A stretch of DNA of 64,000 nt, taken from positions 396,481 to 460,480 of the forward strand of contig NZ_CP046190.1 in NCBI RefSeq assembly GCF_012568445.1, read 5' to 3'. Each line of letters begins with the position of its first letter. The stretch's first letter is position 1. Position numbers and translations under genes: made by a program. Below are positions 1-64,000 of this stretch, one piece after another. Source of the DNA: Enterobacteriaceae endosymbiont of Donacia vulgaris. Its GTDB lineage: Bacteria > Pseudomonadota > Gammaproteobacteria > Enterobacterales > Enterobacteriaceae. A model generated the notes under the pieces. It was not told where the DNA came from and made no database searches. It saw nothing but the letters and a program-made list of their open reading frames with translations.

Positions 1-80
1 TCACGATTATTAATTATATTAGTTAAAGTATTAATATTTAAAGTACTATAACTAAAATTAATATTATTAAAATTATTCAT
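1..80 (-). CDS. Possible N-terminal fragment of an unidentified protein, cut by the window edge
   Basis: An open frame starts with ATG at 80 and runs leftwards off the window without a stop, giving about 26 residues rich in Asn, Ile and Thr. I do not recognise the protein. In E. coli the gene divergent from typA is glnA, but this N-terminus does not resemble glutamine synthetase. There is no clear Shine-Dalgarno sequence. In such AT-rich DNA a frame of this length is weak evidence, so this is only a candidate; sequence to the left of the window would decide. Confidence 0.3.
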   Translation of the reverse strand, partial: MNNFNNINFSYSTLNINTLTNIINNR

Positions 81-200
81 TATTTTTATATAATTACAAT
101 TATTAAAACATAAAATGTTAATATTTTTATTAAATATAATTTAATTATATATTAATAAAAAATTTACACAATTTAAATAGTATTTTATTAGGATTTCTTT

Positions 201-2033
201 ATGAAAAAAATACGTAATATAGCTATTGTTGCACATATAGATCATGGAAAAACTACATTAATAGATAAATTATTACAAAAATCTGATTATTTTAAAAATA
301 CATTTAAAAATAGTTCTAATATAAATAGAATAATGGATAGTAATGTATTAGAAAAGGAAAAAGGAATAACTATTTTTTCAAAAAATACATCTATTTTTTG
401 GAAAAATTATAAAATTAATATTATTGACACTCCTGGACATGCCGATTTTGGCGCAGAAGTAGAACGTGTTTTATCAATGGTAGATTCTGTATTATTATTA
501 GTTGATGCTGTGGAGGGTCCTATGCCTCAAACACGATTTGTTGCATTAAAAGCTTTTTCCTACAATTTAAAACCAATTGTAGTAGTGAATAAAATAGATA
601 GGAATTCTATTAGACCTGATTGGGTAATAAATCAAATATTTGATTTATTTGTTAATTTAAATGCTTCTGATGAACAATTAGATTTCCCAATAGTATATAC
701 TTCTGCACTAAAAGGAAGTTCTGGATATGATGTTAATAAAATGAAAAAAAATATGGATATATTATTAAATACTATTATTAAATATGTTCCTTCTCCTAAA
801 GGAGATATTAATAAACCATTCCAAATGCAAATATCTCAAATAGAATATAATAAATATATAGGTAATATTTGTATTGGTTTAATAAATAATGGAAATATTA
901 AAAAAAATCAATATGTTAATATTATTAAAAAAAATAATAAAGTAATAAAAGCTAAAATTTTATATATTATATTTAATATAGGATTAAACCCTATTTATAA
1001 TGATAATGCTAAATCTGGTGATATTATAGGTATTGCTGGTTCAGGATTTGAGGATGTAAATATTTCTGATACAATTTGTGATATTAATCATTATATATCT
1101 TTACCACCTATAAAGATAGAAAATCCTAAAATAGGTATGTTATTTCATGTAAATAATTCTCCATTTTCTGGTATGGAAGGAAAACAGATAACATCTAATA
1201 AAATATTTAATAGAATTAATAAAGAATGTTTAAATGATATTGCATTAAAAATAACTAAAACAAAAAATAATAATATTTTTTCTGTTTCTGGGAGAGGAGA
1301 ATTACATTTAATTATTTTAATAGAAAATATGAGAAAAGAAGGATTTGAACTATCCGTATCTAAACCTGAAATTATATCTAAAATAATTAATGGTAAAAAA
1401 CAAGAACCATTTGAAATATTAATTTTAGATTTTAAACAAGAGAAAAAAGGTAATATAATTCAATTAATTAGTAAAAGAAAAGCTATTATAAATAATATTA
1501 TTTTAGATGATTATAATAATAGAATTAAAATTGAAGCTATTATCTCAAGTAGAGGATTAATTGGTTTTAGAAGTGAATTTATAAATATAACTTCAGGTAC
1601 TGGTATAATGGATTCTTTCTTTAGTCATTATGATGTTAACCAATATCCTGTAATAGGAGCAAGAAATAATGGTGTTTTAATTGCAAATAAAGAAGGTTAT
1701 GCAGTTTCTTTTGCTTTACATAATTTACAATCTAGAGGTAAATTATTTATTAATCCAGGAGAGAAAGTTTATGAAGGACAGATAATAGGTATACATAATA
1801 AATCAAATGATCTTACTGTAAATTGTTTAATTAATAAAAAATTAACTAATATGAGAGCATCAGGTAATGATAATCCTATTAATTTAATTCCTGTAAAAAA
1901 AATATCATTAGAGGAAGCAATAGACTTTATTAATCATGACGAATTAGTAGAAATTACACCAAAATCAATTCGTATTCGAAAAAAATATTTAACCAAATCC
2001 CAGCGCAAATTAATAAAAAATATAAAAATTTAA
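201..2033 (+). CDS. typA: Ribosome-associated GTPase TypA/BipA
   Basis: TypA (BipA) is a translational GTPase of the EF-G family that binds the 70S ribosome and assists 50S assembly and stress growth. The 610-residue product has near-normal length (E. coli about 607). The G1 motif AHIDHGKT is at residues 11-18, the EKGITI switch I segment at about 53-58, the G3 motif DTPGH at 76-80 and the G4 motif NKID at 130-133. Domain V and the specific C-terminal domain (residues about 480-610, including [12 protein letters not shown]) follow. The start is preceded by TTAGGAT. It stands alone, with the tmRNA gene facing it on the other strand. Identification is secure; nothing is truncated. Confidence 0.97.
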
Positions 2034-2062
2034 ATACTATTATTTATTAAAAAAAAAGTAAT

Positions 2063-2421
2063 TGGAGCTGGGGGGATTCGAACCCCCGTCCAAAATTACT
2101 ACACTTTCAGAACTACATGTTTAGTTTTATCTTATAAAAATTTTTTAATATAAACTGATAAAACTTAGTTTTATATTATATAGTCTAATTATTACTTTAG
2201 TATATAATTTTAAGACTAATTATATACGATCTCTTTTTTATGACCTATTTACTTTTATCAAAGAGAAAAATAATAAGAAACAGGGCTTCCTGCAGTTTTT
2301 TATGCTGCTAAAGCATATTTTTGAGTATTTGCAGCTATATTGCACGGTTTTTTTACAAGGCCTACCGTTCCTTGACATGCTCTTCAAGTTTTATAATTTT
2401 GTCAAATCCATAATCAGCCCC
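2063..2421 (-). ncRNA. ssrA: Transfer-messenger RNA (tmRNA)
   Basis: tmRNA rescues stalled ribosomes together with SmpB and tags the nascent peptide for proteolysis. On the minus strand the 5' end reads GGGGCTGATTATGGATTTGA and the 3' end carries the T-arm with GGGTTCGAATCCCCCC and CAGCTCC. The acceptor stem pairs seven bases, including the G3-U pair that alanyl-tRNA synthetase recognises. The discriminator A is at 2063 and no CCA follows in the DNA, so the tail must be added after processing. The length of 359 nt plus CCA matches E. coli (363). It lies 8 bp downstream of smpB, as in E. coli. Confidence 0.95.
2300..2332 (-). CDS. tmRNA tag-peptide reading frame
   Basis: Inside ssrA, the resume codon GCA (2332-2330) starts the frame ANTQKYALAA followed by TAA. 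The E. coli tag is ANDENYALAA. The terminal YALAA recognised by ClpXP and ClpAP is kept, while the acidic DEN part that helps SspB binding has become TQK. The resume codon was set by aligning the upstream UAG-containing element with the E. coli tmRNA from memory. Confidence 0.85.
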   Translation of the reverse strand, partial: ANTQKYALAA

Positions 2422-2429
2422 ATAAATTT

Positions 2430-2887
2430 TCAAATATTTTTTTTTAATAAACGTAATTTATTAATACTCCATTCTTTATTTTTTATAATATTTCTTTTGT
2501 CGTATTTTCTTTTACCTTTAACAACAGCAACTGTTAATTTACACCAGGATTTTTTCCAAAAAAGACCAATAACTACAGCAGTAAAACCTTTTAAATTTAT
2601 ATAATTTTTTAATAATTCTATTTCTTTTTTTTGTAATAATAATTGTTTTTTTCTATTATTATCATATTTTATATGATTACAAATTGTTTTTATAGGATTA
2701 ATATTTAAATTAAAAACATAAACTTTATTATATAAGAAACTTATATAACTATTAATAATACTAACTCTATTTAATCTTAATGATTTTACTTCCCAACCTT
2801 GTAAAACAAGACCTGCATTAATTTTTTCTTTAATAAAAAAATTATGATAAACTTTTTTATTAAAAATAATATATTTTTTTTTTCCAT
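2430..2887 (-). CDS. smpB: SsrA-binding protein SmpB, frame broken at a poly-A tract after the start codon
   Basis: SmpB binds the tRNA-like domain of tmRNA and brings it to stalled ribosomes. The frame ending with TGA at 2432-2430 encodes about 148 residues with clear SmpB segments: AGLVLQGWEVKSLR near the N-terminus, FWKKSWCKLTVAVVKGKRKY and DKR before the C-terminal tail. The only suitable ATG is at 2887-2885 and would give MEKKK followed by YIIFNKK, but a run of 10 A (2883-2874) follows, where 11 (or 8) would be needed. The ATG is therefore out of frame by one base, and no ATG, GTG or TTG occurs in frame upstream of the conserved region. Transcriptional slippage in the A tract, a non-canonical ATT start, or a true pseudogene are all possible. 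Directly upstream of ssrA and divergent from grpE, as expected after loss of the E. coli genes between them. Confidence 0.85.
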
Positions 2888-3183
2888 TATAAAAATATTT
2901 TATTATTAAATATCATTAATTATAGTATTTATATTTGATAATATCAACATATTAAATAACATATATTTTTTAAGAAAATATTTTTTTATATATTAAAATT
3001 TTATTATTTATTAAATAAATATAATATTTGATTAATTTAAAATTTATATTTTATAAAATTATTTATTTTATAATTATTTAATACATTTTTTAATATTTAT
3101 TATTATAAAAAATAATATATATTATTTATTTATAATAAGTATTTATTTTAAAATTTTATATAAAACTTATATAAGGATAATAT

Positions 3184-3858
3184 ATGAAAAATAATCAATC
3201 ATCAAATAATATTAAAAATAATAATATAGAAAAAAAAGATGATAATAAAAAATTAAATAATATAAATATAGATAATGATATAAAAGAAAAAAATTGTAAA
3301 AATGAAAATAAAACTGAAAATGGTAAAAAACATAATATTGAATATTTTATAGAACAAAATAATAATTATAAAATTAAAATTATTGAACTTAAAAATAAAT
3401 TAAAAAAAAATGAAAGTAATATATGGGATTTAAAACTACGTTCTCAGTCTGAAATTGAAAATATAAGACGTAGAGCTTTATTAGATATAGAAAAAGCTTA
3501 TAAATTTTCATTAGAAAAATTTATCAATGAATTATTACCAGTAATAGATAATTTAGAAAGAGCTATAGATTTAAAAAAAAAACAGAAAAATAATATTGAT
3601 TTATCTATAATAGAAGGAATTGAATTAACACTAAAATCATTATTAGTATTAATTAAAAAATTTGGTGTGAGTATTATAGATGAAATTAATATACCTTTTG
3701 ACCCAACTAAACATCAAGCAATGTCTATTATAGAATCAGATACAATAAAAGAAAATTATATTTTAGAAATTTTACAAAAAGGATATTATCTTAATATGAG
3801 ATTATTAAGACCAGCAATGGTAATTGTATCTAAAATTAAAAAAATTAATAATAATTAA
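3184..3858 (+). CDS. grpE: Nucleotide exchange factor GrpE
   Basis: GrpE releases ADP from DnaK in the DnaK-DnaJ chaperone cycle. The 224-residue protein (E. coli 197) has a long Asn/Lys-rich, low-complexity N-terminus (about 1-50), a coiled-coil stretch (about 55-110), the four-helix segment with FINELLPVIDNLERAI, and the C-terminal beta domain with IPFDPTKHQAMS and the terminal LLRPAMVIVSK signature. The extra length lies in the N-terminal tail. A TAAGGA element sits a few bases before the ATG. It is divergent from smpB with a 296-bp AT-only spacer in which I see no clear heat-shock promoter. A hairpin follows the stop. Confidence 0.96.
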   Translation: MKNNQSSNNIKNNNIEKKDDNKKLNNINIDNDIKEKNCKNENKTENGKKHNIEYFIEQNNNYKIKIIELKNKLKKNESNIWDLKLRSQSEIENIRRRALLDIEKAYKFSLEKFINELLPVIDNLERAIDLKKKQKNNIDLSIIEGIELTLKSLLVLIKKFGVSIIDEINIPFDPTKHQAMSIIESDTIKENYILEILQKGYYLNMRLLRPAMVIVSKIKKINNN

Positions 3859-3870
3859 TATTTTTTTGAT

Positions 3871-3908
3871 AATATGTTTGTTAACTATTTATAGTTAATG
3901 AACATATT
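3871..3908 (+). terminator. Hairpin after grpE
   Basis: AATATGTTTGTTAACTA pairs with TAGTTAATGAACATATT (15 of 17 positions Watson-Crick, two mismatched positions) around a short TTTA loop, 12 bp after the grpE stop. Only a poor T-run follows (ATTATTTC), so termination strength is uncertain. Confidence 0.5.
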
Positions 3909-3955
3909 ATTTCAATAAAATATAAGAAAAAATTCAAAAAAATAGGATTTTATCA

Positions 3956-4174
3956 ATGTCTAAAATTTGTCAAATAACAGGTAAAAAAACTATAAAAGGC
4001 AATAATCGTTCTCATGCAATGAATGCAACTAAAAGAAAATTTTTACCAAATATTCATTATCATAAATTTTGGTTAGAAAAAAAAAAAAAATTTATAAATA
4101 TAAAAGTATCTGCTAAAGGTATGAGATTAATAAATAAAAAAGGTATTGAAAATATTTATTTATATAAAAAATAA
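3956..4174 (+). CDS. rpmB: 50S ribosomal protein L28
   Basis: L28 is a small protein of the large ribosomal subunit. The 72 residues (E. coli 78) begin with [10 protein letters not shown], then [24 protein letters not shown] and [14 protein letters not shown], which match the family throughout. The last few residues of the E. coli protein are missing. A run of 14 A (4077-4090) lies inside the gene and encodes the KKKK stretch; it is in frame here. The start follows a TAGGAT element. rpmG follows after 11 bp, the usual rpmB-rpmG pair; mutM, which follows them in E. coli, has moved elsewhere in this window (42.3 kb). Confidence 0.95.
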
Positions 4175-4185
4175 AGGTTATTTTT

Positions 4186-4350
4186 ATGGCAAAAAAAACA
4201 CGCATTATAATTAAATTAATTTCATCTGCTCAAACTGGTCATTTCTATACTATTACTAAAAATAAACAAAATACACAAAAATTAGAAATAAAAAAATTTG
4301 ATCCTTATATTAGAAAACATGTATTATATAAAGAAAAAAAAATTAAATAG
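4186..4350 (+). CDS. rpmG: 50S ribosomal protein L33
   Basis: A 54-residue frame starting [20 protein letters not shown] and ending with the [12 protein letters not shown] segment is L33 (E. coli 55 residues). Family features are the N-terminal basic stretch, the [14 protein letters not shown] core and the [12 protein letters not shown]-terminus. The ATG is 11 bp after rpmB, preceded by AAAGG. It is the second gene of the rpmBG operon and is followed by a strong hairpin. Identity is clear despite the small size. Confidence 0.95.
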
Positions 4351-4382
4351 AGTTTAATTTTTTAAATTTAATAATTAAGATT

Positions 4383-4434
4383 ATATTAATCAATAATGTT
4401 TTTAATAATTAACAATTATTGATTAATATTTTTT
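4383..4434. terminator. Intrinsic terminator between convergent rpmG and rpmE
   Basis: A perfect 15-bp stem, ATATTAATCAATAAT (4383-4397) with its complement at 4415-4429, encloses a 17-nt loop and is followed on the plus strand by TTTTT. It lies between the ends of two converging genes, so it probably stops rpmG transcription and may also act on rpmE. Confidence 0.75.
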
Positions 4435-4442
4435 AAAAAAAA

Positions 4443-4664
4443 TTATTCAAATATTTTAGAATTTTTAAATTTTTTCTTAAAATTTTCAACACGTCCTTTA
4501 GTATCAGTTCTTTTTTGTTTTCCAGTATAAAAAGGATGGCATATATAACATACATCTAAATTTAATTCTTTATTATTTTTTAAAGTTGATCTAGTATGAA
4601 TAGTATTACCACAAGAACATTTTATAGTAATTTTATTATATTCGGGATGGATATTTTTTTTCAT
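4443..4664 (-). CDS. rpmE: 50S ribosomal protein L31
   Basis: L31 of the zinc-binding type, part of the large subunit and bridging to the small subunit. The 73 residues (E. coli 70) keep [12 protein letters not shown], the CSCG pair, and [14 protein letters not shown], so all four zinc-ligand cysteines (CxC and CxxC) are present. [10 protein letters not shown] near the end is also typical. It diverges from priA, exactly the rpmE/priA arrangement of E. coli, with a 104-bp spacer between the two starts. Confidence 0.96.
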
Positions 4665-4768
4665 AAATTACCAATAATATATTTTTAAAAACTATCTATT
4701 TACATATTTTATAAAAATATTTTATTATTACAAGGAAATTTTTATAAAAAAAACAAAAACTTGAAATT

Positions 4769-6838
4769 ATGAATATTATTAAAGTAGTATTTAACAATTT
4801 TGTTATATATAATAAATTAGATTACTTATTACCTAAACAAATACCAATTTATATTGGATGTAGAGTCATAGTCCCTATAAAAAAAAAAAATTATATAGGA
4901 ATAGTTATAGAAGTTAATAATTATTCTAAAATATCTATAAAAAAATTAAAATTTTTACATAAAATTTTAGATAAAAAATCACTTTTTAATTCTTCAATTT
5001 TAAATTTTGCAAATCAAATTTCTAAATATTATAAATATCCAATTGGATTTATTTTATTTCAAATATTACCAATATTTTTTAGAAAACAAAATAAATATAA
5101 AATAAATTTAAAAAATAATTTACTCGTAGAAAAAATAAATATTGGTAATAATATTAAATTAATAAAATTATATAATAATATTAACATAAAAAATTTTTTG
5201 TTAAATAAAAATAAAAATAATCATTTTAAAGAAAAAAATATACATAAAATATTAAAATTTTTAAAAAAAACAGATTTTCAGAACAAATTTTATGTATGGA
5301 TAACACAAGATAATATTATTTTTCTTGAACAAATAAATATTTATTTAAATATTATAAAAATAATTATATCTCAAAAAAAACAAGTTTTAATAATAGTACC
5401 CCAAGAATATTATTTTATTTACTTATATCAGTATTTTATATCTAAATTAAATATTTCAATATGTTTATTATATTCAAATTTTAAAAATCAAAAAACATTA
5501 TCAATTTGGGAAAATATCAAAAACGGTAAAATATTAATTATTATTGGTACAAAATTTACTATTTTTACACAATTTTTAAAATTAGGATTAATTTTTTTAG
5601 TAGAAGAACATCACTTTATATATAACAAAACAAATATATATAAGTATAATATAAAAAATATCGCTATTTTAAGAGCAAAAATAGAAAATATTCCTATTAT
5701 ATTAAGTTCAAAAACATTAAGTTTAGAAACATTATATAATATAAATATCGGAAAATTTAAATTTTTATTTAAAAATGATAAAAAAATATTATATACAGAC
5801 TTTTTTAAGTTTTTAGTTTTAGAAGTAAATCAACAAATCTCTAAATTACAATTATTTCATAAAAATTTAATAAAAAAAATACAATTATGTATTAAAAATA
5901 ATGAACAAATTATTATATATTATAAACATCAAGGATATTCTAATCTTATATTCTGTAATTTTTGTAAAAAACCTTTAAAATGTAAAAATTGTAACCAAAA
6001 TTATATTTTTTTTAAAAAATTATGGAAATTATATTGTATATATTGTAAAAAAAATATAAATATGTTAGATTTTTGTCCTTTATGTAAAAAAAATTTTTTT
6101 ATACCAATAGGTATCAGACAAGAACAATTAATAGAATTTTTAAATAAATTATTTCCAAATACATCAATTTTAAATATTAATAATAAAAATTTTTTAAAAA
6201 AAATTTTGTTAATTAAAAATAATAAACCATTAATAATAATTTCTTCTCAAATTTTATATAAAGAATATTTTTCTTTTTTAATTAATACTTTAATTATTAT
6301 CTTAAATATAGATAATATCTTTTTTTCTAAAAATTTTAAAATGACAGAATATTTTTCTCAATATATTTTCAATATATTAAATAATCATGTAGATATAAGT
6401 ATTAAAAAAAAAAAAAAAGTGATTCTTCAAACGAATTATCCATATAATAAAATTATTGTACAAATATTTAAAAAATATAATGAATATTATAATATTGCAC
6501 ATTTTCTTTTAAAAGAACGACAAATCATGTTATTACCACCTTATACTAATCATATTGTGCTAATTTTAGAATCTTATGATAAAAAAATTTTGTTAAATTT
6601 TTTAGAAACATTAAAAAAACAAATAATGTATAAATATCTAAATGAAAAAAATTTTTTTATTATTGGTCCTTTGTCATTATTACAAAATAAAAGAAGAGGA
6701 TTATTTAGAAAACAAATCATTTTACAACATAACTTAAAAAGTAAATTACAATTTATTATAAATTATACTATTTCTATAGTAAAAAAAATTATGAATTTTA
6801 ATAAAATTAAATTCATAGTTAATGTTGATCCAACATAA
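4769..6838 (+). CDS. priA: Primosomal protein PriA with eroded helicase motifs
   Basis: PriA recognises repaired forks and loads DnaB through PriB/DnaT and DnaC. The 689-residue frame (E. coli 732) keeps the N-terminal 3'-DNA-binding domain (LDYLLP, GCRVIVPIKKK), the eight-cysteine zinc module (CNFC, CKNC, CIYC, CPLC at about 390-435) and the C-terminal domain (KERQIMLLPPYTNHIV, ending NVDPT). The helicase signatures are lost: where GVTGSGKTE should be it reads WITQDNIIF (177-185), DEEH is VEEHH (278-282), SAT is SKT, NRRGF is KHQGY, and the VAGRAGR motif is replaced by ILNNHVD. A 15-A run (6404-6418) lies close to the last of these, in frame. The frame is otherwise open, so this may be a working helicase-dead loader or a protein under relaxed selection. 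Divergent from rpmE as in E. coli. Confidence 0.93.
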   Translation: MNIIKVVFNNFVIYNKLDYLLPKQIPIYIGCRVIVPIKKKNYIGIVIEVNNYSKISIKKLKFLHKILDKKSLFNSSILNFANQISKYYKYPIGFILFQILPIFFRKQNKYKINLKNNLLVEKINIGNNIKLIKLYNNINIKNFLLNKNKNNHFKEKNIHKILKFLKKTDFQNKFYVWITQDNIIFLEQINIYLNIIKIIISQKKQVLIIVPQEYYFIYLYQYFISKLNISICLLYSNFKNQKTLSIWENIKNGKILIIIGTKFTIFTQFLKLGLIFLVEEHHFIYNKTNIYKYNIKNIAILRAKIENIPIILSSKTLSLETLYNINIGKFKFLFKNDKKILYTDFFKFLVLEVNQQISKLQLFHKNLIKKIQLCIKNNEQIIIYYKHQGYSNLIFCNFCKKPLKCKNCNQNYIFFKKLWKLYCIYCKKNINMLDFCPLCKKNFFIPIGIRQEQLIEFLNKLFPNTSILNINNKNFLKKILLIKNNKPLIIISSQILYKEYFSFLINTLIIILNIDNIFFSKNFKMTEYFSQYIFNILNNHVDISIKKKKKVILQTNYPYNKIIVQIFKKYNEYYNIAHFLLKERQIMLLPPYTNHIVLILESYDKKILLNFLETLKKQIMYKYLNEKNFFIIGPLSLLQNKRRGLFRKQIILQHNLKSKLQFIINYTISIVKKIMNFNKIKFIVNVDPT

Positions 6839-6898
6839 TTATAAATTATAAAAATAAAATAATTTAATATTTTATTATTAAATATGGTAAATAATTTT

Positions 6899-8785
6899 AT
6901 GTTTAATTTCAATAAATTTGATGTAATAGTTATAGGTGGAGGGCATGCTGGAACAGAAGCTGCTATAGCTAGTGCTAAAATGAAAAAAAAAACTCTTTTA
7001 ATTACAAATAATATAGATACAATAGGACAAATGTCTTGTAATCCTGCTATAGGTGGAATTGGAAAAAGTCATTTAGTAAAAGAAATAGATGCATTAAATG
7101 GAGTAATGGCTACTGCTATTGATTTTTCTGGAATTAATTTTAAAATACTTAATATTAGTAAAGGACCTGCAGTTAGATCAACAAGGGCACAAGCAGATAG
7201 AGAATTATATAAATCTCAAATTAAACTACTTTTAAGTAAAGAAGAAAATTTATTTATTTTTCAACAAGAAGTAAAAAAAATTATAATTAAAAATTATAAA
7301 ATAGTAGGTATTATTACTAAAAATAATGATATTTTTAATACAAAAACTGTAATTTTAACTACTGGTACTTTTTTAAATGGTAAAATTTATATTGGATTAA
7401 ATAATAAATATTATGGAGGAAGAATTAATGATCCTTCATCTACAGAATTAGCTGATTTTTTAAATGAATTACCTTTAACAAAAGGTAGATTAAAAACAGG
7501 TACTCCTCCTAGAATTAATAAAAAAAGTATTAATTTTTCTAAATTAGAAATTCAATATAGTGATAATCCGTTACCTTTTTTTTCCTTTATTGGTAATTCA
7601 AAACAACATCCTAAACAATTACCGTGTTATATTACATATACTAATAAAAATACACATAAAATAATCCTTGATAATATTATTAAAAGTCCAGTATATAGTG
7701 GTTTAATTAAAAGTAAAGGACCTAGATATTGTCCTTCTATTGAAGATAAAATTATTAGATTTCCAGATAAAGATAAACATCAAATTTTTTTAGAACCAGA
7801 AGGTATATTAAGTAATGAAATTTATCCTAATGGTATTTCAACAAGTCTTCCTTTTGATATGCAATGTTCAATTATACAATCTATTAAAGGTTTAGAAAAT
7901 GCTTATATTACAAGACCAGGATATGCTGTAGAATATGATTTTTTTGATCCTAGAGGATTAAAACCTACAATGGAAAGTAAATTTATAAAAGGATTATTTT
8001 TTGCAGGACAAATTAATGGTACTACTGGTTATGAAGAAGCTGCTGCACAGGGATTAATTGCTGGATTAAATGCTTCTCTTTTAATTGATAATAAAAAACA
8101 TTGGTTTCCATTAAGAAATCAAGCATATATTGGAGTATTAGTAGATGATTTATGTACTTTAGGAACAAAAGAACCATATCGTATGTTTACTTCTAGAGCC
8201 GAATATAGATTAATATTACGTGAAAATAATGCAGATATAAGATTAACAGAAATAGGCCGTAAATTAGGTTTAGTAGATGATTTACGTTGGCAAAAATTTA
8301 ATAAAAAATTAGAAAATATTGAAAAAGAATATCAAAAAATTAAAAATTTTTGTATTAATTTACATGATAAAAAAAATATTAAAAAAATAAATCTTTTATT
8401 ACATAATCCTATTAAAAAAAATATAAATGGTATAAATTTATTAAAACGTTCTGAAATTAATTATTTGGATTTAATAAAATTAAAGATATTTAATTTTAAA
8501 AAAGAAAATATAGAAACTCTTGAATTTATTGAAACAGAATTAAAATATCAAGGATATATAAAAAGACAAAAAAAATTTATTCAGAAATTTAAAAAAAATG
8601 AAAAAACATTAATACCAACAAATATTAAATATTTTAATATTAAAAGTTTATCACATGAAGCAATAGATAAATTTAGTTTCTATAAACCTTTTACTATTGG
8701 GCAAGCTTCTAGAATACCAGGTATAACACCAGCAGATATTTCAATACTTTTAATTTTTTTATTAAAGAATAAAAATATATATTAA
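6899..8785 (+). CDS. mnmG: tRNA U34 carboxymethylaminomethyl synthesis enzyme MnmG (GidA)
   Basis: MnmG is the FAD- and NADH-dependent partner of MnmE that makes (c)mnm5U34 in tRNAs reading NNA/NNG codons. The FAD site [10 protein letters not shown], the [13 protein letters not shown] segment, [45 protein letters not shown] and [17 protein letters not shown] are all conserved. I chose ATG 6899 because [11 protein letters not shown] aligns with the E. coli start and gives 628 residues (E. coli 629). An in-frame ATG at 6884 would add five residues. It follows priA after 60 bp. In E. coli it lies beside oriC; here it has neither mioC nor rsmG/atp genes next to it. Confidence 0.97.
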
Positions 8786-9270
8786 TATAATCTATTAATT
8801 CTTAATCTTTTATTAAATTTTAAAAATTTAATTAGATAATAATATTATTTTATTTATTTAAAAATAAGAAGTTTTATGTTATATAAAAAATTATAAAAAA
8901 ATAATTAATAGAATTATTTTAAAATAATAAAATTTTTAAAAAAAATAAATTTAATATAAAACAATATATTTTAAAAATAAATTTAAAATATTATTAGCTA
9001 TTTTTATAAATTTTGTTAAAAAAATTATATTACTAATATTATTAATATTATTAAATTAATTACTAATTATATTAAAATATAATAAAAATAATAATATTAA
9101 TTATACTTGTAATGTTATTAAATTTATTATTATTAAATAAATATTTTTAAGATAGAAATTCTGTTTTTTTATTTTTTAAATAAAAAATTAATTAAATATT
9201 TTTATAAAATTAATTTTTCTAAATTTATTTAATATATTATTTATATTTTTTATATTAAAAGGTATTATAT
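8786..9270. other. 485-bp AT-only spacer between mnmG and nrdA
   Basis: I find no open frame of note, no tRNA-like arms, no DnaA-box cluster and no convincing hairpin. It is nearly pure A/T with short repeats of TAATATTAT type. It probably holds the nrdA promoter and the fully eroded remains of lost genes. An A/T palindrome-like stretch around 8955-8975 was considered as an NrdR box but is too weak to call. Confidence 0.6.
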
Positions 9271-11553
9271 ATGAAACAAAATTTATTTGTTATAAAAAGA
9301 AATGGATGTAAAGAGTTAATAAATATAGATAAAATAAACATATTATTATCTTATGCATCACAAAATTTACAAAAAATATCTTTATCACAAATAAAAAAAC
9401 AATTATTTCTACAAATATATAACAAAATTAGTACAGTAAATATTCATAATATTATAATTAAAATCACAGCAGATCTTATTTCAGAAAAAAATCCTGATTA
9501 TCAATATATGGCAGCTAGATTAACTATTTCATATTTAAGAAAAGAAGCATATGGTAAATTTATTCCACCTAAATTATATGATCATATAACAAATATGGTG
9601 GATTTAAAAAAATATGACAAATTTCTTTTAAAAAAATATACAAAAAAAGATTTTAATTTAATGGAAAAATTTCTTGATCATAATCGTGATATGAATTTTT
9701 CATATGCTGCTGTTAAACAATTAGAAGGAAAATATTTAGTTAAAAATAGGATTACAGGTAAAATTTATGAAAGTGCTCAATTTTTATATATACTTATTGC
9801 AGCATGTTTATTTGCTAAATATCCATCTAAGAACAGACTACATTATATTAAATTATTTTATGAAGCTATTTCTACATTTAAAATTTCTTTACCAACACCA
9901 ATTATGTCTGGAGTACGAACTCTTACAAAACAATTTAGTTCATGTATTTTAATTGAATGTGGAGATAACATTGATTCAATTAATGCTACAACTAGTAGTA
10001 TAGTAAAATATGTTTCTCAGAAAGCAGGTATCGGTATTAATGCAGGGAGAATTCGTGCGGTAGGTAGTCCTATTAGAAATGGAGAAGCATTACACACTGG
10101 ATGTATTCCTTTTTATAAACATTTTCAAACAGCAATTAAATCTTGTTCACAAGGAGGAGTAAGAGGTGGTGCTGGTACCTTATTTTATCCTTTATGGCAT
10201 TTAGAAATTACTAATTTATTAGTTTTAAAAAATAATAGAGGAGTAGAAAATAATAGAGTAAGACATCTTGATTATGGAGTACAAATTAATAAATTATTAT
10301 ATCAACGATTAATTAAAGGTGAAAAAATTACTTTATTTAGTCCTTCAGATGTTCCTGATCTATATGAAACTTTTTTTTCGAATCAAAAAAAATTTAATGA
10401 ACTTTATAAAGAATACGAAAAAAATAATAAAATTAGAAAAAAAAAAATAAGCGCTGTAAATTTATTTTCATTAATGATGCAAGAACGTACTTCAACAGGA
10501 AGAATATATATTCAAAATGTTGATCATTGTAATACTCATTCTTCATTTAATTCTAAAGTAGCTCCAATAAAACAATCAAATCTTTGTTTAGAAATTACTC
10601 TTCCAACAAAAATTTTAAATAAAATTGATGATCCTAATGGAGAAATAGGATTATGTACTTTAGCTGCTTTTAATTTAGGACAAATTAAAAATTTAAAAGA
10701 AATAAAAAATTTATCAAATTTAATTGTAAGAGCATTAAATTGTTTATTAGATTATCAAAAATATTTAATTCCTGCTGCTAAAAATTCAGCTTTAGGCCGT
10801 AGACCATTAGGTATTGGAGTAATTAATTTTGCATATTATTTAGCAAAAAATAATGTACGTTATTCTGACAATAGTGCAAATAATTTAACACACAGAACAT
10901 TTGAAGCTATACAATATTATTTATTAGAAGCATCTAATAATTTAGCTAAAAGTGAAGGATCTTGTCCATTATTTAAGGATACTAATTACTCAAAAGGTAT
11001 TTTACCTATTGATACTTATAAAAAATTTATTGATAATATCCATACAGAAAGTTTACATTATAATTGGGAAAAATTAAGAAAAAATATAAAAAAATATGGA
11101 TTACGTAACTCAACTTTATCAGCTTTAATGCCATCTGAAACTTCTTCTCAAATATCAAATGCAACTAATGGTATAGAACCTCCTAGAGGTTTTATTAGTA
11201 TAAAAACATCTAAAAATGGTCTTTTAAAACAAGTAGTTCCTGAATTTTTAAAATTAAAAACAAAATATGAATTATTATGGGATATTCCTAATAATAATGG
11301 ATATTTAAATTTAATAGGTATAATGCAAAAATTTATTGATCAATCTATTTCTTCAAATATTAATTATGATCCTAATCGTTTTGATAAAAATAAAATACCA
11401 ATGCAACAATTATTAAAAGATTTATTAATTTCATACAAATTAGGTATTAAAACTTTATACTATCAAAATACTCGAGATGGTGCAAAAGATAATCAAAATG
11501 AAAATTTTTTAGAAGACAATAATGGATGTTTGAATGGAACTTGTATAATTTAA
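9271..11553 (+). CDS. nrdA: Ribonucleoside-diphosphate reductase class Ia, alpha subunit
   Basis: NrdA reduces ribonucleoside diphosphates to deoxy forms in the cytoplasm, using the tyrosyl radical of NrdB. The 760 residues (E. coli 761) start with the ATP-cone (about 1-90) that senses ATP/dATP. The FSSCILIECGD motif places the active-site Cys at 225, SNLCLEITLPT carries the second radical-site Cys and its Asn and Glu neighbours, and the C-terminal CLNGTC pair for thioredoxin/glutaredoxin re-reduction is intact. YYQNTRDGA holds the two radical-transfer tyrosines. nrdB follows after 36 bp. AAAGG precedes the start. The enzyme appears fully functional. Confidence 0.98.
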   Translation: MKQNLFVIKRNGCKELINIDKINILLSYASQNLQKISLSQIKKQLFLQIYNKISTVNIHNIIIKITADLISEKNPDYQYMAARLTISYLRKEAYGKFIPPKLYDHITNMVDLKKYDKFLLKKYTKKDFNLMEKFLDHNRDMNFSYAAVKQLEGKYLVKNRITGKIYESAQFLYILIAACLFAKYPSKNRLHYIKLFYEAISTFKISLPTPIMSGVRTLTKQFSSCILIECGDNIDSINATTSSIVKYVSQKAGIGINAGRIRAVGSPIRNGEALHTGCIPFYKHFQTAIKSCSQGGVRGGAGTLFYPLWHLEITNLLVLKNNRGVENNRVRHLDYGVQINKLLYQRLIKGEKITLFSPSDVPDLYETFFSNQKKFNELYKEYEKNNKIRKKKISAVNLFSLMMQERTSTGRIYIQNVDHCNTHSSFNSKVAPIKQSNLCLEITLPTKILNKIDDPNGEIGLCTLAAFNLGQIKNLKEIKNLSNLIVRALNCLLDYQKYLIPAAKNSALGRRPLGIGVINFAYYLAKNNVRYSDNSANNLTHRTFEAIQYYLLEASNNLAKSEGSCPLFKDTNYSKGILPIDTYKKFIDNIHTESLHYNWEKLRKNIKKYGLRNSTLSALMPSETSSQISNATNGIEPPRGFISIKTSKNGLLKQVVPEFLKLKTKYELLWDIPNNNGYLNLIGIMQKFIDQSISSNINYDPNRFDKNKIPMQQLLKDLLISYKLGIKTLYYQNTRDGAKDNQNENFLEDNNGCLNGTCII

Positions 11554-11589
11554 TTTTAAATAATTTTTGATTACAATTAGGATAATTAA

Positions 11590-12720
11590 ATGAGTTATAC
11601 TACTTTTTCAAAAAAAAAAAATAATCAATTAAAAGAACCTATGTTTTTTGGACAATCTGTAAATGTTTCTCGTTATGATCAACAAAAATATCATATTTTT
11701 GAAAATTTAATAGAAAAACAATTAAGTTTTTTTTGGCGACCTGAAGAAATAGATATATCATATGATCGTATTCATTATCAAAATTTACCAAAAAATGAAA
11801 AACATATATTTATTAGTAATTTAAAATATCAAACTTTATTAGATTCTATTCAAGGTAGAAGCCCTAATATAGCATTACTTCCTCTTGTTTCTATTCCAGA
11901 ATTAGAAACATGGATAGAAACATGGTCTTTTTTTGAAACAATACATTCCAGGTCATATACACATATAATTAGAAATATTGTAAATGATCCATCAATAATT
12001 TTTGATGATATTGTAACTAATAATAATATAATTCTTCGTACAAATGATATAATAAAATATTATGATGATCTTATTAAAATGACTAGTTACTGGCATTTAT
12101 TTGGTGAAGGTACTTTTGTAATAAATAAAAAAAAAGTTACTATTAATTTATATGATTTAAAAAAAAAGTTATATTTATGTTTAATGAGTGTAAATATTTT
12201 AGAAGCTATTAGATTTTATGTAAGTTTTGCATGTTCATTTGCTTTCGCAGAAAGAGAATTAATGGAGGGTAATGCTAAAATAATTAGATTTATAGCTAGA
12301 GATGAATATTTACATTTAATAGGTACACAATATATCATTAATATGATGCAAAAGGGGAAAGAAGACAAAGATATGGCAAAAATTGCTATTGAATGTCAAA
12401 AACAATGTTATCAATTATTTTTAAATGCATCTATACAGGAACAAAAATGGGCAGAATATTTATTCTGTAATGGTTCAATGTTAGGATTAAATAAAAATAT
12501 TTTATGTAAATATATAAAATATATTACTAATATTAGAATGGAAAAAGTTGGATTAAAAAGTCCATTTTCTAGGATACCAAATCCTATTCCATGGATTAAT
12601 TCTTGGTTAATTTCAGATAATGTACAAATGGCACCTCAAGAGGTAGAAGTTAGCTCTTATTTGATAGGACAAATTGATTCTACAGTAGATATTAAAAAAT
12701 TTAAAAGTTTTAAATTATAA
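11590..12720 (+). CDS. nrdB: Ribonucleoside-diphosphate reductase class Ia, beta subunit
   Basis: NrdB houses the di-iron centre and stable tyrosyl radical used by NrdA. The 376 residues equal the E. coli length. Iron ligands are visible in the [15 protein letters not shown] segment, which also holds the radical tyrosine, and in the ARDEYLHL segment. The C-terminus that docks on NrdA ends with [13 protein letters not shown], slightly changed from E. coli. TTAGGA precedes the ATG. The ferredoxin gene yfaE, which follows nrdB in E. coli, is not here; a hairpin and a converging gene follow instead, so the radical-maintenance ferredoxin is either elsewhere or absent. Confidence 0.98.
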
Positions 12721-12732
12721 ATCTATTATTTC

Positions 12733-12767
12733 ATGACTGTTATAATTCACATGTTAATAACAGTCAT
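12733..12767. terminator. Hairpin between convergent nrdB and ydgI
   Basis: ATGACTGTTAT (12733-12743) pairs perfectly over 11 bp with ATAACAGTCAT (12757-12767) around a 13-nt loop, 12 bp after the nrdB stop. It contains more G+C than its surroundings, which argues that it is maintained. The following T-run is short. Confidence 0.65.
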
Positions 12768-12811
12768 AATTAATTTTGATTATATATTATTTTTAAGCAA
12801 AAATTAAATAT

Positions 12812-14200
12812 TTATTTTATTAAAAAATATAAAGCATAAAAGGATAATATTAATAAAATAAAACAGATAAATTTTTCTATTTTATTTAAAAATAAGATAT
12901 TAGGGTTATTAATTTTAGTTAATATTAAAAATATTAATCCAGGAGTATATAATATTAATGATAATAATAAATTTAAAAATCCAGCTGCATATAATAACCA
13001 TATAGAATATAAACAAGAACCAAAACTTATAAATAAATTAAATTTGTTTTTTTTTAAAGATATTTTAAATAAATATGCACCTACTAAAAAATATGGTATT
13101 AATATCATTTCAGATGCAATAGTTAATAATCTATTATAATCAATTTTAGTTATCCAAATTAATATTAAACATATTTGCATACTTATATTTGTAAATAATA
13201 AGGCATATGAAGGTGCTTGATTAATATTATTTTTAGATAATATATAAGGAAATATATTATTTTTAGATGCTATATATGGTACTTCTGCTGCCATAATAGT
13301 CCAACTAAGATATGCTCCACAGACTGATATAATTAATCCTATTGCAATAAATAAATTTCCAAAATGACCAATTAAAATTGTCATTATTCCTGCCATTGAA
13401 GGATTACGCATACTTGCTAAATCGATTCTATCCATAATCCCAAAAGACAATAAAGTGACTAATAAATATATGAATAATGCAATAATAACTGCTAATAAAG
13501 TAGCTTTACCTACATCATTTTTTTTTTTTGCTCTAGATGATAAAATTACAGCACCTTCGACTCCAATAAATACCCATAATGTTATTAACATGGTATTTTT
13601 AATTTGTTCCCAAATAGGAATATTTAAATTTAATCCCATTAAATTTATTTTAAATATTTTAAAGTTGAAAGCAATAAAAGATAAAAATATAAAAATAATT
13701 AAAGGAATTAATTTACATAATGTAGTTAGTATATTAATAATAGAAGCAGTTTGTGTTCCATTAAGTAATAAAAAATGAACTAACCATAATAAAGTAGAAG
13801 CTCCTAATATAGCTTGCCATGTATTTCCATTATTAAAAATAATATGATTTGGAGTATCAACAAAAAGACTAATAGCAGAAAATACAATAACTAAATAAGA
13901 AATATTAGCTATAATAGCACATAACCAATATCCCCATGCAGAATAAAAACCAATTAAATTTCCAAATCCATCTTTTGCGTATGAAAAAATTCCTCCTTGT
14001 AAATTAGGTTTTAATTTATTAAGTAATAATAATGTTGTTGCTAAAAAAATAATTCCAATACCAGTAATACTCCAACCTATAATTAAAGCTAAAGGTCCTG
14101 CATTTATAGCCATATTTTGTGGCAAACTAAATACTCCAGCTCCTAACATAGAACTAAGTACTAAAGATGTAAGTGATATTAAATTTAATTTTTTATTCAA
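12812..14200 (-). CDS. ydgI: Arginine:ornithine-type amino acid antiporter (APC family, YdgI/ArcD-like)
   Basis: This is an inner-membrane amino acid antiporter of the basic amino acid/polyamine branch of the APC superfamily. The 462 residues form about 12 hydrophobic helices. Segments such as SMLGAGVFSLPQNMA (helix 1), GFYSAWGYWLCAIIANISYL, LITLWVFIGVEGAV and SVCGAYLSWTIMAAEVP match E. coli YdgI very closely. YdgI is annotated as a putative arginine/ornithine antiporter; the substrate is inferred from the family. It stands alone, converging on nrdB. Retention of such a carrier in a reduced genome suggests exchange of a basic amino acid with the host or a co-symbiont. Lysine as substrate is an alternative. 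Confidence 0.88.
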   Translation of the reverse strand: MNKKLNLISLTSLVLSSMLGAGVFSLPQNMAINAGPLALIIGWSITGIGIIFLATTLLLLNKLKPNLQGGIFSYAKDGFGNLIGFYSAWGYWLCAIIANISYLVIVFSAISLFVDTPNHIIFNNGNTWQAILGASTLLWLVHFLLLNGTQTASIINILTTLCKLIPLIIFIFLSFIAFNFKIFKINLMGLNLNIPIWEQIKNTMLITLWVFIGVEGAVILSSRAKKKNDVGKATLLAVIIALFIYLLVTLLSFGIMDRIDLASMRNPSMAGIMTILIGHFGNLFIAIGLIISVCGAYLSWTIMAAEVPYIASKNNIFPYILSKNNINQAPSYALLFTNISMQICLILIWITKIDYNRLLTIASEMILIPYFLVGAYLFKISLKKNKFNLFISFGSCLYSIWLLYAAGFLNLLLSLILYTPGLIFLILTKINNPNILFLNKIEKFICFILLILSFYALYFLIK

Positions 14201-14305
14201 AATAATTCCTTTTTTTCTATATAAGTTATTAACTTGATTTTTTTATTTTAATAAAATTTATAATAAGATATTTTTATATAAATTTTATGAAAAATAATTA
14301 TTGTT

Positions 14306-15055
14306 TTATACTGGATTATATATATCTATAAAATTAGTTTTTAACTTAAATTTTTTTTCTAACCATTTTCCTAACATAATTACTCCTCCTTTTTCAGTTG
14401 CATGATGTCCAGCACTAATAAAATGAATTTTATTCTCATTAGCAATATGAATATTCATTTCTGATACTTCTCCTGTAAGAAAAACATCTACATCAAATTT
14501 TATAACCTCTTCAAAAAATTTTTGTCCTGCTCCACTACACCAGGCAATTTTATAAATTTTTTTTGGAGCATTTTCCCCAAAATGTAATGGTATTCTATTT
14601 AGTGTTTTTTTTATTTTAAAAAGAAAATTTTTTATATTGATTTTATTTTTTAAATATCCGTAAAAAATAAAAGGATTAATTTTTCCAGTAATATTAATAT
14701 TTAATAATTTAGCTAAATAAATATTATTTCCTATTTCTTGATTAACATCTAAAGGAAGATGCCAACTATATAAATTAATATTATTTTTTAAAATTGTAAA
14801 TATTCTTTTTTTTTTAAATCCTCTAATAATTGGAGATTCATGATACCAAAAATATCCATGATGAACTATAATAGCATCTGTTTTATATTTTACAGCAATA
14901 TCTAATAATTTTTGACAAGCACTTACACCCATTATAATATTTTTTATATATTTTTTACCTTCTATTTGTAATCCATTAGGTATATAATCTTTTGTATTAG
15001 TATTATTATTTAATTTATTATTAATAATCATTTCTAATTTTTTATTTTTTATCAT
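14306..15055 (-). CDS. ybgI: NIF3-family metal-binding protein YbgI
   Basis: A 249-residue member of the NIF3/DUF34 family (E. coli YbgI 247), a widely conserved di-metal protein forming a toroidal hexamer; its exact reaction is not firmly established (GTP cyclohydrolase-like or nucleotide-related roles have been proposed). The metal-binding segments IIVHHGYFW, SWHLPLDVNQEIGNN and AGHHATEKGG are all present, as are DYIPNGLQIEG near the start and the terminal FIDIYNPV. It lies between ydgI (same strand, 105 bp) and the divergent ffh. No E. coli neighbours of ybgI are kept. Confidence 0.93.
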   Translation of the reverse strand: MIKNKKLEMIINNKLNNNTNTKDYIPNGLQIEGKKYIKNIIMGVSACQKLLDIAVKYKTDAIIVHHGYFWYHESPIIRGFKKKRIFTILKNNINLYSWHLPLDVNQEIGNNIYLAKLLNINITGKINPFIFYGYLKNKINIKNFLFKIKKTLNRIPLHFGENAPKKIYKIAWCSGAGQKFFEEVIKFDVDVFLTGEVSEMNIHIANENKIHFISAGHHATEKGGVIMLGKWLEKKFKLKTNFIDIYNPV

Positions 15056-15191
15056 ATTATTTTACTAATATTTATTTTATTTATAAAATAAATTTATATT
15101 TTTTTTTTAATTTTAGGAAATTAAAAATTTCTTTTTTAAGATGAAAAAAGATTTTTTTTAGAAATAAATAAAATTTGTGTGAGGAATTTAA

Positions 15192-16562
15192 ATGTTTGAA
15201 AATTTAAGTAATAAATTATCTAAAATATTATTAAAAATAAGAAACTATGGACGTTTAACAGAAAAAAATATTCAAGATACTTTAAATGAAATTTATATTA
15301 ATTTATTAGAATCAGATGTTGCTTTAGAAGTAATTAAAGATTTAATTAATAAAATTAAAAAAGAAGCTATTGGTAAAAAAATTAATAATAATTTTACTCC
15401 AGGTCAGGAATTTATAAAATTAATACACGAAAATTTAATTAAATTAATGGATTCCTCGAATAAAAATATTAATATAGCTACTCAACCTCCAGCTGTAATA
15501 TTATTTACTGGATTACAGGGAGTAGGAAAAACAACTAGTGTGGTAAAATTAGCATATTTTTTAAAAAAAAAATATAAAAAAAAAATTTTAGTAGCATCAA
15601 CAGATATATATAGACCTGCTGCTATACAACAATTAAAAATTTTAGCACAAAGTGTAAAAATTAATTTTTTTAATATAAATTCTGATATCTCTCCTATAGA
15701 AATATCTAAACAAGCTTTTTATTATGCTAAAACAAATTTTTACGATGTATTAATTATAGATACAGCAGGAAGACTACATATTAATCAAAAAATGATGGAA
15801 GAGATAAAAAATATTTCTAATTTATTATGTCCTATAGAAACTTTTTTTGTTATAGATGCTATGACTGGACAAGATTCTATTAATAGTGCTAAAAAATTTA
15901 ATAAATTATTATCTATAACAGGTATTTTTTTAACTAAAACTGATAGTGATACTAGAGGAGGTGCTGTTTTATCTGTAAAATATATAATTAAAAAACCTAT
16001 AAAATTTATTGGTAATGGGGAAAAAATAAATAATATTGCAATATTTACTCCTGAAATTATTGCTTCTAAAATATTAGGGATGCCTTCTGAATTAGCTATT
16101 ATTGAAAATATTAAAAATAAAATTGATTTAAAAAAAAATAAAAAATTAATTGAAAAATTAAAAAATAAAAATAAATTAAGTTTACAAGATTTTTTAGAAC
16201 AATTAGAACAAATAAAAAAAATAGGTAATAAAAATATTACTTATTTATTACAAAAAATGCAAATTAATAATATATATTCTACTCATCCTATTATGAATAT
16301 TTTAAATATAGATAGTGCTACTATAAATAATCTTAAAACAATAATGAATTCTATGACTAAATTAGAAAAAAAAAATGTAGATATAATTAATTATTCTAGA
16401 AAAAAAAGAATATCCTTAGGATCTGGAGTTTCTATTTTAAAAATAAATGCTATACTAAAACAATATCATCAAATGATGTTAGTTACTAAAAAAATGAAAA
16501 AAAATAATAATATTAATAAAATAATTAGATATGTAAAAAATTTTTTTAATTTAAAACATTAG
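15192..16562 (+). CDS. ffh: Signal recognition particle GTPase Ffh
   Basis: Ffh with 4.5S RNA forms the SRP that targets nascent inner-membrane proteins to FtsY. It has 456 residues (E. coli 453): N domain 1-90, GTPase domain with GLQGVGKTTS (P-loop), DIYRPAAIQQL, IDTAGRLHINQ (G3) and TKTDSDTRGGA, then the M domain from about 300 with SLGSGVSILKINAILKQY for 4.5S RNA binding. The M domain is Lys/Asn-rich and has fewer methionines than E. coli. A good Shine-Dalgarno GAGGA precedes the ATG. It heads a run with rpsP-rimM-trmD-rplS, the rpsP gene following after 9 bp. The 4.5S RNA gene was not found in the window. Confidence 0.97.
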   Translation: MFENLSNKLSKILLKIRNYGRLTEKNIQDTLNEIYINLLESDVALEVIKDLINKIKKEAIGKKINNNFTPGQEFIKLIHENLIKLMDSSNKNINIATQPPAVILFTGLQGVGKTTSVVKLAYFLKKKYKKKILVASTDIYRPAAIQQLKILAQSVKINFFNINSDISPIEISKQAFYYAKTNFYDVLIIDTAGRLHINQKMMEEIKNISNLLCPIETFFVIDAMTGQDSINSAKKFNKLLSITGIFLTKTDSDTRGGAVLSVKYIIKKPIKFIGNGEKINNIAIFTPEIIASKILGMPSELAIIENIKNKIDLKKNKKLIEKLKNKNKLSLQDFLEQLEQIKKIGNKNITYLLQKMQINNIYSTHPIMNILNIDSATINNLKTIMNSMTKLEKKNVDIINYSRKKRISLGSGVSILKINAILKQYHQMMLVTKKMKKNNNINKIIRYVKNFFNLKH

Positions 16563-16571
16563 GTATAAATT

Positions 16572-16811
16572 ATGGTTAAAATTAGATTATCTAGAAAAGG
16601 AATTAAAAAAAAACCTTTTTATCAAATAGTTGTTACTGATAGTAGAAATTCTAGAGATGGATATTTTATAGAAAAATTAGGTTATTTTAATCCTTTAGGT
16701 TTACACAAAAATATTAAAAAAAAAATATTAAAATTTAATAGGGATAGAATAAATTTTTGGTTATCTAAAGGTGCTGTACTCTCAAAAAGAGTTAATAGTT
16801 TAATTAAATAA
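16572..16811 (+). CDS. rpsP: 30S ribosomal protein S16
   Basis: S16 is needed for 30S assembly. The 79 residues (E. coli 82) open with [20 protein letters not shown] and contain [22 protein letters not shown] and [11 protein letters not shown], all typical. Only the extreme C-terminus is shorter. It sits 9 bp after ffh and 16 bp before rimM in the conserved ribosomal/tRNA-modification operon, so it is most likely co-transcribed with them. Confidence 0.97.
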
Positions 16812-16827
16812 ATTAATAAATTTATTC

Positions 16828-17355
16828 ATGAATATTTTAAAAGAAAAAATAACTTTAGGTAAATTTGGTAAAATTTATGGTATAAAAGGATGGATTAGAT
16901 TATTTTCTTATACTCAAAATAAAAAAAATATTTTTTTTTACAAAAAATTATTTATATTAAATAATATAAAAAACATTTTTTTTATAAAAGTTAATCAATA
17001 TATAAAAAAAAAAAAGTTTTTTATTGTTCAAATAAATAATATTAATAGTCCTAACGAAATTAGTAATTTTATTCATCATAAAATTTATATATTTAAGCAT
17101 GAATTAGTTAAATATAAAAATAAACAAGAATATTATTGGAATGATATAATTGGATGTCATGTATTAAATATTAATAAAATTTATTTTGGTAAAATTATAA
17201 ATATAATAGAAACAAAAATATATGATATTATCATAATTAAATCTAATAATTTATATATGAAAAATAAAAAAATATTAATTCCATTTATTAAACCTAATAT
17301 AATTAAAAGTATTGATTTAATTAATCGTATTATTAAAGTAAACTGGAATTTATAG
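16828..17355 (+). CDS. rimM: 16S rRNA processing / 30S maturation factor RimM
   Basis: RimM binds S19 and helps mature the 30S head. The 175 residues (E. coli 182) show the N-terminal beta-barrel start LGKFGKIYGIKGWIRLFSYT and the PRC-barrel part with YYWNDIIGCHV, and the C-terminal IPFIKPNIIKSIDL. The middle is poorly conserved and Lys/Asn/Ile-rich, so identification relies on the ends and on its position between rpsP and trmD, where RimM is expected. No sign of disruption. Confidence 0.93.
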   Translation: MNILKEKITLGKFGKIYGIKGWIRLFSYTQNKKNIFFYKKLFILNNIKNIFFIKVNQYIKKKKFFIVQINNINSPNEISNFIHHKIYIFKHELVKYKNKQEYYWNDIIGCHVLNINKIYFGKIINIIETKIYDIIIIKSNNLYMKNKKILIPFIKPNIIKSIDLINRIIKVNWNL

Positions 17356-17381
17356 TTTTATAAATAAAATAAAAAATTATT

Positions 17382-18158
17382 ATGTGGATTAGTATCGTTA
17401 GTTTATTTCCAGAAATGTTTGAAACAGTTATTAAATACGGATTAATTAATAAAAGTATAAAAAAGAAATTATTAAATATTAGTTTTTGGAATCCTAGAAA
17501 TTACATGAAAAACAAATTTAATAAAATAGATTCTACTGTATATGGAGGAGGTGGTGGTGTTATATTAAAAGCAGAACCATTAATAGAAACTATTTCTAAA
17601 GCAAAATTAGAAATGAAAAATAATGTTAAAATAATTTATTTATCTCCACAAGGTAAAAAAATTAATATTTCTTATATTAAAAAATTATTATCATATAATA
17701 AAATGATATTTCTTTGCGGAAGATATAAAGGTATTGATGAACGAATTATTACTAATTTTGTAGATGAAGAAGTCTCAATTGGAGATTATATTCTTAGTGG
17801 GGGAGAATTACCTGCTATGATATTAATAGATATATTAGTTAGACAAATTCCTGGTGTATTAAATAGAATATCATCAAATAATACTGATTCTTTTTTTAAT
17901 AATGGATTATTAGGATGTCCTAATTATACACGTCCTAGAATATTAAAAAATTTAAAGGAAAATATTGTTCCTAAAATATTATTATCAGGAAATCATAAAA
18001 AAATAAAAGAGTGGAGATTACAACAAGCATTAGGTATAACATGGTTAAAAAGACCTGATTTATTTAAAAAAAAAATATTAACAAAAAAAGAAAAAATTTT
18101 GTTTAATAAATTTAAAAATTCTTTTTTAAAAAAAAATAATGTTATGGAGTATGATTAA
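17382..18158 (+). CDS. trmD: tRNA (guanine-N1-)-methyltransferase TrmD
   Basis: TrmD methylates G37 of tRNAs to prevent frameshifting, using SAM. The 258 residues (E. coli 255) begin MWISIVSLFPEMFE and carry the SPOUT trefoil-knot segments YLSPQGKK, FLCGRYKGIDERI and SIGDYILSGGELPAM, plus the catalytic-region DSFFNNGLLGCPNYTRP. It lies 26 bp after rimM, and its TAA stop is followed directly by the rplS ATG, indicating translational coupling. Complete and apparently functional. Confidence 0.97.
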   Translation: MWISIVSLFPEMFETVIKYGLINKSIKKKLLNISFWNPRNYMKNKFNKIDSTVYGGGGGVILKAEPLIETISKAKLEMKNNVKIIYLSPQGKKINISYIKKLLSYNKMIFLCGRYKGIDERIITNFVDEEVSIGDYILSGGELPAMILIDILVRQIPGVLNRISSNNTDSFFNNGLLGCPNYTRPRILKNLKENIVPKILLSGNHKKIKEWRLQQALGITWLKRPDLFKKKILTKKEKILFNKFKNSFLKKNNVMEYD

Positions 18159-18515
18159 ATGAATAATATCATTAATTACTTAGAAAAAAAACAAATGAAA
18201 AATTATCAAAAATTTCCTTTATTTAGATCAGGAGATACATTAGAAATAAAAATTTGGGTCGTTGAAGGAGAAAAAAAAAGACTTCAAACTTTTGAAGGTA
18301 TTGTTATTTCATTAAGAAAAAAAAATAGTTTTAATTGTTCTTTTACAATTAGAAAATTATCAAATGGTTTTGGAATTGAACGTGTTTTTCCTTTATATTC
18401 TACAATAATTCATTCTATTTTAGTTAAAAAAAAAGGTCAGGTAAGAAAAGCAAAATTATATTATTTACGTAAATTAACTGGTAAGGCAGCACGAATTAAA
18501 GAACGGTTAATTTAA
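18159..18515 (+). CDS. rplS: 50S ribosomal protein L19
   Basis: L19 lies at the 30S-50S interface. The 118 residues (E. coli 115) start [14 protein letters not shown] and include [40 protein letters not shown] and the very conserved C-terminus [21 protein letters not shown]. The ATG begins at the base after the trmD stop. It is the last gene of the operon and converges on recD with only 25 bp between the two stops, without an obvious terminator. Confidence 0.98.
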
Positions 18516-18540
18516 AATTAAAAATAATATTAATTAATAT

Positions 18541-20385
18541 TTATTTTAAATAGTACATTATTTTTTTTTTTATATTGGAATATCTTTTAATTTTAATTTT
18601 TATTGCTTTATAAAAAATTGATTTTTTACCATAAATATTTATTTTTTTTTTAGCTCTTGTAATAGCAGTATAAATTAATTCTCTAGTTAATATAGAATAA
18701 AATTTATTTGGTAAAACTAATGAAATATTATTAAATTCTGATCCTTGAGATTTATGTACAGTTATTGCATAAGCAATTTCATAAGCAGGTAAGTTTTTAA
18801 TAGATATAATTTGATATTTTCCATTAGCTAATAAAAATTTAATTTTTAATTTTTTATCAACTTCGTCAAAAAAAGTAATTCCAATATCTCCATTAAATAA
18901 ATTTAAAAAATTATTATTTTGAGTAATAATAATAGGTCTTCCTATATACCAATTATCTTTTCTAATATTCTTAATTAAATTTTTTTTATTAAATAATTCT
19001 TTTTCTATAATCTTATTAATTATTTTCGTGCCAAATAAACCGTTTTTAATAGCACATATAATTTGATAATTATTTAAATAGTATAAAATGTTTTTATGAT
19101 TATTATTTTGTTTTTTTAAAAAAATAAAATATTTTTCATATTTATGAATAAATGAATTAATCATTAATATATATTTTTTATCATTAATTATATTAATAAA
19201 ATTCACATCAAAATTTTTTTTTAAAAATAATTTTTTAATTTTTTTTATATTTCCTTCTTTAATCATTATAGCTAATTTATGAATGTTAGAATTTGTGGAA
19301 TATCTATAATTATATTGTAATTCGGTAATAAAATTACGGAAAAAGACTTTAGGAATATTATAATTTTTTTTTAATTTATTATTATTAATAGAGTTTAACC
19401 ATAAAAAATATTGTTTTGTAAAAAAAAATTTCTTAAAATAACACAAATCTTTTAGCATACTACCATATTCTATTGATGGTAATTGATATTCATCTCCTAA
19501 TAATATTAAATTTGTTTTTTTAGGTAAAATTTTAAAAATAATAAACATTAAGTTAAAATCAATCATAGATGCTTCATCTATTATTAATAGATCTAAATCT
19601 AATAAATTTTCCTTATTGTAAAAACTTTTTTTATTATAAATTTTCATTTTTAATAAATGATGTATAGTACTTGTTTTTTTAGGAACACTTTTTTTTTCAT
19701 CTTTATTTATTAAATTTGAAGATATTTTTTTAAAAAATTTAGTTATAGAATAGATTAATCTAACAGATGCTTTACCTGTAGTTGCTACAACTTTAATTTT
19801 TAATGGTTTTTGATAAATTTTAATAAATGTAAAAATTATCTTTGATATTATACTAGTTTTTCCTGTGCCTGGAGAACCACTAATAATACTGATTCTATGT
19901 GTTAAAGCTGCACATAATGCTTCTTTTTGATAAATATTTTTATTATTATGATCAAATAAAATATTAAATATATATTTAATTTTATTTGGATCTATATAGT
20001 GAAAATTATTTTTAATAAAATTTTTAATTATTATATTTTCTTCCTCCCATATTTTATATAAATATAAACAATTATTTTCTAAAATGATAGGAGTAATTTG
20101 TTTACCATTATTAATAATTTTATTATTATCAAATAATATTTTTTCCCAATCTTTAACTTTATTTATTTCTTTTATTTTTTTTAAAAAAGGTATATTTTTA
20201 GTATATATCTCTAGAGATAATTTAGATATTGGTAAACAAATATTACCTTTACTAATACTTTTACTAAGTAATGATATTGCATATTTTAAAAATTCTTGTT
20301 TGTCGGAAGTAAAAATAGAAGCAAAATAAAAATCAATTAGTCTAATAATACCTATTTCACATAATTTTTTAAAAAAATAATTCAT
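18541..20385 (-). CDS. recD: RecBCD subunit RecD (5'-3' helicase)
   Basis: RecD is the fast 5'-3' helicase of the RecBCD enzyme. The 614 residues (E. coli 608) carry Walker A GSPGTGKTS (about residue 170), the DEAS Walker B in LLIIDEASMIDF, GDEYQLPSIEYGSML (motif III) and YAITVHKSQGSEF followed by LIYTAITRAKK (motifs V-VI). All superfamily 1B motifs are intact. It is downstream of recB with a 30-bp gap. The conserved ATPase motifs contrast with the loss of motifs in priA. Confidence 0.96.
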   Translation of the reverse strand: MNYFFKKLCEIGIIRLIDFYFASIFTSDKQEFLKYAISLLSKSISKGNICLPISKLSLEIYTKNIPFLKKIKEINKVKDWEKILFDNNKIINNGKQITPIILENNCLYLYKIWEEENIIIKNFIKNNFHYIDPNKIKYIFNILFDHNNKNIYQKEALCAALTHRISIISGSPGTGKTSIISKIIFTFIKIYQKPLKIKVVATTGKASVRLIYSITKFFKKISSNLINKDEKKSVPKKTSTIHHLLKMKIYNKKSFYNKENLLDLDLLIIDEASMIDFNLMFIIFKILPKKTNLILLGDEYQLPSIEYGSMLKDLCYFKKFFFTKQYFLWLNSINNNKLKKNYNIPKVFFRNFITELQYNYRYSTNSNIHKLAIMIKEGNIKKIKKLFLKKNFDVNFINIINDKKYILMINSFIHKYEKYFIFLKKQNNNHKNILYYLNNYQIICAIKNGLFGTKIINKIIEKELFNKKNLIKNIRKDNWYIGRPIIITQNNNFLNLFNGDIGITFFDEVDKKLKIKFLLANGKYQIISIKNLPAYEIAYAITVHKSQGSEFNNISLVLPNKFYSILTRELIYTAITRAKKKINIYGKKSIFYKAIKIKIKRYSNIKKKIMYYLK

Positions 20386-20415
20386 ATGTTTTATATTAAT
20401 ATTTTTAAATTAAAT

Positions 20416-23400
20416 TTAAAAAAATAATTTATTTAATTTTTCAATTAAATTTAAAGATGGTTTTGTTTCCCAGATACCATTTTTAGATTTCTTATCATCA
20501 ATACCTCTAATATATAAATATATTACTCCTCCAAAATGTTTTTTATAATTATAATTTTTAATTCGATATTTTAAATATTTATGTAAAGATAAAGAATACA
20601 ATTGATATTGTATATCATAACGTTTTAAAGATATATCTTTTTTAATATTTTTTTCTTTATAATATTTATAATTATTTCCTAGCCAATTTGATTTATAATC
20701 TATAATATAATATTTTTTATTCCATAAAATAATTAAATCTATTACACCTAATAGAAATCCTTGTATTGTTTCAAATTTTAATTCAGGTAATTTACGTGAA
20801 ATTACATCGTATTTATTGATAATATTATTATATTTTACCGAAGAAAAAGAATTTTTTATTGATAAATAAAATTTAAATTCAGTTTTTTTATTTTTATTAT
20901 TTATTTGTTGTAAAATAATATTTTTATTCCCTATCGGGATTTTTATAAGATTATTGAACCAATTAGTTATTATAATGTGCCAAATAGGATTAATATTATT
21001 TTTTAATAATTCTTGTTTAATAAATTTTCTAGTAATATTTTGAGTAAAATCTAATTTTTCTAAAATTTTATGTAAAATAATACCTATATATTTTCCATGA
21101 GGAAAATTATGTTGTGTTCTTTTTATATTTTTTTTATTTATATTTAAAAATTTATTTTTTAAATTTATATTTAAATAATTTAAATTATTATTTTGTTGCT
21201 TACTAATTTGAGAATAACTAGATATTATTTTATTTTTATAATAAAAATTATTAATTTGAGACGTAAATAATAATGTATTATTTATTTTTTTAAAAATTTT
21301 ATTATTTATTTTTGTAATATTTTTTTTTTTTATAATTTTAATATCAATGTCTTGATTTTTTAAATTTTTTAAAATTATTTTTAAATCTATATTAGAAATA
21401 TTATTTTTTTTTTTTAATAAAAAATCTAAAGCATTAAAATATTTAATATATTTATTTAATTTTTTAGAATTAAATATTTTAATATTAGCAATTCCAATAC
21501 TACAATGAAAAATTGATCTTGTTAATGAAACATATAATAATCTTAAATTTTCTGCAAATGATTCTTCTAAAAATAATTTTTTACTTTCTTTATCTTTTTT
21601 AAAATCTAAAACTAATTTAAAAGTTTTTCTATCATGATAAATTATAGCATCCTGATTTATAAATTCTACAATATTAGAAGAAATAAATGGTAACCATACA
21701 ATAGGAAATTGTAAACCTTTTGATTTATATATTGTCATGATTTTAATTTTATTAATATCATTATTTAGTTGTATTTGTTTATTTAATAAATTTTTATCAG
21801 TATGTGTAATTTGTTGTAATAACCATTCTATAATCTGATTACAATTAATCATATTCATACATGATGTTTGTATTAATTCACCTAAATACATAATATTTTT
21901 AATTTTTTTTTTCATAATATTATCAATAATATTAATTTTATAAAAAATATCATCTTTTATAAAAATTTTTTCTAACATATTTAAAATACCATATTTTTCC
22001 CAAATTAATTTATAATCAATAAATTTATCAATTATTCTTTCTATATAAATGTTTTGTTTATGATGTTTAAAAAATGATAAATTAATATTAAATAATGTAC
22101 TAGATAAAAGATTAATAATTTTTTGTCTTTTATTTGCTTGTAAAATAGTTTTTAATAATAAAACTAATTCTTTTGCTTCTTGTTGTTCAAATATATTTAT
22201 TGAATTAGATAAATAAATAGAAGGTAAATTAAAATTTATAAATTCTTTTTGTAAAATAAAAGCTTCAAAACGATTTCTTACTAAAATAGTTATATCTGAA
22301 ATATTAATTTTTTTTTTTTTATAATTTTTTTGAAGAAATGCTCTATTTTTTTTTCCTAACATTATTAATTGACATATTTCATATGCACATGTATGTGCCA
22401 TTTTTTGTTTATATAAATTTATATCAATAATTTTGTCAATCAACCAAAAAGTAAGACCAGGTTTTATATTATTATTAATAATTAAATTATAATTTGATTG
22501 TCGAATTACATATTTTATAGGATTAAATAATATATTTTTAAATAAAAAAGGATAAGATCTACAAGAAAATATTCTATTAATACTTTTTACCATAGTACTA
22601 GATGAACGCCAATTATTTTTTAATGTATAACGATTTTGTATTTTTACTGAAGCTTTAAAATAAGTAAAAATATCTGCACCTCTAAAAGAATAAATAGCTT
22701 GTTTAGGGTCTCCAATTAGTACAACAATATTATTATTTTTATTCAAGTATATTTTTTTTAAAATTTTATATTGTTGTATATCTGTATCTTGAAATTCATC
22801 TACTAATATTACAGGAAATATTTTTTTTATTTCTTGTATAATTTTTTTCCCAAATTTACTATTTAAACTTTTATTTAAAATAATTAATAAATCATTAAAA
22901 CTAATTTGATTATTTATTTTTTTTTTTTTAGTTACATATTGATTTATATATTTAATAGCTTTAAGAATTACTAGAGATTTTAAATCAATAAATTTTTTTA
23001 AAAAAATATCTATATCTTGAAATAAGATAAATTTTGGTATTTTTATAATATCAATAGTTTTACTAATTAATATTTTTTGAGAAAATCTAGATATTTCTCT
23101 TGGATAAAAATTATCTTCATTTTTTGTAAAACTCCATAAATCAATAATACTAATCCACTTATTTAATGTTTTTTTATTATAAATATGCTTATTAATATTA
23201 GATCTAAGGATTATATCTATTATTTTATTTTTATATTTTATCCATTTTTTTTTAATTATTTGAATATATTTTAAATTTTTATGAAATTGTATATTTAAAT
23301 TTCTATTTTTAATAGGATATTTTATAATTGGGAAAGGAATTTTTAATAAAAATGGGGTTAAAGTATCTAATAAAGTAAAAGGAGATTTCCAATAAAAAAA

Positions 23401-23967
23401 AATTATTTTTGCTATTTTTTTTGGTAATTTATAAAAATATTTTCTCCAAAAATTTATAGAAGCTTCTTTTTGTAAAATTGTTTCATCACTAATAATTTTT
23501 TTATTAGAAAAAAAATCATATATTTCACAATTTTTAAAAGTTAATATTTTTCTACAAAAAGAATGTATTGTATAAATAGATGCATTATGCATATGTAATT
23601 CAGCTTTTGATAATAAATTATAAGCTATATCATAATTTGTAATTTTTTTTATAAAATTATTTATAATTTCATACTTACTTTTTCTTTTTAAACATCCTTT
23701 TTTTAAAATACGAATACTTTTTTTTATTCTTTTATATAAATCTTGAGTTGCAATATCAGTAAAAGTCACAACTAAAATTTCTTCTACAGTTAGAGGTACA
23801 TTATAATTTTTATGATACATTCCTAAAAGCATTCTTAGATATAAAATAATAATAGTAAATGTTTTACCAGTACCAGCAGATGCTTCAATAAGATATTGAC
23901 CTGTTAAATTTTCTTTAAAAGGATCAAATTCTTTAAATTTTATTAATTTTTTTATCATTTTATTCAT
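20416..23967 (-). CDS. recB: RecBCD subunit RecB (3'-5' helicase and nuclease)
   Basis: RecB unwinds and degrades duplex ends and loads RecA after Chi. The 1183 residues match E. coli (1180). N-terminal helicase: EASAGTGKTFTI (Walker A, about 29-40), LVDEFQDTDIQQ, GDPKQAIYSFRGAD, and IYKSKGLQFPIVWLP. C-terminal nuclease (from about 950): HGKYIGIILHKIL, GVIDLIILW and IIDYKSNWLG with the catalytic Asp, Asp and Lys, then YDIQYQLYSLSLHKYL and FGGVIYLYIRGID. Helicase and nuclease therefore look active. In E. coli ptrA separates recC and recB; here the gap is 6 bp, so ptrA has been lost. Confidence 0.97.
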   Translation of the reverse strand: MNKMIKKLIKFKEFDPFKENLTGQYLIEASAGTGKTFTIIILYLRMLLGMYHKNYNVPLTVEEILVVTFTDIATQDLYKRIKKSIRILKKGCLKRKSKYEIINNFIKKITNYDIAYNLLSKAELHMHNASIYTIHSFCRKILTFKNCEIYDFFSNKKIISDETILQKEASINFWRKYFYKLPKKIAKIIFFYWKSPFTLLDTLTPFLLKIPFPIIKYPIKNRNLNIQFHKNLKYIQIIKKKWIKYKNKIIDIILRSNINKHIYNKKTLNKWISIIDLWSFTKNEDNFYPREISRFSQKILISKTIDIIKIPKFILFQDIDIFLKKFIDLKSLVILKAIKYINQYVTKKKKINNQISFNDLLIILNKSLNSKFGKKIIQEIKKIFPVILVDEFQDTDIQQYKILKKIYLNKNNNIVVLIGDPKQAIYSFRGADIFTYFKASVKIQNRYTLKNNWRSSSTMVKSINRIFSCRSYPFLFKNILFNPIKYVIRQSNYNLIINNNIKPGLTFWLIDKIIDINLYKQKMAHTCAYEICQLIMLGKKNRAFLQKNYKKKKINISDITILVRNRFEAFILQKEFINFNLPSIYLSNSINIFEQQEAKELVLLLKTILQANKRQKIINLLSSTLFNINLSFFKHHKQNIYIERIIDKFIDYKLIWEKYGILNMLEKIFIKDDIFYKINIIDNIMKKKIKNIMYLGELIQTSCMNMINCNQIIEWLLQQITHTDKNLLNKQIQLNNDINKIKIMTIYKSKGLQFPIVWLPFISSNIVEFINQDAIIYHDRKTFKLVLDFKKDKESKKLFLEESFAENLRLLYVSLTRSIFHCSIGIANIKIFNSKKLNKYIKYFNALDFLLKKKNNISNIDLKIILKNLKNQDIDIKIIKKKNITKINNKIFKKINNTLLFTSQINNFYYKNKIISSYSQISKQQNNNLNYLNINLKNKFLNINKKNIKRTQHNFPHGKYIGIILHKILEKLDFTQNITRKFIKQELLKNNINPIWHIIITNWFNNLIKIPIGNKNIILQQINNKNKKTEFKFYLSIKNSFSSVKYNNIINKYDVISRKLPELKFETIQGFLLGVIDLIILWNKKYYIIDYKSNWLGNNYKYYKEKNIKKDISLKRYDIQYQLYSLSLHKYLKYRIKNYNYKKHFGGVIYLYIRGIDDKKSKNGIWETKPSLNLIEKLNKLFF

Positions 23968-23973
23968 TTTAAA

Positions 23974-26900
23974 TTAATTACTATAATATAGTAAATTTAT
24001 CATCCATTTTTTTATTAATTTTATAATTTTAATCCATGTTTTTTCATTTAAATTAAAATTTAATTTTTTAAAATATGGATCATTACTTTCATTAAAAATA
24101 TTATTATTATCCCAATAATAAAAAAATTTTTTTTTTGCTATATTTTGTAATGTATAGTTATCATTTACACATTTTTTATTTTTATCATAACAATAATTTA
24201 TCCATATCCATGAACTTTTCATTGGTAAAAAAATAGGATTATTTATACCAGATAAATAACCATAAATATATTTTTCTAATAAAAAAATTGCTTTATCTTT
24301 TTCTAAAAATTTAAAACTATATTTTGTTTGTTTAAATCCATAAATAAATAAATTTATTCGTTTATTATTAACATTATTTGCACATAAAATTAAATGTTTA
24401 AGCCAAAGATCAATAATAATTTTAATATCTATTATTTTAGGTTCAAATTCTATTAAATTATTTTTATAACTAAAATATTTAATTTTTCCTTCTAATATAA
24501 TATTTAAAATATTTAAATTAATTGTAAATATTTTTTCTATATATTTATTTTTCTTAAATTTATTATTAAAAATTTGATTTATTTTATATATTTTTTCTTT
24601 CCACCATAATCTTCCATAATAACCATAAGGTAAAATACCATTATTTAAATAAAAATAATATAAATTATCGATATTTTTATTTAAAATTAATGTATGTAAT
24701 ATTTTTTTATTAATAATATATTCTTGTAAATAATTAATAGTGAATGGTTCTGTATTAAATATTTTCAAATTATTTAAATCTTGTAAATATATTTTTAATC
24801 CTTGATTAAAAAAACCTTTTACAGGATGTTTCCAAAAATTAATTAGATTATGAATTTTTAATTTATTTATTTTTATTAATTTTGTTTTAGTAAAAAAATA
24901 ATATTTCATAATATAATTTTTTTTTTTATGAAAAGATTTTTTATATTTATTTTGATATTTTTTAGAAAAATATTTAATAAGAATATTATGAATAAATTTA
25001 TTTTTAAAATAATAATTTTTAGAAATATATAATAATAATTTTTTAACTATGTTAGATAAATTATTATTAATTGAATTATTATTAGTATAACTAATAAATA
25101 ATTTATTTTCTGCAGAAATAATTAATTTTAAAAATAAATTTTTATCATTATTAGGAGAATTTTTTATTAAATCAAATACAAAAGGATATTTTATTGTTGG
25201 AAAAAACTCATTATTCATTCCTATTATAAAAATTTTTTTAAAAAATACATTTTGAAATATTTTTAAAGGACAAAAATTAATTTTGTTTATACAAAATATA
25301 AAATTTTTATTTTTTTCTTTAATAAAAGAACTAGCTTTTTTAATTATTATATCAATTGATATTTTATTATTATATTTTATATTCAATCCCTGTTTTAGAA
25401 ATAAAAAAATTTTTTTTAAAATAAAATTTATATTTTGATTTATAAAGTTATTTTTAGGGAAAAAATCATAACAAAATTTTAATAAAATTTTTTCCCATTT
25501 TTGTAAAACAAATTTTTTCTTAAATTTTTTTTTCCATTTTTCTAATGTAAATAAAAAATGGATAAATTTTTCTAATAATTTTTGTGATAATTCAGGAGGT
25601 ACATTATATGGAATTAAATTTTTCCATTTTCCTGAATCTTGGTTTAAAGCAAAACCTAAAAATAAACGATGTATACCTAACTTCCATGTAAATTGATCTT
25701 TATTAATAGAAATACTATGAAATTTTTGCATATTTAAACTAGATTTTATACCTAAATCATTTATCCAATAACGTAAATATTCTATATCATTTTTATCTAA
25801 ACAAAATTTATTAGATATATGATAATCATCTAATAAAAAAAATATTTCTTTAGGTATTAAATCTTTATAAGGTAACTTTAATAAAAATAAAAATTTATTT
25901 AAAATATTTAAATTTTTTAAATTTTCTGGATTAGAATATATATTAATAGGTATACTTTTATTTTTAAATATCGAATTAATAAAAGGAGCATAGATGTCTA
26001 ATTTAGGTGATAAAACAATTATATCATGTAAAAAATAATCTTGATTTTTTTTGAAAGTGTATAATATATTATTATATAATAGTTTTGTTTCTGTATATAA
26101 ATCTGAACAAACATTTATTTGAATAGATTTATCTAAATAATTAATTTTTTTTTTTAATTTTAAATTATGTTCATATGAAAATAAAATATCATTTTTTATA
26201 TTATTTAATAAATTTGAATTATTATTTTTTATAAAAGATTCAATAGATCTAGATGATAAGTTTATAAATTTATTAATATTATTTAGGTAATTATTACCCC
26301 AAGAAAATAATAATGTATTAAAATTAATATTTTTTTTATTTAAACTTGTATATTTACATAAACCTCCCCAGTAATATTTTGAAGGGCTACATACTAAAAT
26401 GTGTATTTCAATATATTTTTTAAATTTATCTAAAAATTTTAAATATATTAAAGGTATATCTTGTATGTCTAATAAATATATTCTTTTTGGGAGAAAATTA
26501 TATTTAAAAATCTGATATTTTTCATTTTTTTGATAAAAATCATATAATTTACCATAATGCCATAATTCTTTATTCAAAATATTTTTATAATATTTTAATA
26601 TTGTTTGCCATAATTTAGCTTGCCATATTTGATGCTTATTATTTAAAAGATTAAAAACTTGATTTTTTTCCCATAAAAATAATAGTTCTGGTTTATATTT
26701 TTGATAATTATTATATAAATAAGATATTTGAGTAGATAATTTAAATAAAAAATTAAAATTTTTAATTTTAAATTCAAATTTATTTTTAAAATTTATAAAT
26801 TCTTTAGTAGATATTAATTTAGGTATAAGTAATGATATTAACCAAGTAATATTATTTTTACATAAAAGTTTATCTTGAGATATAGGAATTATATGTATTA

Positions 26901-27120
26901 ATAAATCATGCATAAATTTATCTAAAGAAATAAATTCTATATTACTATATATTCCTAAAATTTTTGAAAAATTAACTTTTATTAATTGTGAAAAAATTTT
27001 ACAATTATTAAATAATATAATTTCGGAAGTTAAAGGATTTTTTAAAGGATTTTTTTTAATTTGTATTTTTATTATATTTAATAATATGTTAATATTATTA
27101 GAATAGTAAGTTGTAAACAT
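23974..27120 (-). CDS. recC: RecBCD subunit RecC
   Basis: RecC holds the RecBCD complex together, splits the strands and recognises Chi. The 1048 residues are about 75 fewer than E. coli (1122). Recognisable parts include the start MFTTYYSNNINILLNIIK, CSPSKYYWGGL, DIIVLSPKLDIYAPFINSIF, IPINIYSN, FVLQKWEKILL, FIIGMNNEFFPT and the C-terminal ILEGKIKYF and FIYGFKQTKYSFKF regions. Sequence is very Lys/Asn/Ile-rich and more diverged than RecB and RecD, which fits its non-catalytic role. First gene of recC-recB-recD; lgt lies 12 bp upstream on the same strand and may be co-transcribed. Confidence 0.93.
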   Translation of the reverse strand: MFTTYYSNNINILLNIIKIQIKKNPLKNPLTSEIILFNNCKIFSQLIKVNFSKILGIYSNIEFISLDKFMHDLLIHIIPISQDKLLCKNNITWLISLLIPKLISTKEFINFKNKFEFKIKNFNFLFKLSTQISYLYNNYQKYKPELLFLWEKNQVFNLLNNKHQIWQAKLWQTILKYYKNILNKELWHYGKLYDFYQKNEKYQIFKYNFLPKRIYLLDIQDIPLIYLKFLDKFKKYIEIHILVCSPSKYYWGGLCKYTSLNKKNINFNTLLFSWGNNYLNNINKFINLSSRSIESFIKNNNSNLLNNIKNDILFSYEHNLKLKKKINYLDKSIQINVCSDLYTETKLLYNNILYTFKKNQDYFLHDIIVLSPKLDIYAPFINSIFKNKSIPINIYSNPENLKNLNILNKFLFLLKLPYKDLIPKEIFFLLDDYHISNKFCLDKNDIEYLRYWINDLGIKSSLNMQKFHSISINKDQFTWKLGIHRLFLGFALNQDSGKWKNLIPYNVPPELSQKLLEKFIHFLFTLEKWKKKFKKKFVLQKWEKILLKFCYDFFPKNNFINQNINFILKKIFLFLKQGLNIKYNNKISIDIIIKKASSFIKEKNKNFIFCINKINFCPLKIFQNVFFKKIFIIGMNNEFFPTIKYPFVFDLIKNSPNNDKNLFLKLIISAENKLFISYTNNNSINNNLSNIVKKLLLYISKNYYFKNKFIHNILIKYFSKKYQNKYKKSFHKKKNYIMKYYFFTKTKLIKINKLKIHNLINFWKHPVKGFFNQGLKIYLQDLNNLKIFNTEPFTINYLQEYIINKKILHTLILNKNIDNLYYFYLNNGILPYGYYGRLWWKEKIYKINQIFNNKFKKNKYIEKIFTINLNILNIILEGKIKYFSYKNNLIEFEPKIIDIKIIIDLWLKHLILCANNVNNKRINLFIYGFKQTKYSFKFLEKDKAIFLLEKYIYGYLSGINNPIFLPMKSSWIWINYCYDKNKKCVNDNYTLQNIAKKKFFYYWDNNNIFNESNDPYFKKLNFNLNEKTWIKIIKLIKKWMINLLYYSN

Positions 27121-27132
27121 ATTAGATTATAT

Positions 27133-27984
27133 TTAATTAAATAAGTTGCTTATAAAAATAATTAATCCAATAATTATCATAATTATTGAAAATAATTGAT
27201 TAATTGTTAAAATTATATGATTATGTAAAAAGGTAAATTGAATATCAGGTTCTCTAAAATATTCTATAAAGAATCTTATTATACCATAAAAAAATAAAAA
27301 TAAACTAGATTTATATCCTATAAAAATATTCTTTTTAAATATTATATTTAATATTAAAAATAAAATAATCCCTTCTAAAAAACATTCATAAATTTGTGTA
27401 GGATGTCTAGGTAAATTACCATATATTGTAAATATATCTTGATATTTTAAATATTTCTGAATATATATTACGTCTTTTTGCGTTGAATTAGGGAAGATAA
27501 TAGCCCATGGCACATTTGTAACTTTTCCCCATAATTCACTATTAATAAAATTACCTATTCTCCCCATTGTCAGTCCAATTGGTATCATAGGTGTTATCAA
27601 ATCAGTTATTTGTAAAAATTTTTTTTTTTTTATATAAGAAATAAAAAATATTACTATAATAGTAACAATTAAAGCACCAAAAAATGACATTCCCCCTTTC
27701 CAAAATTGAATTAAAATGACTGGATTATTAATAAAATCATTTATGTGATATATTAATATACATCCAATTTTTCCACCTAATAATAAACCTAAAAAACATA
27801 AATATAATAAATTATGAATTTCTTCTTTTTTCTTAAAAATTTTTTTTTTATTTCTTATATAAAAAATTCTTTTTATAAAGATAAAACTAATTAAATACAT
27901 AATTCCATACCAATAAATATTAATTTTATGTATTTTTAAAAAAATGGGATTTATATTTGGGAATATAAAATATTTTTTATACAT
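27133..27984 (-). CDS. lgt: Prolipoprotein diacylglyceryl transferase Lgt
   Basis: Lgt attaches diacylglycerol from phosphatidylglycerol to the lipobox Cys of prolipoproteins in the inner membrane. The 283 residues (E. coli 291) form about seven membrane helices. IYWYGIMYL keeps Tyr26, GRIGNFINSELWG keeps the Arg, Asn, Glu and Gly of the Lgt signature, and YGIIRFFIEYFREPD keeps the Tyr, Arg and Glu of the last conserved loop. However GGMSFHGG of E. coli reads GGMSFFGA here (98-104), so the conserved His103 is Phe. Activity is therefore uncertain. Upstream of recC; divergent from mutH across 69 bp. thyA and ptsP, its E. coli neighbours, are gone. Confidence 0.95.
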   Translation of the reverse strand: MYKKYFIFPNINPIFLKIHKINIYWYGIMYLISFIFIKRIFYIRNKKKIFKKKEEIHNLLYLCFLGLLLGGKIGCILIYHINDFINNPVILIQFWKGGMSFFGALIVTIIVIFFISYIKKKKFLQITDLITPMIPIGLTMGRIGNFINSELWGKVTNVPWAIIFPNSTQKDVIYIQKYLKYQDIFTIYGNLPRHPTQIYECFLEGIILFLILNIIFKKNIFIGYKSSLFLFFYGIIRFFIEYFREPDIQFTFLHNHIILTINQLFSIIMIIIGLIIFISNLFN

Positions 27985-28053
27985 TTTATTATAGATTAAT
28001 TTAATTTATATATTATAATATATAATATACTTATAAATAAAAATTTTATATAT

Positions 28054-28743
28054 ATGCAAAAAATTTTTCCTACTTACATTTCTAATGAAAATATTCTTTT
28101 TTTAAGAGCACAATTAATAACAGGATATTATATAATTGATATTTTAAGATGGTTAAATTATAAAATTTCTTATAAATTTAACAAGGATAAAGGGATAATA
28201 GGAAAATTAATAGAATTTTATTTAACAAGTAATAAACAAAATAATTTTTTAAATCAAGATATTCCTGATCTTGGTATAGAAATTAAAACTATTACTATAG
28301 ATATAAATAATAAAATTATTAATAATAGTTTTATTTGTTCTTTACCTTTAATGAATAATAAGAATTTGTTTTTTTATCCAAATAAATTATATAATAAATT
28401 ATCAAAAATTTTATGGATACCTATTATAATTAAAAATATAAAAACTCCTATGCTTATGAGGAAAATAGGTCATCCTTTTTTTTGGATACCGTCTATAAAT
28501 GAAAAAAAAAAATTAAATTATGACTGGAATAATTTAATGAAATTATTAATTTTAGGACAAATAAAATATATAAATTCTTATAATGGTTATATTTTATTAG
28601 TAAAAAATAAAGGTAATAAAAAACAATTAACTAAAACTATAAATAATACAGGTAAAATTATATCTGTCACTCCTAAATCTTTGTATTTTAAAAAAAAATT
28701 TTTATCTTCTTTAATAAGAAAGCATAAAAATTTGACAAAATAA
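28054..28743 (+). CDS. mutH: Methyl-directed mismatch repair endonuclease MutH
   Basis: MutH nicks the unmethylated strand at hemimethylated GATC when activated by MutS and MutL. The 229 residues equal the E. coli length. The type II nuclease-like active site is visible in IPDLGIEIKTI (Asp, Glu-x-Lys), and GKLIEFYLT and WIPIIIKN flank it. Lys-rich C-terminus as usual. It depends on Dam methylation, which cannot be checked in this window. Located between lgt (divergent) and lysA (convergent, 13 bp), a collapsed version of the E. coli lgt-ptsP-nudH-mutH-...-lysA order. Confidence 0.95.
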   Translation: MQKIFPTYISNENILFLRAQLITGYYIIDILRWLNYKISYKFNKDKGIIGKLIEFYLTSNKQNNFLNQDIPDLGIEIKTITIDINNKIINNSFICSLPLMNNKNLFFYPNKLYNKLSKILWIPIIIKNIKTPMLMRKIGHPFFWIPSINEKKKLNYDWNNLMKLLILGQIKYINSYNGYILLVKNKGNKKQLTKTINNTGKIISVTPKSLYFKKKFLSSLIRKHKNLTK

Positions 28744-28756
28744 ATTAATAAAATAT

Positions 28757-30031
28757 TTATTTAAATAATTCTAAATTAATTAATTCTTGTATTTTCTGAC
28801 GACGTCTGATAATTTTAGGAATGTTATTTTCAATTAAAATTTCAGGTATTAGTGGTCTACTATTATAATTAGAAGACATTGAAGCACCATATGCTCCTGT
28901 ATCATGAAAAACTAAATAATCACCAAGATTTACTATAGGTAACATAAAAAAAGAAATTTCTCCATTTTCTAATTGTGTAAATATATCTCCTGATTCACAT
29001 AAAGGTCCCGCAATAATAGTATCAGTTTTTGGATAATTCGACATATCTTCACCTTTTGCTGAAATTGCAGATATATAGTGATAACTACCGTACATTACTG
29101 GCCTAATTAAATCATTAAATCCTGCATCTACAATAACAAATCTTTTTTTTTTTATCTTTTTTATAGCACATACTTGACAAATTAAAAATCCTGATTCTGC
29201 TACTAAAAATCTTCCTGGTTCAATTTCTAATTTTATTTTTTTTTTAAAAAAATTATTAATAATATTTCTTGTATTATTCCATAATTGGAAATAATGATTT
29301 GTATTAACTATTTGATCACTTTTTTTATAAGGTATAGATAAGCCCCCCCCTGCTGATATTATATTAATTTGAGGCATATAAGGTTGTAGTACATTATATA
29401 ACATTGAATTACATACTTTTTGTAAATGTTGATAATTAACTCCTGAACCTATATGCATATGTATTCCAATTAAATTTAAATTATATTTTTTAATAAAATA
29501 AATAGATTTTTTTAAATCTGTATACCAGATACCATGTTTACTTGTTTCTCCTCCAGTATTTGTTTTTTTATTATGTCCGTGTCCAAAACCGGGATTAATT
29601 CTTAACCATATATTATGGCCTGTAGAAATATTACCTAATTGATGTAACATATCTATTGATCCAATATTAACAGTAATATTAAGTTCAACAATACGCTTTA
29701 ATGTTTGTGCATCAAAAATATCTGAAGTAAAAACAATATCATGCACATTTTTGGGATTGTATCCAGCAGTTAATGCTCTTTCTATTTCTCCTAATGAAAT
29801 AGCATCTACTTTCACTCCTTCATATTTCATAAGTTTTAAAATATTTATATTAGAACAAGATTTTTGTGCAAATCTAATTATATCAAATTCTTTTAATTGT
29901 AAAATTTTATTTTTTATATTTTCAGCACAATATAACCAAAAAGGAGTTTTATATTTTTTTATTAAAAATAGAATTGTTGCAGTAGTAATATTATTTTTAT
30001 TAAATTTTTTATCAAAAATTTGTATTTTCAT
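28757..30031 (-). CDS. lysA: Diaminopimelate decarboxylase
   Basis: LysA is the PLP enzyme of the last lysine step, meso-diaminopimelate to lysine, in the cytoplasm. The 424 residues (E. coli 420) show the PLP-lysine region (TPFWLYCAENI then IIRFAQKSCSN), HMHIGSGV, the ISAGGGLSIPY glycine loop, EPGRFLVAESG, and near the end GPLCESGDIF and the Tyr-containing HDTGAYGASMSSNYN. A run of eight G encodes the GGG loop (plus-strand C at 29343-29350), notable in such AT-rich DNA. Retention suggests lysine supply to self or host. In E. coli it is divergent from lysR, which is not present here. Confidence 0.97.
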   Translation of the reverse strand: MKIQIFDKKFNKNNITTATILFLIKKYKTPFWLYCAENIKNKILQLKEFDIIRFAQKSCSNINILKLMKYEGVKVDAISLGEIERALTAGYNPKNVHDIVFTSDIFDAQTLKRIVELNITVNIGSIDMLHQLGNISTGHNIWLRINPGFGHGHNKKTNTGGETSKHGIWYTDLKKSIYFIKKYNLNLIGIHMHIGSGVNYQHLQKVCNSMLYNVLQPYMPQINIISAGGGLSIPYKKSDQIVNTNHYFQLWNNTRNIINNFFKKKIKLEIEPGRFLVAESGFLICQVCAIKKIKKKRFVIVDAGFNDLIRPVMYGSYHYISAISAKGEDMSNYPKTDTIIAGPLCESGDIFTQLENGEISFFMLPIVNLGDYLVFHDTGAYGASMSSNYNSRPLIPEILIENNIPKIIRRRQKIQELINLELFK

Positions 30032-30436
30032 TTTAAAACCCTATTTTTATAAATATGATATGTTAAAGAATTTTTTATAGATATTTTAAACATTAATTAT
30101 ATAAATATTTACAAGTATATAATTACAAATTAAAAGATTATTTAATAATTATAATTATATTTTACATTTTAAGTAAATTTTATTTAACTTAAATTTAAAT
30201 TTATATTATTTTAATAATACATAAAATATTTAATATAAATAAAAGCTTTAATGAATTTAGTAGCCAAGATAATTTATCTATGTTATTTATAAAATAAAAT
30301 ATTTAAAATAATTAATAATTACCTATATAATTTACTAATATAATTTATTATAATTTAATTAGTTATTAATTAAATTAAAAGTTATTTTTTTAATTATGTA
30401 AAAATTTTAAAATATATTAAAATTTAGGGAAAAATA
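30032..30436. other. 405-bp spacer between divergent lysA and ptsH
   Basis: Nearly all A/T with no credible reading frame, RNA fold or repeat. It must hold the promoters of lysA and ptsHI-crr. cysK, which precedes ptsH in E. coli, is not here, and the spacer could be its eroded site. No CRP-type palindrome was recognised. Confidence 0.55.
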
Positions 30437-30691
30437 ATGTTACAAAAAGAAATTATTATTCAGAATACTCATGGTTTTCATACTCGTCCAGCAGCAATAT
30501 TTGTAAAAGAAGCTAAAAATTTCATATCAGATATTACAATTACATCTCAAGGAAAAACTATAAACGCTAAAAGTTTATTTAAGATACAAACTTTAGGATT
30601 AACTAAAGGAACTTTAATTATTTTAAAAACTTCAGGAATAGATGAAAAACAAGCTATTGAACATTTAACTAAAGTTATTCAAAAGTTATAA
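30437..30691 (+). CDS. ptsH: Phosphocarrier protein HPr
   Basis: HPr passes phosphate from enzyme I to the sugar-specific EIIA proteins of the phosphotransferase system. The 84 residues (E. coli 85) contain NTHGFHTRPAAIFVKEA with the phosphorylated His15, and the segment ITSQGKTINAKSLFKIQTLGL with the Ser46 region. AGGGA precedes the ATG at good spacing. First gene of ptsH-ptsI-crr, with 124 bp before ptsI. Confidence 0.97.
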   Translation: MLQKEIIIQNTHGFHTRPAAIFVKEAKNFISDITITSQGKTINAKSLFKIQTLGLTKGTLIILKTSGIDEKQAIEHLTKVIQKL

Positions 30692-30815
30692 AATAATTTT
30701 AAATTTTATAATTAAATTTATAAAAATATTTTAATAATCCATTTAATTAATTATTAAAATTATTACTAGGAATAAATATTTGATATAAATGATTACATAA
30801 TAGGAGTAAAAAAAT

Positions 30816-32549
30816 ATGATTTCAGGAATTATAGCTTCTCCTGGTATTTGTTTTGGTAAAGCTTTTTTATTAAAAAAAGAAAATATTATTATTAATCGTA
30901 ATAAAATTACTCATAATCAAATAAATATAGAAATTAATAAATTTTTAAATAGTCAAAAAAAATCTATAAAACAAGTAAAAAATATAAAAGAAAAATCATC
31001 ACAAAAAATAAATTCTGAAAAAGAATTAATTCTTGACGGATATATTCTATTTTTAGAAGATGAAGAAATGACTAAAGAAATTATTTTTTTAATAAAAAAT
31101 AATTTCTTATCTGCAGATGCAGCTGTAGATTCAGTTATAAATTCTCAAATTAAAAAATTAAAAAATTTACATGATGATTATTTAAAAGAAAGAATTTTTG
31201 ATATTAGAGATATTGGTGATCGCTTAATAAAAAATATTTTAAAATTAAGTATGATTAATTTAAATAAAATAAATGAAAAAGTAATTTTAATTGCAAAGGA
31301 TCTTACACCTTCTGAAACAGCTCAATTAAATTTAAATAAAATTCTAGGATTTATTACTGATTTAGGAAGTAAAACTTCTCATACTGCTATTATGGCACGT
31401 TCTTTAGAAATACCTGCAATTGTAGGAACTGGTAATATAACTACTAAAATTAAAACAAATGATTATATTATTTTAGATAGTATTAATAATAATATTTATA
31501 TAAATCCTTCTATAGATATAATTGAAAAAAAAAAAATATTATTTAATAATTATATAATAGAAAAAGAAAAACTTAAAAAAATTAGTAATTTGCCAGCTAA
31601 AACTAAAGATAATTATCAAATTAAAATATGTGCTAATATAGGATCATTACAAGAATTAAATAATATTCAAGAAAATGGTGCTGATGGTATTGGTTTATAT
31701 AGAACAGAATTTTTATTTATGAATCGTAATTTTTTACCTACAGAAGAAGAACAATTTAATATTTATAAAACTGTTGCTAAAAGGATGAAGGATAAATCAG
31801 TTATTATTAGAACTATGGATATAGGAGGCGATAAAAAAATACCATATATGAATTTACCTAAAGAAGAAAATCCATTTTTAGGTTATAGAGCTATTAGAAT
31901 AAGTATAGATCGAAAAGATATTTTACATACACAATTAAGAGCTATTTTAAGAGCATCTATATTTGGTAAATTATATATCATGTTCCCTATGATTATTTCA
32001 GTGGAAGAAGTTTGCTTTTTAAAGGAAGAATTAAAATATTTAAAAAGACAATTACAAAAACAAAAATATAGTTTTAATAAAAATATCCCTATCGGGATAA
32101 TGATAGAAACACCTTCATCTGCTATAATAGCTCATTATTTAATTAAAGAAGTAGATTTTTTTAGTATAGGTACTAATGATTTAACTCAATATACATTAGC
32201 TGTAGATCGTGGTAATGATTTAATTTCACACTTATATAATCCTATTCATCCTGCTATACTTTTTCTAATAAAAAAAGTAATAGATGCATCACATTCAGAA
32301 GGAAAATGGACAGGTATGTGTGGAGAGTTAGCAAGTGATGAATTTTTTATTCCTGTATTATTAGGTATGGGATTAAACGAATTTAGTATGAGTGCTATTT
32401 CTATTCCAAAAATTAAAAATATTATTCGTAATATAGAAATAATTGAAGCTAAAGAATTAGCTAATAATATTTTATTACAACCTACAATTAAAAACATTAA
32501 AAATTTATTAATAGAATTTAATAAAAAACAAAATATTTCTAAAAGGTAA
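30816..32549 (+). CDS. ptsI: Phosphoenolpyruvate-protein phosphotransferase (enzyme I)
   Basis: Enzyme I takes phosphate from PEP and gives it to HPr, starting PTS sugar uptake. The 577 residues (E. coli 575) carry the phosphorylated His in [19 protein letters not shown] (about 184-202), the PEP-binding signatures [26 protein letters not shown], and [15 protein letters not shown], and [11 protein letters not shown] with the catalytic Cys. AGGAG stands seven to eight bases before the ATG. crr follows after 4 bp. Fully conserved. Confidence 0.98.
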
Positions 32550-32553
32550 AAAA

Positions 32554-33057
32554 ATGAATCTTTTTTCTAATTTTTTTAAAAAAAAAAAACAAATTGAAAT
32601 GACTAAAATATTTGCTCCTATTTCAGGAAGTATAATAGATATAGAAAAAGTTCCTGATATTGTATTTGCTGATAAAATTGTAGGAGATGGTATTGCTATT
32701 AATCCAACTGGCAATATTTTAGTTGCTCCTATTGATGGAATAATTGGGAAAATATTTGATACTAATCATGCTTTTTCAATAAAAACATATAATAAAATTG
32801 AGTTATTTGTTCATTTTGGAATTGATACAGTAAATTTAAAAGGTAAAGGATTTATAAGAAAATTTAATTTAAAAAAAAACAATATAGTTAAAAAAGGTGA
32901 AACTATTATTGAATTAGATTTAAATTTTTTAAAAAAAAATGCTAAATCTATATATACTCCTGTAGTAATTTCTAATATTGAAAAAATTAATAAAATTAAA
33001 AAATATTCAGGAAACGTTATAGCTGGAATTGACCCTATATTAGAAATTTATAAATAA
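32554..33057 (+). CDS. crr: PTS glucose-type EIIA component
   Basis: EIIA-Glc passes phosphate from HPr to EIIBC-type permeases (glucose or maltose/N-acetylmuramate types). The 167 residues (E. coli 169) include NHAFSIKT with His75 and [18 protein letters not shown] with phosphorylated His90, and TPVVISN. Its N-terminal amphipathic segment is Lys-rich. It is the last gene of the pts operon. No EIIBC gene lies in this window, so the transported sugar cannot be told. The regulatory targets of EIIA in E. coli (adenylate cyclase, LacY) may well be absent. Confidence 0.97.
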
Positions 33058-33080
33058 ATTTTTTAAAAAAAATGTTAAAA

Positions 33081-33099
33081 AAATTTTTGATAAAAATTT
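33081..33099. terminator. Weak hairpin between convergent crr and ruvC
   Basis: AAATTTTT and AAAAATTT form an 8-bp A/T-only stem with a GAT loop in the 54-bp gap between the two stops. Such stems arise easily by chance in this base composition; position is the main support. Confidence 0.3.
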
Positions 33100-33111
33100 C
33101 TACAATATTTT

Positions 33112-33582
33112 TTATAAATATTTACGACTATGTGTAATTGCAATTGCTAATGCATCAGCTGCATCTTGTTGAGGATAGTAAGGTAATTTTAATAATGTAA
33201 AAATTGTATCTTGTACTTGTTTTTTTTTAGCATTACCAATACCTGCTACAGTCATTTTTACTGTACTAGCTGAATATTCAAAAATAGTGAGATTGTTATT
33301 TACAGCTGATACTATGGCGGCACTTCTTGCGTGTCCTAATTTTAAAGCAGAATTTGCATTTTTAGACATAAAAACTTGTTCTATAGCAAAAATATCAGGT
33401 TTAAATTTTTTTATTATTTTATTTATATCTTTATAAATTATTTTTAATCTAGTAGGAAAATCTTTAATTTTTAAGGTAAAAATACACCCACTATCAATAT
33501 AAATAATTTTGTTTTTAAATGTTTTAATTAAACCATATCCAGTGATTCTAGAACCTGGATCAATACCTAAAATTATTGTCAT
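33112..33582 (-). CDS. ruvC: Holliday junction resolvase RuvC
   Basis: RuvC cuts Holliday junctions symmetrically, normally with RuvAB. The 156 residues (E. coli 173) keep all four acidic residues: [14 protein letters not shown] (first Asp), FAIEQVFM (Glu), and [13 protein letters not shown] (two Asp). The shortening is at the C-terminus. It follows yebC on the same strand by 38 bp, as in E. coli (yebC-ruvC-ruvA-ruvB), but ruvA and ruvB do not follow; crr converges instead. RuvAB may be elsewhere. Confidence 0.96.
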
Positions 33583-33620
33583 AATATTTTATCTTTGAAA
33601 TTTTAAAAAATATTTATTTA

Positions 33621-34334
33621 TTAAATATCGGCGTCATGATAAATGTGTTTTATATCTTTGTTTTTATTACATAAATATAAAAACTCAATTAATTTATTTT
33701 TTGTAAAAATATTTATTTTTTTCTTTATAAAAGGTTCTATAAATAATTTAATCTTTATTGGTTCTATTTTTATTTTTTTTATTTCTTTAGTAAGGAATTT
33801 ATATTTTTTTTTTGAAAAAATTATTTGAATATTTTTTTTGTTAAATATAATATCATCTGCTTGTAATTTTTCTGCTATATCAATAATATAATTTGTATTA
33901 TGTTTATATGAATATGAAACAAATATTTGTTTTTTAAATATATAATTTACTGCCCCTTGTTGTTTTAAACTTCCTTTAATTTTATTTAACATATTTCTGA
34001 TAAAAGATAGAGTTCTATTATGATTATTTGTTAAACATTTAAACATTAATGCAATATTATCAGGACCAAATCCTTCATAATATATTTCTTTTAATACATG
34101 ATTATTTTTGTTTTTTTTTTCTAAAATATTTGTAATAATTGATCTTTTCATATTAAATGATAATGCTTTTTCTATAATTAAACGTAATTTAGAATTATAT
34201 TGTGGATTAACACTATCTCCTATTTTTATAGCTGAATGTAATTCCTTAATAATTTTAGAAAAAAGTTTATCTTTTTTATTATCTTGTAATTTTTTACGAT
34301 GACGCATATTAGACCATTTACTATGTCCTGACAT
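33621..34334 (-). CDS. yebC: YebC/PmpR family protein, probable ribosome-stalling or translation factor
   Basis: The family was long annotated as transcriptional regulators; recent work on some members points to relief of ribosome stalling, so the precise role here is open. The 237 residues (E. coli 246) start MSGHSKWSNMRHRKKLQD and show KIIKELHSAIKIGD and IYYEGFGPDNIALMFKCLTNN, the typical domain-1/2 markers. The C-terminal third is Lys/Ile-rich and weakly conserved. It lies between aspS (30 bp upstream) and ruvC on the same strand, as in E. coli after loss of nudB. Confidence 0.94.
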   Translation of the reverse strand: MSGHSKWSNMRHRKKLQDNKKDKLFSKIIKELHSAIKIGDSVNPQYNSKLRLIIEKALSFNMKRSIITNILEKKNKNNHVLKEIYYEGFGPDNIALMFKCLTNNHNRTLSFIRNMLNKIKGSLKQQGAVNYIFKKQIFVSYSYKHNTNYIIDIAEKLQADDIIFNKKNIQIIFSKKKYKFLTKEIKKIKIEPIKIKLFIEPFIKKKINIFTKNKLIEFLYLCNKNKDIKHIYHDADI

Positions 34335-34364
34335 AAAATTATATTCCTTTTATTAAATTAACTA

Positions 34365-36113
34365 TTACAATAAATATGATAAACCTAAATCTTTTAAAAA
34401 GTTATCATTTATTGGATATGGGGCTTTAGTTAACAAACAATTTGCTGATGTAGTTTTTGGAAATGCAATAACATCACGGATATTATTCGTATTAGTTAAT
34501 AACATAATTAATCGATCTAATCCTAAAGCTATTCCTATATGTGGAGGTGTCCCAAACTTTAAAGCTTCTAAAAAAAAACCAAAGTTTTGTTTTTGTATTA
34601 TTTTATTTATTTTAAGAAAATTAAATATTTTTTTTTGAAGTTTATAATTATTTATTCTTAAAGAACCACTTCCTATTTCATATCCATTAATTACTAAATC
34701 ATATGAATTAGATATTATTTGATAAGGATCTTTTTCAAACATACTATCTATATTTTTTATAGAACAGTTTTTTGGAGATGTAAAGGGATGATTCACTGAA
34801 ACTAATTTTCCTGTTTTATTTTTTTGAAATAAAGGAAAATCTATTATCCATAATGGAGACCATTTCTTCCTATTTATAAGATTTAAGTCTTCTCCTAATT
34901 TTTTTCGTAGATGTCCCATTGAAGATATACTATCATATATAATTTCTGTTCCAATAAAAATAATATCATCTTGATAACAATTATTTTTATAAATAATATT
35001 TTTAATTGTTTTATCATTTAAATGAAAAATAAAATTATTTTTTATATTCAAAATATTTATTAATTTATTATTATTTACTTGAAATACATTTAAATCTTTT
35101 GTACCATATTTTTTAATAAAATTTATATATTTATTTAAATTTTCTATTTTTGTATTACATAAATATTTGTTTTTGATAGGAATAGAAATTATTCTATTTT
35201 TGTTTTTTTTATTAAAAAAACTACTTAAATCTATAAGTTTTAAATGATTTCTTAAATCAGGTTTATCTGTACCAAAATTTTCCATTGATTCTTTAAAAGT
35301 TAAAACTTTAAATTTATTTAAATATATATTTTTTATATCTTTCCATAGATAAAAAATCATTTTTTCTATAAAATTTCGAAATTTTTCTAATTTAATAAAA
35401 GACACTTCTATATCAATTTGTGTAAATTCTGGTTGACGATCTGAACGTAAATCTTCATCACGAAAACATTTCGCAATTTGATAATAACGATCTAATCCTG
35501 CAATCATTAATAATTGTTTAAAAATTTGCGGAGATTGAGGTAATGCATAAAAATTATGTTTATGAACTCTACTTGGGACTAAATAATCTCTTGATCCTTC
35601 TGATGTTACATTTGTTAATATAGGAGTTTCAATATTTAAAAACTTTTCTTTTTCTAAAAAAGATCGAATATAACTTATTATATTAGATCTTTGTTTTAAA
35701 ATTTTTATCATTTTTTTTTGTCTTAAATCTAAATATCTATATTTTAATCTAATTTCTTCTGAATTATTTATGTTAGTATCAACAGGCAATGATTTTGATT
35801 TATTTAATATAGATATATCAAAACTAATCATTTCTATTTCTCCTGTTAATAAATTCAAGTTTTTATTTTTTTCCTCTCTTTCTACGATTTTACCTTTAAT
35901 TTTTACACAAAAATTATTACGTAATGTAGTTGCTATATTATAAGCTATTTTATATTTAGGTTTAAAAATTACTTGAATGATACCTTCTCTATCTTTTATA
36001 TTAACAAAAATTAATTTTCCTAAATTTCTATAACTATCTACCCAACCATAAATAATTATTTCTTTATTTATATATTTTTTATTAATTTCTCCACAATAAA
36101 TTTTATTTTGCAT
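34365..36113 (-). CDS. aspS: Aspartyl-tRNA synthetase
   Basis: AspS charges tRNA-Asp. The 582 residues (E. coli 590) have the N-terminal OB fold (residues 1-105; [22 protein letters not shown]), class II motif 2 with [19 protein letters not shown], and motif 3 [13 protein letters not shown] near the C-terminus. The bacterial GAD insertion (about 280-420) is present but very Asn/Lys-rich and diverged. First gene of the minus-strand aspS-yebC-ruvC run. The conserved [14 protein letters not shown] loop ([13 protein letters not shown]) is intact. Confidence 0.98.
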
Positions 36114-36540
36114 TTATAAATCCTTTATTAAAAAATAGTTATTATATAATTAAATTATTTATATATAAAATATATTTTTATAAAATAAAATTTTAATATG
36201 AAGAAATTTTATTTAATAAAATTTATTTTTATATATAAAAAATATTAAATAAAATAATTAATAAAGTATTTTATATGTATATAATATACATTATTTATTA
36301 ATTTTAATAATTATTTATTTTAAATAATTTTTAATTTATTTAAATTTTTAATAAAATTTTTAAAAATATGATATTGTAATAAATAAAAATAAATAATTTA
36401 TTTTAATAATGAAATTTTTTAAAATAAAAAATAATAAATTTTTTTAGAAAAATTTTTGAAGAATATAATTTTGTTTTTTTAAATATTATAAATAACTATA
36501 ATAGTTATATAAAGTATTAAAATAATAAAATAGGAGACAT
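36114..36540. other. 427-bp spacer between divergent aspS and argS
   Basis: Almost pure A/T; no frame, RNA gene or clear inverted repeat with G+C content was seen. It should hold both promoters. A G+C-containing AGGAG Shine-Dalgarno stands just before argS. In E. coli several genes (yecD to cutC and others) separate aspS and argS; this spacer is probably what is left. Confidence 0.55.
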
Positions 36541-38274
36541 ATGAATATAAAAAAAATTCTTTCAAAAAAAATTCATAAATCTATGATTAAAATAGGTATT
36601 CCAGAAAAATATAGTCCAATATTACGTTCATGTAAGAAAAAAATACTAGGACACTATCAAGTTAATGGTATTATAGCTGCGGCTATTTTTTTAAAAATAA
36701 ATCCGAATATTTTAGCTACTAAAGTAGCAAAATATTTAAATATAAAACATATAGTATCTAAAATTAAAATATCTAAATCAGGATATATTAATCTTTTTAT
36801 CAAAAATCAATGGTTATCAGATCAAGCTAATTTATTAATAATATCTAAAAAATTAGGATTAACAACAAAAATTTTATCTGAAAATATTGTTATTGATTAT
36901 TCAAGTCCTAATGTAGCAAAAGAAATGCATGTCGGGCATCTAAGATCTACAATTATAGGAGATTCTATAGTCAGAATTCTATCTTTTGTTGGTCATAATG
37001 TAATTAAATCTAATCATATTGGTGATTGGGGGACACATTTTGGAATGATTATAGCATTTTTGAATCTTAAAAAAAATAAAAAAATAAATTTATTACTTTC
37101 TGATATAGAAAAACTATATAAAAAAGCTCAAAAAAAATATATAAAAGATATCAATTTTGCAAAACAATCTAAACTTTATGTAGTTAAATTACAACAAAAA
37201 GATATAGCTTGTTTAAAAATATGGAAAAAAATAGTTAACATTACTATGAATTATAATTATCAATTATATAAAAAACTTAATGTTAAACTTACATCTCAAG
37301 ATACTATGGGAGAAAGTACATATCATGATATGTTATCAAGTATAATTATTGATTTAAAAAAAAAGGGAATAGCTATTAATAATAACGGAGCTGTTGTAGT
37401 TCCTATAAAAGGAACGAAAAATATAAAAGGAAAATCAATGGCTGTTATTATCAAAAAAAAAGATGGAGCATATCTTTATGCAACAATAGATATTGCATGT
37501 ATTAAATATCGTTATGAACAATTTAAAGCTAATAGAATTATTTATTATGTAGATTCACGTCAAAATCAATATTTAAAACAAATTTTTCAAATAGTAAAAC
37601 AAGCAAAATATGTTCCTGTTAATATAAAATTAGAACATCATATGTTTGGTATGATTTTAAATAAAGAAAACAAACCTTTTAAGACAAGAGAAGGCAATAA
37701 TATAAAATTAAATGATTTAATAAAAGAATCTATTGTTAGAGCTAAAAATATAATTATTAAAAAAAATCCTTTCATTAAAAAAGAAACATTAGAAAAATTA
37801 TCTCATATTATTGGTATTGGAGCGATAAAATATGCTGATCTTTCTAAAAATAGAATAAATAATTATATTTTTAATTGGAATAAAATGTTATCTTTAAATG
37901 GAAATACATCTTTATATATTCAATATGCTTATGTAAGAGCTATTTCTTTATTAAAAAAATCTAATATTAATTTAACTAAATTTTTAAATTTAGAAATTAA
38001 TTTCATTACTCATTATGAATTTAATCTTGTTATATCATTTTTAGATTTTGAAGAAATTATTCTTAAAATTGTTGAAAAAGGTACTCCACATATATTATGT
38101 AATTGGTTATATAAGATTACAGTATTATTTACTTCATTTTATGAAAATTGTAATATTTTAAATTTAAAAGATAATATGTTAAAAATAAGCAGATTAAAAA
38201 TAGTTTTTTTAACATCTTTATTTTTAAAAAAAGGATTATATTTATTAGGAATAAAAACTACAAAAAAAATATAA
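36541..38274 (+). CDS. argS: Arginyl-tRNA synthetase
   Basis: ArgS charges tRNA-Arg. The 577 residues equal the E. coli length. The class I HIGH-type motif is in EMHVGHLRSTIIGDS (about 125-139), followed by HIGDWGTHFGMII; the family replaces KMSKS with a looser FKTREGNNIKL-type loop, seen here. Anticodon-binding helices at the C-terminus include YIQYAYVRAISLLKK. A strong AGGAG precedes the ATG. mnmA follows after 75 bp on the same strand. No damage seen. Confidence 0.97.
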   Translation: MNIKKILSKKIHKSMIKIGIPEKYSPILRSCKKKILGHYQVNGIIAAAIFLKINPNILATKVAKYLNIKHIVSKIKISKSGYINLFIKNQWLSDQANLLIISKKLGLTTKILSENIVIDYSSPNVAKEMHVGHLRSTIIGDSIVRILSFVGHNVIKSNHIGDWGTHFGMIIAFLNLKKNKKINLLLSDIEKLYKKAQKKYIKDINFAKQSKLYVVKLQQKDIACLKIWKKIVNITMNYNYQLYKKLNVKLTSQDTMGESTYHDMLSSIIIDLKKKGIAINNNGAVVVPIKGTKNIKGKSMAVIIKKKDGAYLYATIDIACIKYRYEQFKANRIIYYVDSRQNQYLKQIFQIVKQAKYVPVNIKLEHHMFGMILNKENKPFKTREGNNIKLNDLIKESIVRAKNIIIKKNPFIKKETLEKLSHIIGIGAIKYADLSKNRINNYIFNWNKMLSLNGNTSLYIQYAYVRAISLLKKSNINLTKFLNLEINFITHYEFNLVISFLDFEEIILKIVEKGTPHILCNWLYKITVLFTSFYENCNILNLKDNMLKISRLKIVFLTSLFLKKGLYLLGIKTTKKI

Positions 38275-38349
38275 AAATAACTATATTTTCTATATAAAAC
38301 AATATTATTGTTTTATTTAATATATAAAAAAAATTATTTTAGACAATTT

Positions 38350-39447
38350 ATGTTAAAAAAAAAAGTTATAGTTGCAATGTCTGGTGGTATAGATTCTTCT
38401 TTTACTGCTTGGTTATTAAAAAAACAAAATTATCAAGTAGAAGGATTATTTATGAAAAATTGGGAAGAAGATGATCTAAATAATACTTGTAATTTTAAAA
38501 AAGATTTACATGATGCAGAAATTATTTGTCAAAAATTAAAAATTCGTTTACATAAAATTAATTTTTCATCTGAATATTGGGATTATGTTTTTAAAAAATT
38601 TCTTCTTGAATATAAACAGGGAAATACACCTAATCCTGATATTTTATGTAATAAAATTATTAAATTTAAATATTTTATGAATTTTGCTATTAATAACTTA
38701 GGAGCTGATTTTATCAGTACAGGTCATTATGTACGTCGTAAAAAAATAAAAAATAATTATTTTTTATTAAAAGGTATTGATTCTAATAAAGATCAAAGTT
38801 ATTTTTTATATACAATAAAAAAAAAACAATTAAAAAAAATTTTATTCCCTATAGGTGGATTAAAAAAAACAGAAGTAAGATATTTTGCAAATAAATTAAA
38901 ATTTATTAATGCTAATAAAAAAGATTCTACTGGAATTTGTTTTATAGGAGAAAAAAAATTTCCTAATTTTTTAAGTCAATATATATCTACCCTTCCAGGT
39001 AATATAGTTAATATTAATGGGGAAATTATAGGAAAACATAAAGGATTAATTCATTATACTATAGGACAAAGAAAAGGTATTGGAATTGGAGGTTCTGTTT
39101 ATTTTAAAAATAAACCATGGTATGTTTATAAAAAAAATATAAAAAAAAATATTTTAGTTACAATACAAGGTAAAAAAAATTTATATTTATATTTTATTGG
39201 ATTAATAGTAAAAGAAATTCATTGGATTAATTTTATACCAAAAAATATAAAAAAAAAATATACAGTAAAAACTAGATATAGACAGAAAGAAGTTAAATGT
39301 AAAATTATTTTTTTAAAAAAAAATAAAATTAAAGTATATTTACATAATCCTATTTCTTGTATTACAAAAGGACAATCAGCTGTATTTTACTATGGGCAAA
39401 TTTGTTTAGGAGGAGGAATTATTGAAAAAGGAATTCCATTAATTTAA
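38350..39447 (+). CDS. mnmA: tRNA-specific 2-thiouridylase MnmA (TrmU)
   Basis: MnmA makes 2-thiouridine at U34 of tRNA-Glu, Gln and Lys, using ATP and sulfur relayed by Tus proteins. I start at ATG 38350 (MLKKKVIVAMSGGIDSS), which aligns with E. coli; an upstream in-frame ATG at 38308 would add 14 hydrophobic residues with no counterpart. The 365-residue product (E. coli 368) has the PP-loop SGGIDSS, GLFMKNWEEDD, the catalytic NPDILCN and STGICFIGE cysteines, GHYVRR, GQRKGIGIGG and the terminal GQSAVFYYGQICLGGG. The potABC genes follow after 42 bp; in E. coli several genes lie between these two loci. Confidence 0.96.
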   Translation: MLKKKVIVAMSGGIDSSFTAWLLKKQNYQVEGLFMKNWEEDDLNNTCNFKKDLHDAEIICQKLKIRLHKINFSSEYWDYVFKKFLLEYKQGNTPNPDILCNKIIKFKYFMNFAINNLGADFISTGHYVRRKKIKNNYFLLKGIDSNKDQSYFLYTIKKKQLKKILFPIGGLKKTEVRYFANKLKFINANKKDSTGICFIGEKKFPNFLSQYISTLPGNIVNINGEIIGKHKGLIHYTIGQRKGIGIGGSVYFKNKPWYVYKKNIKKNILVTIQGKKNLYLYFIGLIVKEIHWINFIPKNIKKKYTVKTRYRQKEVKCKIIFLKKNKIKVYLHNPISCITKGQSAVFYYGQICLGGGIIEKGIPLI

Positions 39448-39489
39448 CTAAAATAAATTTTTTTAATATTTTTTATATAGAGTATTATT

Positions 39490-40617
39490 ATGGAAAAAAA
39501 AAATTTTAAAAAAATACTAATTAATTTAATTAATATTAATAAGTCATTTTTAGGTAAAAAAATTATTTCTAATTTAAATTTAAGTATTAATGACGGAGAA
39601 TTTATTACTTTATTAGGGCCTTCTGGATCTGGAAAAACAACCATTATACGTTTAATAGCCGGTTTAGAAAAAGTTGATAGTGGTTATATTTTTTTAAATC
39701 AAAAAGAAATCACAAAATATCCAGCCGAACAAAGACAAATAAACACTGTTTTTCAAAGTTACGCATTATTTCCTCATATGTCTGTCTTTGACAATATAGC
39801 TTTTGGTTTAAAAATGCAAAAAAAAACAGATAAAGAAATAAATGATCAAGTTGCAAAAATTTTAGATATAGTACAATTAAAAAAGTTTATAAATAGTAAA
39901 CCACATGAACTATCTGGAGGAGAACAGCAAAGAGTCGCAATTGCAAGAGCTGTAATTAATAAGCCAAGAATATTATTGTTAGATGAATCACTATCAGCAT
40001 TAGATTATAGATTACGGAAAAAAATGCAAAATGAATTAAAAGCTTTACAACGAAAATTAGGGATTACATTTATATTTGTAACACATAATCAAGAAGAAGC
40101 TTTAAGTATTTCAGATCGTATTATTTTATTACGTAATGGAAAAATAGAACAAGATGGTACCCCTAGAGAAATATATGAAGAACCTAAAAATTTATTTGTT
40201 GCTAAATTTATAGGCGATATAAATATTTTTAATGCTAAAATTTTACAAAAATTTAATAATAATAAAGTATTAGTTAATTTAGAAGGTTATATATGTAATA
40301 TTAAAATCCCCTTTCCTATTATTGTAGGAAATACAATACATGTTTTATTAAGACCAGAAGATTTAAGAATTAAAAAAATTAATAATGATACTGATTTAAA
40401 TACAGGTTTAATTGGTTATATAAAAGAAAAAAATTACAAAGGAATGACTCTAGAATCCATATTAAAACTTAATAATGGTAAAATTATTACTGTAAGTCAA
40501 TTTTTTAATGAAAATGATCATTACATTGAACATTCTTTAAATCAAAGAATGTTAATAAATTGGGTAGAAACATGGGAGGTTGTATTACCTTATGAAAAAA
40601 ATAATGAAATATATTAA
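39490..40617 (+). CDS. potA: Spermidine/putrescine ABC transporter ATPase PotA
   Basis: PotA powers polyamine uptake with the membrane pair PotB/PotC. The 375 residues (E. coli 378) show Walker [10 protein letters not shown] (about 43-51), Q-loop [11 protein letters not shown], signature [14 protein letters not shown], Walker [13 protein letters not shown] and H-loop VTHNQEEA, and a C-terminal TOBE-type regulatory domain with LLRPEDLRI. The usual DEP of the Walker B region is DES, as in E. coli PotA. It overlaps potB, so the three genes form an operon. Confidence 0.96.
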
Positions 40618-41458
40618 AAAAATTATAATTTTCATAATTATTAGTTGGTTATTTTTATTTATTTTACTACCAAATATAATAATTGTTATTATTAGTTTTT
40701 TAAAAAAAGGAAATTCTAATTTATTTATATTTAAATTTTCTTTTAATAATTATTTAAATTTACTTAATTTTTTATATATTAAGATTTTTATAAATTCTTT
40801 ATTTATTTCCTGTATTACAACATTAATTTGTCTTTTAATAGGTTATCCTTTTGCATGGTGTTTAACAAAAATATCTAATAAAAAAAAATCTTTAATGTTA
40901 TTTTTTTTATTCTTACCATTTTGGGTTAATTCATTAATTAGAATATATTGTTTAAAAATATTTTTAGGAATTAATGGTTGGTTAAATAATATTTTACTTT
41001 ATTGTAAAATTATTAATTCTCCTATTCATATAATTTATACTCCAACTGCTGTTATATTAGGATTAGTATATATTTTATTACCTTTTATGATAGTACCTAT
41101 ATATTCTAGTCTTGAAAAATTAGATAAATTTTGTATAGAAGCCGCAAAAGATTTAGGAGCTCAATCTTGGAAAATATTTTTTCATATTATAATACCTTTA
41201 ACTACTTCAGGTATTATTGCTGGATGTCTTTTGGTTTTTTTACCTAGTATGGGTATGTTTTATATTTCTGATTTAATGGGAGGAGCTAAAAATTTATTAA
41301 TTGGTAATATTATTAAGAATCAATTTTTAAATATTAGAGATTGGCCATTAGGAGCCGCAACTAGTACAATAATAACATTATTAACAGGTATATTTTTAAT
41401 ATTATATTTTAAAACTATTAATTTTTTAAATAAAAAGGAATTTAAAAAAAATGTTTAA
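40592..41458 (+). CDS. potB: Spermidine/putrescine ABC transporter permease PotB
   Basis: PotB is one of two inner-membrane permease subunits for polyamines. I chose ATG 40592, preceded by GGGAGG with 12 bp spacing, giving 288 residues (E. coli about 275-285). A TTG at 40580 or ATG at 40604 are alternatives. Six membrane helices are visible; the EAA loop reads [20 protein letters not shown], and [30 protein letters not shown] and [15 protein letters not shown] match PotB. It overlaps potA by 26 bp and potC by 8 bp. Confidence 0.95.
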
Positions 41459-42251
41459 ACATATTTGTAGAATTATTTTTATAAATTTAATTTATTTTTG
41501 TTTTTATATACCTATTATTTTATTAATAATTAATTCTTTTAATTCATCACGTTTTGGTATTATATGGCAAGGATTTAGTATTAAATGGTATAAATTAATT
41601 ATACATAACTATTCTTTATTAGAAGTAACATATCATTCTTTATGTATTGGTATTATAACTGCTACTTTTACAACATCTATTGGATTATTAACTGCATTAT
41701 CATTATATCATTATAATATACATATTAAATCTCTTATAAATACTTTATTGTTTATAGTAATTATTTCTCCTGATATTGTAATGGGTATTTCTTTATTATT
41801 ATTATTTATTTTATTAAATTTTTCTTTAGGTTTTTGGTCTTTATTATTTTCACATATTACATTTTGTTTACCATATGTAGTTATTACTATTCATTCTAGA
41901 TTGCAAGATTTTGATAATCGTATGATTGAAGCTGCAAAAGATTTAGGTGCTAGTGAAATAATTATTTTAACAAAAATTATATTTCCTATCATATTTCCAA
42001 CTATTATCTCTAGTTGGTTATTAAGTTTCGCTTTATCTATGGATGATATAACTATATCAACTTTTGTAACAGGACCAGAATATGAAATATTACCTTTAAA
42101 AATTTATTCAATGTCAAAAATAGGTATTACTCCTGAAATTAATGTCCTAGCAACAATATTAATAATAACATCTTTATTTTTAGTAATTATGAGTAGAATT
42201 ATTTTAGGAAGATATAAAACATATAATCAAATTACATCTTTATTAGATTAA
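41451..42251 (+). CDS. potC: Spermidine/putrescine ABC transporter permease PotC
   Basis: PotC is the second polyamine permease subunit. The 266 residues (E. coli 264) have six helices and the EAA loop [20 protein letters not shown], with NSFNSSRFG, GFSIKWY, SFALSMDDITISTFVTGPE characteristic of PotC. It overlaps the potB end by 8 bp. In E. coli potD, the periplasmic substrate-binding protein, follows; here mutM converges 19 bp after the potC stop, so no potD is linked. Confidence 0.96.
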   Translation: MFKHICRIIFINLIYFCFYIPIILLIINSFNSSRFGIIWQGFSIKWYKLIIHNYSLLEVTYHSLCIGIITATFTTSIGLLTALSLYHYNIHIKSLINTLLFIVIISPDIVMGISLLLLFILLNFSLGFWSLLFSHITFCLPYVVITIHSRLQDFDNRMIEAAKDLGASEIIILTKIIFPIIFPTIISSWLLSFALSMDDITISTFVTGPEYEILPLKIYSMSKIGITPEINVLATILIITSLFLVIMSRIILGRYKTYNQITSLLD

Positions 42252-42270
42252 TTTTTGATTTTAAAAATTA

Positions 42271-43086
42271 TTATTTTTGACATTTATAACATAAAAATGT
42301 ACTTCTATTTCTTTGAAATATTCTAATAATTTTTGTTTTACATATTTGACATAATTTATCTTTTTTTGCATATACAAAAAAATATTTAGAAAATTTTCCA
42401 GTATTATCATTAGGTAATTTATAATTATTTATAGTAGAACCTCCATGTTTTATAGATTGATATAAAATATATTTAATATTTTTAACTAATATTTTAATTT
42501 CTTGTAAATTTAAAGTATTGGATATTCTAATAGGCGATATTTTTGATAAAAATAAAGATTCATTAGCATATATATTTCCTATTCCTGTTACAATTTTATT
42601 ATCCATTAATAAAATTTTAATAGCAATATTTTTTTTTTTTGTATAATTATATAAATATAAACTATTAAAATCATTTTTTAATGGTTCAGGACCTAATTTT
42701 TTTAAAAATATATTTTTTTTATAGTTTTTTATGTCCCATAACCAAAATCCAAATTTTCTAATATCTGTATATCTCAAAATCAAATGATTATCTATAATCA
42801 AATCAATATGATCATGTTTATTATATAAATGAAAATTTTTATTAATAATAGATAATATACCTGTCATTCCTAGATGTATAATAATTGTATTTTTTAGTAA
42901 AATAATTATTATGTATCTACCTCTTCTTTTAACATCTAAAATTTTTTGATTATGAATTTTAATAATATTATTAGGAATAACATATTTTAATTTTTTAGTT
43001 CTAATTATAGAATAATTAATTATTTTTCCTTTTAATATAGATTTTATCATATTTTTAATTACTTCTACTTCAGGTAATTCAGGCAT
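42271..43086 (-). CDS. mutM: Formamidopyrimidine-DNA glycosylase (MutM/Fpg)
   Basis: MutM removes 8-oxoguanine and formamidopyrimidines and nicks the site. The 271 residues (E. coli 269) begin MPELPEVEVIKN with catalytic Pro1 and Glu2, keep the KRRGRYIII lysine, HLGMTG, GIGNIYANE and the C-terminal zinc finger CQICKTK...STFLCYKCQK with its reading arginine. It lies 5 bp after mnmE on the same strand, a new neighbourhood: in E. coli it follows rpmBG. Apparently fully active. Confidence 0.97.
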   Translation of the reverse strand: MPELPEVEVIKNMIKSILKGKIINYSIIRTKKLKYVIPNNIIKIHNQKILDVKRRGRYIIIILLKNTIIIHLGMTGILSIINKNFHLYNKHDHIDLIIDNHLILRYTDIRKFGFWLWDIKNYKKNIFLKKLGPEPLKNDFNSLYLYNYTKKKNIAIKILLMDNKIVTGIGNIYANESLFLSKISPIRISNTLNLQEIKILVKNIKYILYQSIKHGGSTINNYKLPNDNTGKFSKYFFVYAKKDKLCQICKTKIIRIFQRNRSTFLCYKCQK

Positions 43087-43091
43087 AATTT

Positions 43092-44456
43092 TTATTTACC
43101 AATACAGAACTGAGAAAAAATATTATTTAATAAATCTTTTGAATAAAATTTTCCAGTAATAGAATCTAATTCTTTTTGTATTAATCTAAAATCTTCAGAT
43201 AATAATTCTATGGATTTTGTATTTAAAAAATTTTTTTTCCCTTCAATAAGATATTTATATATATTATTTAAAGAATTTAGATGTCTTTCTTTTGCAGTAA
43301 ATTGATCTTCATTTATATTAGTATGTATAATTTTTTTTTTTATAAAATTCATTAAAATTGATATACCTTTTTTAGTTTTAATAGATATTTTTATAATTGT
43401 ATAATCATCATTATGGATTATTTCAGGAATATTATTTGTTAAATCTATTTTATTACGTATTATAATTATAGGAATTTTTTTAATAAATTTTTCTAAATAT
43501 TTTTTAATAATTTGAGATAATTTTTTTTTTGATATTTTATCTTCTATTATTAAAAATAAATAATTAGAATTTTTAATTTCTTCAAACGTTTTTTTAATAC
43601 CTAATATTTCTATTTGATTATCAGTATCTCTAATACCTGCAGTATCTATAATTTCTATAGGAACTGAATTTATATAAATATTTTCATGTAAAATATCTCT
43701 AGTTGTTCCAGGAATATCAGTTACTATCGAAACATTTTTATTAGTAATTAAATTCATTAAACTAGATTTACCAGCATTAGGAGGTCCAATTAATACTATT
43801 TTAATTCCTTCTTTAATTTTAATACCATTTATTACATATTTTATAATATTTATTAAAATTTTTAATAATTTTTCTATTTTTATTAAAATTTGTTTACATA
43901 AAATATTGAAATTAATTTCATAATCGAATTCAAGAAAAGATTCCATTTGACTTCTTAAGTTAATAATTATTTTTTTAAGTTTTTTTAATAATAAAGAAAA
44001 TTTACCATTCATTAAATTCATTGCTGAAAATACAGCAGCTTTTGAATTAGCAGAAATAATATCAGAAATTGCTTCTGCTTGAGTTAAATCAAATTTTTTA
44101 TTTAAAAAAGCTCTTTTAGAAAATTCTCCTGGAGATGCAACTTTAATTCCAGAAATATTTAATATATCGTTTATTAATAAATCTAATAATATGGAATTCC
44201 CATGACATTGAATTTCTAAAATATCTTCTCCTGTAAAAGAATTAGGTTTTGGAAACCAAATTACAATACCTTTATCTATAATTTTATTTTTATAAAAAAA
44301 AGGTAAGTAATGTGCATATCTAGGTTTAAGATGATTTAATTTTAATGTATATTTTATTACATTAATTACTTTATCACCAGATATTCTTATAACTCCTATA
44401 CTTCCCTGCCCTAAAGGAGTTACACGAGCAATTATTGTATGTTTTTTTATTTCCAT
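43092..44456 (-). CDS. mnmE: tRNA modification GTPase MnmE (TrmE)
   Basis: MnmE with MnmG builds the (c)mnm5 group on U34 of tRNA. The 454 residues equal E. coli. The formyl-THF-binding N-domain (1-118) has ARVTPLGQGSIGVIRISG and CHGNSILLDLLIN; the inserted G domain has GPPNAGKSSLMN (G1), DIPGTTRDI (G2 loop), IDTAGIRDT (G3), and NKID (G4); the C-terminal FCIGK motif with the conserved Cys is present. Downstream of yidC by 19 bp, as in E. coli. Confidence 0.98.
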   Translation of the reverse strand: MEIKKHTIIARVTPLGQGSIGVIRISGDKVINVIKYTLKLNHLKPRYAHYLPFFYKNKIIDKGIVIWFPKPNSFTGEDILEIQCHGNSILLDLLINDILNISGIKVASPGEFSKRAFLNKKFDLTQAEAISDIISANSKAAVFSAMNLMNGKFSLLLKKLKKIIINLRSQMESFLEFDYEINFNILCKQILIKIEKLLKILINIIKYVINGIKIKEGIKIVLIGPPNAGKSSLMNLITNKNVSIVTDIPGTTRDILHENIYINSVPIEIIDTAGIRDTDNQIEILGIKKTFEEIKNSNYLFLIIEDKISKKKLSQIIKKYLEKFIKKIPIIIIRNKIDLTNNIPEIIHNDDYTIIKISIKTKKGISILMNFIKKKIIHTNINEDQFTAKERHLNSLNNIYKYLIEGKKNFLNTKSIELLSEDFRLIQKELDSITGKFYSKDLLNNIFSQFCIGK

Positions 44457-44475
44457 AATTTAAATAATAAAATCA

Positions 44476-46113
44476 TTATGTTGAATAATATTCATTTTGT
44501 ATTTTATAAAAAATCCATTTTTGTTGTAAAATAGTTATAATATTATTGATTATATAATATAAAACTAATCCTGAAGGAAGCCATAAAAAAAATAAACTAA
44601 AAATAATAGGTATTATATATGTAAATTTTTCTTGTATACTATCTTTATTAAAATTACTTTGAGAAATTTTTTGGATTATTAACATAGTAATACTCATTAT
44701 AATAGGTAAAATATAATATGGATCTTGTGATGATAGATCTTTTATCCAAAAAATAAATGAAGCATGCCTTAATTCTATAGAATTAGTTAATGTATAATAT
44801 AAAGATAGAAATATAGGCATTTGAATAATAAAAGGTATAAAACCAGATAGTGGATTTAAATTTTCTTTTTTATATAATGAAATTATTTCTTTAGTAAATT
44901 TTTCTTTGTTATGACCAAAAGTTTTTTTAATTTTTTTAATTTTTGGTTGTAAAAAATTCATTTTAGCTATAGCTATATATTGTTGTTTTGATAAAGGATA
45001 TGTTAATACTCTTATTATTAAAGTAATTATAATGATTGAAAAACCCCAATTTCCTATTAAATTAAATAATAAATTTAATAATTTAAATAATGGTTTTGAT
45101 AAAAAACTCCAAAAACCATAATCTATAGTTAAATCTAGAAAAGGTGCAATTTTAGACATTTTTTCTTGAATTTTAGGCCCTATCCATAATTTAGATGTAA
45201 AATTATATTTTTCTCCTGGCAAAATTAAATAATTGGCAGATTTAAATCCAATACTAATAATATTATTAAATAATTTTGTTATATATATATTACTTTTTTG
45301 AGGTAGTTTAGGAATAATCCAAGCTGAAGTAAAATATTTTTGTAACATAGCTATCCATCCATAATTTACAGAAATATTTATTACCTTATTTTTTAAAATA
45401 TTGGAAAATTTATATTTTTTAAATTTATTATTTTCTGTAGAAACAGCTACATTATTAAATATTTTAGTAGAAATATTATTTTGTTTTTTATCTAAATATT
45501 TTTTAGGAGTATAACTAGATTTATCAATTTGGCCAAATATTCCTAAATAAATAGGTTTTTTACTTTTATTATAAATTTGATAATTAATATTTATTAAATA
45601 ATTGTCTTTTGTAAAAGAAAATATTTTTATATATAAAATATTTTTTTTTATAAAAAATAAAGGTATTTTTAATATATTTTTATTTTTTTTTAAATTAAAA
45701 TTATATGATTTTGAAAAAAATTTAAAATTTTTATTAAAAAATTGATTTTTTTTAAAATTATTTTTTTGAATTATACCACTTTTTATTTGATAAATAAAAT
45801 CAGAATTTTTTCTTAATAAAGTAAAAAATTTTTTAGAATTTAATTTATCTAAATAATCTAACAGTTGTACTTTTTCAATAGTACCTCCATCAGGATTAAT
45901 TTGCAGAAGAAACTTATTAGTTTTTACTAAAATATTATTATTTGCAATAATATTAGAAATTTTTTGAGATTTATTCTCTATATTTATTATATTTTTATTA
46001 ATAATTGATTTTGTGTCATTTTTAATATAACTATATATTTTTTGATAATTATTTAAAATAATAACACTACATAAACAAAAAATAATTATAATAATATTAT
46101 TTTTTGAATTCAT
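44476..46113 (-). CDS. yidC: Membrane protein insertase YidC
   Basis: YidC inserts and folds inner-membrane proteins alone or with Sec. The 545 residues (E. coli 548) begin with a hydrophobic signal-anchor (about 5-25), then a periplasmic beta domain (about 60-320, strongly diverged, Lys/Asn-rich), then the five-helix core from about 350 with the conserved Arg in IRVLTYPLSKQQY, LNPLSGFIPFIIQMPIFLSLY and FFLWLPSGLVLYYIINNI. The core is well conserved. Spacing to rnpA is 74 bp; yidD, which lies between them in E. coli, is missing. Confidence 0.96.
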   Translation of the reverse strand: MNSKNNIIIIIFCLCSVIILNNYQKIYSYIKNDTKSIINKNIINIENKSQKISNIIANNNILVKTNKFLLQINPDGGTIEKVQLLDYLDKLNSKKFFTLLRKNSDFIYQIKSGIIQKNNFKKNQFFNKNFKFFSKSYNFNLKKNKNILKIPLFFIKKNILYIKIFSFTKDNYLININYQIYNKSKKPIYLGIFGQIDKSSYTPKKYLDKKQNNISTKIFNNVAVSTENNKFKKYKFSNILKNKVINISVNYGWIAMLQKYFTSAWIIPKLPQKSNIYITKLFNNIISIGFKSANYLILPGEKYNFTSKLWIGPKIQEKMSKIAPFLDLTIDYGFWSFLSKPLFKLLNLLFNLIGNWGFSIIIITLIIRVLTYPLSKQQYIAIAKMNFLQPKIKKIKKTFGHNKEKFTKEIISLYKKENLNPLSGFIPFIIQMPIFLSLYYTLTNSIELRHASFIFWIKDLSSQDPYYILPIIMSITMLIIQKISQSNFNKDSIQEKFTYIIPIIFSLFFLWLPSGLVLYYIINNIITILQQKWIFYKIQNEYYST

Positions 46114-46187
46114 TATTTTGTGCTCATTTTAATTTATTTAATATTAAACAAAATTATAACTTAAAAATAATAATTATTTTAAAAAAA

Positions 46188-46535
46188 TTATTTTATTTTA
46201 AAGAAATGCCATATATTTTCTAAATATTTCTTTAAAAAAAAATTATTTATTTTTAAAATATTTTTATTGTTTATAATTATAACATAATCCATAATTATAA
46301 ACGAATATTGATTTAAACGAAAATATTCACGTATAGTTCTTTTAAATTTATTTCTAAGATTAGTTTTATGAACTATTTTTTTAGGTATAATAATTCCTAT
46401 ACGAGAATATTTTATATAATTTATTTTACTTAAAATAGTATAATATTTATTATTTAATTTAATTGGATTAAGAAATATAATATTAAAATCTAATGAAGTT
46501 AATCGCTTTTTTTTAGAAAAATCTAAATTATTCAT
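46188..46535 (-). CDS. rnpA: Ribonuclease P protein component
   Basis: RnpA is the protein subunit of RNase P that matures tRNA 5' ends. The 115 residues (E. coli 119) show KRLTSLDFNIIF at the start, the GIIIPKKIVHKTNLRNKFKRTIREYFR segment with the RNA-binding RNR-type motif (LRNKFKR), and DYVIIINNK. It follows rpmH after 8 bp, the universal rpmH-rnpA pair. The RNA subunit gene rnpB is not in this window. Confidence 0.95.
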   Translation of the reverse strand: MNNLDFSKKKRLTSLDFNIIFLNPIKLNNKYYTILSKINYIKYSRIGIIIPKKIVHKTNLRNKFKRTIREYFRLNQYSFIIMDYVIIINNKNILKINNFFLKKYLENIWHFFKIK

Positions 46536-46543
46536 TTTTTATT

Positions 46544-46690
46544 TTAATTTTTATCTGAAATACTTAAATATATACGATTTTTACTACGACGACGATTTAT
46601 TATTTTTCTACCATTTTTTGTTTTCATTCTATTTCTAAATCCGTGAGATCTTTTTCTTTTTAATATAGATGGTTGAAAAGTACGTTTCAT
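46544..46690 (-). CDS. rpmH: 50S ribosomal protein L34
   Basis: A 48-residue frame beginning [20 protein letters not shown] and continuing with [17 protein letters not shown] is L34 (E. coli 46 residues), an early large-subunit assembly protein. The basic composition and all core residues are conserved, with a short C-terminal addition. It heads the minus-strand rpmH-rnpA-yidC-mnmE-mutM run and is separated by 150 bp from the divergent dnaN, where dnaA would be expected. Confidence 0.97.
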
Positions 46691-46840
46691 AAAATTTATA
46701 CTTATACATATTTTTAATAAATTAATTATTACATAAAATTTATATTTTATATATCATTTTTTAATTTAAATAATTAAAAATTTAATTATGTTATAATTAT
46801 AAAAAAATTTTTATTATAATTTTTTATAAAATATAAAATA
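46691..46840. other. Spacer between rpmH and dnaN, where dnaA would be expected
   Basis: In E. coli and most relatives rpmH is divergent from dnaA-dnaN-recF-gyrB. Here only 150 bp of A/T-rich DNA lies between the rpmH and dnaN starts, with no frame resembling dnaA and no TTATCCACA-type boxes. It probably holds the two divergent promoters. Confidence 0.75.
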
Positions 46841-47962
46841 ATGGAAAATAATATTATTATTAATCGTGAATTATTAATTAAACCATTAAAACATGTAACA
46901 AATATTATTAATAATAAATCTATACATCCTATTATTAATAATATTTTAATAGAAATAATGGAGAATGGAATAATTTTTTTTAAAAGTACTAATTTAGAAA
47001 TTGAAATTACATCATTTATTAAAAATATAAATAATAAAAAAAAATATTCAGTTATACTTCAAGGAAAAAAATTTTATAATATATGTCATAGTTTACCTAA
47101 AAATAACGAAATAAAATTTACATTTAGTAATAATAAAGTAATTATATCATCAAAAAATTGTTTTTTTAAAATATCAACTTTATCGGTAGATAATTTCCCT
47201 ACTATAAATTTTATAAAATATGATATAGAATTTAATATTAAAAATAAGATAATGAAAAAATTTATATATTCTACTTATTTTTCTATAGCAGATAATGATG
47301 TAAGAAAATATTTAAATGGTTTATTATTAAAAATTAAAAATAATATTCTCAATATTGTATCTACTGACGGACATAGATTATCTATTTATACTTATATTAT
47401 AACTAAAAAAATTATTGATTATTATGTTATTATTCCTAAAAAAAGTATCTTTGAATTATTTAAATTACTTAATAATACTGATGAATTAATTAATATTAGA
47501 ATTAATCATAATAATATTTGTTTTATTTTTAATAATTTAAAATTTATATCTAAATTAATTGAAAGTAATTTTCCTAATTATGAAAACATTATACCTAAAT
47601 GTTTTTATAAAATGATAAAAATTAATCGTATAGAATTAAAAAATTCTTTAAATAGAATATCTATTCTAGTTAATGAAAGAACTAAAGGAATAACATTATT
47701 ATTTAATCATAATTATTTAAAAATATTTAGTAGTAATATTAATAATGAAAGAGTTGAAGAAACATTAGAAATAGAAAAACAGAATAATAGTGAAGAGTAT
47801 AATATCACTATATCATTAAATATTAACTATTTAATTAGTGTTATTAATGTATTAGAAAGTAATATTATTAAAATTTCTTTTACTAATAATATTTCTAGTA
47901 TACAAATAGAAGATAATTATGAAAAAAATAAAATTTATTTAATTATGCCAATGAAAATTTAA
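46841..47962 (+). CDS. dnaN: DNA polymerase III sliding clamp (beta)
   Basis: DnaN forms the ring-shaped dimer that tethers polymerase III to DNA and binds repair proteins. The 373 residues (E. coli 366) have three repeated clamp domains; TDGHRLSIYTYII marks domain 2, and the C-terminus SIQIEDNYEKNKIYLIMPMKI keeps the MPM(K/R)(I/L) end that forms the binding pocket. Domain 1 is the most diverged. There is no good Shine-Dalgarno. gyrB follows after 39 bp; recF, normally between them, is gone. Confidence 0.97.
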   Translation: MENNIIINRELLIKPLKHVTNIINNKSIHPIINNILIEIMENGIIFFKSTNLEIEITSFIKNINNKKKYSVILQGKKFYNICHSLPKNNEIKFTFSNNKVIISSKNCFFKISTLSVDNFPTINFIKYDIEFNIKNKIMKKFIYSTYFSIADNDVRKYLNGLLLKIKNNILNIVSTDGHRLSIYTYIITKKIIDYYVIIPKKSIFELFKLLNNTDELINIRINHNNICFIFNNLKFISKLIESNFPNYENIIPKCFYKMIKINRIELKNSLNRISILVNERTKGITLLFNHNYLKIFSSNINNERVEETLEIEKQNNSEEYNITISLNINYLISVINVLESNIIKISFTNNISSIQIEDNYEKNKIYLIMPMKI

Positions 47963-48001
47963 AAATTATATTATTTTTTTATAAAAAAATGAGAGTGAAA
48001 T

Positions 48002-50413
48002 TTGAAAAATAAATATTATGATTCATCAAGTATTCAAATTTTAAAAGGGTTAGATGCAGTTAAAAAAAGACCTGGAATGTATATTGGAAATACAGATGAT
48101 GGTACCGGACTTCATCATATGGTTTTTGAAGTTATAGATAATGCAATAGACGAATCTCTTTCTGGTTATTGTAAAAATATAAATGTTATCATTTATAATG
48201 ATCATTCTATTTCTATTAGTGATGATGGAAGAGGTATTCCGACTGATATTCATAAAGAAGCTAAAATATCAGCAGCAGAAGTAATTATGACTATATTACA
48301 TTCAGGTGGAAAATTTAATCATAAATCTTACAAAATATCAGGAGGATTACACGGTGTAGGTATTTCTGTAGTAAATGCATTATCTAAAAAATTAAAGTTA
48401 ATTATTAAAAGAAATGGGAAATTATACAAACAATTATATTATAATGGAGTACCACAAAATGAATTACAAATTATTGGTATAAGTAAAACTACAGGTACCA
48501 AAATAAGATTTTGGCCTAATTATGATATCTTTACAAATATTCAAGCTTTTAATTATAAAATTTTATCTAAAAGATTAAGAGAATTATCATTTTTAAATTC
48601 AGGATTATTTATTTCAATTACTGATATTAGAAATAATAAATATAATTCATTTAAATATTATGGAGGTATACAAGAATTTATTAAATATTTAAATAAGAAT
48701 AATATTCTTATCCATAAAAATGTTTTTTATTGCCATAAAGAAAATGATACAGTAAATATAGAAATTGTTATGCAATGGAATAATTCTTTTAAAGAAAAAA
48801 TATATTGTTTTACAAATAATATACCGCAAGAAAATGGAGGGACTCATTTATCTGGATTGAAAGCAGCTATAACACGTACAATTAATTTATATATAGATAA
48901 AGAAGGCTATAATAAAAAGAAAAATATAAATATAACAGGAGAAGATACAAGAGAAGGTTTAATTGCAATTATCTCTATTAAAATATCAAATCCTAAATTT
49001 TCTTCTCAGACTAAAGAAAAATTAATTTCATCAGAAATAAAATCTTTAGTAGAATGTTATGTTAATCAACAATTAATGTTTTTTTTATTAGAAAATCCTA
49101 ATGATGCTAAAAAAATAATAGAAAAAATCATACATGCGGCAAAAATAAGAGATTTAGCAAGAAAAACAAAAGATATTATAAAAAATCAAAATATCCTTAG
49201 TATATCTAGATTACCAGGAAAATTATCTGATTGCCAAGAAAATAATCCTAAATTATCTGAAATTTATTTAGTAGAAGGTGATTCTGCAGGAGGATCTGCC
49301 AAACAGGGAAGAAATAGAAAAAATCAAGCAATTTTACCTTTAAAGGGTAAAATTCTTAATGTAGAAAAAGCTGGTTTTAACAAAATTATTTCTTCTCAGG
49401 AAATAATTACATTAATTACTGCTTTAGGTTGTAATATCCATTCTGGAAAATATAATTTAGATAAACTAAGATATCATAATATTATTATAATGACGGATGC
49501 TGATGTAGATGGAGCACATATTCGTACTTTATTATTAACATTTTTTTATCGTCAAATGCCCAAAATTATAGAAAAAGGATATATATATATTGCACAACCC
49601 CCATTATATAGAATTAAAAAGGGTAATAAAAAATTATATATTAAAAATAATAAAGAAATGGAAAATTTTATACTAAATATAGCTTTAAATAAAGCTACGT
49701 TTTTTTTTAAAAATACAAAAAAAAAATTATCAGACCAAAAATTACTAAAATTAGTTAATGAATATAATTTAATAAAAAAAAATATAAAATCTTCAAAATA
49801 TATTTTTTCTAATAAAATATTAAATGGAATATTATATAATATAAAGTTAGAAAAATTAAATAATTATGATAATGTAAATTTATGGATAACTAATTTATTA
49901 TTATTTTTGAATAAAAAATATAGTAATATTAATTATTCAGGAGATATATATAAAAATATACAAAAAAACATTTTTGAACCAATAATTTATGAAAATAGAT
50001 ATGGTAATACAAATAAATATTTATTAAATTATAATTTTTTTATTAGTGATGAATATAAAAATATATGTGTATTAGGTAATAAACTAATTTCTTTAAAAGA
50101 AAAAAAAATTTTTCGTGTAGGAAAAGGACAAAAATATCAATATATTAACTCTTTTGAAGAAGGTTTAAAATGGTTATTAAAAGAATCAAAAAAAAGTTTT
50201 ACTGTACAGAGATATAAAGGATTAGGTGAAATGAATCCTAACCAATTATGGGAAACTACTATGAATCCTTTAACTAGAAATATGTTAAAAGTAACAATTC
50301 AAGATGCTATAAAAGCAGATAAATTATTTTCTACACTTATGGGTGATGAAGTGGAACCTAGAAGATTATTTATAAAAAATAATGCTTTAAAAGTAACTAA
50401 TATTGATATTTAA
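48002..50413 (+). CDS. gyrB: DNA gyrase subunit B, TTG start
   Basis: GyrB supplies the ATPase and part of the cleavage core of gyrase. The frame starts with TTG at 48002 (KNKYYDSSSIQILKG aligns with E. coli residues 2 on), with GAGAG a few bases upstream; no in-frame ATG is nearby. 803 residues (E. coli 804). The GHKL ATPase shows EVIDNAIDES, DDGRGIPTDIH and GGLHGVGISVVNALS; the TOPRIM part shows LVEGDSAGGSAKQGR, PLKGKILNVEKA and MTDADVDGAHIRTLLLTFFY; the C-terminus has QRYKGLGEMNPNQLWETTM. The long gyrase-specific insertion of enterobacteria (about 550-730) is kept but diverged. Confidence 0.98.
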   Translation: MKNKYYDSSSIQILKGLDAVKKRPGMYIGNTDDGTGLHHMVFEVIDNAIDESLSGYCKNINVIIYNDHSISISDDGRGIPTDIHKEAKISAAEVIMTILHSGGKFNHKSYKISGGLHGVGISVVNALSKKLKLIIKRNGKLYKQLYYNGVPQNELQIIGISKTTGTKIRFWPNYDIFTNIQAFNYKILSKRLRELSFLNSGLFISITDIRNNKYNSFKYYGGIQEFIKYLNKNNILIHKNVFYCHKENDTVNIEIVMQWNNSFKEKIYCFTNNIPQENGGTHLSGLKAAITRTINLYIDKEGYNKKKNINITGEDTREGLIAIISIKISNPKFSSQTKEKLISSEIKSLVECYVNQQLMFFLLENPNDAKKIIEKIIHAAKIRDLARKTKDIIKNQNILSISRLPGKLSDCQENNPKLSEIYLVEGDSAGGSAKQGRNRKNQAILPLKGKILNVEKAGFNKIISSQEIITLITALGCNIHSGKYNLDKLRYHNIIIMTDADVDGAHIRTLLLTFFYRQMPKIIEKGYIYIAQPPLYRIKKGNKKLYIKNNKEMENFILNIALNKATFFFKNTKKKLSDQKLLKLVNEYNLIKKNIKSSKYIFSNKILNGILYNIKLEKLNNYDNVNLWITNLLLFLNKKYSNINYSGDIYKNIQKNIFEPIIYENRYGNTNKYLLNYNFFISDEYKNICVLGNKLISLKEKKIFRVGKGQKYQYINSFEEGLKWLLKESKKSFTVQRYKGLGEMNPNQLWETTMNPLTRNMLKVTIQDAIKADKLFSTLMGDEVEPRRLFIKNNALKVTNIDI

Positions 50414-50488
50414 TTTATTAATTTTAGAAAAAAATTTATAAATATGTAATAAAAAAATTTTTTATAAAAATAATTTATATAAAGCAGA

Positions 50489-50740
50489 TTAATAGTTATA
50501 TAAATCAATAGATTGAAATTTTTTATCTATATTTTTTTCATAATTATCTACAATTTTTTGATTTATTAATCCCTGTTCAATTTCTCTTAATGCTAAAATA
50601 GTTGTTTTATCATTTTTTTCAGGTAATAAAGGAATTTTACCCCTGATTTGGATTTGTCTAGCTCTTTTAGATGCTATTATAACTAAATCAAATCTATTAC
50701 CTATTTTTTTAACAGCTTTTTCTACAGTAACTCTAGCCAT
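50489..50740 (-). CDS. rpoZ: RNA polymerase omega subunit
   Basis: Omega helps assemble RNA polymerase and, in E. coli, forms part of a ppGpp site. The 83 residues (E. coli 91) begin [20 protein letters not shown] and contain [30 protein letters not shown], all typical; the variable C-terminus is shortened. It stands alone, convergent with gyrB (75 bp) and divergent from ppa. gmk and spoT, its usual neighbours, are not adjacent. Confidence 0.96.
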
Positions 50741-50899
50741 TATGAATATACCATTTTTTATAAAAAAATTAATAAATTAAACTATTAATTTTATTTTAAG
50801 TAATATGACATAAAATATGTTAGTTATTATATCATGTTTTTTAAAAACATAAAATTTTAATATTTTAAAACATTTTTTATATTTTAAGGAACTTATTAT

Positions 50900-51442
50900 A
50901 TGAATTTTAATGATATACCCTCTGGTAAAAATATTCCTAATGATATTAATGTAATTATTGAAATATCTTCTAATTCTAATAGTATAAAATATGAAGTTAA
51001 TAAAAAATATGAAATGTTATTTGTAGATCGATTTATTAATATACCTATATTTTATCCATTTAATTATGGATATATAAATAATACTTTATCTTTAGATAAA
51101 GACCCATTAGATGTATTAGTGATAACTAAATATTCTATTATACCAGGATCTGTAATACGATGTCGTCCTATAGGTTTATTAAATATGTTAGATGAAGCTG
51201 GAGATGATAAAAAAATAATTGCAGTACCACATGATAAAATTTCTCAAGAATTTACTTTAATAAAAGATATAAATAATTTACCTGTATTATTAAAAAAACA
51301 AATTGTATATTTTTTTAAACACTATAAAGATTTAGAACCAAAAAAATGGTGTCAAGTAAATAATTGGGAAAATATTTTTCAAGCACAAAAAGAAATTTTA
51401 CTTTCTATTAAAAGATTTAAACAGAAAAAAAATAGTATTTAA
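50900..51442 (+). CDS. ppa: Inorganic pyrophosphatase
   Basis: Ppa hydrolyses pyrophosphate to drive biosynthetic reactions, in the cytoplasm as a hexamer. The 180 residues (E. coli 176) keep the start FNDIPSGKNIPNDINVIIEI, KYEVNKKYEM, YPFNYGYINNTL, and the metal-binding signature DKDPLDVLVI, then GDDKKIIAVP and HYKDLEPKKW. AAGGAA precedes the ATG. A hairpin follows the stop directly. Confidence 0.97.
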   Translation: MNFNDIPSGKNIPNDINVIIEISSNSNSIKYEVNKKYEMLFVDRFINIPIFYPFNYGYINNTLSLDKDPLDVLVITKYSIIPGSVIRCRPIGLLNMLDEAGDDKKIIAVPHDKISQEFTLIKDINNLPVLLKKQIVYFFKHYKDLEPKKWCQVNNWENIFQAQKEILLSIKRFKQKKNSI

Positions 51443-51445
51443 TAT

Positions 51446-51476
51446 TTTGATAAAATTATATTATTATTTTATCAAA
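51446..51476 (+). terminator. Hairpin after ppa
   Basis: TTTGATAAAAT pairs perfectly over 11 bp with ATTTTATCAAA around a 9-nt loop, starting 4 bp after the ppa stop codon. It has one G-C pair and no strong T-run afterwards; position supports termination. Confidence 0.55.
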
Positions 51477-51606
51477 TTAAAATTTATTATATTTATTTTA
51501 TTAATATACATATTAAGTTTGTTAATATATAAAATATTAATATACTCTTTATGAAAAATTTTTAAATAATATTTTATTTATATTATTAATTTTATAAGGA
51601 ATTCAG

Positions 51607-52854
51607 ATGTCTAAAATAAAAAAAATAGTAGGAAGAGAAATTATTGATTCTAGAGGATATCCTACTATTGAAGCAGAAGTACATTTAAGTAATAATATCG
51701 TTGGTATGGCTTCCATTCCTTCTGGAGCGTCAACAGGATCTAAAGAAGCAATTGAATTACGTGATGGAAATAAAAAAAGATTTTTAGGTAAAGGAGTATT
51801 AAAATCTGTTAAAATAATTAATAATATTTTTAATAAATATTTAATTAATCAAAATTCATTAAATCAGTCAAATATCGATGAAATTATGATTAATTTAGAT
51901 AATACTGAAAATAAATCTAATTTTGGAGCTAATACAATTTTAGCTGTTTCTTTAGCTAATGCTAGAGCCTCTGCTTTATTTAATAATATTCCATTATTTC
52001 AACATATTAGTAATATTAATCATACTGAAAAAAAATTTTTTATGCCACTACCAATGATTAATATTATTAATGGTGGAAAACATGCTGATAATAATTTAGA
52101 TATACAAGAATTTATGATTCAACCTATTAGTGCAAAAAATATAAGGGAAGCAATACGTTATGGTGCCGAAGTATTTCATAATTTATTTATTGTATTAAAA
52201 AAAAATAAATTAATTACTTCTGTTGGAGATGAAGGAGGTTATGCTCCAAATTTAAAAAATAATAGTGAAGCATTTAATATGATGTCAGAAGCAGTTAATA
52301 ATGCTGGGTTTATTCTGGGAAAAGATATTACTTTTGCAATTGACTGTGCTGCTTCAGAATTATTTTGTAATAATAAATATTATTTAAATAGTGAGAATCT
52401 TAATCTTTCTTCAAAAGAATTTACAAATTTTTTATATAATTTAACTAAAAAATATCCTATTACTTCTATAGAAGATGGTTTAGATGAAAATGATTGGAAT
52501 GGGTTTATATATCAAACAAAAATATTAGGTAATAAAATACAATTAGTAGGAGATGATTTATTTGTTACTAATAAAAAATATTTAAAAAAAGGTATTAAAA
52601 ATAAAGTTGCTAATGCTATTTTAATAAAATTAAATCAAATTGGATCACTTACAGAAACATTAACAACTATTAGAATGGCTCAAAAAGCAGGATATAAAAT
52701 TATTATTTCACATAGATCTGGAGAAACAGAAGATACATTTATTTCAGATTTAGCTGTAGGAACAAATGCTGATCAAATTAAAACAGGTTCAATGAGTCGT
52801 TCTGATAGAAATGCAAAATATAATCAATTAATTAGAATTGAAGAAAAATTATAA
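51607..52854 (+). CDS. eno: Enolase
   Basis: Enolase converts 2-phosphoglycerate to PEP, which also feeds the ptsI product here. The 415 residues (E. coli 432) show [19 protein letters not shown], the [11 protein letters not shown] loop, [12 protein letters not shown], the metal ligands in [19 protein letters not shown] and VGDDLFVTN, catalytic Lys in [10 protein letters not shown] and SHRSGETED. The protein ends at [10 protein letters not shown], so the last roughly 15 E. coli residues, which are outside the active site, are lost. AAGGAATTC precedes the start. A double hairpin follows. Confidence 0.98.
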
Positions 52855-52867
52855 ATTATTTTTATAA

Positions 52868-52911
52868 ACTATGTTGTGTATATATACAACATAGTAAAAT
52901 ACTATTTTACT
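52868..52911 (+). terminator. Two overlapping hairpins after eno
   Basis: ACTATGTTGT and ACAACATAGT (52868-52895) form a perfect 10-bp stem with an 8-nt loop. A second perfect 8-bp stem, AGTAAAAT with ATTTTACT (52893-52911), starts in the last bases of the first. The two share AGT, so they are alternatives. They separate eno from cydD and may terminate eno transcription. Confidence 0.55.
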
Positions 52912-52927
52912 ATATTTATAATTTAAA

Positions 52928-54643
52928 ATGAAAAAAATATATACAGAAAAAGAAATAATTTTATGGTTAAAAAAACAAAGTTTTTTTGCTAAAAATTTCT
53001 TAAAAATATCTTATTTATTAAATTTTATTAATATATGTATATTAATTATACAAAATTGGATATTATCTAAACAAATACAAACTTTCTTTTTAAAAGAAAA
53101 TAAAAATAAAATTTTTCATTATTATATAATATTATTTTTATGTTTTATAATAAAAATGTTTATAAATATTATAATAAATAAAATTAATTTTTATTATAGT
53201 CAAATAATAAAAATTTCTATTAGAAAAAAAATTTTAAATAAGTTAACATCTATATATTATAAATATTATAGTCATCAAACATCAGGGTCCGATATATCAT
53301 TAATCATTAATCAAGTAGAAAATTTACAAAATTATTATAATCAATATGTACCTCATTTTTTTACTGTTAAAATTATAATATTAATAATTCTGATTACTAT
53401 ATTTTATATTAGTTGGATTATTGATATAATATTAATTATTGTTAGTATAATAGCAATATTTTTTATAATATTAATTGGTAAAAATGCAAATAAAAAAAAT
53501 AAAAAAAATTTTAAAATATTATCTATTATAAATAGTTTATTTTTTGACAGATTAAAAGGTATAGAAACTATTAGATTATTTAATCTATCTATAATAGAAA
53601 TAAAAAAAATTTCTTTTTATATAGAAAAATATAGAAAAAAAAATATTGAAATATTAAAAATTATTTTTTTAACCTCAGCTATTTTAGAATTTTTTTCTTC
53701 TATTTCTTTAGCTTTTATTATTATGTATTTTAGTTTTACATATTTACATATAATAAATTTTGGTTTTTATAATAAAAATATTAAAATCTCACATAGTTTT
53801 TTTATATTAATGTTAATTTCTGAATATTTTCAAAATTTTAGTAATTTAGGATTACTATATCATATAAAATCTAAAGCAATTGGTGCAGCTAATAGTATTA
53901 TAGAATTATTAAATAATAAAAAATACTCTAATTTAGAAAATAAAAAAAAAATTTTTTTGGAAAAAATAAATAAATTAAAAATAGAAGCTAAAAATTTAGT
54001 TGTGAAAGATCCAAAAGGAAATATATTAATAGGTCCTATGTCTTTTAAAATATTTTCTGGACAAAATATAGTTATTATTGGTCCTAATGGATGTGGTAAA
54101 ACAACATTATTTAATATATTTTTAGGTATATTACCTTATAATGGTTCATTTAAGATTAATAATATTGAATTAAAAGATATAGATTTATCTAGTTGGTATA
54201 AACAAGTTTCATGTGTTCAACAAAATCCTAAATTACCCGCTATAACAATTAGAAAAAATTTATTTTTTAATAAACAATTAAATAAAAATAAAATACAAAA
54301 AATTATAAGAGATCTTGGTATAATAAATTTTTTAAAAAAATTACCTAAAGGGATAGATACATCTTTATATCAAGAAAATGTATATTTATCAGTAGGTCAA
54401 ATACAAAAACTTGCAATTGCTAGAGCATTAATTAAAAATTATCTAATATTATTATTAGATGAGCCAATATCTAATATTGATATTAAAAGTCAATTAGATA
54501 TTATTAAATCAATAAAACAATATATTACACCATTAAAAATTAACATAACTATTACACATAAAATATATCAAATAAATTATTATAATGAAATTTGGTATAT
54601 GGAACATGGTAAAATTATAAAAAAAAATATTTTAAAATTTTAA
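52928..54643 (+). CDS. cydD: Heterodimeric ABC exporter subunit CydD
   Basis: CydDC is an inner-membrane ABC transporter required to assemble cytochrome bd; it has been linked to thiol export and to haem handling. The 571 residues (E. coli 588) have six hydrophobic helices (1-330), with TEKEIILWLKKQSFF at the start, SGSDISLIINQVENLQNYY, and FDRLKGIETIRLFNLS. The ATPase domain has Walker A GPNGCGKTT, the CydD-type signature LSVGQIQKLAIARA, and LLLDEPISNID. The LSVGQ form, rather than LSGGQ, fits CydD and argues against MdlA. cydC follows after 33 bp. Confidence 0.92.
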   Translation: MKKIYTEKEIILWLKKQSFFAKNFLKISYLLNFINICILIIQNWILSKQIQTFFLKENKNKIFHYYIILFLCFIIKMFINIIINKINFYYSQIIKISIRKKILNKLTSIYYKYYSHQTSGSDISLIINQVENLQNYYNQYVPHFFTVKIIILIILITIFYISWIIDIILIIVSIIAIFFIILIGKNANKKNKKNFKILSIINSLFFDRLKGIETIRLFNLSIIEIKKISFYIEKYRKKNIEILKIIFLTSAILEFFSSISLAFIIMYFSFTYLHIINFGFYNKNIKISHSFFILMLISEYFQNFSNLGLLYHIKSKAIGAANSIIELLNNKKYSNLENKKKIFLEKINKLKIEAKNLVVKDPKGNILIGPMSFKIFSGQNIVIIGPNGCGKTTLFNIFLGILPYNGSFKINNIELKDIDLSSWYKQVSCVQQNPKLPAITIRKNLFFNKQLNKNKIQKIIRDLGIINFLKKLPKGIDTSLYQENVYLSVGQIQKLAIARALIKNYLILLLDEPISNIDIKSQLDIIKSIKQYITPLKINITITHKIYQINYYNEIWYMEHGKIIKKNILKF

Positions 54644-54676
54644 AAAAAAATTTTATTAAAATAAAGAATTTACAGA

Positions 54677-56428
54677 ATGTTTTATTTATTATATTTTTTA
54701 AAAAATTATCAAAAACATATTAAAAAAATTTTTTTAGGAATTTTTTTATCTATAATAAATAATTTAATGAATTTATGTTTATCAATAATTTCTGGATATT
54801 TATTATCTTCTACTTTTTTATTAAATATTGAAAATAATGGTATATATTATAATTATATTATTCCTACAACAATTATTAGATTTATTTCAATAATAAAAAC
54901 TATTACTAAATATTTTGAAAAAATAATTCAACATAATAATACTTTATATTTATTAAAAAATTTAAGAATTTTAATTTTAAAAAAAATTTTTCCTTTATAT
55001 CCTTCTAATTTAACTTTAATTGATAATATTGAAATCTTAAATATATTAATTTCAGATATTGAAACGTTAGATTTTTTATATTTACAAATAATTACACCTT
55101 TTTTAATAATAAGTATTATTACCTTAATTACTTTAATATATTTAATTTTATTAAATAAAATTTTTTTTCTTATTTTATTAACTAATATAATTATATTAAT
55201 AATATTTTATTTTTTTTATTTTTATAAAAATGGTAAAATAATAGGAAAAAAAAATATAGATATAAAAAAAAAATATTATTATTTAGTAAATAATTTTTTA
55301 TCGCATTGTATAGAATATAAAATTTTTGAAGGAATAAATTATATATCTAATAAAATTAATATTTTAGAATTAAAATGGCAAAAAATACAATTAATAAGAA
55401 ATAATTATAATATTAATTCACAATTATTAGTAAATATTATAACTGATATTAATATAATTATTATATTATTTTATAATCATATATGTATTAATAATATTAA
55501 ATTACAATATAAAATTATAATCTTTGTATTATTTTTAATAACATTTTCTAAAATATTATTTCCTTTAAGTAATATTTTTCAAAATATTCATGAAATTTTA
55601 TTTTCAGCTAAAAAAATTTTTAATATTATAAAACAGAAACCAAATATTTATTTTTTAAATAAAAATAAAAATAAAAATTATATCTATAATTCTTTAGATA
55701 TACGTATAAATAACCTATTTTTTTATTACAATAAAAAATATCCATATATTTTAAAAAATATATCTTTACATATAAAAAAAAGACAAAAAATAGCAATTAC
55801 CGGATATAATGGGAGTGGTAAATCTACATTATTTATGTTATTAACTCGAGCATGGAATCCTGTAAAAGGGAAAATTTGTTTAAATAAATATAATTTACAA
55901 AAATGGGATTTATTTTCATTAAGAAAAAATATAAGTGTATTACCTCAAAAAATATATTTATTTAGTGATACATTAAGAAATAATATTTTATTAAGTAATC
56001 AAAATAATATAGATATTAATAATCAATATTTAATAAAAATTTTAAAATTAGTTGGTTTAAAAAAATTATTAAATAAAAATAATAATTTAAATCAATGGAT
56101 GGGAGAAGGAGGTAGAATTTTGTCAGGAGGAGAATTAAAAAAATTAGGTATAGCAAGAATCATATTACATAATGGTAATTTAATTTTATTAGATGAACTT
56201 ACAGAAGGATTAGATCAAATTTCATCCATTAAAATGGTTAATTTAATTTTATCTATTTTTAAAAAAAAAACAGTTATGTTTATTACACATAATATTAATA
56301 TTATGAAAAAAATGGATTGTATTTATTTTATGTATAATGGTTTTTTAGTTGAAAAAGGTAAATATGATTATTTAATAAATAAAAAAGGATATTATTGGAA
56401 TTATATAAAAAATAATATAAAATTGTAA
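54677..56428 (+). CDS. cydC: Heterodimeric ABC exporter subunit CydC
   Basis: CydC pairs with CydD. The 583 residues (E. coli 573) have a six-helix membrane domain that is very Ile/Asn/Lys-rich and an ATPase domain with Walker A GYNGSGKST, the CydC-typical WMGEGGRILSGGELKKLGIAR signature region, Walker B ILLDELTEGLD, and FITHNI (H-loop). The EGGR..LSGGEL and TEGLD strings identify CydC rather than MdlB. It is followed by infA after 31 bp; aat, which lies between them in E. coli, is lost. Both ATPase sites look complete. Confidence 0.92.
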   Translation: MFYLLYFLKNYQKHIKKIFLGIFLSIINNLMNLCLSIISGYLLSSTFLLNIENNGIYYNYIIPTTIIRFISIIKTITKYFEKIIQHNNTLYLLKNLRILILKKIFPLYPSNLTLIDNIEILNILISDIETLDFLYLQIITPFLIISIITLITLIYLILLNKIFFLILLTNIIILIIFYFFYFYKNGKIIGKKNIDIKKKYYYLVNNFLSHCIEYKIFEGINYISNKINILELKWQKIQLIRNNYNINSQLLVNIITDINIIIILFYNHICINNIKLQYKIIIFVLFLITFSKILFPLSNIFQNIHEILFSAKKIFNIIKQKPNIYFLNKNKNKNYIYNSLDIRINNLFFYYNKKYPYILKNISLHIKKRQKIAITGYNGSGKSTLFMLLTRAWNPVKGKICLNKYNLQKWDLFSLRKNISVLPQKIYLFSDTLRNNILLSNQNNIDINNQYLIKILKLVGLKKLLNKNNNLNQWMGEGGRILSGGELKKLGIARIILHNGNLILLDELTEGLDQISSIKMVNLILSIFKKKTVMFITHNINIMKKMDCIYFMYNGFLVEKGKYDYLINKKGYYWNYIKNNIKL

Positions 56429-56459
56429 TAATAATATTTTATAGATATAAGGTATAATA

Positions 56460-56678
56460 ATGTCTAAAGAAGATAATATAGAGATGCAAGGTGTAGTATT
56501 GAATACATTACCTAATACTATTTTTCATGTAAAATTAGAAAATGGGCATATAATAACAGCTCATATTTCAGGTAAAATGAGAAAAAATTATATTCGTATA
56601 TTAACAGGAGATAAAGTTACCGTTGAATTAACACCTTACGATTTAGAAAAGGGTAGAATTATTTTTCGCAGTCGATAA
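56460..56678 (+). CDS. infA: Translation initiation factor IF-1
   Basis: IF-1 binds the 30S A site during initiation. The 72 residues equal E. coli: [64 protein letters not shown] and terminal FRSR, a complete OB fold. TAAGG precedes the ATG. It follows cydC on the same strand and converges on trxB with 75 bp between the stops. Confidence 0.98.
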
Positions 56679-56753
56679 TTTAATATTAATTAAATAATTT
56701 TCTAAAAAATTTATAATTTATATAAAATGAGAAATTATTTAAAAAATAATTAA

Positions 56754-57722
56754 TTATTTATCAATATTATTCAAAAATTTTTTTGCATCTAATGCAGCCA
56801 TACATCCTGTAGCTGCTGATGTGATTGCCTGTCTATAATTATTATCCATAACATCACCAGCAGCAAAAATTCCAGCAATATTAGTTTCTGTAAAATTTGA
56901 TTTTTTAAATTTATTTTTATTAGTTAATATATAACCATTTTTATTTAAATTTAATATTTTTTGAAATAAAAAACTATTAGGTACTGTACCAATTAATACA
57001 AATATTCCATACACTGGAATAATTTTAATATTTTTATTGTTTAAAGAAGCAATTTTTATTCCTGTTACTCCAATATCATTACCTAATATTTCTTTAACTA
57101 TATAAGGAACATGTAATATTATTTTTTTATTTTTTACTAATAATTTTAATTTTTGTAGTAATATTTTTTCAGCAATAAAATTATTTTTTCTATGAATTAA
57201 ATGTATTGTAGATGTAATTTTAGATAAATATAATGCTTCTTCTATTGCAGTATTACCACCTCCTATAATTGCAACTACTTTATTACGATAGAAGAAACCA
57301 TCACAAATAGCGCAAGAAGAAACACCTTTGCCTATAAATTTTTTTTCAGAATCTAAACCTAAAAATCTAGGATATGATCCTGTTGCAATAATTATACTAT
57401 CACATTTATATGTAAATAAATTACCTTTTACAATAAAAGGTGTTTTTTTAAAATTAATAATTTTTGTTATTGTGTCATTTATAATATTAGTTCCAAAATA
57501 TAATGCATGATTATATAATTGATCCATTAATTTTTGTCCAGTTATATTGGGAAAATTTCCTGGCCAATTTTCTATATTATAAGTTTGTGTTAATTGTCCT
57601 CCAATTTGATCTCCTGTAACTATTATAGGATTTAAATTAGCTCTTGCCGCATATATTGCTGCAGTATATCCTGCAGGACCAGATCCTAAAATAAGAAGTT
57701 TTGTTTTTTTACTATTTTCCAT
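56754..57722 (-). CDS. trxB: Thioredoxin reductase
   Basis: TrxB transfers electrons from NADPH through FAD to thioredoxin, which re-reduces the NrdA cysteines encoded at 9.3-11.6 kb. The 322 residues (E. coli 321) contain the FAD motif ILGSGPAGYTAAIYAARA, the redox pair in SSCAICDGFFYR (CAIC), the NADPH-binding GGGNTAIEEALYLS, and the closing FAAGDVMDNNYRQAITSAATGC. Start ATG is divergent from serS. In E. coli trxB is next to cydD and in the same direction; here it sits on the far side, facing infA. Confidence 0.98.
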   Translation of the reverse strand: MENSKKTKLLILGSGPAGYTAAIYAARANLNPIIVTGDQIGGQLTQTYNIENWPGNFPNITGQKLMDQLYNHALYFGTNIINDTITKIINFKKTPFIVKGNLFTYKCDSIIIATGSYPRFLGLDSEKKFIGKGVSSCAICDGFFYRNKVVAIIGGGNTAIEEALYLSKITSTIHLIHRKNNFIAEKILLQKLKLLVKNKKIILHVPYIVKEILGNDIGVTGIKIASLNNKNIKIIPVYGIFVLIGTVPNSFLFQKILNLNKNGYILTNKNKFKKSNFTETNIAGIFAAGDVMDNNYRQAITSAATGCMAALDAKKFLNNIDK

Positions 57723-57862
57723 ATATATTTATTATTTTAATATTTTCATTATTATATAAAATATAACATATTAAATATCAGATGTTTTTAAAAATTTAAA
57801 TATGTATAAAATAATTTTTTATGCTAAAATTATGTAGTATATTTATATATATGGAAAGTATT

Positions 57863-59146
57863 ATGTTAGATGTAAATTTATTACGTAATAATATTAATTA
57901 TGTATATAAAATTCTAAAAAAAAGAAATTTTTATTTAGATATTAATTTAATAAATAAATTAGAACAAAAAAGAAAAATTTTTCAAGTTAAAATAGAAAAA
58001 TTACAGATTAAAAAAAACCAAATAACTAAAAATATATCTCAACACAATATTCATAATATATCTGAATATAAAGTGATAGTCATTAATATTAATAATCAAA
58101 TTTCAAAAAATAAAATTATATTAGATAATATTAAAAAAAGTATAAATAAAGTTTATAATTTAATACCAAATCTACCGTTAAATGATGTACCTATAGGAAA
58201 TAATACTAAAGAAAATAAAGAAATAAGTAAATGGGGTAAAATAATTAAACATGATTTTCCTATACGTGATCATTTAGAACTAGGTATTTTAAATAAAGGT
58301 ATTGATTTAGAAGCAGGAGTTAACTTAAGTGGATCTAAATTTTTTGTTTTAAAAGGATTAATAGCATATTTACATAGAATTTTAATTCAATTTATGTTAA
58401 ATATTCATATTAATAATCATAATTATAAGGAAATTTATGTTCCCTATATAGTAAAAAAACAAGCTTTATATGGTACTGGACAATTACCTAAATTTAGTAA
58501 AGATCTTTTTCATATAAAAAGCTTTAAGTCATCTAATATAGAAGATTATTTTTTAATTCCAACAGCAGAAGTACCTTTAACTAATTTAGTATATAATAAA
58601 ATTATTAAAGAAAAAGAATTACCAATTAAATTAGTTGCACATAGTCCTTGTTTTAGATCTGAAGTAGGTTCATATGGAAAATATAATAAAGGATTAATAC
58701 GAACACATCAATTTGATAAAGTAGAATTAGTACAATTAGTAAAACCTGAATATTCTATTAAAGCTTTAGAACAAATTACGGAAAATGCAGAAACAATATT
58801 GAAATTATTAAATTTACCATATAGAAAAGTATTATTATGTACAGGTGATATGAGTTTTTCATCAAGTAAAACTTATGATTTAGAAGTATGGTTTCCTTCA
58901 AAAAATAAATATTATGAAATTTCTTCTTGTTCTAATATGGGGGATTTTCAAGCTAGAAGAATAAAAGCGAGATATAAAAGAATTAAAGATAATAAAATTT
59001 CTTTTATACATACTTTAAATGGATCAGGATTAGCAATTGGTAGAACACTAGCAGCTATTATGGAAAATTATCAACTTAAAAACGGAGAAATTAAAATACC
59101 TAAAGTTTTAAGACCATATATGCAGGGACTAAAATATATAAGATAA
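57863..59146 (+). CDS. serS: Seryl-tRNA synthetase
   Basis: SerS charges tRNA-Ser. I start at ATG 57863 (MLDVNLLRNN), which aligns with the E. coli N-terminus and has GGAAAG just upstream; an in-frame ATG at 57821 would add 14 unmatched residues. The 427 residues (E. coli 430) have the N-terminal antiparallel coiled coil (about 25-105), the TAEVPLTNL and CFRSEVGSYG (motif 2) segments, SSCSNMGDFQARR and LNGSGLAIGRTLAAIMENYQ (motif 3). Convergent with argR, 26 bp between the stops. Confidence 0.97.
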   Translation: MLDVNLLRNNINYVYKILKKRNFYLDINLINKLEQKRKIFQVKIEKLQIKKNQITKNISQHNIHNISEYKVIVININNQISKNKIILDNIKKSINKVYNLIPNLPLNDVPIGNNTKENKEISKWGKIIKHDFPIRDHLELGILNKGIDLEAGVNLSGSKFFVLKGLIAYLHRILIQFMLNIHINNHNYKEIYVPYIVKKQALYGTGQLPKFSKDLFHIKSFKSSNIEDYFLIPTAEVPLTNLVYNKIIKEKELPIKLVAHSPCFRSEVGSYGKYNKGLIRTHQFDKVELVQLVKPEYSIKALEQITENAETILKLLNLPYRKVLLCTGDMSFSSSKTYDLEVWFPSKNKYYEISSCSNMGDFQARRIKARYKRIKDNKISFIHTLNGSGLAIGRTLAAIMENYQLKNGEIKIPKVLRPYMQGLKYIR

Positions 59147-59172
59147 AAAAATTCAAGTAAATTATATATATT

Positions 59173-59652
59173 TTATAGTTTTTGTTCAAATAAATTTTGT
59201 ATAGAATTATATAATTGAATTGTTTTAAATAAATGCGTAGGTACTACAAAAATAGTATCATCACCTGCAATTGTACCTAAGATACCTTCTGCTTTTCCTA
59301 AAGAATCTAATAATCTAGCTATTAATTGAGCAGCTCCTGGACTAGTATGAATAATAATCAAAATATCATTATAATCAATATCTAATACTAGATTTTTTAC
59401 AGGGCTAGTAGTATGTGGTACGCCTAATTCTAATGGGAAACAATATACCATTTCCATTTTTGTATTTCTAATTCTTACTGCTCCAAATTTTGTTAACATT
59501 CTAGATACTTTAGATTGATTAATATTATGAAATCCTGCTTCTTGTAGAGCACGTACAATTTCAGTTTGTGTACCGAATTTTTCTTGTTTTATTAAATTTT
59601 TAAATATTTGAATTAAATTAGCTTCTTTTTTTTTTATAGAAATCATATTCAT
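59173..59652 (-). CDS. argR: Arginine repressor ArgR
   Basis: ArgR is the hexameric, arginine-dependent repressor of arginine genes and an accessory factor in plasmid dimer resolution. The 159 residues (from ATG 59652; ATG 59646 is equally possible, GGTGA lies just upstream) compare with 156 in E. coli. The winged-helix segment [19 protein letters not shown] and KMEMVYCFP, and the core [24 protein letters not shown] and [14 protein letters not shown], are almost unchanged. The conservation is notably higher than in neighbouring genes. No ARG box pair was recognised in the window. Convergent with serS; divergent from rplM. Confidence 0.96.
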
Positions 59653-59876
59653 AAAGTCACCAAAAAAATAAAGCAAAAATATTACTTATCTAGTAATAAA
59701 AAACTTATTTTTGAAATATTACTAAATATATAATACCAAAATAAAAAAGACTAATTGCATTTATAATATAACTATATTATCATATTTTAATAAAAATTTA
59801 TATTTTTTTATTAAAAAATTAAAAAAAAAATAAATAATATAATTATACTAATTACTTATATTTTGGATATATATAA

Positions 59877-60299
59877 ATGAGTATTTTATTTAAAAAAAAA
59901 GTTTATCGTCAATGGTATCTTATAAATGCAAAAAATAAAATTTTAGGAAGATTATCGAGTATAATAGCACATTATTTAATGGGAAAACATAAAATTTTAT
60001 ATTCTCCTCATATTGATATCGGAGATTATATTATTATTGTAAATGCAAGTAAAATTAAAATAACAGGAAATAAAAAAAAAGATAAAATTTATTTTAGTCA
60101 TAGTGGTTATTCTGGAGGATTAAAAAAAATTTCATTTGAAAAATTAATTATAAAGAATCCTTGTAAAATAATTCAACATTCTGTGAAAGGAATGTTACCT
60201 AAGAATAAAATTGGATTATTAATGTTAAATAGATTAAAAATTTATTCAGGAATAATACATAATCATATAGCACAAAAAAATATTTTAAATATTGAATAA
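59877..60299 (+). CDS. rplM: 50S ribosomal protein L13
   Basis: L13 is an early-assembly protein of the large subunit. The 140 residues (E. coli 142) show the start of the fold with RQWYLINAKNKILGRLSSIIAHYLMGKHK, then GDYIIIVNASKIKITGNK, HSGYSGGLKKI and HSVKGMLPKNKIGLLMLNRLKIYSG. Only weak Shine-Dalgarno (TTTTGGAT) is seen. rpsI follows after 21 bp, the usual pair. Confidence 0.97.
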   Translation: MSILFKKKVYRQWYLINAKNKILGRLSSIIAHYLMGKHKILYSPHIDIGDYIIIVNASKIKITGNKKKDKIYFSHSGYSGGLKKISFEKLIIKNPCKIIQHSVKGMLPKNKIGLLMLNRLKIYSGIIHNHIAQKNILNIE

Positions 60300-60320
60300 T
60301 ATTATTAAGGATATAAATTT

Positions 60321-60719
60321 ATGAAAAAAATTAATTATGATTATCATGCAACTGGAAGAAGAAAAAGTTCTTCTGCCAGAGTATTTATTAAAAAAGGAAA
60401 GGGAAATATTTCTATTAATAAAAAAAATATAAATGTTTTTTTCCCTAGAAAAACATATTGTATTATGATAATGAAACCTTTAGAATTAATCAAAATGAGT
60501 GATAAATTAGATTTGTATATTACAGTTAAGGGAGGAGGGACTTCAGGACAAGCAGGAGCCATTAGACACGGAATTACAAGAGCTTTAATAAAATATGATA
60601 ATTTTTTTAGAAAAAATTTTAAAAAACAAGGTTTTATAACACGTGATGATAGAAAAGTAGAACGTAAAAAAGTAGGTTTTAAAAAAGCTAGACGTAGTCC
60701 TCAATTTTCTAAACGTTAA
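60321..60719 (+). CDS. rpsI: 30S ribosomal protein S9
   Basis: S9 reaches into the P site of the small subunit with its C-terminal tail. The 132 residues (E. coli 130) contain [65 protein letters not shown]; the terminal SKR that contacts P-site tRNA is intact. TAAGGAT precedes the ATG. It is the second gene of rplM-rpsI, 124 bp upstream of murA. Confidence 0.98.
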
Positions 60720-60843
60720 AGTTAAATTTTATTTAATTATAAAAAATATTTTAATAAAACTTAGTTTATTTTGAAAATTTTTTTTATTAAAAAATAATCT
60801 CTATTTTTTATTTTAATATTTTATTAATATTTTCAGAGAAAAA

Positions 60844-62106
60844 ATGGATAAATTTATAATAAAAGGTCCAGTAAAATTAAAAGGAGAAGTTAATATCTCT
60901 GGGTCTAAAAATGCAGCTTTACCTATTTTATTTTCTTCCCTTTTAATAAAAGAAATAATAGAAATTAGAAATATTCCTAAATTAAAAGATATAGATATAA
61001 CAATAAAATTACTTTTAAATTTAGGAGTAAAAATTAAAGGTGGTAAATCATTAATCATAAATACAAGTAACCTATATTCTAATTTTCATTTTCCTAAAAG
61101 TTTAATAAAATCTATTAGAGCTTCTATTTGGTTAATTAGTCCTTTACTAGTACGTTTTAAAAAAATAAATATATCTTTACCAGGAGGTTGTTCAATTGGT
61201 ATGAGGCCTATTGATTTACATATTAAATATTTACAAAAATTAGGTGCAAATATTTATGTTAAAAATAATCGTATTATTGCATCTATAAATAAAAAATTTA
61301 TGGGTTCTCGTATAATAATGAAAAAAAATAGTGTAGGAGCTACAATTAGTATTATTTTAGCTGCAATTTATGCTAAAAATATAACTATTATTGAAAATGC
61401 GGCTAAAGAACCAGAAATAAAAGATTTAATTAATTTTTTAAATACTATGGGCGCTAATATAAAGGGTGGTGGAACTAATCGAATAATAATTAAAGGTGTT
61501 TTAAAATTAAAAGGAGGTACTTATACTGTAATGGATGATAGAATAGAAACAGGTACTTTTTTAGTAGCTGCTGCTATTTCTAAGGGAGATATTGTATGTA
61601 AAAATACTAATCCGAAAAATTTAAAAATAATTTTAAAAAAATTAAAATATATAGGAGCAGAGATTAAAACAGGAGAAAATTGGTGTAGTATTAATATGAA
61701 TAATAAAAAACCAAAAGCAGTAAATATCATCACTGGTCCTTATCCTCAGTTTCCTACAGATATGCAACCTCAATTTACTTTATTAAATTGTATTGCTTTA
61801 GGAAAAAGTATAGTACAAGAAACTATTTTTGAAAATCGTTTTTTATATATACATGAATTAATTAAAATGGGTGCAAAAATTTTTTTAAAAAAGAATAAAG
61901 TTTTTTGTCAAGGAATAAAATCACTATATAGTGCAAATATTAAAGCTACAGACTTAAGAGCATCAATAAGTTTAGTATTAGCTGGTTGTATTGCTAAAGG
62001 TAAAACAATTGTTAATAATGTTAATTATATTGATCGTGGATATGAAAATATAGAAAATAAATTAATTTCTTTAGGAGCAAATATTACAAGATTAGAAAAT
62101 GAATAA
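60844..62106 (+). CDS. murA: UDP-N-acetylglucosamine 1-carboxyvinyltransferase MurA
   Basis: MurA catalyses the first committed peptidoglycan step, adding PEP to UDP-GlcNAc. The 420 residues (E. coli 419) have two inside-out alpha/beta domains; the active-site loop reads LPGGCSIGMRPIDLHI with the catalytic Cys, and GSKNAALPILFSSLL near the N-terminus and DLRASISLVLAGCIAKG near the C-terminus are typical. The Cys makes fosfomycin binding likely by family knowledge. Its presence implies at least partial cell-wall synthesis. Followed by a weak A/T hairpin and rplU. Confidence 0.97.
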   Translation: MDKFIIKGPVKLKGEVNISGSKNAALPILFSSLLIKEIIEIRNIPKLKDIDITIKLLLNLGVKIKGGKSLIINTSNLYSNFHFPKSLIKSIRASIWLISPLLVRFKKINISLPGGCSIGMRPIDLHIKYLQKLGANIYVKNNRIIASINKKFMGSRIIMKKNSVGATISIILAAIYAKNITIIENAAKEPEIKDLINFLNTMGANIKGGGTNRIIIKGVLKLKGGTYTVMDDRIETGTFLVAAAISKGDIVCKNTNPKNLKIILKKLKYIGAEIKTGENWCSINMNNKKPKAVNIITGPYPQFPTDMQPQFTLLNCIALGKSIVQETIFENRFLYIHELIKMGAKIFLKKNKVFCQGIKSLYSANIKATDLRASISLVLAGCIAKGKTIVNNVNYIDRGYENIENKLISLGANITRLENE

Positions 62107-62107
62107 T

Positions 62108-62155
62108 TAATAATATTAAAATATTGAACAATTAAATTATTTAATAATATTATTA
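62108..62155 (+). terminator. Possible A/T-only hairpin after murA
   Basis: TAATAATATTA and TAATATTATTA pair over 11 bp with a 26-nt loop, starting 2 bp after the murA stop. Composition makes chance likely; the stretch GTTATTAATTTTTT follows. Confidence 0.3.
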
Positions 62156-62195
62156 GTTATTAATTTTTTAAAATATATTATAAGGATGATAATAA

Positions 62196-62513
62196 ATGTA
62201 TGCTATTTTTGATAGTTGTGGTAAACAATATAAAGTTATTCAAGGACAGATCATTAAATTAGAAAAAATAACAGGAAAAATTGGAGATAAGATTGAATTT
62301 AAAAATATTTTAATAATATATGATGGAAATAAATTAAATATAGGAAATCCTATTATTCCAGGGGCAAAAATAATAGCAAAATTAATGTTACATGGTAAAA
62401 ATAAAAAAATTAAAATAATTAAATTTCGTAGAAGAAAACACTTTCGTAAAATACAAGGACATCGTCAGTTATTTACAAATATAAAAATTCTTAAAATTCA
62501 ATATTTAGTTTAA
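62196..62513 (+). CDS. rplU: 50S ribosomal protein L21
   Basis: L21 binds 23S rRNA in the large subunit. The 105 residues (E. coli 103) begin [25 protein letters not shown] and contain [36 protein letters not shown], the basic RNA-binding part. TAAGGATGAT precedes the ATG. First of rplU-rpmA, with obgE after them, as in E. coli. Confidence 0.97.
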
Positions 62514-62529
62514 TATAGGAAAATATTTT

Positions 62530-62787
62530 ATGGCGCAGAAAAAAGCTGGTGGTTCATCGAGAAATGGTAGAGATTCACATTCTAAAAGATTGGGTATTAA
62601 ATGTTTTGGGGGAGAAAAAGTAAAACCAGGATTTATTCTTATAAGACAAAGAGGTAATAAATTTCATGCTGGAAATAACGTAGGATGTGGTAAAGATCAT
62701 ACTTTATTTGCAAAAATAAATGGAGTTGTAAAATTTACTATTAAGGGGATTAGAAAAAAAAAATATATAAATATTGTTAGTGTATAA
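62530..62787 (+). CDS. rpmA: 50S ribosomal protein L27
   Basis: L27 has an N-terminal tail that reaches the peptidyl-transferase centre. The 85 residues (E. coli 85) start [20 protein letters not shown], followed by [22 protein letters not shown] and [16 protein letters not shown]. The start codon directly precedes the tail without the cleavable extension of Firmicutes. An octamer identical to the E. coli Chi sequence lies in its codons 6-8 region (62545-62552). rplU lies 16 bp upstream. Confidence 0.98.
62545..62552 (+). other. Octamer identical to E. coli Chi (GCTGGTGG)
   Basis: The only match I noticed in the window, lying inside rpmA where the Ala-Gly-Gly codons of the L27 tail force G-rich sequence. 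It is on the plus strand. With recBCD intact in the window a Chi function is possible, but the coding constraint alone may explain it. Confidence 0.35.
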
Positions 62788-62870
62788 TTTTTTATTTTTT
62801 ATTAATTTTAGTTAAATATTAAATGATATTTAAAATTATAAAAATCTGTTTTGTATAAAATGGAGTTATA

Positions 62871-63896
62871 ATGAAATTTTTTGATGAAGCAATTATACAT
62901 ATTCAAGCAGGTAATGGAGGAGATGGATGTATTAGTTTTCATCGTGCAAAATTTATTCCCAAAGGAGGCCCTGATGGAGGTAATGGAGGTAAGGGAGGAA
63001 ATATATATTTCATATCTAATAATAATATTAATAATTTAAATAATTTCTATAGTAAAAAAAATTATATATCTGAAAATGGATTCAAAGGAAAAAGTTTTCA
63101 ACGTACAGGGAAAAATGGTAAAAATTTAATTATTTATGTACCAATAGGTACAAATATTATTGATATAAAAAAAAAAATAACTCTTATATTTTTTAAAAAA
63201 AATAAACAAAAATTTTTAGTTGCAAAAGGAGGTAAAGGAGGATTAGGAAATATTAATTTTAAATCTTCTATTAATAGAACTCCCTATGAAAGAACTAAAG
63301 GTTGTTTAGGACAGAAAAAAATAATAAAATTAGATTTTATTTTAAAAGCAAATGTAGGTGTATTAGGGTTACCTAATTCGGGTAAATCAACATTTATAAA
63401 AAAAATATCCTCTGCTAATACTAAAATAGGTGATTATCCCTTTACAACTATAAAACCTATTCTAGGAATTATTAAAAATAGATTAAATAATACTTCTATT
63501 TCAATATTAGATGTTCCTAGTATTATAAAAAAATCTTCAGTTGGAAAAGGGTTAGGATTAAATTTTATTAAACATTTTAAATATTGTAACTTATTATTAC
63601 ATTTTATAGATACATCAGTAATTAATAATAATATTAGTAGCATATCTAGTGCTATAAATATAATTAATTTTGAACTTATAAAATATAATAAAAAAATTTT
63701 TTTAAAAGAACAATGGCTTGTTTTAAATAAAATTGATTTAATAGATAATCAAAGTAATTTAATATTATATATCAATAAAATTTTAACAAAATATAAATTT
63801 ATAAAAAAATTTTATTTAATTTCATCAAAAAAAAATATTGGAATAGAAATATTATGTACAGATATTTTAAAATATATATTAAATCAAGATATATAA
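62871..63896 (+). CDS. obgE: Ribosome-assembly GTPase Obg (CgtA)
   Basis: ObgE is an essential GTPase in late 50S assembly and stress control. The 341 residues (E. coli 390) have the glycine-rich Obg fold (1-158: GNGGDGCISFHRAKF, GGPDGGNGGKGGN, AKGGKGGLGN), then the G domain: G1 GLPNSGKSTF, switch I DYPFTTIKPILG, G4 NKIDL, and G5 region LISSKK. The G3 motif, normally DIPG, reads DVPS at 214-217, so the invariant glycine is Ser. The acidic C-terminal tail of E. coli is absent. It follows rpmA by 83 bp; yhbE, normally between them, is lost. Confidence 0.95.
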   Translation: MKFFDEAIIHIQAGNGGDGCISFHRAKFIPKGGPDGGNGGKGGNIYFISNNNINNLNNFYSKKNYISENGFKGKSFQRTGKNGKNLIIYVPIGTNIIDIKKKITLIFFKKNKQKFLVAKGGKGGLGNINFKSSINRTPYERTKGCLGQKKIIKLDFILKANVGVLGLPNSGKSTFIKKISSANTKIGDYPFTTIKPILGIIKNRLNNTSISILDVPSIIKKSSVGKGLGLNFIKHFKYCNLLLHFIDTSVINNNISSISSAINIINFELIKYNKKIFLKEQWLVLNKIDLIDNQSNLILYINKILTKYKFIKKFYLISSKKNIGIEILCTDILKYILNQDI

Positions 63897-64000
63897 TATC
63901 AATTATTTTATTAGTGATATAAAATATTTATATTATTTACTTATATTATTTTATAAAAAAAATTATATTAAATTAAATTTTATTTAATTTGGATCTTAAA

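Follow-up and report, generated by a model that had tools for sequence, protein, structure and literature searches.

The window analysed here is a 64,000-nucleotide stretch of DNA from the Enterobacteriaceae endosymbiont of the reed beetle Donacia vulgaris, whose genome comprises a chromosome of 460,480 bases and a plasmid of 5,262 bases (465,742 bases in 2 contigs; Reis et al. 2020, PMC7289800). On its minus strand, an open frame for the SsrA-binding protein SmpB occupies positions 2430..2888 and ends with a TGA codon at 2432-2430. The translated frame is a full SmpB, scoring 153.7 bits against the NCBIfam equivalog NF003843 (cut-off 130) and 141.1 bits against Pfam, and its best match to solved SmpB chains has an E value of 2.4e-40. 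Similarity to solved SmpB begins at residue 7 (about position 2870). These matches bear out the original prediction that the frame is open and conserved up to its TGA. The adjoining tmRNA gene (ssrA; 2063..2421, minus), with the tag ANTQKYALAA, is located directly downstream on the same strand.

The smpB start region contains an ATG (2885..2887, minus) that does not belong to this frame. Reading along the minus strand, the order is ATGG, a run of ten A nucleotides and then TATATTATT, with the G at 2884 separating the ATG from the A10 tract (2874..2883, minus) that is the proposed site of slippage. The SmpB frame itself is read as AAT GGA AAA AAA AAA TAT ATT ATT TTT AAT AAA and so forth, with the AAT at 2888-2886. 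The ATG precedes the codon for a conserved Trp by 92 nt, and 92 mod 3 is 2, which places it one base out of register across the ten A nucleotides, as had been predicted. No ATG, GTG or TTG is present in the window's open SmpB frame at or upstream of the conserved part, and this portion of the prediction also stands. Without correction, the ORF that begins at the ATG comprises 33 codons and a stop (2786..2887, minus).

A sigma-70-like promoter match, TTGATA-17-TATAAT (2919..2947, minus), agrees with the consensus at 11 of 12 positions, and its −10 box ends 31 nt 5′ of the ATG, so the smpB transcript should carry both the ATG and the A tract. Among 16 Donacia genomes, 14 have their best promoter match (9-11 of 12 positions) ending 29-41 nt before the ATG. 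Promoter-like sites show no excess across the whole smpB upstream region, where 14 are found compared to 13.2 in shuffled sequences. There is no Shine-Dalgarno sequence before smpB, which is ordinary in this window, given that a simple motif detects one for 23 of 54 other ORFs. In addition, an A/U hairpin of 17 bp (2827..2866, minus) begins 7 nt past the tract within the 5′ coding region and is a possible stimulator of frameshifting.

The original prediction had proposed comparing tract length and frame among relatives, and this comparison reveals that the state is not peculiar to one genome. A genus search located smpB in all 24 genomes, and in 14 of these the ATG directly 5′ of the tract is out of the SmpB frame, with tracts of 9-11 A. 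Twelve of the 14 need a change of +1 or −2 and two need −1 or +2. Specifically, the arrangement ATGG-A10 with an offset of 2 is found in the symbionts of D. vulgaris, D. simplex, D. cinerea, D. fulgens, D. marginata, D. bicoloricornis, D. thalassina and D. clavipes; ATG-A11, also with an offset of 2, is found in those of D. dentata, Plateumaris braccata, P. consimilis and Neohaemonia nigricornis; and ATGG-A9 with an offset of 1 is found in those of D. sparganii and D. cincticornis. The gene is in frame in the symbionts of P. rustica, P. sericea, P. pusilla, D. piscatrix, D. crassipes, D. proxima, D. provostii, D. tomentosa and two Macroplea. In these genomes the ATG lies 90 or 93 nt before the Trp codon, with that of D. 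provostii being 3 nt more upstream than that of D. proxima.

An in-frame ATG, GTG or TTG at or upstream of residue 8 is absent in 12 of the 14 out-of-frame genomes. The exceptions are P. braccata, which has an upstream in-frame ATG, and D. dentata, which has an upstream in-frame TTG, and therefore SmpB could start otherwise in these two. Non-ATG codons further upstream were considered as general SmpB starts and rejected, because in D. sparganii and D. cincticornis the codons of the tract come immediately after an in-frame TAA, which makes such a start impossible there. On a tree built from the proteins of five neighbouring genes (2042 columns), the frame offsets require six changes when treated as three states (five when binary), compared to a mean of 9.5 when shuffled, and only 17 of 2000 shuffles required as few. 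Thus, the out-of-frame state is inherited as well as recurrent, and kinship limits the independent evidence for it to about five events. A comparison of tract lengths yields a Mann-Whitney p of 0.006 that ignores relatedness and deserves little weight. The host group is 75-100 million years old, a figure that does not apply to the out-of-frame clade itself (PMC7289800).

A wider survey covered 27 other small symbiont genomes and one genome of a Buchnera-like genus (G197, L208). Among the 23 that were parsed, smpB has an in-frame ATG in 21, only a TTG in one (G072) and no canonical start in one (G108); the remaining four, read by eye, include three with an in-frame ATG and one with GTG (G028). 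The gene of the Buchnera-like genus is in frame by reading. An out-of-frame smpB ATG was not found among these 28 other symbiont genomes. In the genome that lacks a canonical start (L173 in G108, about 600 kb), there is no in-frame ATG, GTG or TTG upstream and no ATG of any frame within 150 nt before the anchor. An AAGGA sequence is located there about 10 nt 5′ of an in-frame ATT, making an AUU start possible.

The ATG before the tract is retained in all 14 out-of-frame genomes while the flanking sequence diverges. Among eight out-of-frame Donacia symbionts, the sequence before the ATG has a tree length of 0.89 substitutions per site when 75 nt are taken, and of 1.76 when only the 31-nt leader is. 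In those eight, the probability that an unused ATG would persist, estimated as exp(-3 x length), is about 0.07 or 0.005, respectively, and the other six species would lower these values; the flank includes the UTR and promoter, so its rate is no clean neutral yardstick. Two other grounds for retention were evaluated and rejected. The uncorrected ORF is not a conserved leader peptide, as it varies from 8 to 33 residues with differing ends among the 14 genomes, and the ATG is thus not kept for the sake of this peptide. Nor does the ATG appear to be kept merely as part of a TATAAT box (TTTATAATGG), as the promoter match already lies 31 nt upstream. Moreover, D. simplex alters this box and retains the ATG, and P. 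braccata, P. consimilis and N. nigricornis carry an out-of-frame ATG with no TATAAT.

Because a start at the ATG and the conserved downstream frame disagree, a correction at or near the tract would be required if this codon is used. We consider it probable that translation does start at the ATG and that the A run is where the frame is put right, mainly through slippage of RNA polymerase rather than of the ribosome. RNA polymerase would initiate upstream of the ATG and the tract and would slip on the latter, generating a fraction of transcripts with a corrected number of A nucleotides. Ribosomes would initiate at the conserved ATG and, with the frame restored inside the A9-A11 tract, the corrected transcripts would yield full-length SmpB, with the others producing only the short peptides of 8-33 residues. 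Polymerase slippage would fit best because all 14 tracts have 9-11 A and both offsets occur (12 and 2 genomes), and slippage in either direction can serve both. It is likely the most economical mechanism on the sequences compared here. A run of 9-11 A is the length range where the RNA-DNA hybrid consists entirely of A:T pairs. In keeping with other slippage-rescued genes, the break falls in an A/T run of at least 9 and the downstream frame is under purifying selection. Poly(A) slippage yields 12-50% corrected transcripts of frameshifted genes in two symbionts (PMC5009743). Work on Buchnera found that insertions of one base prevail in A/T runs, increasing exponentially as the run lengthens to as many as 11, but observed no restored frame (PMC5574713).

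The original prediction had offered two sources of SmpB, namely slipped transcripts or a rare ATT start, and the latter is the weaker of the two. Under the second proposal, SmpB would start at an in-frame AUU just past the tract, at the first or second Ile of the core, and the frame of the ATG would be irrelevant. Every one of the 14 out-of-frame genomes has one or more ATT codons at −3 or −2 relative to the Asn-Lys-Lys motif, and homology to solved SmpB begins at these codons. However, ATT codons are frequent at such a base composition, and no position is common to all 14, with codon −3 being TTT in D. thalassina and D. cincticornis and codon −2 being GTT in D. dentata and N. nigricornis. There is precedent for such a start, as infC of the window's genome (L209, G000:C1 around 96870-97079) appears from its sequence to begin at ATT, as in E. 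coli, and smpB of the unrelated symbiont L173 has no canonical start. The infC codon is aligned with the known start and has the Shine-Dalgarno sequence AGAGG upstream, whereas the smpB ATT codons have neither a Shine-Dalgarno sequence nor a common position, and in the window they are directly preceded by the tract and TAT. Furthermore, an AUU start would leave the ATG with no need to be retained. We therefore regard initiation at AUU as unlikely.

A mechanism that the original prediction did not name is −1 ribosomal frameshifting, in which ribosomes would start at the ATG and shift at A AAA AAA, with the hairpin that follows 7 nt later as an aid. Read in the zero frame, the sequence after the ATG is GAA AAA AAA and thus contains this slippery heptamer, and a −1 shift has the direction required in 12 of the 14 out-of-frame genomes. 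The hairpin, which is strong in the main out-of-frame Donacia clade, has a predicted minimum free energy of −15.1 kcal/mol (z −2.6) for its 17 bp, and a C-G pair replaces a U-A pair within the stem in D. bicoloricornis. Only 0.3% of synonymous shuffles fold as well in this species, and 2% do so in D. sparganii. In the other six of the eight main-clade species the proportion is 11-14%, and therefore the hairpin seems to be driven largely by the protein sequence; because an earlier Asn-Lys-Lys served as their anchor, the two Macroplea rows of this comparison cannot be set beside the others. The hairpin is also absent in the out-of-frame D. clavipes and D. dentata, and the shift required in D. 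sparganii and D. cincticornis is the reverse one. Consequently, ribosomal frameshifting is a rather poor candidate for the main route, and slippage by the polymerase is preferred.

The smpB genes of all 14 out-of-frame genomes are free of stops and match in one frame over their full length or nearly so. The dN/dS values, obtained by the Nei-Gojobori method from 17 hand-chosen pairs that are not independent, are 0.12-0.45 for 10 out-of-frame pairs, 0.08-0.38 for six in-frame pairs and 0.15 for one mixed pair, and are similar to those for typA and priA. In neutral simulations (400 runs per distance), stops arise quickly: a sequence that has diverged by 0.05 substitutions per site escapes them with a probability of 0.12, which falls to 0.0025 at a distance of 0.10. 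By contrast, the nrdA and nrdB genes of the P. rustica symbiont (L143) give fragmentary matches with 36-38% identity, carry 16 and 13 stops, respectively, in the best match and appear to be decayed. As far as these comparisons reveal, smpB in the out-of-frame genomes is under ordinary purifying selection, with neither the relaxed constraint nor the further lesions expected of a pseudogene.

The wider context of ribosome rescue points the same way. A tmRNA gene is found in the window and in all 23 relatives, and ArfA was found in none of the 24 genus genomes. ArfB was not found in the window's own genome, the one genome searched, where the only two RF-1-domain proteins are read as RF1 and RF2. 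Trans-translation is generally essential where backup systems are absent, and SmpB is probably needed here because no known backup was seen. With regard to RF2, the prfB gene of the same genome (L187, G000:C1 around 199200-199526, minus) seems to have kept its programmed +1 frameshift, with AGGGGG followed by CTT TAA, where E. coli has TGA in place of TAA. A UAA at the shift site could also be read by RF1, which would alter autoregulation.

That smpB is instead decaying in the out-of-frame lineages has some precedent, as frameshifts in this gene have been noted in two Buchnera strains, and it has been argued that some reduced genomes lost the system (Hudson et al., PMC4131195). The absence of stops, the near full-length matches in all 14 genomes, dN/dS values like those of intact neighbours, persistence across the clade, retention of tmRNA, and the lack of ArfA in 24 genomes and of ArfB in the window's genome all make decay very unlikely. 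The original judgement that rescue is likelier than decay is thereby strengthened, and a functional SmpB that is rescued rather than decaying is well supported by the comparative data.

The out-of-frame start is also specific to smpB in this sample. We tested 56 window ORFs, which were defined mechanically and are not all proven genes, for an in-frame start no later than residue 12; 53 of these have a match in a relative. The sample comprised 700 tests and extended over roughly 60 kb in 10 of the relatives and over 20 kb in the remaining 13; it included 56 tests of the window against itself, which are trivial except for smpB. Seven pairs with an unaligned N-terminus and 21 running off the stretch were set aside. 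An in-frame start is lacking in relatives in 11 of 23 tests of smpB, compared to 18 of 621 tests of other ORFs. These 18 failures come from three ORFs: 14 involve the window ORFs beginning at 38308 and 57821, for which the first start lies too far upstream, and four involve grpE, whose N-terminus is variable or N-masked. Likewise, mapping the ORFs of seven relatives onto the window revealed no window gene split between frames.

For the two flagged ORFs (38308-39447 and 57821-59146), the mechanical starts lie about 14 codons too early; the window has an ATG at 38350 and 57863, and the flagged relatives have one at about residue 15 (23 in one). The symbiont of D. piscatrix (L144) lacks tblastn matches for grpE, rpmB and rpmG, which are present in the 23 others, and masking is the likely cause because this stretch holds 1317 N.

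Long A runs are common in these genomes without such an effect. In 17 other genes of the same 20-kb stretches, 458 runs of 9-16 A are in frame, in 352 gene-genome pairs without an inner stop. A run was counted only when a single-frame alignment extended over 10 or more residues on either side of it; a looser count without aligned flanks gives 540. The 352 pairs remain from 359 after removal of seven, including five with alignments that extend past the gene's own stop plus nrdA and nrdB of P. rustica. Runs near gene starts are also in frame, as in rpmG (A9-A10), nrdB (A11-A12) and rpsP (A10). Because the same genomes hold 458 long A runs in frame, out-of-frame tracts are evidently not kept as a rule. 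Homopolymers are error-prone and the tract lengths are those of the assemblies, but an assembly or sequencing error is hardly credible when 14 genomes agree in a tree-like pattern, the same assemblies keep these 458 runs in frame and the source-study genomes are all Illumina assemblies except that of M. mutica (PMC7289800). In other words, both decay and assembly error are disfavoured because of the clade-wide conservation, the retained tmRNA, the lack of any other affected gene and the in-frame runs elsewhere.

Slippage alone leaves unexplained why smpB differs from other genes with A runs. One doubtful possibility is that the out-of-frame start is a maintained device and not an accident that is merely tolerated, whereby SmpB output is set by the slippage rate and serves as a dosage limiter or as a sensor of expression errors. 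If so, rescue capacity would be tied to the expression error rate, and this would explain why smpB, unlike the other tested ORFs, has repeatedly entered and kept this state.

If polymerase slippage does restore the frame, the cell relies on expression errors to make the factor that clears stalled ribosomes. The genus offers a natural experiment, with one gene, one tract and 24 related genomes in both frame states, and public RNA-seq data (ENA PRJEB73718) cover the symbionts of two out-of-frame species, D. marginata and D. thalassina, and of M. mutica as an in-frame control, in addition to that of D. versicolorea. Such an experiment can reveal whether a gene that is likely essential is upheld for long periods by errors of expression, and whether apparent breaks at homopolymers in tiny genomes truly inactivate the genes concerned. 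Our search of the open-licence literature found nothing on slippage in the symbionts of Donaciinae or on transcriptional slippage of this kind in smpB, and the main text of the reed-beetle symbiont genome and transcriptome papers is silent on slippage, frameshifts and SmpB. Slippage rescue in symbionts is already known, whereas a repeated, clade-wide out-of-frame smpB start appears to be new within that literature.

The closest parallel is the poly(A) slippage rescue in Buchnera and Blochmannia, for which the primary paper is reportedly that of Tamas and colleagues from 2008. As described for those symbionts (PMC5009743), a conserved gene of an AT-rich insect endosymbiont is broken at a long A run and corrected by polymerase slippage, the mechanism proposed here. 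In contrast to those cases, the break in smpB lies directly after the start codon, extends over many species with at least five state changes and affects a ribosome-rescue gene. The smpB frameshifts of Buchnera BCc and TLW03 (Hudson et al. 2014, PMC4131195) resemble ours in involving a single frameshift in the same gene of a reduced symbiont. Unlike the reed-beetle genes, they are discussed as inactivation or possible sequencing error, and neither their position and tract nor any clade-wide persistence is described in the sections of that paper available to us (PMC4131195). A third comparison is with programmed transcriptional slippage, as in dnaX and IS elements, and with −1 ribosomal frameshifting at A AAA AAA, where the slip site is likewise an A run and both frames are possible. 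Programmed events of these kinds make two useful products. For smpB, in contrast, only the corrected product looks conserved, and the uncorrected ORF encodes just 8-33 amino acids.
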